A stretch of 64,000 bases of DNA. It comes from Viola odorata (Eukaryota > Streptophyta > Magnoliopsida > Malpighiales > Violaceae). The notes under the pieces were generated by a model. It did no database searches and was not told the origin of the DNA. It saw only the letters and a list, made by a program, of their open reading frames with translations. The stretch covers positions 51,310,327-51,374,326 of the forward strand of contig OY829539.1 of assembly GCA_963691705.1 (NCBI GenBank), read 5' to 3'. Below are positions 1 to 64,000 of the stretch, in pieces. How positions within the stretch are numbered: position 1 is the first letter of the stretch; each line of letters begins with the position of its first letter. The position numbers and the translations under genes were made by a program.

Positions 1-1645
1 GTCAAATAAAGATTTATAATGCCCGAAAACGTGTGTGCACAAGGGATAATGTGTACAGTGGTAGTCGGGGTCGAACGCAGGGATTGTGAGAGACTGGTTC
101 AAGGTCTTGAATGAAGTCGCAGGACAAGGGCACGAAAAATAACAATCGGGGGGGGGGGGGGGGGGGGGGGGGGTTTTACTTGGCTAAACGAGTTAGCCAA
201 GATAGATTTGGGAGCTAACAATTTCTATCTAGGAAAGCAGTATTCGGGGTCTCGAATGTCACGTTCGGGGTCCCAAATGATAAAACAAGCAAATCGGCAA
301 ATAAATCCAGAAATAATAAAACAAAGGTCAAATAATCACAAATAATCAAATAGAGAAGGATTCTTAGCAAAGGCATTCTTGGGTTGCATTCGGGGGCCCG
401 ATCGTCATCAGCACAAGGAAATTTTACTCAAGACATCATAGAAATGACATAGGGACCAGATTCCTCGGATATCCCCTACTTTTCTCTTAAGATAAACTAC
501 CCCCCGTTTCCACATATGAGGTAGTCTTGGCAGTTTGCCATCCCTCCAGGCACGAATGCGGGAGGGCCATACTCAAACTGCCCATGAAGCTAAGAAAAGA
601 CAGATCTAGAGCTAAAAGTCCCTCAGTTTGTCAGCCTCGTGACCTCGCTCTAATCAATTACTCACCCTATCTATTCGAGACCACTTCAGCGCAGTCAAGA
701 CTAAACAGATGCCTACTTGTTCCATGCAATTTTCCTTTCGTATTCATCACAAAGATGACAACATTCACACAAAATAACAATCAGTTGATCAAGCCTCAAA
801 TTATTTCATGCGAAGATGTAATTAAAACGACAAGTAATTGAATATGGTAGCAAGAATATATTAAGCACATTAAGGCCTCGAATCTGCCTTTGCAACCCTT
901 GAATCACCCTTGCTAAGAATTAAAGATTTAGCTACTCATGCTTGAAGATGAACAAATAATAATTAAAGAAAACATAACAAGTAAGTAAATAGATTAAGGG
1001 AAGAAGACTTTGTTACTAAAAATCCGTTTGAAGCCCGACGGCAAGGTTGAAGAGGAGTTAACAAGAACTAGAGAGAGAAACTAGAGAGAAGTCTAAGAAA
1101 ACTAAACTAATGATTTTCTAAAATAGGCTAAGTGATGAGAGATGTCCTAAACTACTCTTGGATGCTCCTTATATACTAGAGCTCCAAGCACAAAATATCT
1201 TCAGCCTAAAACTATGGACAAAATGCATTAAATGAAAGCCTACTATAATGGATCCATGCTCCCTAAAGCACAAAGCTGAAAAAGCATAAAGCTGTCTGAT
1301 TTTCCCAGCTTTGGCAGGTCTGGATTGGGCTCAAGGGCTGAAATGGTCAGAGCGGTAGGTATTTGGTGGTCAGTGCGGAGCGTCAGAACAGTGTCAGAGG
1401 AGGCACATGGAAGCTCTAGCAAGAGGACACGTGGAAATTCCATTCTTCGTCCTTCGGGGTCCCAAATGGAGAATCCAATTCGGGACCTTGAACGCTGCTT
1501 TGGGCTCAGGACCTCGACTCTGGTCTTGAAGCTCGAATTTAGGCCTAGATCTACAATAGTAATGAAAACAAGGGTAATTTAGCAGAATCATGCCTTAAAA
1601 GGGTGAGAAAATGGAGAGAAAATCATGCATAAAAACATGCTATCA
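1..1645 (-). mobile_element. Athila-type LTR, reverse orientation, cut by window edge
   Basis: Read on the minus strand the LTR starts TGATAGCATG at 1645 and runs to the window edge, where its last visible bases align with a point about nine bases short of the LTR end of element A. It shares the 18-mer CCGTTTCCACATATGAGG (504-521) with the element A LTR. A TATA-like box lies at 1167-1178 (reverse) and a tRNA B-box-like stretch at 67-77. Sequence to the right is LINE DNA, not an Athila polypurine tract, so this is either the 5' LTR of an element lying left of the window or a solo LTR. Its insertion at 1645/1646 interrupts the LINE. The small ORFs inside it are not convincing genes. Confidence 0.8.
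148..173. repeat. Homopolymer run of 26 G
   Basis: This is an uninterrupted run of 26 G, equal to C26 in the sense of the LTR. The same place in the element A LTR, directly after a hairpin and AAAA, holds only C7 (about 5311-5317). Slippage is the simplest explanation, and the exact length may be a sequencing artefact. Confidence 0.85.
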
Positions 1646-2800
1646 CCGCTTCGCAAGGATTTTAGATACTATCTTGTAGTAGCTGCTAACCAAACTAATG
1701 GGCCTGTACTCCGTAAATCTCTTTGTTGTTGTGGATTTTGGGATTAAGGTTAAGAAGGACGAATTTGCACCTCTCGGGTATTTACCTGTTTTGAAAAAGC
1801 TGTGGACAAGGTTGCTGAAATCACCACCAATTATATCCCATGCATTCTGAATAAACCGCATTGAGAACCCATCAGGTCTAGGAGTCTTCATGCCATCACA
1901 TGACCGAATTGCCTCCAGAATCTCAGATGCCGACACATCCCTCTCCAGTCTAGCCGCTTCTGTTGCTGTGAGCCGTTTAAAACCCAATTCCAGAATTGAA
2001 GGCCTGTCCCACTCGAATGACTTAAAGAAATTAGAATAAAAATTCCAGGCAACCGCTTTGATGTCGTTTGGGTCAGTCCTGATCAGCCCATCGTCTACAA
2101 TCCTCCTTATATTAGTTTTTGCCCTAGTATTCTTCGCTGCAGCATGAAAGTATTTCGAATTTCTGTCCCCTTTGGTGTTCCATCTCACCCTACTTTTTTG
2201 CAACCAAAAATTATCAACACAACGTTGTTGTTCCCACACTTCCTCTGTAACGGAGGCCCTCTCATTCTGTTCTTGTTGCGTGAGGTCCCTTTCGTCAGCT
2301 ACCCTCTCAAGAGCCTCCAAACGATCCTGTAATCCTTTCAGGCGTATCTCTACATGGCCAAACACCTCTCTATTCCATACTTGAATTTTCTTTTTTAAGT
2401 ATTTCATCTTCTTTATCACCCGGAATTCCCCCGAGTATTCATTGCCTGCCTCTATCCACCAATTCTTGACAAGATCCTTGAACCCCTTCACCTCCCACCA
2501 CGCTGCTATGTCTCTAAATGGTTTCGGGCCCCAATCAAGGCGATCCTTACCGAGCTTCAAGGGGGCATGATCAGATCCATTTTTCCCCATAGCTGTGAGC
2601 TTGCTGTCGCGAATGTGAGGCAACCAAGCAGCTTGCACCAACATCCCATCAATACGGCTACGACTTACTGAATTGGACAATGTGAACCGTCTACCCTCTA
2701 AAACTACGTCCTAAAGCTGGCATTGATCCACCCATTGACGGAATAATTCCATGCCCCTCGTGATGCCTCCAGCATTTAAACGGTCTAAATGTCAGAATAG
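1646..2800 (-). pseudogene. LINE (L1-type) ORF2 fragment: end of endonuclease, start of reverse transcriptase
   Basis: A 345-codon reverse ORF (2680 to 1643) starts with SRSRIDG and GSDHAPL, the C-terminal signature of the LINE apurinic endonuclease. It continues through the linker WGPKPFRDIAAWW and ends with YRPISLVSSYYK, the first conserved block of the LINE reverse transcriptase. Upstream of the ORF the endonuclease frame continues to about 2800 with an in-frame TAG near 2700 and a probable frameshift. Downstream it is cut by the Athila LTR at 1645. The fragment is clearly related to the LINE at 29980-50640. It is a dead copy. Confidence 0.85.
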
Positions 2801-3855
2801 TTGAAAAGTCTTCTGTAGTTTTTGTATTAGTATTGGAAGACCTTCTGCATTATTTAAAAATATTCTGATGCCAACCAACTTCTCCTTTAGGACATCAAAG
2901 TGGGTATTGGAGAGGATCATAACAACTAAAATAATATTTAATTCTATGGCTCTCTCCATATTGCACCACAATAGTTACCACTGGGAACATCCTTTAACGT
3001 ATGTAGAGGTGAAATTGATGGTTCAACTTCTATGTGCCCTACATATTAAAACAAATAAAAGATTTATTATATAGTCTAGTATTAGGCACTCCAAATAATT
3101 TTAAACATTGAATCAAATTATTAATTATTCACATAAGCTTTAAGCAACCAATTTCGCTCTCTTCTTTTAACATTTGACACCATCAAATCAAACATTGAAT
3201 CAAATTATTAATTTTAAAATATTAAATAATCACATATCTTGATATTCATAAAGAAATGATTGAGCTTTAAGCAACCTATTTCGTTCTCTTCTTTTAACAT
3301 ATGGCACCATCAAACCATTGGTCGCTTTTCTTTTGTTTGTAGACATTTTCCTACAATTGAAATAAATTTAAAACATGAATTTGCAAGTAAGTGGTAATTT
3401 AAGTAATTTATTAAATAGTGTATGAAATTGTATAAATATACATATATGAATCGAACTAAATAAATACAACATGGATCTATTGTGCTAAAAGGAAAAAGTT
3501 GAAATAGCGCGAAAATACATAAAGGAAATAAATCGACAAAAATACGCAACACAAATTTTTAATTAAATATTAAACTTAATTTTTTATTGAGTTTTAATCT
3601 TTAAAGAAAAATTTATTAGTGGTTGTTTTTTTAAGTAATTTATAAAACTAACTTACTTAATCAAGCTAAAGTTTTTTTAATTCTATGGGCTGGGTCAGAT
3701 GTTTTGATACTTTTTTCGTTGTTTTGTTATTGGGCCAAAGCTGGATCCACAAATTAATGTAGTTTTAAATATTTAATTTAAATTACAAACTGAATCTATC
3801 TTGTAACTCTCTCCGACTCTAATTATATTCTCGTCCCACCGATAATTAATGCAGT
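2801..3855. other. AT-rich intergenic DNA, no gene seen
   Basis: No convincing coding sequence is visible on either strand. The stretch contains one imperfect direct duplication (3105-3317). The last five bases, 3856-3860, are the left target site duplication of element A. Confidence 0.6.
3105..3317. repeat. Imperfect direct duplication in intergenic DNA
   Basis: The blocks AACATTGAATCAAATTATTA and CTTTAAGCAACC..TTTCG..CTCTTCTTTTAACAT occur twice, about 110-130 bp apart, ending with ACCATCAAA each time. The second unit has extra AT-rich sequence in the middle. This looks like an old local duplication. Confidence 0.7.
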
Positions 3856-3860
3856 GATAT

Positions 3861-5489
3861 TGATAGCACGTTTCATACTCTCGGTTTTACCCTCCTTTCT
3901 AGCCCTTTCGGGGGCTCGATGTCGCTATTTGACCCTCATTTCAATCTTATTTGCAGATTAGCATCAAAGGAGGGAAAAGGACGATAAGAAGCGATTTTAG
4001 AGCATTTCTGAGGACTTCCATTTTCCAGGCCTAGAAGAAAGAATGTCGTCAAGACCTCAACGCGAACCAGACCAGTGCGCTGTCTCAAGGTCTTGACAAT
4101 TCTGAGCCCTCTTCCAAAGAAAGCATCTTCTGAGATCTGCATGGAATCCCATGCGTTTCCAGAAGGCATCAGGCGTGTCAGGAATCCCAAAATATTCCTT
4201 TTGCAAGGACATGTGCTGTCACGCCCTCATTGCCCTTAGCTGTTTTTGTCTCCTAGCTAGTTTAGGCTATATAAGCATAGTTTTAGGGTTTTTGTAAGGA
4301 CGGTTGTTCCAAGGATAATTTCTTACATTAGTTTCAGCATTTGTTTTCTGGGGATCATCTCCTCTTCTCGATCAGGAGCAGCCATTGTCAACAACTTTCC
4401 TCTTCGATTATTTAATTAATCTATCGGTTTACTCTACTCCCCTTCTACTTTGTTTAGTTTATCATTGTATGATTTTATCTACCTACAATTTATATTATAG
4501 CATGAGTAGCTAAATACCCCTTTCTTGGTGAAGGGTGTTCCACGGGTTGTAGAGTTCGGCTAAGAGGTCTAATGCATGCTTAACATATTCTCTTGTGACA
4601 CATAACTATTTACCGATTTAATTACATGCTTGTCTAGAAATGTTAAGAGCTTGATCATCTTTTAGTATTTCTGCATGAGTAACGTCATATTCCAGGGTTA
4701 TAACTGACGCGAAGCCCTGGAGTTTGAGCAGACACCTAGGGGAGGCAGCGCGAGAGGCCTCACCTAGGGGTAAATAGTTATCTAGGGTATGCGATACGAG
4801 TCTGACAAGCTGAGCTATCGCGCCCTAGATCTGTCTTACCTCTCCTTCATGGGCGTTCTGAATTTAGCCTCCCTACTTTGAGCTCGTGACAGGCCGGACG
4901 GTCAAGGCTACCTTCTGATGACAAGGGAGGTAGCTGGGAGGATGGTTGAACGTCAAGGTCACCTCATATGTGGAAACGGGGGGTGACTTTTATCTACGAA
5001 GGTAAGCAGGGGATGCGGTGTGGAAACGCGGTCCCTATAGCAGATCTGCACATGATTCTGGAAAACCTCTGCACCGATGACTAGCCGACCTAGAAAACAA
5101 CCCAAGGGAGTACCTTTCGCTAAGATCTCGTCCTATTTGATTAATATCCTTTTCATTACTTTTCTTGCATTCGATCTGTTTACATCTCTTGGTCTGAGTT
5201 ACAATTTACATCTCTTGCCCTGGATTAAGATTTACTTTCGTGCCCTAGATAAGTACTTTCCAATTCTGGTTTGTTAGCTCCCATACTCTGCGTTGATTAA
5301 TTTATTAATCAACATAAAACCCCCCCTTTACTGTTACTTTGGTTAGATCTGTTGCGTATTGCCTTGTCATACATACTCACTAGCAATTCATTCCTTCAAT
5401 CTCTGTGGTTCGACCCTGTCTTGCTCTGTACCCATTAATTTGTGCATTTAGCCATCAGGATAAATTTAAGTATATTTGACTGACGATCA
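3861..5489 (+). repeat. 5' LTR of element A
   Basis: The LTR is 1,629 bp, starts TGATAGCACG and ends GACGATCA. A TATA-like box (CTATATAAGC) lies at 4267-4276. A perfect inverted repeat GTTGATTAAT-TT-ATTAATCAAC near 5292-5313, followed by a C run, lies in the probable U5. GGTTCGACCC at 5407-5416 matches a tRNA T-arm/B-box. The family motif TTTCGGGGGCTCGA is at 3906-3919. Confidence 0.95.
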
Positions 5490-5494
5490 AATTT

Positions 5495-5512
5495 TGGCGC
5501 CGTTGCCGGGGA
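5495..5512 (+). promoter_or_regulatory. Primer binding site, tRNA-Asp
   Basis: TGGCGCCGTTGCCGGGGA is the exact complement of the 3' 18 nt of plant tRNA-Asp(GUC) including CCA. It lies 5 nt after the LTR, and is typical of Athila elements. The identical site is present in elements B and C. Confidence 0.95.
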
Positions 5513-5546
5513 TTGAACGGTACTGATTTTGTTTTGTTTTTCTTGT

Positions 5547-8500
5547 ATGACCAGGAGATCTGCCCCCGATCTACTCCCTCTAGACCTCGAATTGACCAGA
5601 ACGGAAAGAGGACTTCGTAGGCAAGCTCAAGGAATATCTGCCCATCGTAGAGTGATCCCATATCCTGCCCTCGACGGATCCCCTTCTAATCTGGCTGACC
5701 AGGAACATCAGCTTTTCGTAGACCTGACCTTTCTCCATCGTGATCCCGAAAACCCCATACCAGACCACTTTCATTTTCCAGCAATGGATGACCTAGCCAA
5801 CAATGACAACCGTAACAACCATGAGAACCACGAAGATCCACCACCACTCCCAGACCAACAAACCATCGACAATTTCCATGCAACCCCCGATATGGCCAGT
5901 AGCTGCATTGACTGGTCCAATGTTCCTAATGAATGGACTCTGAAGTCCGCCGTACTTCATCATCTGCCTACTTTTCGAGGGGTAGCCAAGGAAAATGCCC
6001 TTCGCCATCTTCAACAGCTCCACTCTATTTGCGAGGCCATGAAACCCGCCAACGTTAGTATTGAGCAGGCCAAACTTCGCGCATTCCAGTGGTCCCTCAA
6101 AGATGATGCCCTAGATTGGTATTACGACCTTCCCGCAAGATCTATTCGTTCTTGGGCGGACATGTCAAAAATCTTCACTGAGAAGTATTACCCGACTTCT
6201 ATCTCCAATACCACGCGCAAGCAACTCGTCTCCATTGTTCAGAAGAAAGAAGAGACTCTAGCCCAGTACTATGAGAGATTCCAGAAGATGCAATCGAGTT
6301 GCCCAGCCCACAATCTTACCGAGCACGCTCTGGTTCAATATTTTTGTGAAGGCCTCAAGGCTCAGGATAAGGCGTTGCTTAACGCAGCTGCCAATGGATC
6401 CTTGACTGCTCTAACTCCGAGAGCCGCGCGAGCAACAATAGAGCTCATGGCCAAGAACACCTCTGACGACCTTGCCAACAATCCAGGCCAGGATACCCAA
6501 GTAGCTGCCCTTCAGAACCAGATATCTTCTCTCACAGGAATGTTCCAAAACTTCATAACTGCACAACCCGCACCTGTCAAGGCCTGCCAGATATGCAATT
6601 TCGTGGATCACCCCACTGATGCATGTCCTCATATTCTGGAGGAAATACAAGTGAATGCTGCGGGCCAATTTATTCCAGTCTCTTACGCTCAGACTTACAA
6701 TCAAGGCTGGAAACAACCAAATCCAGGATGGGTCCCTAACACTCAGCTTTCGGGCCCTAGCCATCAACAGCATCAGAACCCATATGGAAATCCCCCTCCT
6801 AATATGCCAAATTTCAGACCTCGACCCACATTTCATCAGAACCAGTATCAACGCCAACCTCCTCAGGATCAGACCTTCGTCCATCCTCCAGACCAGACTT
6901 TTGTCCAGCCCCCGACTGCTGAAATGCCTAAGAATCCCGAGCAGCAGAAAGAAACAGATGAACTTAAGAAGCAAATGAGTGCCCTGACGGCCAAATTGCA
7001 AGAGTTGACTAATCATGGCAGACTACCACCCTAGACAGAAATAAATCCCAAGCACAATGTCTGCGCTTTAACCTTGCATAGTGGAACAACTTTGAAACCA
7101 CCAGAGCTTCCAGCCCAAGATATTGAAAATTCTCCAGAGGCCGAAATCCGGCCTAAACCTATAACAAAGCTCCCCAAGGTCCCTAGATTCATGGAAGTTA
7201 AAGAAGACAGAATCCGCTCCCCCAGAGGTTCACCACAGAATGACCCCAACCCACCAGAATTTACTCAAGAGTACATTCATAAGATTCTCGAGCCCCCGTT
7301 CCCTCACAGATTGGTCAAGGCCAAGAAAGATAAGGAGGATCGCGATATCTTTGAAATGTTCAGTAAAGTGGTTGTCAACATCCCTCTTCTCCAGGCCGTG
7401 AAAAATGTCCCTCGCTATGCCAAGTTCTTGAAGCAATTATGCACGAACAAAAACAAGTTCGCCGAAGTTAACAAGATCAGCGTAGGGGCCAACGCGTCTA
7501 CACATATCCAGCGTCGGATCCCTTCGAAATGCAAAGATCAAGGCATGTTCATAATCCCTTGACGAATCGGAACAGTTGATATTGGCAAAGCCATGTGTGA
7601 CCTCGGAGCAGGAATCAATGTCATGCCCTTGATAATCTACCATAGTTTAGGCCTCGAGCCTCTCGTGCCTACAAACCTCGCCATCCAACTTGCTGACCGC
7701 TCTATCATCTACCCCGAGGGGATAATCAAGGATGTCTTGGTCCAAGTAGGAGAATTCTTGTTCCCTGCAGATTTTTATGTGATTTCAATGGAGAACGAAG
7801 ACTCCACCAAATCCACAGATGTTCTTCTAGGCCGCCTATTTCTGGCCATAGCCCGAGCCAAGATTGATGTTCATGATGCCACCATTTCCCTCGAATTTGA
7901 TGGAGAGATCATCAAATTCAATATGCTAGAAGCCATGCGATACCCCTCTGAATTTTCTAGTGTGAATTATGTTGATATTGTTGATCCCATTATAGGGGAG
8001 ATAGATGACATATATTCTACTGACCCCTTGCAATTTGCCCTTGACAGGAGTCTGACGCCAGCCCTTCTAGATGTCATGGCCTCGACACTTTCCATTCCAT
8101 CTGAATTACACTCTGTCGTCGCTAACCTTGAAGAATGCGTTGTTGCTCAGTATGAGTCTCTGAATCAGTCTCCCGAATATCCAGGCCATGCTAAGTTATT
8201 TCCTTCTATTGATCAGGCTCCAGCCCTAGATCTGAAGCCACTGCTTACCCATTTGAAATATGCTTATCTAGGCCCCGATAACTCTCTACCTGTCATTATC
8301 TCCAACAAGCTCGAAGACCTCGAGGAGTCCAAACTCATTTCCTTGCTAAGGAACTTCAGACAAGCCATAGGATGGACCATAGCGGACATTAAAGGCTTGT
8401 CTCCAGCATTATGCACTCATCACATCCACCTAGAGGACGCAAGCAAGACCATACGCCAGCCCCAGAGACGACTTAATCCGCCCATGATGGACGTGGTGAA

Positions 8501-11056
8501 GAAAGAGATTCTCAAGTTATTAGATACGGGAGTTATCTACCCCATCTCAGATAGCCCTTGGGTCAACCCTATCCAGGTCGTGCCCAAGAAGACAGGCATA
8601 ACCATCACCATCGGTCAAGATGGCGAATCCATTCCTACCCGAATCCAGAATGGGTGGAGAGTGTGTATTGACTACCGTCGGCTAAATTCCGCTACCAGGA
8701 AAGATCATTTTCCCCTGCCCTTCATCGATCAGATGCTAGAATGCCTCGCCGATAAAACCCATTATTGCTGTCTAGACGGTTACTCTGGATTCCATCAGAT
8801 CCCAGTTGCTCCTGAAGACCAGGAAAATACCACCTTTACCTGCCCTTTCGGGACCTTTGCGTATAGACGCATGCCCTTCGGTCTGTGCAACGCCCCTGCC
8901 ACTTTCCAACGTTGTATGGTCAGCATTTTCTCTGAACTAGTAGAAGATGGGATCGAAGTCTTCATGGACGACTTCACCGTCTATGGAAATTCTTTTGAAG
9001 AATGCATGAACAATCTGAAAAGGTGCCTAGAGCGCTGCATTGAGACGAATCTTGTCCTGAATTTTATAGAGCCAAGATAGAAGTAATAGAATCCCTGCCC
9101 TACCCATCTTGTGTCCGTGACGTGAGATCTTTTCTAGGCCATGCCGGTTTCTACCGAAAGTTCATTAAGGATTTTTCCAAGATTGCCCAACCCATGTGTC
9201 ACTTGCTCCATAAGGACGTGTCCTTTGATTTTAGCGAGGCCTGCAAAATCGCTTTTGAACTTCTCAAGAACAAACTTATCTCGGCCCCGATTATTCGAGC
9301 CCCCGACTGGACACTACCTTTCGAGGTCATGTGTGATGCCAATAATCAGGCCCTAGGCGCCGTTTTGGGTCAGAAGAAGGATAAAGAGACCCATGTCATC
9401 TATTATGCTTCCAAGCTGCTAGACCCGTCCCAGCAGAACTACACTACCACAGAGAAAGAACTTCTGGCCGTAGTCTATGCCTTAGACAAGTTCAGACAAT
9501 ATCTGCTAGGAACCCATGTCCTTGTCTACTCTGACCATTCTGCCCTTCGGTGTTTGTTGACCAAAACTGATGCCAAACCTCGGCTTATTCATTGGATCTT
9601 GCTCCTACAAGAATTCAATATAGCTATCAAAGATAAGGCCGGAAAAGAAAACCTTGTGGCAGATCACTTGAGTAGACTTCCAGCCCAAGAAGATAATTCG
9701 CTTAAGCCAATCCGGGATACTTTTCCAGACGAGCAATTATGTCTAGCCCAAGCTGTTTATTCCCCATGGTTTTCCGATATTGTAAACTTTTGTGCTACAG
9801 GCACTTACCCAGTTGATGCCACTCCCTCCAAATGCAATAGAATCAGAAGACAAGCAAAATACTACATATGGGACAGTCCCTACCTATGGAAGCACTGTTC
9901 GGATAAGCTCATTCGTAGATGTGTAACCATGGATGAGGTGCCCTCGATCCTTAAATTCTGTCATTCAGAAAGAGGCCATTTCGCGGCCAAGAAAACTGCC
10001 CTGAAGGTTCTGGAAGCTGGTCTGTACTGGCCCACCATTTTCAAGGATAGTTACATGTTTTGCGCTTCGTGCCCCCGATGTTAGGCCACTGGAAATATCA
10101 GGGCCAGGAATCAGATGCCCTTGACAAACATTATCGCTTGCGAGATCTTTGATATCTGGGGTATAGACTTTATGGGCCCTTTTCCTAATTCCTTTGGCAA
10201 CATCTACATCCTTCTGGCCGTCGATTATGTCTCTAAATGGGTCGAGGCCAAGGCTACTCTAACGGACGATTCCAAAGTGGTCGTGAATTTTTTCTGCACC
10301 AACATCTTCAACCGCTTCGGTACACCTAGAGCGCTGATCAGCGATAAGGGTACCCACTTTTGCAACAGTGTGGTGTCCTCTCTTTTGACAAAGTATGGAG
10401 TCCATCATAGAACCTCCACTGCTTATCACCCTCAGACTAATGGTCAAGCCGAGGTCTCGAACCGTGAGATCAAATCCATTCTTGAGAAGACCGTTAACCA
10501 GTCCAGAAAGGATTTGAGTTTGAAACTGGGTGATGCTCTCTGGGCCTATCGTACAGCTTTCAAGACCCCGATAGGAATGACCCCTTACAGACTTATTTAT
10601 GGGAAGCCATGCCATCTCCCAGTGGAGATAGAGCACAAGGCTTTTTGGGCAATCAGAAAAGTGAACACAGATCTAGGCCTCGCTGACCAACATAGGCGTT
10701 TGCAAATTCAAGAGCTAGAGGAATTGAGGGATGATGCTTACGAGAATGCCCTGCTCTATAAGGGCAAGACAAAAGCTTATCACGACCGGCACCTTCGTCC
10801 CAAAACGTTCTCAGTCGGACAACAAGTCTTGTTGTACAACTCACGCCTGCGACTCTTTGCTGGGAAGCTGAAATCCAAATGGTCAGGACCTTTCGTGGTC
10901 ACGACAATATACACCCATGGAGCAGTTGAAATTCAGAACCCTATCACAGGAATCATCTTCAAGGTCAGTGGACAGAGACTGAAGCCCTTTTATGAAGGTT
11001 TCCAGCTCTCGGTTGTTGAGGAGGCTATGGTGGATGTCCCACCTGTCCAGACCTAG
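5547..11056 (+). pseudogene. gag-pol: Athila gag-pol polyprotein of element A, disrupted
   Basis: The start ATG at 5547 (MTRRS) matches the MTRSS start of the other two copies; upstream codons in the frame are non-ATG. Gag holds a retrotransposon gag domain (about 5900-6250) and a CX2CX4HX4C zinc knuckle (CQICNFVDHPTDAC, near 6590). Then come the protease DLGAGINVM (about 7600), RT with FMDD (about 8965), RNase H (CDANNQALGAVLG, YTTTEKE), and integrase with a CX2C finger, the [10 protein letters not shown] and [10 protein letters not shown] blocks, and NGQAE. The frame is broken by TAG at 7032, TGA at 7561 (where the other copies have Cys), a deletion of about 73 nt with frameshift at 9066-9070 just after the RT FMDD block, and TAG at 10082. 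Beyond each break the homologous reading continues. Confidence 0.93.
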
Positions 11057-11614
11057 AGTATCAAAGCACGTCGAGGTCCCGACGAGTAAATGGACCATGC
11101 TGGAGGCATTTGATATGCCGTCTGAATCATTTCTCTCTCCCTTATCTTCTTTCCACCTTTTTGGATTCTCTGATTTTATTTGATTTTATTCCCAGATTTT
11201 GTTAATTGCATATAGTATCCCTTTCACCTATGATTTTATTCCTTTTATTTAGCATTAACTCACCTTTATTATCTCTTTTTGTCCATATCTTATATCAACC
11301 GACTCCCTTTTTGAAATTTAAAAGTTTTTCTCCTTTTTAGGCAGTTGAGATACGCATGGGCCGTCGTGCTCCACGCCCAGGACGCCACGTGGCCTGACAA
11401 GCGCAGTAAAGGCAGGCCTCATCAATACAAAAGCTGCGGTATTTATTGCCAGCTATGATTTCCACTCTCTCTCCCATGCTCCCACACGCACTATTTTCAC
11501 TCATATCACTTTCAAACCTATCACTTTCACCTCTCTCCCTCACCAAACACGCAACCCTATCCTCTCTCCACCACCATCTCCATCCCCAATACTGCCTTTC
11601 TTCCCTCACCATCA
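11057..11614 (+). promoter_or_regulatory. Spacer between pol and 3' ORF with candidate splice acceptors
   Basis: This is 558 bp of non-coding sequence. Two pyrimidine-rich stretches end in AG: TTTTATTCCCAG near 11195 and TTTTTCTCCTTTTTAG near 11340. Either could be the acceptor for a spliced 3' ORF mRNA, as reported for 3' ORFs of some Athila and related elements. The AGGCAA-loop hairpin found at this place in B and C is not present. Confidence 0.45.
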
Positions 11615-13579
11615 ATGGCACCTAAAACTAAAAAGCCTGCCCGCAAGAACGCTGCTGGACCTAAACCGGTGGACACTTCCAGCCCCGTTCCTTCCATATC
11701 TAGATCCCAGTCAGCTACACCAAACTCGACTTCATACAAAACAGTCACACCACCGTCTGTCAAGCCACGTCCCATTCCCTCTCCTACGACGGTCTCACCC
11801 ACAACCGTGGAGCAGATCAGAGAGTTCACCCCGGTGGAGGACGATATAGAAGTCACAAGCTCCATTCCTCCGACCATGACGACCACTAGAGGTGGCCGTA
11901 TGGTGAAGCTCCCCCCTGGATCGTCCATGGCCAAGTCCAAATCCAAAAAGCCCTCTACATCAGCCAAGCAGTCACCCCTTGACGCGGTCGTCGATCGTTT
12001 CCTAGCTCCTCAGCCTGCCTTAACGGTGGAGGAGGTCCTCAAGGACATCCTAGTCTCTGACGAAGAAGCCGAGGTCATTGAAGACCAAGCAGATATGGGT
12101 ATTGGCCAGGAGGATGAGGTCATGGAGGAGGGAACGGGAGAAAGTGGAGAAGTTGAGGGAGACGAAGAGGAGGAAGATCTCGAGGCCCAGAAAGCAGCCG
12201 CGGTAAGATCAGCGGCTAAGAAAGGGAAGTCCAAAGCTGAAGCCAAGCCAGAGAAGCCAGCTGTAGTTGGTACACCAGTTAGTCTCAAGAGGAAACTGTC
12301 AGCCACCAGTGCCGGCAAGCCCTCGAGTTCCAAAAAGCTTCGGGCCCCCGAAACAGATGAGGATGTCGAGGTCGAGACCCCAGCGCCTTCATCCATCCCC
12401 AGATCCAGCTCGCAACAGGTGACTTCTGACCTTTTCTCACCCCATGAATGGATTGTCTTTAATGATAAACCTTCTCTTGACAAGTTAACTTTGCTGAATT
12501 CCAAGGGCGTTAGCTCATGTGCGTGCCTGGATTTTGATTTTCTTGCTAAGATGGGCATTGAGTCCAAGATCAGGGAGTATGTGGCCAACATTGGTTGGGA
12601 GTCTCTGTTCTATTTGGAGCACCCGACCTTTGTTGAGCTTTCCCTCGAGTTTTTCACTACTTTTTGGGTGGATGGCACTTTTAGGCCCAAGGGCAAGGTC
12701 GGTCCAAATTCCTCTACCCCTGGTTTGATCAATTTTAGGCTAGCAACCAAATGGGAGCATCTGACACTGGGTGAATTTAATTGCTGGTTAGGATTTGTCA
12801 CTAAGGATGAACTGCACACCCCTTTGTACAAGAATGCCTTAACTGTTATCCCTACTATTTTTGATGCCACTGCTGCTTTTCGTGAGCTAACCAATAAGCA
12901 TACTGTTAAGTATGATCCTAAGGGTAGTAAAGCCCATGAAATAGTTGACCCTGCATTGCGTATCCTACACCGGTATCTAGCCCTCACCTTTTCAGCAAAA
13001 TTTGGTTCCTCGGGATAGATATCTGTGCAGGAACTTTTCTTTTTATGTTGCATGAAACACAAACGTAGGGTCAATCTAGGTTTTTGGGTAGCTTCGGGCG
13101 TTTTGCATGTATTAAATGGTGGTTGTGGGCCTATTTTTGGATCCCTTATCTCTCTGTTTGCTGTGAAGATGCGTAACATTGACCTGGCTACTAGTAACCT
13201 TTCTGAGCCCCTGGCATTCAAGGATTTGGATATCCGAACCTTGGATGTCATGGGTCATTTATGTCTCTCACGTGGTGTATTGAGTTTTTACCCAGGTTGT
13301 GCCCCAGCAGCGGAGAAGGTTTTCGGGACCAAGAATGGTGGCATCTTTGACTATCCAGATCTTTCGGACCCCCGCTCCAATGCCATTCCTCCAGCCTCCG
13401 AAAAACAAGTGCCCCAAACGGAAGCAGCCCGACAAAGCCAGAATGCGGCATCAGGAAGCCAACCCCCGACTCCTCTCATCGTCTATGACCCGACCCAGAC
13501 GAGACTTCTCCAGCTTATCCTGCGGGAACTTCAGGCTTTGACGGCTGAAGTTGCCCGCAGAAATTTGCCGCCCCAGTAA
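11615..13579 (+). pseudogene. Athila 3' ORF (env position) of element A, one internal stop
   Basis: The ATG at 11615 follows a CT-rich leader. The frame runs 655 codons with one in-frame TAG at 13016-13018. The first ~270 residues are Lys/Pro/Ser/Glu-rich and look disordered, with NLS-like basic clusters (KKGKSKAEAKPEK, SLKRKLS). A globular core follows: GIESKIREYVANIGWESLF, LSLEFFTTFW, LGEFNCWLGF, DPALRILHRYLALTFS. After the stop it continues with NLGFWVASGVLH and GSLISLFAV. The core is shared with the 3' ORFs of B and C and resembles the Athila ORF-1/putative plant transposon protein group. No membrane segment is evident, so an envelope role is not supported. Confidence 0.85.
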
Positions 13580-15253
13580 CCCACCCCCGAACATTTTCAC
13601 CTCTCCAGCCCCCGAAAGGGGCACTAAACAATTTTACTATTTTTACTTTGTACTGTACTTATATTTCTTGAACTCCTTCTTATACTCTCCTCGCATTGAG
13701 GACAATGCGCTGCCTAAGTGTGGGGAGGGAATTATTTATGCGTTTTGCTTGTGTGATTGCATGCTTATTTTCACGTTTGCTGCATGATTGCATGATCTTC
13801 GGATTTTATTTTTAGCCTTGCTAGGAAAATTTTCCCACTATCAGTTTTCAAACCCTCATTTTTGGCATGCGTTTTTCAACTTTCGATGCATAGAAGAAGC
13901 ACGACATCCATAACACCTACGCCTGAACATGCATTTTTAGACCTGCTAGCCCTTATATCCATATCTAGGCCACGACACCAGTAGTCATAATTTGATCCCG
14001 TGAGCATATTTGATCTTCATGCCCTTTTATTTTTGAGAAAAAATGCTTAGCTAGGCACAGTCTAGGTTTGCATGATATCCCTGGGTATAGTCACTGTTAG
14101 GACATTGGAAAGCTTAGAAATGACAAAAAACTTCGCATCAATGTCTCTTTCTTTCTCTTCCCCTCCCCCCCCCCCCCCCCCCCTCTCTCTTTTCTTTTCA
14201 AGCCCCCGACATTCCCCTTCTTTTCATACTCTCTCATAACCATTCGCCTTTTCTTGATCCTTTTCCTTGGCAGGTGAGGTAGCGATTATTGAGGGCAACA
14301 TCGAGGGCTAGATACCTAAAGTGCGCAGACAAGCCCAAGTGTAGGGAAGGAAAACAAAAATAAAAGACTTCAGAGCAGAAAGCAGGAATCTAGGGCAAGA
14401 AAAGCAAAAGCTCGAAAGAGTTTTGAGCCCTAGACCATTCATACAATTCGAGCCCCAGAAACATTCAAGTGTGGGGAAGCGAAAAAGAAGTCACCATCGA
14501 TGCTGGAAGCAGATCAAGGGCGAGCGCTGAGCGGAAGATCAAAAGTTTCGCGCCCTAGTAGAATCATCTCGTGCCATCTCCTTTACTCGAAAAAAAAACA
14601 TTTAAATTTCAAAATAAGAGGAGAAGGGCTCCGAACGTCCAAGTAAAAGCATCCGCATCCGAAGCCTCAATAAGAAGACTTTCCTGCCCCCGAAAGAAGA
14701 CCTTTGTCTAGCCCCCGAATCATCTCGTGCCCTCGATGAAAGCTGCCTCGCCACTTCGCTTTTCTCAGCCAAGGGATCCAACCAGGTTTTGCCTGGTTCT
14801 TTCTTTTCTTTCCTTCTTTTCTCCCCTCATTTCCCTTCTGTTCATCTCCTACTTCTCTCTTCCACCTTTCTAGCTCTTTCGATCCCGTTTCTTTCTTCTT
14901 GCTGATGCGATGCTTTTCCGATTGTTGATTACCCATGCATGTGTTCTACAGTACTCGGATTGACGTGCAAACCATGCCTGTGTTGTGTTATTTGCATTCA
15001 TAAGTGGTAGCCTAAACACATATTTTATTCTGAGTATGAGTGCAAATACATAACTTTGTGAGGACTGCTGGTGAATAGGCTAGATATGGAAAAGTCTGGT
15101 TGATAGGGTCGTTATTCTATCAGCCGGATGTAGGTGCTTTTCTAGGTCTGGATTTGTTCTGGTTGGGTGTAGCTTGTAGGATGGCGTGCCAATTCTAGGT
15201 GTTGGGAGTTGATTATGTATGTTTAGGAATGAGGTGACTTTCCAATTTTGTTT
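13580..15253 (+). other. Long non-coding 3' region of element A
   Basis: About 1.7 kb without a convincing ORF. It contains the internal hairpin/purine module (13692-13729), a pyrimidine tract with a long C run (about 14160-14190), two further purine blocks AAGTGTAGGGAAGG (near 14337) and AAGTGTGGGGAAGC (near 14467), and several CCCCCGA family motifs (13601, 14201, 14684, 14701). Confidence 0.7.
13692..13729 (+). promoter_or_regulatory. Internal hairpin plus purine tract (second-PPT-like module)
   Basis: CGCATTG-AGGA-CAATGCG (13692-13709) forms a perfect 7-bp stem with an AGGA loop. Five nt later comes TAAGTGTGGGGAGGG, which matches the PPTs at the 3' LTRs of B and C. The same module is at 32725-32762 (B) and 54517-54554 (C). 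Confidence 0.7.
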
Positions 15254-15291
15254 ATGCTCGAGGGCGAGCATAGGGGCAATGTGGGGATGTT
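15254..15291 (+). promoter_or_regulatory. Terminal hairpin and polypurine tract of element A
   Basis: ATGCTCG-AGGG-CGAGCAT (15254-15271) is a 7-bp perfect stem. It is followed at once by AGGGGCAATGTGGGGATGTT (15272-15291), the PPT that abuts the 3' LTR. Confidence 0.75.
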
Positions 15292-16919
15292 TGATAGCAC
15301 GTTTCATACTCTCGATTTTACCCTCCTTTCTAGCCCTTTCGGGGGCTCGATGTCGCTATTTGACCCTCATTTCAATCTTATTTGCAGATTAGCATCAAAG
15401 GAGGGAAAATGACGAGAAGAAGCGATTTTATAGCATTTCTGAGGACTTCCATTTTCCAGGCCTAGAAGAAAGAATGTCGTCAAGACCTCGACGCGAACCA
15501 GACCAGTGCGTTGTCTCAAGGTCTCGACAATTCTGAGCCCTCTTCCAAAGAAAGCATCTTCTGAGATCCGCACGGAATCCCATGCATTTCCAGAAGGCAT
15601 CAGGGGTGTCAGGAATCCCAGAATATTCCTTTTGCAAGGACATGTGCTGTCACGCCCTCATTGCCCTTAGCTGTTTTTGTCTCCTAGCTAGTTTAGGCTA
15701 TATAAGCATAGTTTTAGGGTTTTTGTAAGGACGGCTGTTCCAAGGATAATTTCTTACATTTGTTTCAGCATTTGTTTTCTGGGGATCATCTCCTCTTCTC
15801 GATCAAGAGCAGCCATTGTCAACAACTTTCCTCTTCGATTATTTAATTAATCTATCGGTTTACTCTACTCCCCTTCTACTTTCTTTAGTTTATCATTGTA
15901 TGATTCTATCTACCTACCGTTTATATTATAGCATGAGTAGCTAAATACCCCTTTCTTGGTGAAGGGTGTTCCACGGGTTATAGAGTTCGGCTAAGAGGTC
16001 TAATGCATGCTTAACATATTCTCTTGTGACACATAACTATTTACCGATTTAATTACATGCTTGTCTAGAAATGTTAAGAGCTTGATCATCTTTTAGTATT
16101 TCTGCATGAGTAACGTCATATTCCAGGGTTATAACTGACGCGAAGCCCTGGAGTTTGAGCAGACACCTAGGGGAGGCAGCGCGAGAGGCCTCACCTAGGG
16201 GTAAATAGTTATCTAGGGTATGCGATAAGAGTCTGACAAGCTGAGCTATCGCGCCCTAGATCTGTCTTACCTCTCCTTCATGGGCGTTCTGAATTTAGCC
16301 TCCCTACTTCGAGCCCGTGACAGGCCGGAGGGTCAAGGCTACCTTCTGATGACAAGGGAGGTAGCTGGGAGGATGGTTGAACGTCAAGGTCACCTCATAT
16401 GTGGAAACGGGGGGTGACTTTTATCTACGAAGGTAAGCAGGGGATGCGGTGTGGAAACACGGTCCCTATAGCAGATCTGCACATGAGTCTGGAAAACCTC
16501 TGCACCAATGACTAGCCGACCTAGAAAATAACCCAAGGGAGCACCTTTCGCTAAGATCTCGTCCTATTTGATTAATATCTTTTTCATTACTTTTCTTGCA
16601 TTCGATCTGTTTACATCTCTTGGTCTGAGTTACAATTTACATCTCTTGCCCTGGATTACGATTTACTTTCGTGCCCTAGATAAGTACTTTCCAATTCTGT
16701 TTTGTTAGCTCCCATACTCTGCGTTGATTAATTTATTAATCAACATAAAACCCCCCCTTTACTGTTACTTTGGTTAGATCTGTTGCGTATTGCCTTGTCA
16801 TACATACTCACTAGCAATTCATTCCTTCAATCTCTGTGGTTCGACCCTGTCTTGCTCTGTACACATTAATTTGTGCATTTAGCCATAGGATAAATTTAAG
16901 TATATTTGACTGACGATTA
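15292..16919 (+). repeat. 3' LTR of element A
   Basis: 1,628 bp, starting TGATAGCACG and ending GACGATTA (terminal CA mutated to TA). It is nearly colinear with the 5' LTR. The TATA-like box is at about 15699-15707, and the B-box-like GGTTCGACCC at 16838-16847. The TSD GATAT follows at 16920. Confidence 0.95.
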
Positions 16920-17071
16920 GATATTGAAAATACCTGGTAGCTGTTGGTCACGTTCATTTCCCTTCTGTATTTTTTCTTAGGTAGGGAAACATTGATTGAT
17001 TAATCAGATGAAGTCCCGTTCTGGGCTTTTCTCCTTTGATCAGTGGAGAAAAAACACTAACTTACTCTAAT

Positions 17072-17500
17072 CTTGCAAATGGAAAAACAATTGATAAAAC
17101 GGAAAGAAGAGTGAATCTGAACTGAATAAATACGTGATTGAGTAATAGATTTATTCAATTTTAATAATAGGTAGGTTAATTAATTAAATAAGTGGTTGAA
17201 TAATAGATATATTGTAGGTAATCTTGAAAACGGAAAAAAAAATTGATAAAACAGAAAGAAGAGTGAATTTGAATTGAATAATTATAGAAGAGTGGAGTTA
17301 TTAGTTTTGTAATTTTGTTGGCGATGCTTTGTAGTTTAGGGTTTAATAGGTAGGTTAATTAATTAAATAATCAATAGATTTAATAAGTAGATTAATTAAT
17401 TAAATAAGTGATTGAGTAATAGATTTATTCAATTTTAATAATAGCTAGGTTAATTAATTAAATAAGTGGTTGAATAATAGATATATTGTAGGTAATTTTA
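17072..17500. repeat. Tandem duplication of a ~150-bp AT-rich unit
   Basis: Unit 1 (about 17072-17222) and unit 2 (about 17223-17500) both start CTTG(C/A)AAA(T/C)GGAAAAA and end GAATAATAGATATATTGTAG. Unit 2 has about 130 bp of extra sequence in the middle. TTAATTAATTAAATAA recurs several times. Confidence 0.75.
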
Positions 17501-18250
17501 TAAAAATTAAAAGTCTATTACACCCTTAAAATTTTTTAATAATTAAAGGGTATAATAGTAATTTAAAGAAATAAGCCTCTTCGTGCTTTTTATATAGTAT
17601 AGATTATTATTCAATAAAAATGAGAAATGTAAGCGATTTATATCTACAGAGAAGCTAACTCGATAATTTATAGTCAAATTAATTTGATTTTATGAGCTTC
17701 ATTTTTTATTATTATTTTTTTTTTTTTGTGTTCAGCTAAATCTTCTAAAAAAAATTTTTGATTCTTCTTTTATAAGATAAGTCTTAGCGTATATATCTTA
17801 TTTATTTTTTTCTCTCTTATAAAAAAGAAGTGAATTGGCTTGTTTATACACACACCGGTGGTAAAGAAGCATTTCAATCAATTAAAGAAACACCTAGCTG
17901 GATTTGAACTAAGCAAAAGGTGATTGGGTGTTCAGTAGATTTATTATCAATTTGATAGTGGTTCTTTCTTATTTGTTATATTTTATTCGTAAATGTGCGT
18001 ATTTAAAGTATATGCACGATAAATATATAGAAAGTACTAAGTAGAAAATTAATGTAGATATACTTAATTAATACAAAAATTGAATACAAATATCTAGTAT
18101 ATATGTTATATATAAATTTGCCTTAAGAAAATCAATCAATAGAGGGAAAAAGAACAAAATAAAGGAAAATAATAAAGAGAAAGTATGGATAACATTAGAG
18201 TTTAGGTATTAGTCAGGAGATAGTATGATAACCTTGTAGGTAGGAATGTA

Positions 18251-18516
18251 CTCCCTCTGTCCTTTAATAATAAACGTTTTAGAATAGTAGAAAATTGAAA
18301 ACAATGATCTTTGATCTTATTTTATTCTACATTGTTTCATTTTTTTTCTAATTTTCACTCAAATTATTACACCGTCATCAAATTGGGTTGATGCATAATT
18401 TTTTTTTATTATTTGCACAAAATATATACTTCAAAAAAAATAAAATGACAAATATTATGAACAGTAAGAATCCATAGAAAAATGACAGTTATTAAAGAAT
18501 AGAAGAATAGAGAGAG
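18251..18516. mobile_element. Stowaway-like MITE (Tc1/mariner)
   Basis: 266 bp, beginning CTCCCTCTGTCCTTTAATAA and ending, in reverse complement, CTCTCTCTATTCTTCTATTC, with TA on both sides. The CTCCCTC terminus and TA target duplication are typical of Stowaway elements. It has no coding capacity. Confidence 0.75.
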
Positions 18517-19251
18517 TATTATTTCCAGCAAGCACGTGGACAAGAAGTGATGTTAAGGTTAGTAGATATGTTTTGTGTCATAAGTGGAGAAGACCTAATG
18601 GCCACAATCAAGGACAAGCCTACCAACATGGGTAACAAAATGGATATCATAATGTAACCGGAATTGTGAAAAATGACAGAATAACGTAACGGTCGCGATC
18701 ATTATATTTACAATTGACTTATAAATACTATAAATGTATCATCATCTAAAAATTATTACTATTTGTCATTAAATAAACATAAATTGTTAAAAGTTATCAA
18801 ATTTTTACATAAACTATATATCTAGTACTTTACATACTAGTTAGAAAAAAAAAACAATTTAACTAAACTCAAAGATGTAAATTTGGATCACTTTAACCGC
18901 ACTAATTTTATTACCAGAACCTCACTAGATAAATTAGACACTTATAGATATGCTGATTATTAGACTTATTGAAGTTTTTCAACTCAATTCTCATTTTAAA
19001 AAGATAAATTAAAAATTAAAAACAATAATTAGTCATATATTAAGTCATAATTTATAACGGTTCATCAACGAAAAACAGTAATAATTATTGTATAAAAAAG
19101 AGTTCACATGAGATATAACGGAAATGACAGTAACAAAAGATTAAACTTATGTTACAAATTGGGCAATATTTAAAACCATGCCCACCAATACTCTCTGCTT
19201 GGTGTTGTGATATACTTATTTCCCACACAATTTTTTATATATATACAACAT

Positions 19252-19410
19252 GGGATTCGAATCTGAATCTAAATTTCTGTTGATATTTTTGTCACCAAGA
19301 AGACAATCATTGAAATACATGCTCATTGGGTTGGATCGAATCTGGGTTCAGATCTCTATTGGTATTTTTACCACCAGCAAGACAATCATTAAGTTACATG
19401 TTCATTGACT
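19252..19410. repeat. Direct duplication, ~78-bp unit
   Basis: Two diverged copies in tandem share TCGAATCTG, TTGATATTTTTGTCACCA or its variant, AAGACAATCATT and ACATG(C/T)TCATTG. No function is apparent. Confidence 0.65.
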
Positions 19411-20685
19411 TCCCACCCAATTTAAGAAGTGATTATTTTTTTATTTTTTTATTTTTTATTTTTGATGGACAGTGGTGAGATTTGAACATAAGTTCGAGAC
19501 CTTATAGATACATTTATCACGAGTAAAACAACCAACGAACAATATTTTTTTTATTTTTTTAAAGAACTATAACTTTCTTTTTTCATGGGAACTCGAAGAA
19601 ACGTGGCAAAACAAAGGTGAACAAAACTTCCTATCCTAACACTACTTAAAATTTACATGTCACGTAAATAAAACGATACTTAAGCAAACCAAATTTGACT
19701 TTCCAATTAATGGTAGGCTTGATTATCTCTTAAACGCATCTTAATAGATTTACACGAGAGATAATCAGCATGTACAGGCCACACAATCTTAAAACTCAAT
19801 CACTAATATTACTAAACTCTCAAATACTGCCTTGTAGTATACGTGTCAAGCTCCTGAATAAACTAGAGCTCAAACGTGTGGAAACAAACTGGACCGCCTC
19901 TTTGTATTGTCGATCTCTCATTGGCCTTCGTCGTATTTAAAAATGAGAAAATATACAAAATTTCCAAATATGGTATAAACACAGCACTGTACATGTACAT
20001 GTACTTTTTTGTTTCTGGCCAAAACACTCACCCAACAAAGTGGCAAAAGACGTACATCAGAGCTTTCGATCATTTGCTCGTGGTGCAAATCTACCTGTCT
20101 ACTAGGGGAGACATCACATGATAACCTTTGGCCCCTCCTCCTACAAAATTATATAGTGTATTCGATATTTTAATCTATTCGGTTATTTTAATTTACAGCC
20201 TTACTTTTACGTGTTTTAACATACAGACAAAAAGATAACAACAGAAATGAAAGATTAATTATTTATGAAATTGTAGACTATAAGGGAGGGAGAAATTGAT
20301 AATTTTTTAGTGGGTTAGCTAAGGTTCGAGAAAGGATAGGAACAACAAGTACTGAAGTACATAAACACGAATGGAGGAGGATTTGGTCAAAAAATTATAA
20401 ATGTTTCCTATGCAGATATCAAAGGATGTCTTGTAAGGTAAATGCCATTAAGGAACAAGAAATTAATTAGATGGGTCATCAAAGCACCATCGATCGAGTT
20501 GTATCATTTCCGTCTCGATATAATTTTTTTTTTTTGGTTGTGGGACTCGAAACTTATAATTTTAAGACCCTTTTTTTCCCAAAGAAAATAAAGTTTTAGC
20601 TGATTTAGTTTATGGTGCTTTAATATAATATTGATTGTTCATCCTTAGTTATGTTGGGAGAATCATATAGTATTAATTAATTAGA

Positions 20686-20848
20686 GGTTTAATGGCATTT
20701 TACCCCATGAACTTAAATGTGTTGTTTAAGTACTTTTATATACTAATGGTTTGTTTAATACTTCATTATACTTATATTTTTTTTGTTTAATTACCTCTTG
20801 TCGTGACAAAATATTAATTAACGTTCAAGGGTAAAATGACATTAAACC
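20686..20848. mobile_element. Short inverted-repeat element (MITE-like)
   Basis: 163 bp. The left end GGTTTAATGGCATTTTACCC matches the reverse complement of the right end (GGTTTAATGTCATTTTACCC) with one mismatch in 20. The interior is non-coding. The target duplication is unclear because the flanks are both ATTAATTA-rich. Confidence 0.65.
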
Positions 20849-22589
20849 ATTAATTAAAATAGCCAAATTTTCGAACATGACACTAGTCGATTTATGTTCC
20901 ATGCATATACCATTTAATTAATAAAATATTTTATTTATATTTTTTACATATCATATCATGTCATATCTTAACATAATTTTCTAAATTTTAAAATTTATAA
21001 ATGATTTTAATTTAAATTTAGAAAATAAATTGAGTCATATTAGAAAAATTCAGGTTATTATTTAGAATTTTATCATGGTAGGTATTATTTAAAAACCAGG
21101 ACAAACGCGGGACAAAAGCTCCCTTAACCCTGCATAGTGTTCACATGTGAACTATCTGATGTTTTTCCTTATTGAGAAGCACTCGATTCTTTGATAATTG
21201 ATACTAACACTAGTGGAAGTTATGGGTCAGTAGCTATTTACATAATATAGAGTGACAAAGTTACAGTTTAAGTTCGATTGTAATCTCAGATATATAAAAC
21301 CAACTTTGCTATCCCATGCAACCCAAATGGATTAAAACAAAAAATTAATCAACAAAATAGATTATAATATAAAGAAAAATTACAGAGAAAAGTTACGTGT
21401 AACTTCTTCCCGATTCTAATATAAATTAATTCTTTCAAACAAAAAATAATTACCTACAATAATTAAGTTTATACTATTTTGAAACACATTCATTTTCATA
21501 GGTATAATACAAAAAGATATTACATTTATTTACAGCTAAATATAATTATAAGGTAAATAATTATATAATTTAATCAAATAAAAAATGAAACTTAACTTAG
21601 CTTCCACTAGTATATATGAACACTACCCGATAAATAATTGTGAACACTTATATAGAATTGTGTGGCTTAATTTTTAATGTGGTTGAAATTTAATCTTTCA
21701 AATTCCATAACTTATATCATAATTTCTAATTAATTATATAATTTAATTTAATTTAATAGTGCAACCCAAATAATAAGTTTGATGGAAAATAACATCAAAT
21801 TATATAAAATTATTAATTATGACACATATTAATTTTTAAAGTATATAAGGGATACCACATAACATCACATAAGGATTCAAAGATCTTAAATAACTTCCTC
21901 TTAAACTTCCATAAGAGTTTCAAATATTTTTTTTATATTTATATAGATATAGATTTACTTATTAATTGTAAGTTAATTGCTAATAAAGTATCCATAATTT
22001 AGATTGACGGTTAATTAATAAAATGTTTTTTGTTTGTTGTATGATGATGATTCATACCTGAAAATAATGATTTCCTTTTGACCATGCACTCCATGTTTTG
22101 AACAAAGTTCAAACTTGTGCTAAAGAGCCAAAAGCATATAGCAAGGTAATCTAAAAATTTCAAGTAAATTATTTACCTTCGAGTAATAAAAATTCATTCA
22201 TTTTTAATTTGAATACCAAAGTTAAGCACAATAATTAAAATTTACTATTAGAGAAATTTACTTTACGGAACTAAATAATGTTCAAATAAGAATAATCTAT
22301 AAGAGCAAAACGGCCAGATAGTATAACGTGGACATAAAGAAAAAAGAAGTTTTCATCGGAGTAGGAAAAAAATGTGGGAAAAAGAATGATTGGTCTGTGA
22401 GCAATGTGTACCTACAAGCTTAGGTAGTAGGACAAGAAGTCCCTGTCCTGTGGGTGTGACCCAAAAAGCTAAAGGACTGAACTGTAGAGTATATAAAAGT
22501 TTACGCACTGCTAACTTACGCCGCTGATACCGTTATAACTTATATATGACACGAACCCGCTCTCCCATAGACTAACACTGCCAAGCTTC

Positions 22590-23945
22590 TTTTTTTTTCA
22601 ATAGGCTGTGATTATTATTAGAAAAAGAAAGAAAAAGTCATGTAGAGCATGACATTACAAAAAGAAACTGCTGATAGAGCAGCAGACCAGAAACATGGAG
22701 CTGCTGTCAAAACAGCAGAAGAACGCACACTACCTGCCCGCTATAGAAACAACGAAACTACCACGAAAGCAACAAATCAAACTAACCCTCCCGTATGCAT
22801 AGTGCCCCAATCAAAAACCTAGGATGAAGATATCAACATCTGTGTAGCAGAGTAGGAGAACTGAGAATGACGATGACGGAGCCACTGCTGCCACGTAGAA
22901 AAAATGGAGTTAATTAACCGAAACTCGCAGAAGTGATTGTGATTGAAGATGACACTGTTCCGCTGATTCCAAATATTCCAAAGAATGACATATGGCAAAG
23001 TTTTCCAAATTAGCCGCCCTTGTGTCGTCAAGGGACCCAGCATTTCACCCCAACCAGACCAGAGATCCGCGATAGAACGTGGCTCCACCCACCAGACACC
23101 AACCCACTTCAAAAAGAAGCTCCAAATTTTCCTTGTCACTGAACAATGAAGTAGAAGGTGATCAGCAGTTTCCTCCGCTGCGGAGCAAAGGGGACACAAG
23201 CTCTCTTCCTCTTCAAGCATTCTACGCCTACGAAGAAACCCGCGTGTGACAATTCTGTCTTGCATCGCTAACCACACCATATACTCCACACGATGAGGTA
23301 CAAGCTTACTCCAACAAGATAGCAGGACTTCATTGCTTCTAGCGCCATATCGTTTAGTTTCTAGTCCTCTACACATCGACCTTACCGAATATAGACCCGT
23401 GTGATCCAATGTCCACTCGAGATTATCCCGATCAAGCCCCTCTAATGGACTACCCAGCTGGGCCAATAAATCAATTAACTCCTCCTGTTCCCATTCAAAT
23501 AGCTCTCGTCTCCAGCACCACTTCCAAACCCACACCGTCCCTTCCCAAGCCCCAAACTTATCCACCGTGCCCAGCTTATTCTCGGAAAGCGAATACAGCC
23601 GCGGGAATCTGTATGCAAGAGGAGCGTGCAAGACCCAAGGATCCCACCAAAACTGAAAAACAGCCCCGTTTCCAAGCTTCAGCCTAGTATTGGCAGTCCA
23701 GAACCCAAAGATATCCCCACCTCGGTTACAAACCGACACGATGTCTCCCCATACTCTAGAATATTTCACTCTATCTCCCCGCCAAAGATCACCAATCGAC
23801 GTAAAATCATATTCTTTGCGAATGATGGCAGCCCAAAGCTTATTCTCTCCACGGAATAAATTCCAAACCCATTTAAACATTAAAGCTTCATTTCTGGTTT
23901 TTAAACACCTCATGCCCAGGCCCCCAAATCCAGAGGTCTCTTAGC
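22590..23945 (-). pseudogene. 5'-truncated LINE: ORF2 C-terminus with zinc-finger region
   Basis: A reverse ORF (23913 to 22819, 364 codons) opens with NEALMFKWVWNLF and has FQFWWDPW, SCWSKLVPHRVEYMVWLA and a CPLC...HLLLHC finger, followed by ILWNIWNQRNSVIF. This is the C-terminal zf-RVT region of plant L1-type LINEs. A 3' UTR leads to a poly(A) read as T9 at 22590-22598, which marks the 3' end. The 5' side stops near 23945, so the copy lacks endonuclease and polymerase. The open frame is intact over 364 codons, suggesting a fairly young insertion. No target duplication could be identified. Confidence 0.85.
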
Positions 23946-23973
23946 GACCTGGTGGGTCAGTTTGAAACACTTG

Positions 23974-24413
23974 TTTTTTTTTTAATAAGGGGAAGATTTA
24001 TTAATAGTCATGAAAATCATGACTGAAGAACTGAGGAAGAATGTACAGACAAGACAAGAAAGAAAATAAAAGGCTACGAAGCCCTCGCTAGATTCTAAGG
24101 AGCGACACTTGCTCTAAAATGCAACCCCAAGGAATGCTCTCTACTGCATCCCCACCATACTTCCCAAGGCTCCCCAAGACATGGTCCAAGCTGACGTAGC
24201 TTGGATAATACTGCAGCTGTAAGGGAAAAGTCTGTCCTTGCTGCGCAACCATCTGTGCCAGACAGCATAGATACTCTCCACCACTCTCCTTTGACACCAC
24301 TCACCTTGGCAGAAGACCACCTGATTCCGATGCTTCCATATGCTCCATACTACCGCATAAAGCAGCGGCTCCACATTTTCTCGATGGTGGCTCCTTCCCC
24401 CCCCCCCAAACAT
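23974..24413 (-). pseudogene. Second, shorter 5'-truncated LINE tail
   Basis: Poly(A), read as T10 at 23974-23983, marks the 3' end. A reverse ORF (24413 to 24141) encodes VVWSIWKHRNQVVF, the extreme C-terminal motif of plant LINE ORF2, differing from its left neighbour in sequence, so it belongs to another LINE lineage. Truncation is near a C run at 24401-24409. Only the last ~0.45 kb is present. Confidence 0.75.
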
Positions 24414-24963
24414 GCCACAAGTCCCCTAAATCAACCATGTCTTTTGAATGCTTTAAATTATTTTCTATTGCCTTCTGTCCTACTAGCAGTTCTCCTGGGT
24501 GAAAAGCATGCTGAATTTAAATACAGGCTTCAAGGTGGGAGACTTGGTTGCAGATGTTAACCCTTAAAAAGCCGTCAACTTGTTATATTTTCACCAAAGT
24601 TGGGTTCTGCAAAAAGAAATCTGGACATGTTTAGTTAGGGGCACTTGGTTAGATGATTACGACTTTGATGAAATGTGATTTTACATGTAGTGAATATGTA
24701 TGGATGAGAAATCACATGAGCTTTAGTTGTGATTGGTAAATTTATTTTGCATCTGGTACTGCAGCCATTTTCCATCAGGGTTGATCTTGTAGAAACATGT
24801 TTTACTTTGATAATTCTTTTATTAGCTTTAAAATGTATTCCTCTATTCCTTGATTGATAAGAAACCTAGCTGCTTCAACATACTATGTTTTTTTTTGGGG
24901 TTACATTCTTTTGATTTGTCAAGTTTCAACTTATTTGACCAATAAGCTTCTTTTGATGTCCAG

Positions 24964-25330
24964 TCTCGTCTTGGGTCAAACCTTGTCATTGATACAATTT
25001 CAGAAGAGGAAAGCTGTCAGGACGGAAGTCTAATGATTACATGCATGCCTTCGCGTAATGAAGTCACTCAACTTACTGTTACAGGGGAATGGTCAACTGC
25101 AAAGCTGAACGAGGTATGCTATCTATGCTGCTTTTTCTTCAGCATATATGTTTTCTTACCGAAACTACTTTTGTACCAATTTCTCCTATCTGCCTATGAA
25201 GCAGCAAAATCTCGTGGGCTAATTCTTGTTTTACAAACAGGCAATGCAGCTGTGCCTATCAGCTTGCTCAGAACTTGCGAAGATAATGAGATCATCTTTG
25301 AGCGATGCTGCCTCAGCTCCACAAGAATAG
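24964..25330 (+). pseudogene. 3' end of an exosome subunit gene, MTR3-like (RNase PH fold), two exons
   Basis: Exon 24964-25113 reads exactly 50 codons in frame and contains EEESCQDGSLMITCMPSRNE and TVTGEWSTAKLNE. Intron 25114-25240 has GT (GTATGC) and AG (TTACAAACAG). Exon 25241-25330 gives 29 codons (AMQLCLSACSELAKIMRSSL...) and TAG. From memory this matches the C-terminal RNase PH domain of plant exosome component MTR3, a core-ring subunit in 3'-5' RNA processing. A splice acceptor (TTTTGATGTCCAG) precedes the first exon, and the intron-like DNA upstream runs into two LINE tails. No exons for the first two thirds of the protein are recognisable upstream, so this is a truncated or transposed gene fragment whose splice sites and frame are still intact. 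Confidence 0.75.
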
Positions 25331-26984
25331 AAAGAAACTACTGGCAGCAACTTTTGAAATATGGTACAGGCATACGTTTCAGTTGCTTCATTGTTGCTTT
25401 ATTTGATGTTAGTAATTTATACATTTTTTAGATTACCCTTATTAGAATCTACCTCTTTTCTCCATTGCCTTCTTTCCCCTTGTTCTTCCCCCGCTGGGTA
25501 TGTCGAGGGTTTTGAGCGTAGAAGATGGGTTGTGATGACTAATTTAAGGCTGATTGATTCATTCAATGGCAGAATGTTCTAAATATTAATACCAAATATA
25601 TGCTTATATTGAATGTGCAAAGTGTGATTATAGTCATGTGTACCAGATTTGTTGGAAAGAGAATCAAATGTTTGGTGTTGAATAAGATGTTAAGGAGTGG
25701 TTTTCGTAATCTTATCAAAGATGAACAGCTAAAACACATTCACTTTGCTGGTCTTTATTGTATAATTTTTGCTGAAAAACTCTACTTATAATAACCAGAG
25801 GAGTTTAATGAACGGGTTGGGCAAGAATGGATCTAAAATTTGAGGCTTGATGGATTTAATTTTTTTTGCTATTTTGTAAAAAAAAATTTGGCAGATCAAA
25901 CTTTACTAACAAAGATATTTGTAAATAAAATGAGAGATTATATATATAAAATTGTGTTATTTTTCATTTTCTAAGAATGAAGGGTTCAAAATAATTCAAT
26001 AGGTCACTTCGGTTGAACCTGATCGAAATAGTGACCCATTCATTTTCGGTTTGTTGTCCAGTTCAATCAATGCATAAGGTTTACACAAATTCCTAAACAC
26101 GTCATACCTAAGAGCCAAACTTGGGGTTCGCACGAGAAAAATACATTAAAACACAGGTGTTCCATACAACTTGGTTTCGGCACACACACACCTAAGCCGA
26201 ACCAAGTTTAGCATCTCATAACCAACTTAACAAAGTACCTTAGTTTTCACCGACATAGTGAACTATAACCCGACACAAACAAATGGAACAAGCCAATAGC
26301 TCCATGTTCAAATTATTCTAAAAAAAAAAAAACGTGTTCCATGTTTAATTAGAGTTCAGTGAGGGTGGGACCTAAGAACGTTTAGGGATACGCCTACCAG
26401 GACGAGAACGTATCGACACCTGAAAAAAACAACAAATAACACTGTGACGAATTTAGTAATTAGAAAACTTATATCGACAATTAACTTAGTAAAATATATA
26501 CTTAGAATATATATTTTTTCAATAATGTGTGATTCACATCCCATATAACAGTTGATATGATCGAATATATAAATAATACACTCAAGCTTCGTGTCACGCT
26601 ACAGACTTGATGGTCGGGCCGCGATCTATCAGATGTGATCACAAATGCCTATATCCGCTAATTTTCATCCCGTGACATTCGTCTCCCAACATGTTACTAT
26701 AATTGATGAATCACTCCCATTATCCAAACACACATATACAGCTGTACACAAGATTGTCTCAACAAGATTCTAGCGGTCGAATGACTTACATTTTGCGTGC
26801 AATATACGCTTCTTCTTCCTTCAACACAAGAAAAACTATAAAATTCAAAAAATCGCATCATAGAAACGGATATAGTCCAACAGCTGTAGACCAAGATCCT
26901 TTCTTGTCCTATATTCTTTTGGGGTAATAATTTTTAGCCCCTTGTACTAACCGCAAAAAACAGACACCTCCCATGAACCAAAAA

Positions 26985-27180
26985 AAGTACAAAACACCTC
27001 CCTTGAACTACCATTTTCGCGCAAATTGCATTTTTCGTTAAATTTACTAACGGAACCGTTAAAATCACCTTTGACAGCCGGTTTTCACAACCTGTAGTCG
27101 AAAATAAAAGAAAGAATGAAATTGATTTGTTTTATTTTAATCAAAAAGTACAAAACACCTCCCTGAACTACTATTTGGTT
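26985..27180. repeat. Direct repeat AAAGTACAAAACACCTCCC...
   Basis: AAAGTACAAAACACCTCCCT followed by GAACTAC occurs at about 26985 and again at about 27147. A third diverged copy of the phrase lies near 26960. Such GTACAAAACACC stretches recur in plant repeats, but the class could not be assigned. Confidence 0.5.
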
Positions 27181-27529
27181 TGTCTATTTATCTCCAAAAA
27201 GTGGTTAATTTAAAATTATTTAGGGTTAATTTTGTCATTGACTACGAAAAGTGATCTTAAAAATTAAAATGCGACAACTAAATAGACAAAACCATTTCTT
27301 GAAAACACGAAAACTAAAAAAAACGGAGGGAGTATACTACTAGTCTACTATAAAGACAAGATAAACAATATATTTATTAAAAAAATTAAGAAAACTTTTC
27401 TTATATTTTTAACTCTATTTTTTTAAAAAGGAAAAAAATTTATAATGAAAAAAATAAATACATCAAAAATTTAAATTAGTCCTTATAATGATTGAATAAA
27501 AAAGGTTAAATCTTTATTTTCGTAATGAT

Positions 27530-27718
27530 AATTCTTTTGTCAACAATTTTTTATTGACGTGGCAACTTTTTTTAACGGAGTTTATGATATGTAAGCTATT
27601 TTTAACAGTGGGGGTAATTAAATAAAAATATACAAGTCTAGGGGGCATTAAATAAAAAAATAGTTAAGGTGGTGATTAATTAAAACATTAAAGTTTAGGT
27701 TTTTTTTAACTTTTACTC
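27530..27718. mobile_element. Partial MITE, same family as 28343-28670
   Basis: It shares with the downstream copy, in order: ACGTGGCAACTTTTTTTAAC, GTAAGCTATTTTTAAC, GGTAATTAAATAAAAATATA and a terminus reading GAGTAAAAGTTAAAAAAAAC in reverse complement. The left third is missing or unrecognisable. Confidence 0.6.
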
Positions 27719-28342
27719 ATTTTTAAATTAATTTTTATGTCAATTTGGAAAAAATAATTGTGAATTTTTGAAATAAATTTTGCAAGCATTGGGCATGTAG
27801 ATTTGTACTAATTTAGCAAATAAATCCTTCCATTGCTCATTTTATTTATCTTAATAATAAACTCAATATTTTCTAACAAAGATGAAATTGCATAATTAAT
27901 ACTAATAAAAACAAACTTTTTTTAATAATCACCACCGGTTCTTTAATCGCTAGATAATATGTAAAAAGAATGTAAATCTATTTAGATTTTCAATAAATAC
28001 GTTAATTAACATTAGTGAAGACATTTCCTAATCTACTATATTAATGAGCGAATATTTCTCTATAAATAATTTTTTTTCTTTTTTTTTCATCGAATAAATA
28101 AATTTATACAAAAGGATAAATACAATATTACTAGAGATAATCATCTATTTCCTTGTATAACCAAAAATGGAAGAAACCTTATAAAAAAATTAATAGGGAA
28201 GAAAAAGCTCAATTAATCTCATCTACTATTTAATACAAACATGTATATATAAGTATAGTTATGCGATATATATAAAGGGAAATAAATATATGTTTACTAA
28301 AGAAAAAAGTATGCTAAAGCACGTACTCATATATACAAACGA

Positions 28343-28670
28343 GTAAAAGCTATAAAAAAACTCCTAGATTTTAATGTTTAATTAATCACCCATTTGACTA
28401 TTTATTTGTTTAATGACCCCCTAGACACGTATATTTTTTTGTTTAATTACCCTCCACCGTTAAAGATAGTTTGCGTGTCATGTACTCCGTTAAAAAAATT
28501 GTCACGTTAGCGAAAAGTTGCCACGTGACAACTTTTTTTAACAGAGTTTATAACACGTAAGCTATTTTTAACGGTGGAAGGTAATTAAACAAAAATATAC
28601 AAGTTTAGGAGGGTAATTAAATAAAAAAATAGTAGTAATTAAAACAATAATTTTTTTTTTTAGCTTTTAC
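28343..28670. mobile_element. MITE, 328 bp, with terminal inverted repeats
   Basis: The ends GTAAAAGCTATAAAAAAA and, from the right in reverse complement, GTAAAAGCTAAAAAAAAA match. Further in, TTTAATTA and ACCCTCC pair at both sides, so most of the element could fold back. The centre holds GTTGCCACGTGACAAC. It has no coding capacity and the target duplication is unclear. Confidence 0.65.
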
Positions 28671-29474
28671 ACTAATTATTTTCTAAACATTCTAACACTG
28701 CAAAAATAAGTATATGGTGACGGAATTTTTGATGGTCATTTTCGTTGTCCTAGACTCGGTGGTACTATAATTTTTTAGTAAGACTAGAAAATAATTTAGA
28801 GAGCCAGACATTTTTCAGTCATACTATATATTATTCTTATTTTAAAATTATAAAAATAAACCCAAGTCAATACGACTCCGGAACATAAATGTCCAAATTA
28901 ATTTTGGCAAGAATCAAAAGCCTGTACAAACATATTTGTCCAAATTTGTTGGTATATAAGATGGAAGATATATGATGCCGAATGTTAGCGATTATGATCA
29001 CTTGCTAGCTAGTTAGGATTATACCTTGAACGATCGATTTTATTTATTTATTATTTAATTTAAAGGTTCTAATTAACCAGAAAAAAAAGTAAATTGGAAT
29101 AATGTGAGTTGCAGGCCGCATCGATGCTAATTAACTTTTCTGCATGTTCCAAATTGAAATTAAAAATATTGATTATTTCTTAAAAAACCAATTTTTGTGT
29201 TTTAGCATTTTGGTTACTAGCATTCATGCTACGGTCTAGAATAGAGTAATATATATTATTGATTGGAGTTGGGAGTTGAATTCCTAATGTTATTCCATCG
29301 TGTGTACGGAAAGGAATTGGTGTTTTGCTTGATTCGGTCGGCATATATACATTCGGGATTTGTTTTGCCACTCCAAGTAGCTAGCCATTTCATATCATGA
29401 TGAGGTTTTTTTGTAATTTATAAATGTATAATTCACCATGAGATTTTTAACCGTCTCATGAAAATATATATTAC

Positions 29475-29715
29475 TGGATGGCAATGGGCGGGTAAGCACT
29501 ATTCATACCCGTACCTACAAATTTGCGAGTAATTCATACCCGCACCCGCATCCATATGAAGCGGGTAAAGGAAGAGCAATTGTACTCGTGGATACCCGCA
29601 AATTTGATTGAATTTCAAATTTCAACCAAATTAATATATATAAAAAAATCTATCTAATTTAATAACAATACCACAATCCAACATGATAATCCATAAAAAA
29701 ATATATTATATATTG
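29475..29715. mobile_element. Left part of an hAT-like element, split by a later insertion
   Basis: TGGATGGCAATGGGCGGGTA followed by repeats of (A)CCCG and GCGGGTA is typical of plant hAT ends and their subterminal repeats. The matching right end was not found in 51253-51613. The next hAT (29716-51252) is inserted into it or into its flank. Confidence 0.45.
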
Positions 29716-30207
29716 TGGGGGTGGGCAAACGGGAATTTCGGGTATTTTTGAAATTTCGGGTACGGGTATTCCGAATTGATCAAAACTTTTCCGACCTCGT
29801 ACTGCACATATCAACTACCTGTCGCACCCCCCAATCCCGAATTTTTTTTTTAAAATCGGGTTCCGAAATAATCACCCAACAAATTGTATGAACATATAAT
29901 GCACAAAATCACAGCAAATGAATCAATGGAGAGTACAATAATTTATGCCTTATAGTGAATACACCTGCTAGCTGCACCACTCCTGGCATCGTCATTGACC
30001 TTCGCATCCCCGACGATAACAAGGTATGGCTTGACCGTAGTGCAATTGGAGTTTTGCGTAAAATAGAAAAAAGCACCAGAAATTCAGGAACTTTTGACCG
30101 AAGTTGATCTCATATGTGAGGCTAAGACGTTGGGCAAGGGGTTGGTCCTCCTTGAATTCCCAAATCACGAGGAATACCTTAGAGCCATGACCCCAAAATA
30201 ACCCAGC

Positions 30208-31740
30208 TGACCGCGCGTCGAACACGTCAAATATAGTAGTGAAATAGTTATGAAATTGGGGGTAGAAATACAACTTATCACTGTCTACAATAGCTTGTAG
30301 ATGATGGTAAGAGGATCGTCCACAGAGACCTCTAGGAGATGTAGTTCTTGAGTTTGACTTCCTCGTCACTGAGTGTTGGTTGGTTGTTATCTGAAACTAA
30401 AGACAAAACGGAAAGCAATGAAAACAGTTTAAAATATAAAGTAGTATTGGCCGAAGTCTAGGCCAAGACTGCGGGCTAGATTGGGAAAAAGTCTTGTGAT
30501 ACGGAATTCCAGGTAAGGGCGATGGGTGAGCTTGCGTTCTTATGCATCGATCATGGACTGAAGTATGTTCATCTCTTCTTCATAGTACTGCTATAGAGGG
30601 GAGGAACTCATTTTCCCTCCTATCTTCCCTCCTCTTCAAACTATCTGGCGGGTACTCCCTCTCCTGATAATCCTAGTCAAGGGACACCTTGCTGGTTAAA
30701 GGGTTTATCCGTTTGACTGCTGTCTTGAATGGTTGCTCACCTCTTCAATGGCACAGGGGAAGACAGTACCTAGGCTAAGTTCCTAGGTTGTCAATCTGGT
30801 CTCTACCTATTTTACCTACTCTTCTAGTCTGCTCGAGACTAGTCACCTACTCCGTCTAGCCGGCGGGTACTCCCTCTCCTTCTAGACTGGTTACAACTCT
30901 TCTCTCCTAGAGAACAAGGATGATCAAACCTTGGCTCTAGTGAGTAAGCGATGGATTAAGTTCAAGAATAAATAAATACAAAGAAAGAGATTGTGAAGAA
31001 CGGATTGTGTCTCACGATTGCATTAAGAACTTCAGCTCATCACCCTTACCAAGAATGGGGTTTTTAGTTACTCATACTCATGGATAAAAGATAAAGAAAT
31101 TAATTTGCATAAATATATTAAATCCGAAATAAATTCGGAGCAAGGTTTTTAACAATGGTGAACTAAGAAAAGGAAGATTGCGTTCTAACTGGGAGAGTCT
31201 TCTCGGAGATGATGCGGACAGAGGCCAATGATGTTTAGCTAAAATAGCCATAAGAACCTCTGTCCCAATCAAACTCAAACTCCTAAAATATCCTAAAAGA
31301 TAATTACAATTAATTGTTTCTAAAAAGGAAACTAAATCGCAATTAATTAAAAGAGGGAGATCCCAATCGGGATTCTACTTAAGATTGTCTTCAGATCCCT
31401 CTAAAATTGCTGGACAGCTGCTACGTGCCAGCTGTGAGAGTCCATCTCCAAAAATACTTCAATCGCTCCAAGCTGCAGTCTGATCGCAAAGGAGTCTTGG
31501 CCGAAGTCTAGGCCAAGACGATTCTGGTAAGCGCACTGCGTCAGATACGACCTTGTCTAGGCCAAGATCCAGGCCTAGACTTGAATAAACAGCTTCAGCT
31601 CTAAACTTCATGAATTCTTCTCATTCTGCCTCCAAACCAGACCTGATCAAATGTGGGAAATAAAAGGTAACATCAGTAGAATTACTGTCCAAATTAACTA
31701 GAAAATGGACAATAAAACATGATGAAATGCAATGCAATCA
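30208..31740 (-). repeat. 3' LTR of element B
   Basis: 1,533 bp; on the plus strand starts TGACCGCGCG and ends GCAATGCAATCA. It contains family motif copies at 30447-30484, 31493-31520 and 31551-31581, and a hairpin CTACAA-GCTA-TTGTAG (minus sense) followed by a C5 run. The small reverse ORF near 31078-31278 is also present in the other LTR and is not a convincing gene. Confidence 0.95.
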
Positions 31741-31777
31741 AACTCCCCACACTTAAACAATGCTTGCCCCCAAGCAT
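31741..31777 (-). promoter_or_regulatory. Terminal hairpin and polypurine tract of element B
   Basis: On the minus strand ATGCTTG-GGGG-CAAGCAT (31777-31760) forms a 7-bp stem. It is followed by TGTTTAAGTGTGGGGAGTT, which abuts the LTR. Confidence 0.75.
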
Positions 31778-32835
31778 ACAGACTCAAAGACTCAACAAAA
31801 ATTAAAAACACATCAAAACAGAACAAACATCCTAAACCCCCTGGACTTCCTCATTTTCAGATTGCTTACCCCTATACTACAACTGCCAAGACACTAAACT
31901 AGAGTACCCAATGCTAGACTAACAAGGAATGATCAATACCCCAAACGTACACCTTCCACATGGTATCAAGACACCCTACTAGACTAGATGGATAAAGTAT
32001 AGGGCAACAAGGTTCACCAAGGATTTAAGTCCCCCCCGAGTGTCGTCTATTCAAAAGTGTCTAAAGACCGGTGCCATTTAAATCACTTTGACAGAAATAT
32101 TTCTTCTTTTATTTTCTTTTGTGTCTTAGCAAATTTTTTTCTGAAAAATCATGCGTCTTTTCTGTGATATATTTTCTGTTTTATAGACACGGTAATACAT
32201 AGACAGAGCTTGTCCTTTTCAGCGGGGACTTCCACCTTTGCTATGTCTGTCCTATGACATTCCAACACCTTATTTGTCTCACACTACAAACAAATAGATC
32301 GACACACTCAAATCCGGCAGCAAACCTCATTACCCTAATAGAAATAAAGGTCCTAGCTAGGTGTCCTTACGACCATATGGATGACTAACGTTCTGGGAAA
32401 CATCAGATTAAATGTCCCTTAAACATTGATCATTTACGCTCATGTGCATCCCTGTTACTAAAACATTGTATTCCCTAGCAAGTGTCTACATGCAAATCCA
32501 CCAAAAGAGTAAACAATCTAAGCAAGAAAACAGGGATTCGGATGTCATACTCAAAACAGACTCGAAACATGCATAAAAATACAAATAAAAATCATGCAAA
32601 TGGCTGACTCTTTACTGGTCATGCTGACCTAAAAATTAAAACACACTAATTTGACTCACAAAAACAGACAAAAAACACACAAGCAAACAAACAATATTCA
32701 TAAAAACACAAGACATATTTAACACCCTCCCCACACTTAAAAGACACAATGTCCTCATTGTGTGGAGAGACAAAAATAACATACTAAACATAAAAATAAC
32801 AGAACAGAAAAATACGACCTGGGGGCAGAAGCAAC
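31778..32835 (-). other. Non-coding 3' region of element B with internal hairpin/purine module
   Basis: About 1.1 kb without a convincing ORF. The module at 32725-32762 reads, on the minus strand, CACAATG-AGGA-CATTGTG (32762-32745), then TCTTTTAAGTGTGGGGAGGG. Otherwise AT-rich and unassigned. Confidence 0.65.
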
Positions 32836-35021
32836 TCATGTTGCTGGGGTCTGGGGATCTTGGCCAGAGGCTTGGCCTAGATCAGGGGCAGGAGAGTCCT
32901 TCGGCTTTGGATCTCTTGGAGCTGGAGGAGGCATGGAAGGGTGTGGTTTCTTTGCTGGCCGTAATGATGGTTCTGGTGCTTCCTCCTCATCGGATGACTC
33001 GGAGTCTGAGCTCAGATTGTCGTGAAGGTCTTTGAGGAGTTTGAAGTGGGCCTGGAGGTGCTGGTACACGTAGAGGACATTTGTCCTTGTGAGCTTGAGC
33101 TGCTCGAGGAGAACGTCCTGCCTATCGTTAAGGCATTGGGCCATTGAGGTGCCACTTCTGCACTGCTGGTTGCGGGCTGGTCTTGACTCTTGTCTTGGCC
33201 TAGACGCTCCAGGATCATTTTCTGCTGCTCAAGAATAAGCAGCTGTCGTGCTTGGAATTCCCTGACCCATGCTGGGGGCTCACTGGTGCTACTGGGAGGA
33301 GGATCTTGACGGGCTTCTTGGCCTAGATCATGTGCAGCATCAGGAGTGGTGGTGTCTTGGCCAGCGTCTTGGCCTAGATCCTGGGCAAGATTGCCCTCTG
33401 CTTCTTCTCCTGGAATGATAATGGGCCGAAGTTTGTACTGCCCTCCATTATTCTTCGAGAAAATGTGGTCCTGGACCGGTGTGAATCCTGTATTACATGC
33501 AACAAACTCTCCTTCCAAATGGAAATGTCCCATTTGGTCGAAGGATCTAAAACCAAGGATTTTCGGGGAACACCATAAATGTAAATCAGAAGCAGCAGGA
33601 TCTAAATTAGCAGTTTGCATAGCAAGCCAAGTTATCAAAGAACCAAAGATTAGTTTTGTTTTGGACTCACGGGCATGCAACACTTCAACCAAATACAAGC
33701 CTAAGTTGACCTTTTTCTTGTGCAAAATGCACCATAACAGAAACAATTCAGACTTGGCTAAATTTCCAGAGACCTTTGTCTTCCCCGAGAGGTTGATAGA
33801 CAAGACCCTATGGAGCATTCTAAGCGCAGGGTTTAGTATGGCATGTGCCTTAGAATTCCTATCAAATTTTGCATTTTGATCACCCGCAATTTCCCTAAAA
33901 GCTACATTATTATCCCAATCAGTGGGATAATCAAATATAGCCTCATCACTGTGAGCAAATCCAAGCAAAGCATTAAATTCATACACAGACATGTGACTCC
34001 ATTTGTCACACAACCTAAAATTAACTATTTCGGGGGCTGCAAAATCAGGTTTGTCTCTACCCCTAACATACAAGGCAGGTTCATCAAACCAAAAGGTTGT
34101 GTGAAACTCTAGACACAACTCAACATAAGCATCACACTCAAGAGACATAAAAGGTACCCAACCAAGAGCATACACATATTCCCTAATCTTATTCCCTAAA
34201 GCCATCTCATTCAAGAAATCAAACTCCAAACGAGCATAAGCAGGAATATAACAGGCATGCATATCACGCAACTTAGATTTATGGTCAGGGGTATCAAATG
34301 TTAACCAACCTTTGAGTGTGTGCAGAGGAGGAAGAGATCGTACCTTAGGAGTCTTGGTCGCAGTTTTGGCCAAGACTAAATCGTTTTCGTCGTCCTCATC
34401 AGAATCCTCCACGACCGCCTTCTGTTTCCCTTTGCTCTTGGCAGTGGAAGGAGCGGCAGTGGTCTTCGGCGGAGGTGGAGACTTAGCTGCAATTGGGGTT
34501 TTCGCCGGCTTTTTGGTCGGTGTCTTTTTGTGAGCCACCTGCTTGACTCGGCCCGAATTTTTGGTCCGCGCAGTGGCTGGATTTTTCTTCGCCGGAGGTG
34601 GCGGTGGTGGTGTGGTAAAAGTAGCGGCGGCGGCAGTGGCAGGAGTGGATTTCTTTCTAGCGGTTGTCGGAGTCGGGTTAGATGCTCCGGTACCTGCCAT
34701 TTTCTTCAATAGCCTGCTATGGTGGCGGCTAGCTCTGTCTCCCGTCGTCGCCGGAGTAGAGGTCTTTATCCTCTTTGCAAGAGGATCCTCATCTGAATCC
34801 TCGTCGGACACGACAACAGCCCGGTCGCCTCCTTGGACACTCTCCTCTGACTCCTCGGGTAAGTCATCTTCGGAGGACATGGAGTCCTCATCTTCCAGCG
34901 CCTGAAGCAGACGACGCGCAGCGGCGGTGGAGTTTGTCGGCATTCCAGTCGGTGCAGCTCCGCGGAGGTCGTCACTCTCCTCAGGGACGGTTGAAGGCGA
35001 AGGACGGCTGCGTGCAGTCAT
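32836..35021 (-). pseudogene. Athila 3' ORF of element B, one frameshift near the C-terminus
   Basis: ATG at 35021. The N-terminal ~240 residues are Lys/Pro/Ala/Ser-rich with acidic patches and basic NLS-like stretches (KKTPTKKPAKTPIAAK). The core shows GNKIREYVYALGWVPFMSLE, LCLEFHTTFWF, VYEFNALLGF, NPALRMLHRVLSI, LFLLWCILHKKKVNLG and GSLITWLAM, colinear with the 3' ORFs of A and C. Near 33140 a one-base shift moves the homologous reading into the frame that begins MAQCLNDRQDVLLEQL and ends at 32836. DLGQD-type repeats in the C-terminal third are encoded by the family motif. No membrane segment is seen. Confidence 0.85.
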
Positions 35022-35546
35022 TTGTTGGAGATGGAGAAGAAGATGAAAGGATTTTCGGATGTTTGGGTTCTTTGGGTACTGTGCGATTTTGATTGGGGAA
35101 GAAGAAGAAGAAAGGTTTTATGCTTTTAGCTCAGGTGGGAGCGGTTTAATTTGTAGTGGATGTGGTAAGATCGTGTCAGAGTGGGAGAGAATATGCAGAG
35201 GTGGTGGTTTTAATTCCCACGCTGCCTAATTAATTCAATTTAATTGAATTTTGGAGCTGTCCGTTCCAAAAGCAATTAAATGAATTAATTTGGCAGAGCT
35301 GACACGTGTCCCACTATTTAAGAGAGGCTCTTCACACGCTAGGTAGTCTAGATCTCAGTCTTGGCCAAGATCTCGGTCGAGACTACTTCAATTTCCCCAC
35401 ACTTAATTTCCTGCACAAAAACGAAAAATACCCAGAAATAAAATGTGATAAAAAAAAATATTTACATCCTAAAATTCTAAAAGACATAAGGGTTGCCTCC
35501 CTTGCAGCGCCCTTATTTTAAGTCCTAGGCTTGACTCTCAATTTTT
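35022..35546 (-). promoter_or_regulatory. Spacer between pol and 3' ORF of B: AGGCAA hairpin, splice acceptor, purine block
   Basis: On the minus strand, in order after the pol stop: AAGGG-AGGCAA-CCCTT (35503-35488), a pyrimidine-rich stretch ending GTTTTTGTGCAG with AG at 35412-35411, then GAAATTAAGTGTGGGGAAAT, again PPT-like. A paired copy of the family motif lies at 35344-35387. This arrangement suits a spliced mRNA for the 3' ORF. Confidence 0.55.
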
Positions 35547-38500
35547 TCAGTTGTTTTGAGGTGGCTCGTCCACCTTTTCGGAAACTTTTTCTTCCTGAAA
35601 ATTCTCAAAGAACGGCTTTAATCTCTGCCCGTTCACCTTGAGCTCGGCACCTGTTTTCTCATTCCTAATATCTACTGCACCATGTGGGTAAACGTTAGAA
35701 ATAACAAAAGGGCCTTCCCAACGAGTTTGTAATTTTCCAGGAAATAATTTAAAACGGGAATTGTAAAGAAGAACTTTCTCCCCTGTGTGGAGGGGTTTTC
35801 CAATAATTCTCTTGTCGTGGTAAGCTTTCATTCTGACCTTGACAATCAACTGATTGTCGTAGGCTAGGTCCCTCAACTCCTCTAGCTCGTGGAGTTGTAA
35901 TTTTCTGTCTTGGCCAGCCTCATCATAACTTAGGTTGCATTTTCGTATTGCCCAATACGCCTTGTGTTGCAATCCTACTGGCAAGTGACATGTCTTCCCG
36001 TAAACTAGTTTGTACGGTGTCATCCCGATCGGTCCTTTGTAAGCCGTTCTACAGGCCCACAACGCGTCATCTAAACGCTGGCTCCAATCGCGTCTGTCTA
36101 GGCTTACTGTCTTGGCCAAGACTGACTTCACCTCTCTATTTGACACCTCGGCTTGGCCGTTTGTTTGAGGGTGATAGGCTGTGGATACCCTATGTGTGAT
36201 GCCATATTTCCTGAAAAGAGAAGTTAAAATCTTGTTGCAGAAGTGGGTTCCTCGATCACTAATGATCCCTCGAGGAATTCCAAATCTGTTTAAGATATTA
36301 GTTTTAATAAAGGAAATAACAGTCCTAGCATCATCATTTTTAGTGGCTTTCGCCTTTATCCATTTTGATACATAATCCACAGCTAGAATAATATATCTGT
36401 TGCCAAAAGAAGTAGGGAAGGGTCCCATAAAATCTATGCCCCATATATCAAATATTTCACAAGAAAGAATAAAATTCATAGGCATTTCATTTCGAGAACT
36501 AATGTTTCCCACTTTTTGACATGCCGAACAAGTTTTACAAAATAGAGCACTATCCTGAAAAATTGTTGGCCAATAAAAGCCAGCCTCTAAGATTTTTAGG
36601 GTTGTTCTTCTCGCGCCAAAGTGGCCTCCACATGCTTGGGAATGACAGAATTCCAGTATGGATTTTGTTTCATCTTGAGGTACACACCTCCTTAGCAATT
36701 GATCGGTTCCTATCTTCCATAAATATGGATCATCCCAAACATAATACTTACTGTCATGCTTGACCTTTACCTTCTCATAGGTAGTCATGTCACCATAGTG
36801 TTTACCTGTTGCTAGGTAATTCGCTATTTCAGCGTACCACGGTCGCGGGTTTGGCTGGAGTCTAGGCCTAGACTCCGGGCTAGACAGTGCGACAGAAAAC
36901 AGCTTCTCATCTGGAAATTCTGCTTTGATCTCGTTTGTGTCTCCCTTTGCTAGGCAACGGCTTAGATGATCTGCTACAAGATTTTCCCTTCCACTCTTGT
37001 CCTTAATTTCCAGATTGTGCTCCTTCATAAGAAGAATCCAACGGATTAATCTTGGTTTAGCATCATGCTTAACCAAAAGATATTTCAAGGCGGAATGATC
37101 TGAAAATACAATAATTTTAGTGCCCAATAAATAAGATCTAAATTTTTCCAGGGCAAAAACTATTGCAAAGAGTTCTTTTTCAGTTGTGGTATAATTCCGT
37201 TGGGCATCGTCTAGCATCTTCGATGCATAGTAGATGACGTGGGGGTCTTTCCCTTTCTTTTGGCCAAGAACCGCGCCAACAGCAGCGTCGCTTGCGTCGC
37301 ACATTAGTTCGAACGGCAAGCTCCAGTCTGGTGGTTGGATGATTGGTGTTGTGGTCAGTCGTTCTTTCAGCTCTTCGAAGGACTTCTTGCACGCTTCATT
37401 GAAGTCGAACTCTACCTCTTTTTGTAGTAACTTGCACATTGGTTCAGCCACCTTTGAGAAGTCTTTAATGAACCTACGGTAGAACCCTGCATGACCAAGA
37501 AAACTACGAACCTCACGCAAGCATGAGGGGTAAGGCAAGTTCTTGATAGTGTCAATTTTGGCTTGATCAACCTCAATGCCTTTCTTAGAGACTACATGTC
37601 CAAGGACAATCCCTTGGTCTACCATAAAATGGCACTTTTCAAAGTTTAAGACTAAACATGTATCAACACATCTTTTTAAAATATTTTCTAAGTTGTGTAA
37701 ACATTGATCGAAGTCATTACCATACAAGGTAAAGTCGTCCATAAACACTTCGATACTTCTCTCGACATACTCAGAAAATATGCTTACCATGCACCTTTGA
37801 AAGGTGGCTGGCGCATTGCAAAGCCCAAACGGCATGCGCCTATAGGCAAACGTTCCAAATGGACAAGTGAACGTTGTCTTTTGTTGATCTTCGGGAGCAA
37901 CGGGGATTTGGTGAAACCCCGAGTATCCATCTAGGAAACAGTAGTGAGACTTTCCAGTAAGTCTCTCTACCATTTGATCGATGAAAGGCAGCGGGAAGTG
38001 GTCCTTCCGTGTGACTTGATTCAGCCTTCGCTAGTCAATACATACCCTCCATCCGTTTTGAATTCTGGCTGTTCTTTGAGCGTCATCTTCTCCTTCGATT
38101 ACTGTTGTTCCAGTCTTCTTCGGGACTACCTGCACAGGAGATACCCAATTACTATCTGAGATAGGGTAAATAACACCTAAATCTAACAACTTAATTATTT
38201 CTTTCTTAACAACTTCCATCATAGGAGGGTTTAATCTCCTCTGGGGTTGCCGAATGGGTTTCTTATCCTCTTCCACATTTATTTTGTGGGTACAGATGTT
38301 AGATGATACCCCCTTGATGTCTGCCATCGTCCAGCCAATCGCCTCTTTGTTTTCCTTCAAGACAGCTATCAATTTATCTTCTTCCTCTCTTGATAGCTTG
38401 GCTGAAATTATGACTGGTAGTGTGTCATCTAGGCCTAGATAGGCGTACTTCAAGTGACCTGGTAGGGATTTCAATTCTAACTGTGGTGCCTGCACAACAG

Positions 38501-41189
38501 AAGGTAGAAATTTAGGAATCGTTGATTGCACATATTGACAATTAACTACTCCTCTTCTTTTGTTCGCAGTCTTGGCCGGCGTCTTGGCCAAGATCGGGGC
38601 CAAGACTAAGTCCTCTTCTTCTTGTTCGGCCAAACTGTCCACCATTTGTTGGAGTTCCTTTTGATTCCCAGTGCGGTCTTCTAGCTCTGGCAGTGTTTGA
38701 GTGGAAATTCCCCTGGTCAAAACATACTCAAGGGGATCGTTATGATTAATGTCAGCTATTTCTTCTGTAATTGGATCCAAAACATCCAAGAAACTAACAC
38801 ATTGCAAGTCGTTTGGGTGTTTTAAAGCATCTGAAATGCTGAACTTAATTGTTCTCCCGCAAAATTCCAGAATTATGCTTCCTTCGAAGCAATCTATCTT
38901 TGCTTTTGAGGTCCTTAGGAAAGGTCTTCCTAATAAAATGTTAGTGGTACAAGATGGCAATTGAACATTCATCTCTACTATATAAAAATCAACTGGATAG
39001 ATAAAATCATTTACCATTACCAGGACATCAGTCACTACTCCTTTAGGTCGGATGATTGTTCGATCAGCTAATTGTATCACCAAATCAGTCTCCTTCATGG
39101 TTCCGATTTTCAAGGTTTCAAATTCACTTAGGGACATTACATTGATACCAGCCCCTAAATCACAAAGGGCTTTCTCAATGATTTTGTTCCCTATTTGGCA
39201 TGGAATTGTGAAGGTCCCTTGATCCTTGCACTTCTCCGAGAGTTGTTGTACTGCTGAAACGTTGTTGGATAAATTTATCCTTTCTACACCTGCAATTTTC
39301 TTTTTATTAGTGCAAAATTCTTTAAGGAATTTAGCATACGAAGGGACTTTTGCAATTAAATCCAACATTGGAATATTCACGGCTATTTTTCCGAAAACAG
39401 TCATGAAATCCCTCATTTCATCTTGTTTTTTTTCTTTTGAAGATCTCGGGGGAAATGGTGGAGGAATTTCTATGATCTCCTCCTTCTGTTTTGGCTTGCC
39501 CGAAACAATCTCTTCTTTTTCTGGTTGTGCTGTAACGGTAGTCTTGGCTGGAGTCTTGGTCAAGACTACTTCTGGTTCAGCTTCTTCTTCCTCATCCTCT
39601 TCCATATCTTCTGAAGCGATTTTCTTCATTTCCTCATCTGTCCTCGCTCCTTTCCTTTCTGGCAACACCACTCCACTCCTCAAACTTATAGCACTCACAT
39701 TATGGGCTGGATTATTTACCGTGGTAGGAGGTAATTTTCCTTGATTTGCTATTTGAGTGATTTGCTTTTGTAGCTCCGCCAAGCTAGTCTGTGTGGACTG
39801 CATGTGATTTTTCTATAGCTCCATCAGCTGCTTGAGCGTGTCTTCCACTGAAGGGCCAGTAAGCTGCAAAGGTCTAGGGGCAGGCGGTAGTTGAGGTAAA
39901 GGAGGTTGGCCTGGCTCTTGGCCTAGATTCGGGCCAAGATTCTGATTCTGAGGTCGTGGAACGAAATGCTGGAAGTTGATAGGAGGTTGTTGTTGCTGCT
40001 GGGGTACACCTTGATTCTGATTCTGATTTGGAGGGACTGGCTCTCTCCATCTGAAGTTTGGGTGTGATCTCCATGCGTATTGGTTGCTTCCTTAGGGATA
40101 GTTTAGCATGCTACCTTGGTTCTGTGGATATGCAGCGTTGACCTGAATTATCTCTTCTGGGTGCTGGACCATATAACAGTTGTTGGTCTGATGGTCTTGT
40201 TGCTGGCATATCCCACATACCGCGGCTGTTTGCTCTTGATTTCCCGAAGTCATTGGACCTGAAATGTTAACAGAAATGGTTTTAATCATATCGGTTAATT
40301 CATTTAATTTTTGTTCAACATTGAGTGAATTTAGAGAAGAAGGAGAAGCATTTCTATCCGAAATGGTATTATTTTGGCAGTTGTCTGCCAACGTTTGGAG
40401 CAACATCTTTGCTCTTGTGACTGTTAAATCTTGCAATGCTCCACTTGCGGCTGAATCTACTTTTTCCTTGCAACTTGGGAGCATCCCATCATAGAAATAT
40501 TGTATCATAGTGTTGTCTGCTACGCCATGAGTGGGGCAGACTTCTTGCAAATCTCTGAACCTTTGATGATACTCAGAGAAGCTTTCTCCGCTTCTTTGTT
40601 GTATAGCGGCCATATCTTTCCTAGCTATGCCAGCCTTCGTGGCATTCCAGTACTTGTTGAGGAACATGGTGGACATCTCAGCCCATGTGTTGATGGTATT
40701 ATGAGGCAGACTGTAAAACCAGTTCTGAGCTCCCCCTTCTAGAGAGCTTGGAAAGGCCTTCAGCTTCGCCCTCTCCATGGTTACCGTAGTGGGTTTCATG
40801 ATGTCACACTGAACATGTAAATTTCTTAAGTGCTTGAATGGATTCTCGTTGGAATGGCCGTAAAACTTGGGGAGGTTGGCCACCATGTTAGTCTTTATGG
40901 ACCAATCATTGGCCAATGGAGGGAGATTGATGCAGGAAAAGGTCTCCTGCTCAGCTGTTTTATTCAGCTCCCTCATTGTCGGTTCTGGTTGCTGGTCCGC
41001 CATGTCTTGGTCTGAATCTAGGCCAAGATCGTGGTCTAGACTGGAATCTGTTTCGGAACTGGAGGTTTCCGATTCACTTTCTTCTGGAGTTTTCCTCTTT
41101 CTAGCTATCTTTCTGAGTTGTGCTTCGGTCTTAGTGAGATTCGGATTATACGGTAGCAAATCTTCTTCTCTGCAAGAGGACCTGGTCAT
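35547..41189 (-). pseudogene. gag-pol: Athila gag-pol polyprotein of element B, three in-frame stops
   Basis: ATG at 41189 (MTRSS). Gag has a retrotransposon gag domain (RAKLKAFPSSLEGGAQNWF) and a knuckle CGICQQQDHQTNNC (near 40200). Protease: CDLGAGINVMS (near 39150). [40 protein letters not shown] (about 37730). RNase [23 protein letters not shown]. Integrase: [10 protein letters not shown] with [37 protein letters not shown]. The reading frame is continuous except for TAA at 40092-40094, TAG near 39814-39816 and TAG at 38031-38033; the last replaces the Tyr of the conserved CIDYRRLN block. Confidence 0.94.
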
Positions 41190-41237
41190 CAACTATCAAA
41201 AACAAAATAAAACAAAAACTACAAATACCGTTAGAGA

Positions 41238-41255
41238 TCCCCGGCAACGGCGCCA
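41238..41255 (-). promoter_or_regulatory. Primer binding site of element B, tRNA-Asp
   Basis: The reverse complement of TCCCCGGCAACGGCGCCA is identical to the PBS of elements A and C. It lies 5 nt from the LTR. Confidence 0.95.
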
Positions 41256-41260
41256 AAATT

Positions 41261-42793
41261 TGACCGCGCGTCGAACACGTCAAATATAGTAGTGAAATAG
41301 TTATGGAATTGGGGGTAGAAATACAACTTATCACTGTCTACAATAGCTTGTAGATGATGGTAAGAGGATCGTCCACAGAGACCTCTAGGAGATGTAGTTC
41401 TTGAGTTTGACCTCCTCGTCACTGAGTGTTGGTTGGTTGTTATCTGAAACTAAAGACAAAACGGAAAGCAATGAAAACAGTTTAAAATATAAAGTAGTAT
41501 TGGCCGAAGTCTAGGCCAAGACTGCGGGCTAGATTGGGAAAAAGTCTTGTGATACGGAATTCCAGGTAAGGGCGATGGGTGAGCTTGCGTTCTTATGCAT
41601 CGATCATGGACTGAAGTATGTTCATCTCTTCTTCATAGTACTGCTATAGAGGGGAGGAACTCCTTTTCCCTCCTATCTTCCCTCCTCTTCAAACTATCTG
41701 GCGGGTACTCCCTCTCCTGATAATCCTAGTCAAGGGACACCTTGCTGGTTAAAGGGTTTATCCGTTTGACTGCTGTCTTGAATGGTTGCTCACCTCTTCA
41801 ATGGCACAGGGGAAGACAGTACCTAGGCTAAGTTCCTAGGTTGTCAATCTGGTCTCTACCTATTTTACCTACTCTTCTAGTCTGCTCGAGACTAGTCACC
41901 TACTCCGTCTAGCCGGCGGGTACTCCCTCTCCTTCTAGACTGGTTACAACTCTTCTCTCCTAGAGAACAAGGATGATCAAACCTTGGCTCTAGTGAGTAA
42001 GCGATGGATTAAGTTCAAGAATAAATAAATACAAAGAAAGAGATTGTGAAGAACGGATTGTGTCTCACGATTGCATTAAGAACTTCAGCTCATCACCCTT
42101 ACCAAGAATGGGGTTTTTAGTTACTCATACTCATGGATAAAAGATAAAGAAATTAATTTGCATAAATATATTAAATCCGAAATAAATTCGGAGCAAGGTT
42201 TTTAACAATGGTGAACTAAGAAAAGGAAGATTGCGTTCTAACTGGGAGAGTCTTCTCGGAGATGATGCGGACAGAGGCCAATGATGTTTAGCTAAAATAG
42301 CCATAAGAACCTCTGTCCCAATCAAACTCAAACTCCTAAAATATCCTAAAAGATAATTACAATTAATTGTTTCTAAAAAGGAAACTAAATCGCAATTAAT
42401 TAAAAGAGGGAGATCCCAATCGGGATTCTACTTAAGATTGTCTTCAGATCCCTCTAAAATTGCTGGACAGCTGCTACGTGCCAGCTGTGAGAGTCCATCT
42501 CCAAAAATACTTCAATCGCTCCAAGCTGCAGTCTGATCGCAAAGGAGTCTTGGCCGAAGTCTAGGCCAAGACGATTCTGGTAAGCGCACTGCGTCAGATA
42601 CGACCTTATCTAGGCCAAGATCCAGGCCTAGACTTGAATAAACAGCTTCAGCTCTAAACTTCATGAATTCTTCTCATTCTGCCTCCAAACCAGACCTGAT
42701 CAAATGTGGGAAATAAAAGGTAACATCAGTAGAATTACTGTCCAAATTAACTAGAAAATGGACAATAAAACATGATGAAATGCAATGCAATCA
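41261..42793 (-). repeat. 5' LTR of element B
   Basis: 1,533 bp, colinear with the 3' LTR and about 99.7% identical by eye. Family motif copies are at 41499-41536, 42546-42573 and 42604-42634. Confidence 0.95.
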
Positions 42794-44862
42794 CCAGCCG
42801 TTGAGGATATTCTGATTAAGATAATGCCGTGGTCAAAAGCAAAGTCTTATGGGGGTTGTTTCTGTTGGGTTCAATGCACGGGGCTTCCCTTTCAAGTGTG
42901 GGGGATGGATGTTTTCAAGGCCATAGCAAGCTCGATTGGGGAACTTATTGTGGTTGATGAACGTTTGGACGTGGCGAGATTTTTGATCTGGGTGGACACA
43001 ATGAACATTGATAGAGAGCTCATGGTCCGTCTGGAGGATAAGACTCATAAGGTTTGGATTCACGAGGAACCCATGCAAGGTGCAATCTCTAATCTTGACT
43101 GGATGATAGGGGCTGACATGGAAGTAGTTAGCGAAGTCGATGAAGACGAGAGCAATCATGTGGAGGTTGAAGGTCCACTGACCACCTCTGTTGCCTAAGA
43201 TTCTGGGCAGAAATCCTTGACCCCTGATGAGCCAAATCCACCCGTTCCCATCCTCAAGAATTCGTTCATAAATGCATGTCGCCCCACCTGCAAATTTAAA
43301 AGGTTAGTTGGAGAACAAGGCAGCCTTGAGACTGTCTCTTCGGGTGTTGTTCCCTCCACGGCAGGAGGGATAGTGAACGATTCAGCCATAATCAACATGA
43401 ATAAAACTTTAGAGAAAACTCTGTTGGAGGGGGCAGCATGGGACCTGGGTGTTGCGATGTCCCTCACGGGAACTGCCAACGAAGAGAATTTTTGGAAGTT
43501 TGATAGAGAACGTTTTACCTGTGAAGAATGCAATTTCCAAAATTGAGTGCCCAACTGTTGCGAGTATTGTATATTCCAATGGTTAAATTGATGTCTTGGA
43601 ATTTTAGGGGTCTGAATGGACTGCCGAAAAGGAGATTTGTTAAACAAATTATTAGGCGGGAACAACTTGACGTTGTATTTCTTCAGGAGACCAAACATGA
43701 CCAAGTTTCAGATTTCTTTGTTAACAATTTATGGAATGGTGCTGGAGTCAAATGGGCGGCGGTCCTTGCGTGTGGTAGGTCGGGTGGGCTCCTTGCATTG
43801 TGGAACTAGGATAAGGTTGAGGTGACTAGGGTAATTCCTGGGGATATATTCATTTGGATGGAGGGTTGTGTTAAAGACCAAAGTTTTAATTGTGGGATGG
43901 TGAATATTTATGCTCCCTCAGAAGCAACGGGCAGAGAGATTTTATGGGATAAGCTTAACTCCATATTCAGGACTACTTTTGTCCCTATACTTGTAGCAGG
44001 AGATTTTAATGAGATTCTTAGCCCAGAGGATAGATCACGGGTGGCAGCCGAGACTCGTGGATCGTGGGATTTCCAAAGATGGGTTCAAGAAAATCACCTT
44101 CGAGACATGCCCCTTTTGGGTAGACGTTTTACCTGGGCAAACTCCTATAGTAGAAGTCGCATTGATCGGATTTTTGTGCAGTCGAGCTGGGATACCTGTT
44201 GGCCAGATCTTAGGCTGTCAGCTTTGGGCAGACATGGTTCAGACCACGTTCCTCTGCTGCTGGGTTTGGGGGTCACGGATTGGGGTCCCAAACCTTTCCG
44301 GGACCTTGCGGTGTGGTGGAGTCATCCAGGCTTTGAAGAATACGTGAATGCCATTTGGAGGGAAGCGGGCTTGGAACACCCTGGTAACTTTAAAGTGTTT
44401 AAAAAGCTGAAATTCCTTAAAGAGAGATTGCGCACATGGAACAAACAAGTATTTGGGAACCTTGGGACTAAATTCAGGGAACTTACAAATGAATTAAATC
44501 AGCTAGACTGTGAGGCTGACATTAGAGAACTTTCCGTTGAAGAAACCACTAGAGTATAGAGGGTTCGGTCTGAGCTTTGGGACACACAGGGGCAGCTTGG
44601 TAGCATGTGGAAATAGAAATCGAGATTGAGGTGGGACTCGTTAGGAGACAGAAACACGGGATTCTTCCACCTTGCTGCGAAACTGGAATTAGCGAAATGC
44701 AACTTGACTGAAATCATTCATAATAACACCAGACTCAAGACCCCCTCGGAGATCAAAGGGGCGGCTGTTAACTTCTATACCGAATTCTTTAAAGCATTTA
44801 AATGGGATAGACCCTGTATGGTGGATTTGGGAATCAGAAAATTGAGCTCTTTAGAGGTTGCG

Positions 44863-46560
44863 GATATTGATAGGGGTGTCCACCGAATTACCGTACCGAA
44901 ATACCGTCCGAACTGAACCGAAATAACGCAAATTCGGACCGTATTTTTCCGACCGAATTTACTAATCGGTAATTCGGTACGGTACCGAAATAATTTTCGG
45001 TATGGTACGGCCGTACCGAATTACCCACATCTGTAATTTAGGTTAGTTTTAGGTTAGGATTGGGTTTATTTCCATTTCTATTCTCCTTCACCCTCATCAC
45101 CTCACCAGCGCCGCCCACTTCTCTCACCCTCTCTGCCTCTCCCTCACCAGCACCTCACTGTTGCCGTTCACCATCGCCTTCCAGCCGCACTTGCAAGTTG
45201 CAACTCTCTGAAGTCTGGACGTTGCCCAAACGCTATCTAAGCTTCTCTCTCTGACTGTCTTCTTCTTCTTCTCAGTCCCAATACACCAAATTGAATCAGT
45301 CACTTTGTTTCGAGGTTTTGAGGTATACAACTTGACTATGGCTCTGATTATTAGCTTTTGGCTCCTTATTGTTTGTTTCTTGCTTTTTAGCTATAATGAG
45401 AGAACCCCATTTGAGTTTTTCTCTCAATATGAAGAAACTGAATTTATATAATATACATCTGACGGATAAACGTACCTCTTTTTGTTTAGTTCTTAGTTGC
45501 TGTTCTGTTGCTTTCATTTGCTCCTCTATTATCTTATTTTTCAGTTTAGAACATGCATGAGAAAAATTAAGAGATGCCTTGAATGTTCGACCTGGTTCTT
45601 GTTGCTGGTTCATGCTTGTTGTCTTGCTCACAAAAGCAGGGGATTCAATTGGTTTTAGTTTTCTATAACGATTGTTGCCCATTCTTGAGTGTTCGTTGTT
45701 GGCTGAATCATGGGAATTTTTTTTCCTTTGTTTTAAAAGAAAGAATATAAAGCTTCTGCAGTATCAATGTGTTTGTTGGGTCCTTTTTGATGGTTCTCTA
45801 ATGAAATTGATGGATGTGCATGAATTCCGCCATCTAGCTATGTTTATATTACTACATTAAGAATAATGAACTGAAGTACTTATTTCTTTATCTTGGATTT
45901 AGGTTTTGAATGTGGTAGAGTCAGTGAGAAAGCCCATCACTTTCAATTTGCCTATCTTTTAGGCTTGTCTTCCTTGCTCATTTTGGACATCTATAATGCA
46001 AACTAGTTTGTGCAAATTGATGTATAGTTTGTGCTTGAATGATGGCAGTAAAAAACCACTAAAATAAGTCTATATGCACCATGTATATTCTTTAAATCCT
46101 TGGAGGTAGCTTTCATAGCATTTACATCTCAAAAAGTGACAAGAATTTGTTTTTTGCACGGCAATTACAAAATAGGGCATGTTAATGTTGTGATTTCTGT
46201 TAATTTTCTGCTCTTTTATGCTGAAATTATTTAGATGGCATTCCATCCTTGAAGGTAATTTAGCGGGATAATTCCCTCAGCACAGACCATGGGTGGCATA
46301 TTTATGTGCTATTGGAATTTTCTTATGCTGTTTGGAATTTTAGTACGGTTTTAGATTGAAGATGGCAGAAAAATTGAAAATTGTCATTGCTTAATAAACT
46401 ATTCGGTATTTCGGTAGAACTAATTTCGGTATTTCGGTATGGTACCGAAATATAATATGGTACGGTATGGTAATTTTTTTGGGCGGTTCGGCATACCGAA
46501 TACCGAAATATTTCGGACGGTATACCGATCTACCGTCCGATGGACACCCCTAGATCTTGA
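44863..46560. mobile_element. Non-autonomous hAT element, 1.68 kb, inside LINE reverse transcriptase (includes TSD)
   Basis: The element is 44871-46552. Ends are TAGGGGTGTCCA and, in reverse complement, TAGGGGTGTCCA. The flanking 8-mers are GATATTGA (44863) and GATCTTGA (46553), one mismatch, typical of hAT. Both ends carry dense repeats of TACCGAAAT/ATTTCGGTA, as expected for transposase-binding subterminal repeats. Inside the left end is a CT-rich leader-like stretch (about 45075-45290) with TCTTCTTCTTCTTCTCAG. The remaining interior is AT-rich with no transposase or other recognisable protein. Confidence 0.85.
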
Positions 46561-47765
46561 TCAGGAGGTCTCTGTGGAGGAAATCTGGGAGGCTGTTAAG
46601 AGCTCTGGAAGTGACAAAGCTCCGGGTCCGGACGGGTGGACGATGGGTTTTATTAAGAGGGCTTGGAAGATTATAGGATCTGAATTCAGTGAACTTGTAA
46701 AGCAATTCTTTCACGTGGGCACTTTCCCTAGAGGAACAAATACCTCTTTCATCACGTTAATTCCGAAAATTAAAGGGGTTAAGAAGTTCACGGAGTACCG
46801 ACCAATTAGCCTTGTTAGTAGCTTTTATAAGGTGATCTCGAAAATCTTGGCTACTAGACTTGTGAGAGCCATTTCTTCGGTTGTTAGCGAATCTCAATTT
46901 GGTTTCCTTAAGGGCAGATGTACTCTAGATTGCGTCATGGTGGTTAATGAGGTTATCCATTCCCTGAAACGGATTGGTCAATTGGGGTTTTTGTTTAAAC
47001 TCGACTTCGAGAAAGCGTATGATTCAGTGGAATAGTCATACCTCTTCGATGTCTTACAGCTCATGGGATTCAGTCAAACTTGGATTGGTTGGATAAATCA
47101 ATGCCTATCATCCGCTCGGGTCTCGGTTCTCATAAATGGCTCCCCGTCTGCGGAGTTTCAGTTGAGTAGAGGTCTCCGACAGGGCTGCTCCTTATCCCCG
47201 TTTCTATTTAACATCGCGGTTGAGGGACTACACCTCCTGATGTTGAGAGCTAAAGCTTGTGGATTGATACGTGGGATAGATTTTTACGATAGATGGAACA
47301 TTACGCACCTCCAATTTGCAGACGACACTCTTATTTTCGCCAACAATGAAGAAGCGGAGGTTCAAAATATTAAAGGTATACTCCGTTGGCTTGATGCTTA
47401 TTCTGGCTTGAAAGTGAATTATTACAAGAGTACTCTAGTTGGCATTAACGTTTACAGACCACTTGGAGAATCTATGGTGACTAGAGCGGGTTGCAAGTTC
47501 GAAACCCTTCCGTCTAATTATCTTGGCTCGAAGGTCGGTATGAATCCGAGGCGCTTGTCAAATTGGGCGGATCTCATTAGGAAATTGCGGGAGAAACTGG
47601 CTACTTAGAAGGGTTGGCTTCTGTCGTTAGGAGGGCGGCTTATCTTGATCAAATCTGTTCTTGCTAGCATTTCAATTTACAATATGTCGATCTATAAAAT
47701 GCCCAAGGGAGTTGTTCAGAAGTGTGAGCAGATTATGCGACAATTCCTTTGGAGTGGTGGTGACA

Positions 47766-49296
47766 GTAAGTGACCGCGCGTCGAACACGTCAAATATAAT
47801 AGTGAAATAGGTATGGAATTGGGGGTAGAAATACAACTTATCACTGTCTACAAGAGTTTGTAGATGATGGTAAGAGGATCGTCCACAGAGACCTCTAGGA
47901 GATGTAATTCTTGGTTTGACTTCCTCGTCACTGGATTTGGTTTTGGTGGAATCTGAAAATAAAGACAAAACAGAAAGAGGTAAAATAGTTCAAAGTAATA
48001 TTGGCCAAAGGCTTGGCCAAGACAGGGGTCAAGATTGAAATAAATCTAATAAAAGGGAATTCCATGTAAGGGTGATGTGAGAGCTTCTGTTCTTATACTT
48101 CGATCATCGACTCAAGTGTATTCATCTCTTCATTCATAGTACTGCTATAGAGTGGAGGAACTCTTTTTCACTCCTGTCTTCCCTCCTCTTCAAATCACTT
48201 GGCGGGTACTCCCTCTCCTGATAATCCTAGCCTAGGGACACCTTGCTGATTAAAGGGTTTATCTGTTTGACTGCTGTCTTGAATGGTTGTTCGCTTCCTC
48301 AATGGTGTAGGGGAAGACAGTACCTAGGTCAAGGTGCTTCCCTGTGGAAACCCTAGGTTGTCAATCTGGTCTTGACCTAGATTACTTATTTCTTCTAGTT
48401 TGGCGCGAGACTAGTTGTCTACTCTATCTAGCCGGCGGGTACTCCCTCTCCTTCTAGACTGGCTGCAACTCTTCTCTACTAGAGTACAAAGATGATCAGA
48501 CTTTGTCTCTAGTGAGTAAGCGATGGATTAAGCTTAAGAAATAAATGAATACAAGCAAAGAGATTATTAAGCATGATTTGATCTCACGAACGCATAAGAA
48601 CTCAACTCATCAACCCTTACCAAGAATCGGTGTTTAGCTACTCATACTCATATTTGAAAAGATAAAATATTTAATTGCATAAATTAATTAATCCGAGATT
48701 TAAATAAATCTGGAGCAAAGTATAATAATGTCGAAAGAGAAAAAGAGAAGGAGGAGAAAATCCGATGATGGACCGATCTGGACAGAGGAGAACAATGTTT
48801 GGCTAAATAGCCTTAAAACTCCTCTGTCCTACTCCAACTCTACTTCCTAGAAAATCTCTAAAATATTGTAATAATAAATTGTTTGAATCACAATAGGAAT
48901 TAAATCGCAATTACAAAAGAGGGAGATCCCATGCGGGATTCTTCAAGAGATATACGCTTCAGATCCCTCTAAGATTGCGGGACAGCTGCAAAGCCCAATG
49001 AAGAAACGGCCCAAGCGGACGATGATGACTGCTCAATCGTAAAAGAGTCTTGGCCGAAGTCTAGGCCAAGACGATCTGACTGGTGCGCTGCTTTGGACGC
49101 GAAAGTGTCTTGGCCAAAGTCTAGGCTAAGACTGGGAAAATCAGTTTCAGCTCTCCACATCAGAATCTCCAATATTTTTCCATCATACCAGAACTGCCAA
49201 GAAAAGGGGAAATCATGGATAAATCAGTAGATTTACTGTCCAAATAAACAAGTAAATAGACAATAAAACATGATGAAATGCAATGCAATTAGTAAG
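47766..49296 (-). mobile_element. Solo Athila LTR of the element B family (includes TSD)
   Basis: The LTR is 47771-49291 (1,521 bp), beginning TGACCGCGCG as in element B and ending GCAATGCAATTA. The target duplication GTAAG is at 47766-47770 and 49292-49296. Only one LTR is present with intact duplication, so the internal region was lost by LTR-LTR recombination. It differs from element B's LTRs by many substitutions and indels, so it is an older or separate subfamily member. Family motifs persist at about 48002, 49048 and 49107. Confidence 0.93.
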
Positions 49297-50640
49297 CTCG
49301 GTCTTAGTAAAGTGAAATGGTCTTCGATCACTCGTCCGAGGGAGATGGGTGGTCTGGGATTGAGAGACCTCCGGTTAAGCAATGACGCCCTTCTTTTCAA
49401 ATGGGTGTGGGGGGCGCTCAAAGGTGGTAATAAGCTTTGGATTTAGATTGCTCGTGACCAGTATAATTGCAAAAATGTGGGAAACTTTTGGCAACAGAAT
49501 CATGGAGCGCTTTCACCAACTTGGAAAGACATCCTTGCGGTTTGGGGAAGAGGCGGAGATAGGTTCAAATATTGGACAGAGCACACTCGTCTTTCTCTTG
49601 GGGCTGGTGACTCTTTTGTCTTTTGGTGGGATCCCTGGGCTACTGATATTCCTCTTGCTCTCCGGTTTCCACGCTTATACAACCTTACGGGATCCAAAGA
49701 GGGGACAGTTCAATCGTTTGGTGAATGGATTGGGGACGTGTGGGTGTGGAACTGGTGCTGGCGCAGAGCACTTTTCGAGTGGGAAGCGGAGGAGGTCCAA
49801 GAGTTAGTTACGTTGCTGCCCAAGCCAAAAATGAGTGATCAGCAAGACATGATTTGGTGGGCACTTGAACCTTCGAGAGAGCACTCGGTACAGTCTTTAG
49901 CCTCTTCCATTGAGAACTCCCTCTTTCGTGACCAATCAAATGAGCTTCTTTTCTCCTGTTGGCATCAGTTGGTTCCCCACCGTATTGAGCTCTTCGTGTG
50001 GCTGGCTCTCCAAGACAGGATTCCTACCCGTGTTTTTCTTCATCGACGCAACATTATCCCCGAAAGTGAAAGCAGCTGCCCACAGTGTGACGTAACTCGG
50101 GAGTGTGTTACACATCTGTTTCTGGACTGCCCTGCCACGAGACCACTGTGGGACTTCATTCTAAATTGGGCTGGTGTTAGCTGGTGTGGCCCTTGTACTG
50201 TCCAAGATCTTTGGGTTCAGTGGAGAGGCCTGGTAAATTGGAAATCCAAGCAAGCCAACTCTATGTGGTTGATCCTCATTTATGTTGTGCTTTGGCAGAT
50301 GTAGCACCAACGGAACAGCAAGATCTTTGTCAATGAAGCACTGTGTCCCATGCGAACTGGCAGAGCGATTTTTGGTACTTGGCACTGGTGGATTAGGAGC
50401 TGGGAGCCAACTTTTCCCTACTCGCCCACTCAGATGATTATTTCCGCTGCGTGGCTTGAATCTTGGTCTCGGCCTGGCGTGTAATGTGTCCGGGTCCCTT
50501 ACTCGAGTCTCTTACCTTACTTGCGGTCCTTAGTTCTGTCTTTTATCTTTGATGTTCTAATTCCCGTTTCTTTGTTTTGTTGTCATGTACACCATGACAC
50601 TTAACTTCAATAATACAAATCAGCTTATTTAAAAAAAAAT

Positions 50641-51252
50641 AGAAAGGAGTAGATGACGATGATGATGAATAAGAGTATGCAGGAACGAGGAAGAAATCAC
50701 TCCTCCTATGCTTGCGTGCCTGCCGAGAGAGAGAGAGAGAATCGGTGATGGTGAAATAGTGAGCGAGAGATAGTGATTCGGCGGTGAGGAGAGAGAGATA
50801 GTGTTATGGTGATGGTGATTCGGCGGTGAAAGAAAGGGATGGTGCGGTGGTGAAGAGAGAGCGATGATGGTTGGCGGCGGTGGATAGTGGCCGAGAGGTG
50901 GTGATGCGGTGAGGGTGAGGGCGGTGGGAGATGGCGATTAAGGCGGAGGGAAATGGTGATTGAGGTGGTGATGCAGTGAGGGTGACAGTGAGGGATTGAG
51001 AGTGGTGATGATTTGAGGGAAGGACTTGAAAGGATAAGGTTGAAAAAATAAAGGTTAGGTAAGAATTTTAATTAAGGGAGAAAATTTTCGAACCGAAATT
51101 TTCTTACTGGATCTCGTTCTGTTCTGAAATTAATTTCGGGTATTACTTTTTGATCCAAAATTTCCAATACTCGAAATTTCCGATCCGAAATTTAAAAAAA
51201 ACTCGGGACGGAAAATCGGAATTTGGGGTAACGGAAATTTTACCCACCCCTA
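50641..51252 (-). mobile_element. Right part of the hAT element at 29716
   Basis: It follows the LINE poly(A). GAGAGA runs (about 50728-50742) and GGTGA-rich sequence make up the first 400 bp, then subterminal repeats of the AAATTTCG kind and the terminus TTTTACCCACCCCTA. Read on the minus strand it resembles a CT-rich 5' leader next to the transposon end. No gene. Confidence 0.7.
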
Positions 51253-51277
51253 ATATATTGAATTAATTATACATTAA

Positions 51278-51282
<5 letters not shown>

Positions 51283-51325
<43 letters not shown>
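51283..51325. repeat. (TA)n microsatellite
   Basis: About 21 TA units follow the hAT target duplication. Confidence 0.9.
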
Positions 51326-51326
<1 letters not shown>

Positions 51327-51328
<2 letters not shown>

Positions 51329-51613
51329 GGGGGGTTTGGGCACCGGGAGGTCCCTAAGGTTTGGCCTTTTGTTTTTATTGATCCCTAACGGCGACTTATA
51401 TTCGATCCGGTCCCTGACGTTACCTCCGTAGCTCGTCTGCAGTCCCTGATTCCCTAACGGCCCTAACGGCCGTTAAAATTGATTAATTTATTATTATATT
51501 TGAAATCGCGTCAAAGGGTTATGGGACCCACAACCAAGCTTCCTCGAGAAGCTACGTTAAAGGGCGACGGAGCCGTTAACGAATTTGAATATCCAAACAA
51601 TTTTATGGGTCCC
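51327..51613. other. Fragment of an unclassified repeat (TCCCTAACGG type), target of element C
   Basis: Phrases such as GGTCCCTAAGGTTT, ATCCCTAACGG, GGTCCCTGACG and CCCTAACGGCCGTTA resemble a known style of non-coding plant repeat. It is interrupted by the element C LTR at 51614. No coding sequence. Confidence 0.45.
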
Positions 51614-53282
51614 TGACGGGTGTCGAATCCGTTCATAAAATAAATAAAATACAACTCAGTGCTATGCTACAAATTAATGCAGATAGTGGTGAGAGGATCG
51701 ATCCCACAAGGACAAGCTTCGCCTAATTCTTGAAGTTCCTGTAAATAACCAAGTAAAAGAAACCAAGTTTTGGGGTTGAGATATAATTAAACAGAAAAAC
51801 AGTAGATTTGAGATCAGTTGCAAACAATAAAAACAGCTTTAAAATAGAGAGAATTACAGTGGAGAAAATATTCCGGGTAGAGATCATTGCGAGATGGCAT
51901 TGGTAAGTTGTTGATCATTGACAAAATACATTTTCGAAATGGTTTTCATAGAAGAAGTTGTGGAACCAGCTCACACTAGATTCCCAACCTGCTACAAAAG
52001 TATTTAAAAGAATCACTTCATTTTAAATACCCTAATCTTCCCAAGTTCATCCTAAGATTCTAATCCGCCACTTTGCCTTGGCTATGCAGAGCCTTCTACA
52101 AAGGAATCAGAATACTTATGGAAGCACTTGAGAGATTGATTAAATACAGTGAGGTCCCTCTTCTAGACAAGGGAATACTTTCATCATCCACGAGTCTGGT
52201 CTAGTCTGGCACTTGACCCAGCTGTCACCTAGGTCGGCCCTTCTCAAGGCCTCGGGATGGGATGACCGCCTAATTCAATCTCTTCTATCAGCTTAGACCA
52301 AGCAAATACCCCTCATGCCCTGCTGATTTGTCTACAAACGTTCTCTAAGAGTGATGTAATCACAAGAGAACTGACTACACTTGCCCGAATTAAATTCAAG
52401 GTGATCAAGCTCAAAAATTAATAAAGACAAGTTTAAAATTAAAACAAGAAGGTTTGAAATATGAAATTCATTTCTATGAAGCTTAAACAAGTCTCACAAT
52501 CAACATACCAGCCAATCTCTTGATCCCTACCAGGAACTTGGAGTTTAGTTACAACACATAATCAAAATAAAACAAAAGAAGTTCAAATCCGAAATTACAA
52601 AAAGTGCTGGAATTTCTGGAAAAAGTTGGTAAATGCTGATTTTTCTCCCTACTGTTCTTGATTGTCCTCCTCTTCTCCGTTCTCAATCTTGCTACCTTAA
52701 ATGGTCCGTTCCCAAGCCTGCAATCCCCTCTCCAAGGACAGTCCACGCCAGCTCACAAGCTCCCAAGAGCTTGTCCTCTAAGTGCTTGTACATGAGTGGG
52801 AATATTCTTCATTTAATCAAGAAGAATGTTGATTCATTCTTCCAAAATGTCTTCAAGCACATGAGAATAACATATAGGGGCCCAAGAAGTCTAGTGTCTG
52901 CAAATAATGTGTCCCAAGAAGACAGGAAACGCACTAGAGATTAAACAAATCCGGCACGCGGATTCATGGAAAGTGCAGATCCAGCTGGCCTTCCGGAGGG
53001 ACGCTTCTTGTCGAGGCCTAGAGGAGAGCTGATCTCGGCAAAATAGAGGAGTGGCCTTGAGACGAACAGACCAACTTCAAAGCAGCAAAAACGGAAAACG
53101 GGACTTCAACACCATATGATTGATTACGGCTCTATTCTTCAAGCTTTTCACTCCTTTCCTTCACATTGATGCTCCAAAGGCTGAATCATAAGAAAGGAAG
53201 CAAATAGGCTCAAAGTAGCATATTTACCATCTCAATTGCTAGGAAAAGAGATAGTAAAACAACCAAAATAATCCATCAATCA
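51614..53282 (-). repeat. 3' LTR of element C
   Basis: 1,669 bp; on the plus strand begins TGACGGGTGTCGAATCC and ends ATCCATCAATCA. Family motif copies lie at 52241-52267, about 53011-53033 and 53053-53072. The stretch from about 51950 to 52385 is almost identical to about 63130-63565 of the other LTR. Confidence 0.9.
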
Positions 53283-53320
53283 TAATCCCCCACACTTAAT
53301 CCATGCTTGCCCCCAAGCAT
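53283..53320 (-). promoter_or_regulatory. Terminal hairpin and polypurine tract of element C
   Basis: Minus strand: ATGCTTG-GGGG-CAAGCAT (53320-53303), then GGATTAAGTGTGGGGGATTA up to the LTR. Confidence 0.75.
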
Positions 53321-54646
53321 GAACTAAGACAGATAAAGAAAAGACTAAAACATAACAGAAACAAACACACAAACAGACATGCAAACAGCAAACAAACAAC
53401 ACACAAACTACACCCCCTTTGAGCAGAAATAAAATCCCTAGACTTGACTCATGCACACACCTCAAAGATCAACTCTTTCAAGCAAGATTCAACACACCTA
53501 ACATCACAAATGAGCAAGCATTCAGATAGTGGTATGATAGGCTGCTATACAACCAGAAAATACAAACCTAGGGCCTCTGTTTTCTTCTCCTTTCGACTCT
53601 TTAACCAAACATTGCTGCTGACTCTCAAGCAAATAAATTAAAAACGCAAGCAATAGGCAAAGAACATTATTAAAACAAGAAGTGAGCCAAAGGCTTCTTT
53701 TATTCTTCTTCACCTTTCTTATTCTATTTTCTTTTTCTTTTTCTTTTTCTTTTCTTCTCTTCCTTCTTTTTCTTCTCTTTTTTTTTCTATATATATATAT
53801 ATTTTTTCTGTTTTTCTCTTCCTCTTTCCGCATCCCTTTCTTTTCTTTAGGCCTTCGGCCTCTTATACCTCCTTTCTTTCCACAATCCCATTTTTTTGAA
53901 ATCAAAAACATGCACATGCAGACTTGACTCTCATCATGGTGCTATAATCGGTCCAACAACGGGAGTTAGCACACAACCGACCGGAAGTTTCTCCAAATGG
54001 GACGATGGTGCCGAACCACCAACGTCGTGCAATCCGGAGGGTATGATGAGAAGCCACACACAAGGAATTTAAATGGCACACAAGCAAGCAAAATTAAAGG
54101 ACTTTAGGCAGCAATGAGAGGATAGGATCCTCATCCCAAGATCTAAGGAGAAGCAAACAATCAGCCCTAGCAAAGTACTTTCTAGGACAGCAAAGCTAAT
54201 CATACATCTATGGGAATGAATGCTCAATTGCAAGGTCTGATGTATTCAATATTGCAAGACAGAGTTGATAAATCAAGTGTGTGCACAAGACAAGTTTTCG
54301 GGATTAAATTCCATGACAAAAGGGGTGGAACACAACAAAAAGGACAAACAAAAGCTGATGCAAAAGCAAAATAAAAACAAGCAGTGGCGCAAGCAAGAAA
54401 TAAAAATAATCATGCAGTAAAAAGAGAAAAACTAACAGGAGAAACATGCATAAAAACTAAAAATAAAAGCATGCAATAAAACACAAATCACAAAAATAAA
54501 AAGAAACACGAAAGTGTCTCCCCCACACTTATCGGACACATTGTCCTCAATGTGAATGAGACTGAACAACAAACAAACTAAAAGAAAACAAACAGCAAAA
54601 GAAAAGAAACAAAAGCAAAGGAAAAGGAACAGAAGAAACCGGGGGC
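53321..54646 (-). other. Non-coding 3' region of element C with internal hairpin/purine module
   Basis: No convincing ORF. There is a long low-complexity TTTTTCTTT stretch with a short (TA)n (about 53700-53830). The module at 54517-54554 reads on the minus strand CACATTG-AGGA-CAATGTG (54554-54537), then TCCGATAAGTGTGGGGGAGA. Confidence 0.65.
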
Positions 54647-56800
54647 TTATTGCGGCGGGGCTGGTGGAAAAGCACGGGTCAGAACAGCAAGGATCTTCTC
54701 TTGCATGTGGAGGATGTTGTCCTGACAAACGTTGGTCTGACGCTGCTCGCGGATGACGTGGCGGAGCAGGGCATTCTGATTGCGAAGGAGGACAGCAACT
54801 TGGGCATTGAGAGGAGGCGAGGCAGGCGAAGGGACAGGGGCAGGACCACTCATGCCGAGGTCTCGAGATGGGCCGGCCTGGTCTGCATCAGCGGGAGCAG
54901 GGGCAGGAATGTGTTCGTGCCAGTCCAGACGTCTGAGCTTGAAGTTGCCCAAGTGCTTGGTCCCGTAGATGTGATCTTCAACTTTGGTGAACCCTGTGTT
55001 ATAACAAACATAACCTTCCTCGTCCAAATGGAAAAATCCCATATGGTCAAGTTGAGGTAAATCAAGTAATTTCAGAGGGGCAACATTAAAAAGCTTGGCC
55101 GACACCACATCAAGACCTCTACAAGAGACGGCTAAATGAGTGATCAAAGATCCCATATACAATCTCTCTCTAGGGGTGCTGAGTTGGTTAGCTATCCAAA
55201 ATCCTAGGTTCATTTTATAACCATGTTGCATGCACCATAAAATGAAGAGCTCTTGCTTGGAAATCAGACCAGAAATTTGGTCTTTTCCAGCTAAAGTGGT
55301 GGACAAACAACGGTGAAGGATCCTTAGGGCGGGGTCTAGGATTTGGTGGGCCTTAGCTTTTTTGTCATCATATTTCAGTCCTGTTTGCCCAGTTAATTCG
55401 CGATAAGCAACATGTTTGTCAAAATTACTAGGATAATCACACAGTGCGTTCAAGTACCAATCAGCATTTAAATCAGCATGTGAAACAAATCCTAACATGA
55501 CATTAAATTCATTCATAGTTAAGTGCTCATACTTATCACAAAATCTGAAATTAACATCCTCAGGCTTGTTAAGCATCAACTCCTGTTTTTCTTTGTAAGA
55601 GCTATACCAGAAAGTGGTGAAAAATTCTAGACAAAGCTCTAAATATGCATCATGCTCAAGGTAAAATAATGGTTCCCACCCAATGTTGCGCACATAAGTA
55701 CGAAGCCTAGTTTCAATTCCAAAAGTGTCCAGCAAAGCAAAATCCAATCCAGAACAAGCAATAATTGACAGTTTATACTTCTCATTCAGTTTTTGACGCG
55801 AATGAATTTCATCAAATTGAAGCCAACCATTTAAAAGATTAAGGTCAGGTCTCACCCGATTTTTTGCACTGGTTCGAGGCTTAGATGAACTTCTGACACT
55901 GCCATGCTGCTGTTTAGGAGCAGGAACAGGCGCATGGGCGACTGGAGTGGCTGCTGGAGCAGATTTCTTTGGATTTGGAGGGGCAATTTTTGCCTTTTTC
56001 TTTTGTGGTGCTTCAGGAGTGATTGCAGCAGTTGATGCTTGTGGCTCAGGCGGTGGAAGATGTGCTGCATCCTCAGGATCTTCGTGAGGGGGAATGGGAG
56101 ATGCAGGGGTGGAGTTTTCTGGAACCATTTTTTGTTTGCCCTTGTCAAGGCCTAGAGATGAGTGGACCTTGGAAGGACGCGGAGTTGGGACATCAGGAGT
56201 GGGCTCTTCTTCATCAAGCAGCTCAAAAGCCTTTCTCTTCACTGGTTTAGGTTTCTTGGCAGCTTTGGACTTCTTAGTCTGAAGGAGATCGGCCGCATCG
56301 GAAATGGGAGGGACATGAATCCCTTTCCGGCGCAAGGAGCGCTGCTCTCTGTCAGATGCGTGCTGCGGCTGGGGCTTTTTGATCATCGACCTCAAAGGTC
56401 GTTCTTCTGCGTCGGAGCTCGAGGAAACTGTGGGTGAGGCTGGGACAGTGGGTTTGTGGGTCTTTTTTGGTGTGGATTTGGTGGTGGTGGTGGTCGGAAT
56501 TTTGGGTGGTGGTGGGGTTGCGGTGGCGACTGGTTTTGGTGAAATGGGGGGTTGCTCAGCTGTGGGTTGGGAAGAAGAAACGATGGGTTCTTCTTCTGCA
56601 AAAGGGTCTTGCGCGTCTGGGTGCATGCCGGCGTTGTGAGTGGTGCTGCTGCTCTGCGCGGGATTGACGGCGGATGGACCAGACGGCGGCGGTGACGACG
56701 GGCTTGAAGCAAGCTGAGCTTCAAATGGGTCTTCGATGGGTGATTCTGGTTGGGGGGGAAGGTTGGTAGTCTTACGAGCTGCTGATTTCTTTCTTGTCAT
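54647..56800 (-). CDS. Athila 3' ORF of element C, intact
   Basis: 717 residues from the ATG at 56800 (MTRKKSAARK), chosen because the N-terminus resembles those of the other copies. The same frame stays open upstream to an ATG at 57220. The first ~290 residues are Pro/Ser/Lys-rich and probably disordered, with basic clusters KKSKAAKKPKPVKRKAF and KKKAKIAPPNPKK that look like nuclear localisation signals. Core: GIETRLRTYVRNIGWEPLFY, LCLEFFTTFWY, TMNEFNVMLGFV, DPALRILHRCLSTTLAG, LFILWCMQHGYKMNLGFW, GSLITHLAV. The tail (LLRNQNALLRHVIREQRQ) may form a coiled coil. The core resembles the Athila ORF-1/putative plant transposon protein group. I see no signal peptide or membrane span, so a nucleic-acid-binding or nuclear role seems likelier than envelope. 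Function is unproven. Confidence 0.85.
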   Translation of the reverse strand: MTRKKSAARKTTNLPPQPESPIEDPFEAQLASSPSSPPPSGPSAVNPAQSSSTTHNAGMHPDAQDPFAEEEPIVSSSQPTAEQPPISPKPVATATPPPPKIPTTTTTKSTPKKTHKPTVPASPTVSSSSDAEERPLRSMIKKPQPQHASDREQRSLRRKGIHVPPISDAADLLQTKKSKAAKKPKPVKRKAFELLDEEEPTPDVPTPRPSKVHSSLGLDKGKQKMVPENSTPASPIPPHEDPEDAAHLPPPEPQASTAAITPEAPQKKKAKIAPPNPKKSAPAATPVAHAPVPAPKQQHGSVRSSSKPRTSAKNRVRPDLNLLNGWLQFDEIHSRQKLNEKYKLSIIACSGLDFALLDTFGIETRLRTYVRNIGWEPLFYLEHDAYLELCLEFFTTFWYSSYKEKQELMLNKPEDVNFRFCDKYEHLTMNEFNVMLGFVSHADLNADWYLNALCDYPSNFDKHVAYRELTGQTGLKYDDKKAKAHQILDPALRILHRCLSTTLAGKDQISGLISKQELFILWCMQHGYKMNLGFWIANQLSTPRERLYMGSLITHLAVSCRGLDVVSAKLFNVAPLKLLDLPQLDHMGFFHLDEEGYVCYNTGFTKVEDHIYGTKHLGNFKLRRLDWHEHIPAPAPADADQAGPSRDLGMSGPAPVPSPASPPLNAQVAVLLRNQNALLRHVIREQRQTNVCQDNILHMQEKILAVLTRAFPPAPPQ

Positions 56801-57216
56801 TTTTGCAGATTTTGGAGATGTTGGTTGAGGAAGAAGATGGCTGCTGGAGAAGATGAAGTGATGGAGGGGGGCGGTGGTTGAGAGTAAAGAGTGGGTTAGT
56901 GGGTTTGTATTGACAGCTTTTTGAGGGATTGAGGGGTTTGAGTTATAGGAGAAAGCTGAAAGGTTTATTTGGGGATTTATTTGCTTTTTGGTCGTGGGTT
57001 TAACGGTTATTTCATTTAATTGGTTTTGCTGATGTGGCAGATTTGAATAAAAGGGGTGATTCATCCCGAGGCCTCGGGATGAACTGACCTTCGCTGTTCT
57101 GAAATTGGCTTGCTCACATCTGAAAGAAACCGAAAAAGGCTGGCATGGGTTGCCTCCCATGTAGCGTCCCTGTTTGCAGTCTTGGACTCGACTGAATGAC
57201 CTTTCATGCTGTATCA
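56801..57216 (-). promoter_or_regulatory. Spacer between pol and 3' ORF of C: AGGCAA hairpin and splice acceptor
   Basis: On the minus strand CATGGG-AGGCAA-CCCATG (57161-57144) is followed by CCTTTTTCGGTTTCTTTCAG with AG at 57121-57120, a strong acceptor-like site. A palindromic family motif lies just after it (57061-57089). Unusually, this whole spacer is an open frame continuous with the 3' ORF. Confidence 0.6.
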
Positions 57217-60200
57217 TCATTGAGGTTCTTCAAGCGTGGTGCTCTCCACGGTGTGGTTTTGGAATTTCTCATAAAAAGGCTTGAGACGATGCCCATTAAC
57301 TTTGAAAATGTTCTGATCCTCCTGGTTTTGAATTTCAACAACACCATTGGGGTACACATTAGTAATCACATAAGGACCAGTCCATCGGCTCTTCAATTTT
57401 CCAGCAAGGATGCGGAATCTTGAGCTGAATAGAAGCACTTTCTGCCCAACTGTCAAGGCCTTGGGACGAATGGACCTATCATGGTACATTTTGGCCCTAG
57501 CCTTGATAATTGCAGAATTTTCGTAGGCATCATTTCTCAACTCCTCCAACTCCTGAACTTGCATTTTTCTGTGGGATCCAGCTTCTGAAATGTTCATATT
57601 GCAATTTTTAATAGCCCAATAGGCTTTGTGCTGAATTTCCACGGGTAAATGGCATGATTTGCCATAAACCAACTTATAAGGAGTTGTCCCAATGGAGGTT
57701 TTGAATGCTGTTCTATACGCCCACAGCGCATCATCTAATCTCTGGCTCCAGTCTCCTCGATCAGGTCTGACCGTCTTGCTCAAGATGGATTTTACTTCTC
57801 TATTTGACAATTCAGCCAATCCGTTCGTTTGAGGATGATAGGCAGTGGACACACGATGAGTGATGTTGTACTTGGCGAAGAGAGTTGTCACAACCTTGTT
57901 ACAGAAGTGGCTGCCTCTGTCACTGATGATCACTCGTGGCACTCCAAATCTGTTAAGGATTTGGGATTTGAAGAATGAAACAACGGTCTTTGCATCATCA
58001 GCCCTTGTTGACTTCGCTTCCACCCATTTAGATAGGTAGTCTACTGCCAAAACGATGTAGAAGTTGCCTCCTGAATTGGGGAATGGACCCATGAAGTCTA
58101 TCCCCCAAACATCAAAAATCTCACAAACAAAAATTGGGGTTAAAGGCATCTGATCTCTAGAGGAAATATTACCCGATTTTTGACATTCTAAACAAGTTTT
58201 GCAAAACTGAAATGAATCTTTAAATAAATTCGGCCAGAAAAAACCTGATTCGAGAACCTTATGGGCTGTCCTCTTAAATCCGAAGTGTCCTCCACAAGCA
58301 TAAGCATGGCAAAAATTTAAAATTGAAGGAACTTCACTCTCAAGCACACATCTTCGTAGGATTTTATCATTTCCCATATGCCAAAGGTATGGATCGTCCC
58401 ATATGTACTTTCTGGAATCTCTCATAATCTTTTCCTTTTCTCGTGCAAGGTAGTGACCATGGAATTTACCCGTAGCAAGGTAATTGACAATATCAGAAAA
58501 CCATGGTCTCTTCTCGAGGCCTAGAAACAAGCGCTCATCTGGGAATTCTTCCTTGACTGGGTCTGATTTGGTGTCAACCAAAATTCTGCTCAAGTGATCA
58601 GCCACCACATTTTCTTTGCCCTTTTTGTCTTTGATCTCAAGATCAAATTCCTGCAAGAGCAATATCCACCTAATTAATCTTGGCTTTGCTTCCTTCTTTG
58701 ACAAGAGATATTTCAAGGCTGCATGGTCAGAATAAATTATGACTTTAGTGCCAAGAAGATAAGAACGAAATTTATCTAAAGCAAAGACAATTGAAAACAA
58801 TTCTTTTTCTGTTGTGGTGTAATTTCTTTGGGCTTCATCAAGCATCCTAGAGGCATAATAAATCACGTGTGGGCTCTTGTCAAATTTCTGTCCAAGAACA
58901 GCCCCCACAGCTGCATCACTTGCATCACACATGAGTTCAAATGGTCTTGTCCAGTCGGGTGCTTGAATCACCGGTGCTGTCACTAGCTTCTGTTTCAAGA
59001 GGTCGAACGCCTCTTTGCATTGCTCATTGAAGTCGAATTTTGCATCCTTTTGCAGCAGCCTACACATAGGCTCCGCAACCTTTGAAAAATCCTTGATAAA
59101 ACGTCTATAAAAACCTGCAAGGCCTAGAAATGAACGGACATCTCGTACACAAGATGGGTAAGGCAATGAATCAATCACATCAATTTTAGCTTTGTCCACT
59201 TCTATTCCTTGCTTTGAAATAATATGGCCTAAAATTAATCCTTGATTTACCATAAAATGGCATTTCTCATAATTTAAAACCAAATTAGTTTCCATGCATC
59301 TAATCAAGACTTTTCTCAAGTTTTCCAAACACTCATCAAATGAATTTCCATAAACAGTAAAATCGTCCATGAAAACTTCTATTCCTTTCTCTACAAAATC
59401 AGAAAATATACTAACCATACACCTCTGAAAAGTAGCAGGTGCATTACATAAACCAAATGGCATCCTCTTATATGCAAATGTGCCAAAGGGGCAAGTAAAG
59501 GTTGTCTTCTCTTGGTCTTCAATGGCAACGGGAATTTGATGGAATCCTGAAAATCCATCGAGACAACAATAGTGTGACTTACCTGCCAACCTCTCAAGCA
59601 TTTGATCAATAAATGGCAGAGGAAAATGATCCTTCCTAGTAGCATTGTTCAGCCTTCGATAGTCTATGCAAACTCTCCAAGAATTTTGCTCTCTCTTTGG
59701 CACCAATTCGCCTTCATTGTTAGCTACCACTGTAATTCCTGATTTTTTTGGAACGACCTGCACAGGACTAACCCAAGAAGAGTCAGAAATAGGATAGATT
59801 ACACCTGCAGCAAGAAGTTTAAGAATTTCCTTTTTCACGACTTCCATCATTGGAGGATTAAGCCTCCTTTGTGGTTGTCTCACGGTTTTGCTGCCTTCTT
59901 CTAGGTGTATTCTGTGCGTGCAGATGGCAGGAGATATTCCCTTTATGTCAGCTATGGTCCAGCCAATTGCTCCCTTGAATTCCTTCAAGACATTCAAAAG
60001 TCTTTCTTCTTGCGTGTTGGTCAGCTTGCTGGAAATTATGACCGGTAGGCTCTTCTCGAGGCCTAGAAACGAGTACTTCAGGTGCTCAGGTAATGTTTTG
60101 AGTTCCAAGTCAGGTGCCTGCAAAATTGAAGGCTGAAGTTTAGTGACTTGGTCTGTTGATTCTAAAGCTTGCACATCACCTGCAGTAGTGTCTGAAACGT

Positions 60201-62682
60201 CCAGCTCCTTGACAAAATTAAGGATTTCGGGCTTAATTGGTAGCTCATCTTGTAATTTCTCCACCTCATCATGAGATAAACCATTACTAAGAACAAACTC
60301 AAGTGGATCAGAATTATTAATTTCAGAAATGTCATCAACCAAGGGATCAATAACATCTAAAAAATTAACACAGTGTATATCTTCAGGGTATTTCATTGCT
60401 TCATACATATTAAATTTAATCAATTCCTCACCAAATTCAAGCGTTAAACACCCATCATACACATCAATTTTAGCACGGGCTGTTCTCAAAAATGGTCTAC
60501 CAAGGATCACATCAGTAGTTCTAGTAACATCATCATTTCTCATGTCAACAATATAGAAATCTACTGGAAAAATAAAGTCATTTACCTGCACCAAGACATC
60601 CTCAACTACTCCAACGGGGTAGACAATGGATCGATCAGCAAGTTGTATAACAACTCTAGTTTCCTTAAGGTTTCCAATATTTAAAGTTTCAAAAATGGAC
60701 AGAGACATGACATTTATACCTGCTCCAAGGTCGCATAATGCTTTCTCTACTTCCTTGCTCCCGATTTTACAAGGTATCACAAAGGTACCTTGGTCTTTGC
60801 ATTTTGTAGGAAGTTCTTTTTGCAAAATAGCTGAAACATTTTCATTAAAATTCACTGTTTCTATGCCTGCCAGTTTCCTCTTGTTAGTACATAAATCCTT
60901 TAAGAATTTAGCATATTTAGGAACCTGAGATATCATATCTAGCAATGGCACATTAATAGCAACTTTTCTAAAAACTTCAAGAATTTTCTCCTCATCCTTC
61001 TCCTTCTTGGCTTTTGAGGGCCTTTCGGGAAAAGGGAAAGGTGCTACCTGAGGGTTTGAAGTTTCTTCTTGTGCTTCTGGGATTGGAATGGATGTTTCAC
61101 CTACTGGAATGGTGGATTCTTGCAAAATTTCTGTTTCAGATTCTTGAGGCTGCTGCTGTTCTGGTCGGTTCATCCCGAGGTCTTGGGATGAACTGACCCT
61201 CGGTGGCAGATCTTTTCCACTTCGTAGAGTCATGGCATTGAGATGTTTGGGATTTTCTACTGTGTTCGAAGGTAGCTGGCCTGAGGTGTTTTGGTGGCTC
61301 ATGGTGAGCTGTGCCATCTGTTTTTGGAGGTCAGCTATCGCTCCTTGGGTGGTTTGTATGAATGGTTGAAGGATTTGTTTGAGAGTTTCTTCAAGTGGTG
61401 GTGGAGGTGGTGCAGTAAGTTGCAATGGTTGCGGAGGTGCTGGCAACTGTGGTTGTTGCGGTTGAGCTGGGGTCTGATTCGTTTGATAATTTTGCTGGTT
61501 TTGTTGAGGCTTAGACTTGAAATTCCTCCACTCAAAAGGAGGTTGTTGCTGATTTGGTCCCCACCCATAATGAGGGTAGTTCTTCCAACCTGGATTGCTG
61601 CTGTTGGAGTATGAGTTTCCTTGATGAGGCATGGCTGCATTGGCTTGCTCTGGAGGATCTGCTACAAGTGGACATTCGTGAGTCATGTGGCCGATTTGGC
61701 AACAAACTCCACAAGGCGTGACTTGTTGTGGTGGAATTTGTTGGATTTGTGCAATGGTTGCTGGAAAGTTCTTCATAAAAGTAGACACTTCTTCCATGTG
61801 TCTCTCAAGTGCAGCAACATTTATGTTGTGTGCAGAGGTGGTACGTTCACGAGCTTCATTTTGTTGGCAATTATCTGCCAAGGTCTGAATAAGGGCTCTA
61901 GCTCGACTAGGGGTCAAGTCCAATAATGCTCCTCCTGCAGCTGAATCAAGTTTTTCCTTGTCTTTAACACACATGCCATCATAAAAGTATTGTATTAATG
62001 ATTGCTCGGGTACACCATGCGTAGGACAGACTTCCTGGAGGTCTTTAAACCTCTGATGGTACTCTCCAAAAGACTCATCCCCCCGTTGCTGGATAGCAAC
62101 AAGACTCTTCCTAGCTGCTCCTGCTTTGGTAGCTGACCAATATTTCTTAAGAAAAGTGGCAGCCATTTCAGCCCAAGAGTTTATGGAGTTGTGTGGAAGA
62201 CTGAAAAACCAATTCTTTGCTGAGTCTTCTAGAGACCACGGAAAAGCTCTTAATTTAGCACGTTCAAGGCTCACTCCAGTGGGTTTAAGTGCATCACATT
62301 CAAATTGAAACTTCTGGAGGTGCTTGTAAGGATTTTCGGAGGCATGTCCTCTGAATTTGCTAAGGTTGTGCATGACATTTGACTTCACGGCCCAGTCATT
62401 TGGTACTGGACGGTAGTTGATGCACAGGAAAGACTCCTGTTCAGCTCCTTGATTGAGCTCTCGAAGGGTAGGTTCAGGTGGATTGGCCATCTCTGGTTCA
62501 GGTTCAGCGTCAGATTCTGGTTGATTCGTCCCGAGGTCTCGGGATGAACTGACCTCTGCTTCTGAGTCTGATCCGGACAAGGTAAATTCACTGAATTTGC
62601 GTTTTGATATTCTGATTGCTGCTTCTGTTCTGGCAATCTCTGGGATGTAAGGTAGTGTTTGTGAACTAGAAGACCTGGTCAT
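57217..62682 (-). CDS. gag-pol: Athila gag-pol polyprotein of element C, intact
   Basis: About 1,820 codons in one frame from the ATG at 62682 (MTRSSSS); the few upstream in-frame codons are not ATG. Order: gag domain (residues ~105-200, RAKLRAFPWSLEDSAKNWF), zinc knuckle CGVCCQIGHMTHEC (~325), protease with DLGAGINVMS (~650, Leu in place of the usual Ser/Thr), reverse transcriptase (~950-1200) with FMDD (~1104, in place of YVDD), RNase H ([13 protein letters not shown] ~1250, YTTTEKE, SDHAALKYL), integrase with HX4H..CX2C finger (~1460), catalytic D ([10 protein letters not shown] ~1529), D (ISDRGSHFCN ~1584) and E 36 residues later (NGLAE), and a C-terminal GPYVITNVYPNG module. All catalytic residues are present. 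The stop overlaps the next ATG as ATGA. Family motif copies encode LGL/DLG peptides at several points. Confidence 0.95.
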   Translation of the reverse strand: MTRSSSSQTLPYIPEIARTEAAIRISKRKFSEFTLSGSDSEAEVSSSRDLGTNQPESDAEPEPEMANPPEPTLRELNQGAEQESFLCINYRPVPNDWAVKSNVMHNLSKFRGHASENPYKHLQKFQFECDALKPTGVSLERAKLRAFPWSLEDSAKNWFFSLPHNSINSWAEMAATFLKKYWSATKAGAARKSLVAIQQRGDESFGEYHQRFKDLQEVCPTHGVPEQSLIQYFYDGMCVKDKEKLDSAAGGALLDLTPSRARALIQTLADNCQQNEARERTTSAHNINVAALERHMEEVSTFMKNFPATIAQIQQIPPQQVTPCGVCCQIGHMTHECPLVADPPEQANAAMPHQGNSYSNSSNPGWKNYPHYGWGPNQQQPPFEWRNFKSKPQQNQQNYQTNQTPAQPQQPQLPAPPQPLQLTAPPPPPLEETLKQILQPFIQTTQGAIADLQKQMAQLTMSHQNTSGQLPSNTVENPKHLNAMTLRSGKDLPPRVSSSQDLGMNRPEQQQPQESETEILQESTIPVGETSIPIPEAQEETSNPQVAPFPFPERPSKAKKEKDEEKILEVFRKVAINVPLLDMISQVPKYAKFLKDLCTNKRKLAGIETVNFNENVSAILQKELPTKCKDQGTFVIPCKIGSKEVEKALCDLGAGINVMSLSIFETLNIGNLKETRVVIQLADRSIVYPVGVVEDVLVQVNDFIFPVDFYIVDMRNDDVTRTTDVILGRPFLRTARAKIDVYDGCLTLEFGEELIKFNMYEAMKYPEDIHCVNFLDVIDPLVDDISEINNSDPLEFVLSNGLSHDEVEKLQDELPIKPEILNFVKELDVSDTTAGDVQALESTDQVTKLQPSILQAPDLELKTLPEHLKYSFLGLEKSLPVIISSKLTNTQEERLLNVLKEFKGAIGWTIADIKGISPAICTHRIHLEEGSKTVRQPQRRLNPPMMEVVKKEILKLLAAGVIYPISDSSWVSPVQVVPKKSGITVVANNEGELVPKREQNSWRVCIDYRRLNNATRKDHFPLPFIDQMLERLAGKSHYCCLDGFSGFHQIPVAIEDQEKTTFTCPFGTFAYKRMPFGLCNAPATFQRCMVSIFSDFVEKGIEVFMDDFTVYGNSFDECLENLRKVLIRCMETNLVLNYEKCHFMVNQGLILGHIISKQGIEVDKAKIDVIDSLPYPSCVRDVRSFLGLAGFYRRFIKDFSKVAEPMCRLLQKDAKFDFNEQCKEAFDLLKQKLVTAPVIQAPDWTRPFELMCDASDAAVGAVLGQKFDKSPHVIYYASRMLDEAQRNYTTTEKELFSIVFALDKFRSYLLGTKVIIYSDHAALKYLLSKKEAKPRLIRWILLLQEFDLEIKDKKGKENVVADHLSRILVDTKSDPVKEEFPDERLFLGLEKRPWFSDIVNYLATGKFHGHYLAREKEKIMRDSRKYIWDDPYLWHMGNDKILRRCVLESEVPSILNFCHAYACGGHFGFKRTAHKVLESGFFWPNLFKDSFQFCKTCLECQKSGNISSRDQMPLTPIFVCEIFDVWGIDFMGPFPNSGGNFYIVLAVDYLSKWVEAKSTRADDAKTVVSFFKSQILNRFGVPRVIISDRGSHFCNKVVTTLFAKYNITHRVSTAYHPQTNGLAELSNREVKSILSKTVRPDRGDWSQRLDDALWAYRTAFKTSIGTTPYKLVYGKSCHLPVEIQHKAYWAIKNCNMNISEAGSHRKMQVQELEELRNDAYENSAIIKARAKMYHDRSIRPKALTVGQKVLLFSSRFRILAGKLKSRWTGPYVITNVYPNGVVEIQNQEDQNIFKVNGHRLKPFYEKFQNHTVESTTLEEPQ

Positions 62683-62713
62683 GAACAAGAAAATCAGAAA
62701 TTAGAACACGTTG

Positions 62714-62731
62714 TCCCCGGCAACGGCGCCA
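62714..62731 (-). promoter_or_regulatory. Primer binding site of element C, tRNA-Asp
   Basis: The reverse complement of TCCCCGGCAACGGCGCCA, as in A and B, 5 nt from the LTR. Confidence 0.95.
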
Positions 62732-62736
62732 AAATA

Positions 62737-64000
62737 TGATGGGTGTCGAATCCAATCATAAATAAAATTACAACTTATCACTAAGCAACAAAAAGGATTG
62801 TGCACAGCGGTAAGAGGATCGAACACAGGGACTATCGGCCTAATGTTTATTCTCCTGCAAACAACCAAACCAACTGAACAAAACGAAGGGGGAGGTCAAA
62901 ACAGTACAAGAAAATAAATGACAAGAAAATAAAAAACAGCAGCAGACATGGTCGCTTCATCCCAAGGCCTCGGGACGAGTCGACCATGCACAAAATACAA
63001 ATAGAAAATAAGAAACGAAAAAAAGTAAAGACAAAGAGAGTGCAAGGATGAGGGAAATATTGTTCCCAGTAGAGATCTCTTGAGGTAACAATTCCACGTT
63101 GTTGATCATTGACAAAAGTATTTTCAAAACGGTTTCATAGAAGAAGTTGTGGAACCAGCTCACACTAGATTCCCAACCTGCTACAAAAGTATTTAAAAGA
63201 ATCACTTCATTTTAAACACCCTAATCTTCCCAAGTTCACCCTAAGATTCTAATCCGCCACTTTGCCTTGGCTATGCAGAGCCTTCTACAAAGGAATCAGA
63301 ATACTTATGGAAGTACTTGAGAGATTGATTAAAGACAGTGAGGTCCCTCTTCTAGACAAGGGAATACTTTCATCATCCACGAGTCTGGTCTAGTCTGGCA
63401 CTTGACCCAGCTGTCACCTAGGTCGGCCCTTCTCAAGGCCTCGGGATGGGATGACCGCCTAATTCAATTTCTTCTATCAGCTTAGACCAAGCAAATACCC
63501 CTCATGCCCTGCTGATTTGTCTACAACTGTTCTCTAAGAGTGATTTAATCACAAGAGAACTGACTGTAATCATTCAAATCAAAATCCAAGTTGGCCAAAC
63601 TCAAACTTAAACATGAATAAATTGGAGTTAAAACAAGAAGGAGAGAAATATGAAAAACGTTTTTATTAAGATCAACATAGTCTCAAAACAAACGGGAATT
63701 GTTAACCTCTCAATCCCTACCAGGAATTGGAGGATTTAATTACAACCAATCAAAACAGCAAAAGAAGTTCAAATCCGAAAATACAAAGAGAAAATACATA
63801 AAAGTGGAAAATGATGAAAATGGAGAAGACTAGTTTCTCTCTTCCATTTTTTTCTCTTCTGTCCGAAAATGCTATCTTAAATGGTCCTCCCTCTGTCCTC
63901 ATGCTCCTCTCCAAGGTCAGTCAACACTAGCTCACAAGCTCCCAAAATCTTGTCTTCAAAGTGGTTGTAAACTAGTGGGAACATTCCCTTAAAATAAGGA
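62737..64000 (-). repeat. 5' LTR of element C, cut by window end
   Basis: Begins (plus strand) TGATGGGTGTCGAATCC. About 1.26 kb is visible. It carries family motifs at 62951-62985 and 63431-63456. Compared with the 3' LTR, the first ~390 bp and the part beyond ~63570 are strongly diverged, while about 63130-63565 is nearly identical. Confidence 0.9.

Follow-up and report, generated by a model that had tools for sequence, protein, structure and literature searches.

What role a second copy of the polypurine tract (PPT) sequence might play in a plant retroelement, when it lies beside a conserved hairpin between the last ORF and the 3′ LTR, is the question raised by a 64,000-nt stretch of Viola odorata DNA (hereafter the window; OY829539.1, positions 51,310,327–51,374,326 of the forward strand, assembly GCA_963691705.1). 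The window holds three long elements, A, B and C, and BLAST gives LTR pairs for A (+) and B (−):

3860–5487 (+), 5′ LTR of element A, BLAST limits
15292–16917 (+), 3′ LTR of element A, TG start at 15292, BLAST start 15291
30208–31740 (−), 3′ LTR of element B, LTR pair by BLAST, TG at 31740
41261–42793 (−), 5′ LTR of element B, LTR pair by BLAST
Element C (−), TG of the 3′ LTR at 53282, inferred from the motif; 5′ LTR interrupted by the window end

According to Pfam, element C contains a single ORF with gag, RT, RNase H, zinc and integrase domains in the Ty3/gypsy order, and pol domains are present in B, whose pol is 68–69% identical to that of C. Element A was placed by its likeness to C (63% identity over a 495-aa pol piece). 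The PBS TGGCGCCGTTGCCGGGG, which we take to be of the Athila type and to correspond to tRNA-Asp, matches exactly in A, B and C. Downstream of pol and ahead of the 3′ LTR, all three elements carry an additional sense ORF; against PF20167, that of B scores above the cut-off (48.1 vs 45) and that of C below it (32.1 vs 45), and the two 3′ ORFs of A matched no Pfam family. Judged from sequence, A, B and C appear to belong to the Athila lineage of Ty3/gypsy, as the domain order, the PBS and the extra ORF suggest. Elsewhere in the window, a B-type LTR (47771–49289, ~79% identical to the LTRs of B) has no mate at a matching distance within the window and is probably a solo or truncated copy.

In each element, an internal module lies ~90–250 nt 3′ of the 3′ ORF. 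It can be drawn as a simple hairpin (state I) or as a competing structure (state II), in which the left arm of the hairpin and the preceding pyrimidine tract pair with GTGTGGGG and what follows, hiding the PPT:

13692–13709 (+), internal hairpin (state I) of A, CGCATTG-AGGA-CAATGCG
13715–13730 (+), internal PPT-like tract of A, TAAGTGTGGGGAGGGA
13685–13729 (+), state II span of A, 13685–13697 pairable with 13717–13729, coordinates derived by hand
32745–32762 (−), internal hairpin (state I) of B, CACAATG-AGGA-CATTGTG
32725–32739 (−), internal PPT-like tract of B, TAAGTGTGGGGAGGG
32726–32770 (−), state II span of B, 32770–32760 pairable with 32736–32726, coordinates derived by hand
54537–54554 (−), internal hairpin (state I) of C, CACATTG-AGGA-CAATGTG
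54516–54531 (−), internal PPT-like tract of C, with GAGAC (54520–54516) complementary to an upstream GTCTC (54562–54558)

The original prediction had described the hairpins from the sequence of the window, and its observation is confirmed: all three were found exactly where it had placed them (A 13692–13709 on the plus strand, B 32762–32745 and C 54554–54537 on the minus strand), and the second and fifth stem pairs from the outside change jointly, as reported. TAAGTGTGGGG, said to follow at about 5 nt, begins exactly 5 nt after the hairpin in A, B and C, and the claim that it also forms the true PPT of B and C holds, the identical 11-mer being found at their 3′ LTRs; the terminal copy of A differs (CAATGTGGGG). 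The surroundings, described as otherwise not alignable by eye, proved partly alignable, with A and B matching at 72% over 72 nt spanning the site. In all three elements this PPT copy is situated between the 3′ ORF and the 3′ LTR, ~1.0–1.6 kb ahead of the latter and outside coding sequence. No Rfam family reached its gathering score within the window.

Several further tracts were seen in the same elements. Element B has a third TAAGTGTGGGG between pol and the 3′ ORF (35405–35395, −), with no adjoining hairpin detected by eye; a few bases earlier, a pyrimidine-rich stretch ending in TTTTTGTGCAG resembles a 3′ splice site. Between its internal and terminal modules, element A contains more degraded PPT-like copies (CCCAAGTGTAGGGAAGG, CAAGTGTGGGGAAG; 14336–14476, +) and a run of ~20 C at ~14164–14183.

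The original prediction had described a single hairpin per element. That hairpin is present, but the internal site has two competing structures, and a second hairpin of the same build, which had gone unnoticed, stands directly ahead of the true PPT in A, B and C:

15253–15272 (+), terminal hairpin of A, TATGCTCG-AGGG-CGAGCATA
15277–15291 (+), true PPT of A, adjoining the 3′ LTR
31760–31777 (−), terminal hairpin of B, ATGCTTG-GGGG-CAAGCAT
31745–31755 (−), true PPT of B, 3′ LTR TG at 31740
53302–53321 (−), terminal hairpin of C, CATGCTTG-GGGG-CAAGCATG, 15 pairs with G-U counted
53288–53298 (−), true PPT of C, 3′ LTR TG at 53282

Both copies of the module share one build, namely a hairpin of 7–8 bp with a purine tetraloop, a spacer of 6–8 nt and the PPT GTGTGGGG; the terminal copy adjoins the 3′ LTR and the internal copy lies 3′ of the 3′ ORF. 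At the terminal site of all three elements, the two hairpin arms precede the PPT and lie outside the 3′ LTR. The stem of A is set apart from those of B and C by a compensated T:A to C:G change. Measured start to start, the internal and terminal hairpins are 985 (B), 1233 (C) and 1561 nt (A) apart.

To follow the module beyond the window, pattern searches were run over the 699-Mb genome of the same species, with the reversed pattern as control. Fixing GAGGAC and AGTGTGGGG and leaving the left arm free returned 2252 + 2186 = 4438 matches, mainly internal modules with a few terminal ones bearing an AGGA loop among the matches listed, against 0 + 0 for the reversed pattern, so the association of hairpin and PPT is not due to chance. 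A pattern that also prints the left arm found 3813 places. The loop AGGA, claimed to be invariant, is so in the three window elements but not across the genome: among 100 listed of the 2930 matches to a loop-free pattern, inspection by eye gave AGGA 87, AGGG 11, AAGA 1 and ACGA 1. Searching for the hairpin core alone, with the PPT not required, produced 1084 matches (control 8); by eye, the PPT, with no more than two changes, follows at the usual spacing in 85 of 100 listed (in one of them 1 nt closer), and the other 15 comprise a GT repeat replacing the PPT (6), an unrelated coding-like repeat (8) and one other. This linkage was measured from hairpin to PPT. In the GT group, 6 of the 100 listed hairpin-only matches, it is the G-run of the PPT that the dinucleotide repeat replaces (e.g. 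G000 C1:27140399). When every fifth of 100 listed places was taken from the 4438 matches (n = 20), an uninterrupted internal stem of at least 5 pairs was observed in 17, and 15 were followed by a downstream terminal hairpin-PPT module at 0.95–1.7 kb, once at 2.6 kb.

The arms of the internal hairpin covary. In the first 100 of the 3813 places, the arms are Watson-Crick paired at 0.957, compared with 0.829 when right arms were re-dealt (none of 2000 as good) and at most 0.34 when the arms were slid by one or two; seven Watson-Crick pairs occur in 74 of these places and at least six in 97. Counted from the loop, pair 3 is T:A in 58 and A:T in 39 of them and pair 6 is A:T in 64 and G:C in 27; pair 1 is set by the search pattern and thus carries no information on covariation. 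Across 51 flank groups, state I is paired at 0.950 vs 0.849 after re-dealing, and 0 of 5000 permutations did as well, a result that, like the other permutation tests, is inflated by relatedness because every site comes from one genome. We also picked, blind to the left arms, 20 places with distinct right arms and a changed second base. An uninterrupted stem of at least 6 pairs was found in 11 (one of these a terminal module), including four new compensated types, CACACCG/CGGTGT, CGCATCG/CGATGCG, TGCACCG/CGGTGCA and ACACTTCG/CGAAGTGT; in the other 9, pair 2 or 3 is mismatched. State I has no strand preference (G-U 19 vs A-C 23 cells in the 51 groups), so that by itself it could act in DNA.

With the loop set to NGGG and the left arm free, a genome-wide pattern matching mainly terminal sites found 1704 places at one spacing (control 0) and 2757 at the next (control 4). 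All seven pairs are Watson-Crick in 78 of 100 listed places of the 1704; pair 7, A:T in 74 of the places listed and T:A in 25, differs even between otherwise identical sites. In the second set, 14 of 100 listed matches form a stemless group belonging to another repeat, indicating that the pattern does not impose a stem; 78 of the remaining 86, which include one hairpin of the internal type, have all seven pairs. An abundant distinct repeat (L081–L085; TAAAATACTGGGGGCAAACCTT.GGGTAGTGTGGGAATAC) has a similar G-rich stretch without a stem, and the copies fetched continue into short tandem-repeat arrays. The distance from the base of the 7-bp terminal stem to the TG of the LTR is 18, 19 or 20 nt in 6, 15 and 15 sites, respectively, that is, in 36/36 stem-bearing sites, A, B and C among them, the LTR start being known from LTR pairs in A and B only and placed by the TG motif elsewhere. 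Folding of 35 terminal sites predicted the hairpin with a probability of at least 0.9 in 23, 0.6–0.9 in 4 and below 0.5 in 8.

Folding of the three internal sites of the window gave z-scores of −2.8, −4.6 and −2.1, with a best fold other than the simple hairpin. States I and II use the same left arm and are predicted to be mutually exclusive. For 19 dissimilar internal sites, state II had a mean energy of −19.0 kcal/mol vs −15.0 with stem pairs randomly flipped and −14.6 with the upstream part shuffled, and neither null equalled it in 200 trials. The corresponding values for 11 dissimilar terminal sites were −6.9 vs −6.4 and −7.7 kcal/mol, and these 11 groups had no excess of state II-type pairing, re-dealt partners being as good in 4430/5000 permutations; at individual terminal sites, part of the PPT is predicted to pair upstream with probabilities of 0.00–0.85. 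An initial permutation test of internal state II in 19 groups found re-dealt partners as good in 11/5000 overall and in 1181/5000 for the outer flanks alone.

A larger internal sample of 112 candidates, selected for variety and not at random, was then aligned on state II. Ten were left out for weak duplex energy; by their stems, nine were terminal or unrelated and one (L114) was a decayed internal site. Among the 102 kept, 82 share one register and 20 are shifted by two, the latter mostly with CACAATG, CACTTTG or CACTTCG stems. Pairing in the main register amounts to 89–100% of sites at columns −2 to −13 and to 77% at column −1, and column (−11,9) varies between T:A (28), C:G (26), T:G (11) and A:T (9). 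The variable downstream part is paired at 0.721 vs 0.643 after re-dealing (42 groups; 0/5000 as good), with slid registers reaching at most 0.602; the core is near-invariant, so permutation is uninformative there (4269/5000 as good). In 51 groups, 1344/1530 state II cells are paired. Stability predictions favour state II over state I in 47/51 groups, by a median of 8.6 kcal/mol. The simple hairpin put forward as the internal structure is usually not the favoured predicted fold. Together, covariation and folding predictions support the putative two-state structures. Covariation across many flank groups, together with the near-fixed spacing, lends good support to the proposal that an RNA structure under selection accompanies a second PPT; the original interpretation as a whole is partly supported.

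What the feature does has to be argued from these patterns. At about even odds in our judgement, it belongs to a structured PPT module that is present in two copies and serves plus-strand priming, the internal copy being a two-state RNA. A second plus-strand start at the internal module is possible, and is favoured by the like hairpin at the true PPT. As reverse transcriptase copies the PPT, the resulting RNA:DNA hybrid would destroy state II, and the left arm, once freed, could refold into hairpin I immediately in front of the enzyme. Were the enzyme to pause at this point, the 3′ end of the PPT would be ~18–20 nt behind, within reach of RNase H, whose nick at the PPT would yield a plus-strand primer. 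The internal copy may then provide a second plus-strand start that is masked in genomic RNA until minus-strand synthesis gets there. More tentatively, and with the chances tilted against it, the internal copy would be a switch thrown by reverse transcription itself: a second origin kept base-paired in genomic RNA and mRNA, flipped by the enzyme into the pausing hairpin and leading it to cut its own second primer. If true, a plant retroelement lineage would possess a second origin whose use is timed and gated by structure. The distance between the polymerase and RNase H sites is near 18 bp in HIV-type/retroviral enzymes. In Ty3 RT, it is reported as ~13 bp (PMC5371799), which makes 18–20 nt a poor fit and counts against a simple ruler. 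The ability of RT to copy through short hairpins also weighs against the priming reading, as does the hairpin probability below 0.5 at 8/35 folded terminal sites, that of window element B included.

The main rival is an RNA role in the 3′ ORF message, in which the internal module would act post-transcriptionally on the genomic RNA or that of the 3′ ORF, in its export, stability, packaging or translation, and the PPT would have been used as a sequence at hand. Some retroviruses keep transport elements between env and the 3′ LTR. The position ~90–250 nt past the 3′ ORF in all three elements would suit such a role, and so would the confinement of state II, predicted to be very stable, to the internal copy. 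Against it, the terminal PPT has a like hairpin that keeps nearly the same distance to the LTR, which neither export nor translation would require, and the scanned leader/gag of A offers no loop complementary to the hairpin loop. We regard this reading as rather unlikely. The search for a kissing loop with the leader (stems of at least 6, loops complementary to RGGR) found none in A and scattered unrelated ones in the leader/gag of B and C, and this candidate was rejected. State II might alternatively act mainly as a strong RT stop that provokes template switching near the 3′ end and feeds mosaic evolution of Athila. Its helix is long and imperfect with many G-C pairs, and recombination among Athila families is documented (PMC2410132), but hairpin I and the terminal copy would be left unexplained; we consider this improbable. 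In a count of breakpoints, 5/38 close pairs were discordant across the module vs 2/44 in the control split.

A DNA-level palindrome or protein-binding site, in place of an RNA structure, would be in keeping with state I, in which G-U is not preferred over A-C. For state II, 388 of 1530 cells are G-U and 39 are A-C, and each G-U would be an A-C mismatch on the opposite strand, which speaks against a DNA-level site; this raw excess is itself inflated, since the PPT side consists mostly of G and T. Corrected base counts in the variable columns of the 51 groups (upstream base opposite G, C 94 and T 51; opposite A, T 70 and C 15) suggest a modest sign of sense-strand pairing. With the loop and spacer also asymmetric, a DNA-level site seems quite improbable. 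Lastly, an older PPT/LTR junction might have left the internal copy behind as a relic without function, kept only through the youth of the copies. Such a relic would be compatible with many related copies in one genome and with the ability of recombination to yield a duplicated PPT. Decay would break pairs on one side, though, and covariation argues against it, as do compensated stems that differ across elements with pol only 63% (A–C) and 68–69% (B–C) identical; we hold a relic to be very improbable.

The second PPT itself has precedent. Athila4 from Arabidopsis and Calypso from soybean have one extra PPT in the linker (Wright and Voytas 2002, cited in PMC2829016). Like the internal copies described here, it comes after the env-like ORF and before the 3′ LTR, and the role of extra PPTs in such elements is called unclear (PMC2829016). 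Where PMC2829016 cites these elements, the hairpin, the spacing rule and the alternative structure go unmentioned, and in searches of open-licence papers we found neither the hairpins nor the switch described for Athila. In a soybean relative, the pol stop lies 128 bp ahead of the PPT (PMC1142308). Sireviruses (Ty1/copia) have multiple PPTs and a PPT-flanking inverted repeat (PMC2829016). They resemble the Viola elements in repeating identical PPTs in the linker and in a terminal PPT structure proposed to aid RNase H, but in the account given there, the right arm of that structure is inside the 3′ LTR with the PPT between the arms, unlike the Viola module, whose two arms are upstream of each PPT, and upstream Sirevirus PPTs are without the inverted repeat, whereas the internal Viola copy has a hairpin of its own.

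A probable stem-loop with the PPT in its loop, in HIV too, is described in PMC3601003, a paper whose text does not contain the term Athila and which calls for a systematic search for PPT-linked stem-loops in other LTR elements; the Viola PPT, by contrast with the structure outlined there, is not part of hairpin I, and in state II it belongs to the stem. The lentivirus central PPT and PPT2 of Ty1 are likewise internal copies of the plus-strand primer sequence (PMC2829016). As presented in that source, they differ in being within coding sequence; the Viola copy, a putative primer with conserved structure, comes after the 3′ ORF, and in none of A, B and C is it found mid-element within coding sequence, as a central PPT would be. 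The Conserved Hairpin Site of fungal GalEa elements (Ty1/copia) is another conserved hairpin beside a reverse-transcription signal, which follows the 5′ LTR in place of the PBS (PMC5445492) and is not at the PPT.

Precise choice and cutting of the PPT is an old open question in reverse transcription. In thousands of natural copies, a hairpin that covaries keeps nearly the same distance to the PPT, is duplicated within the element and has a rival structure at one of the two copies only. This opens the role of RNA structure in plus-strand priming to direct testing, and suggests an overlooked RNA control element in the copying of Athila-type elements. Among viral contigs, a degenerate internal-module pattern found 12 stretches, none with a 7-bp stem by eye, and the terminal-module pattern and the pol of B had 0 matches each. 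Another 49 matches to a pattern from the B/C pol alignment were rejected as not being relatives. These searches yielded no relatives, so the present evidence is from one genome and not cross-species.

The module could also be used as a mark for Athila 3′ ends. At G000 C1:17303734–17314126, the internal and terminal modules occur together four times with a period of ~3138 bp (one copy being L059), in what is apparently a tandem array derived from an Athila 3′ region.
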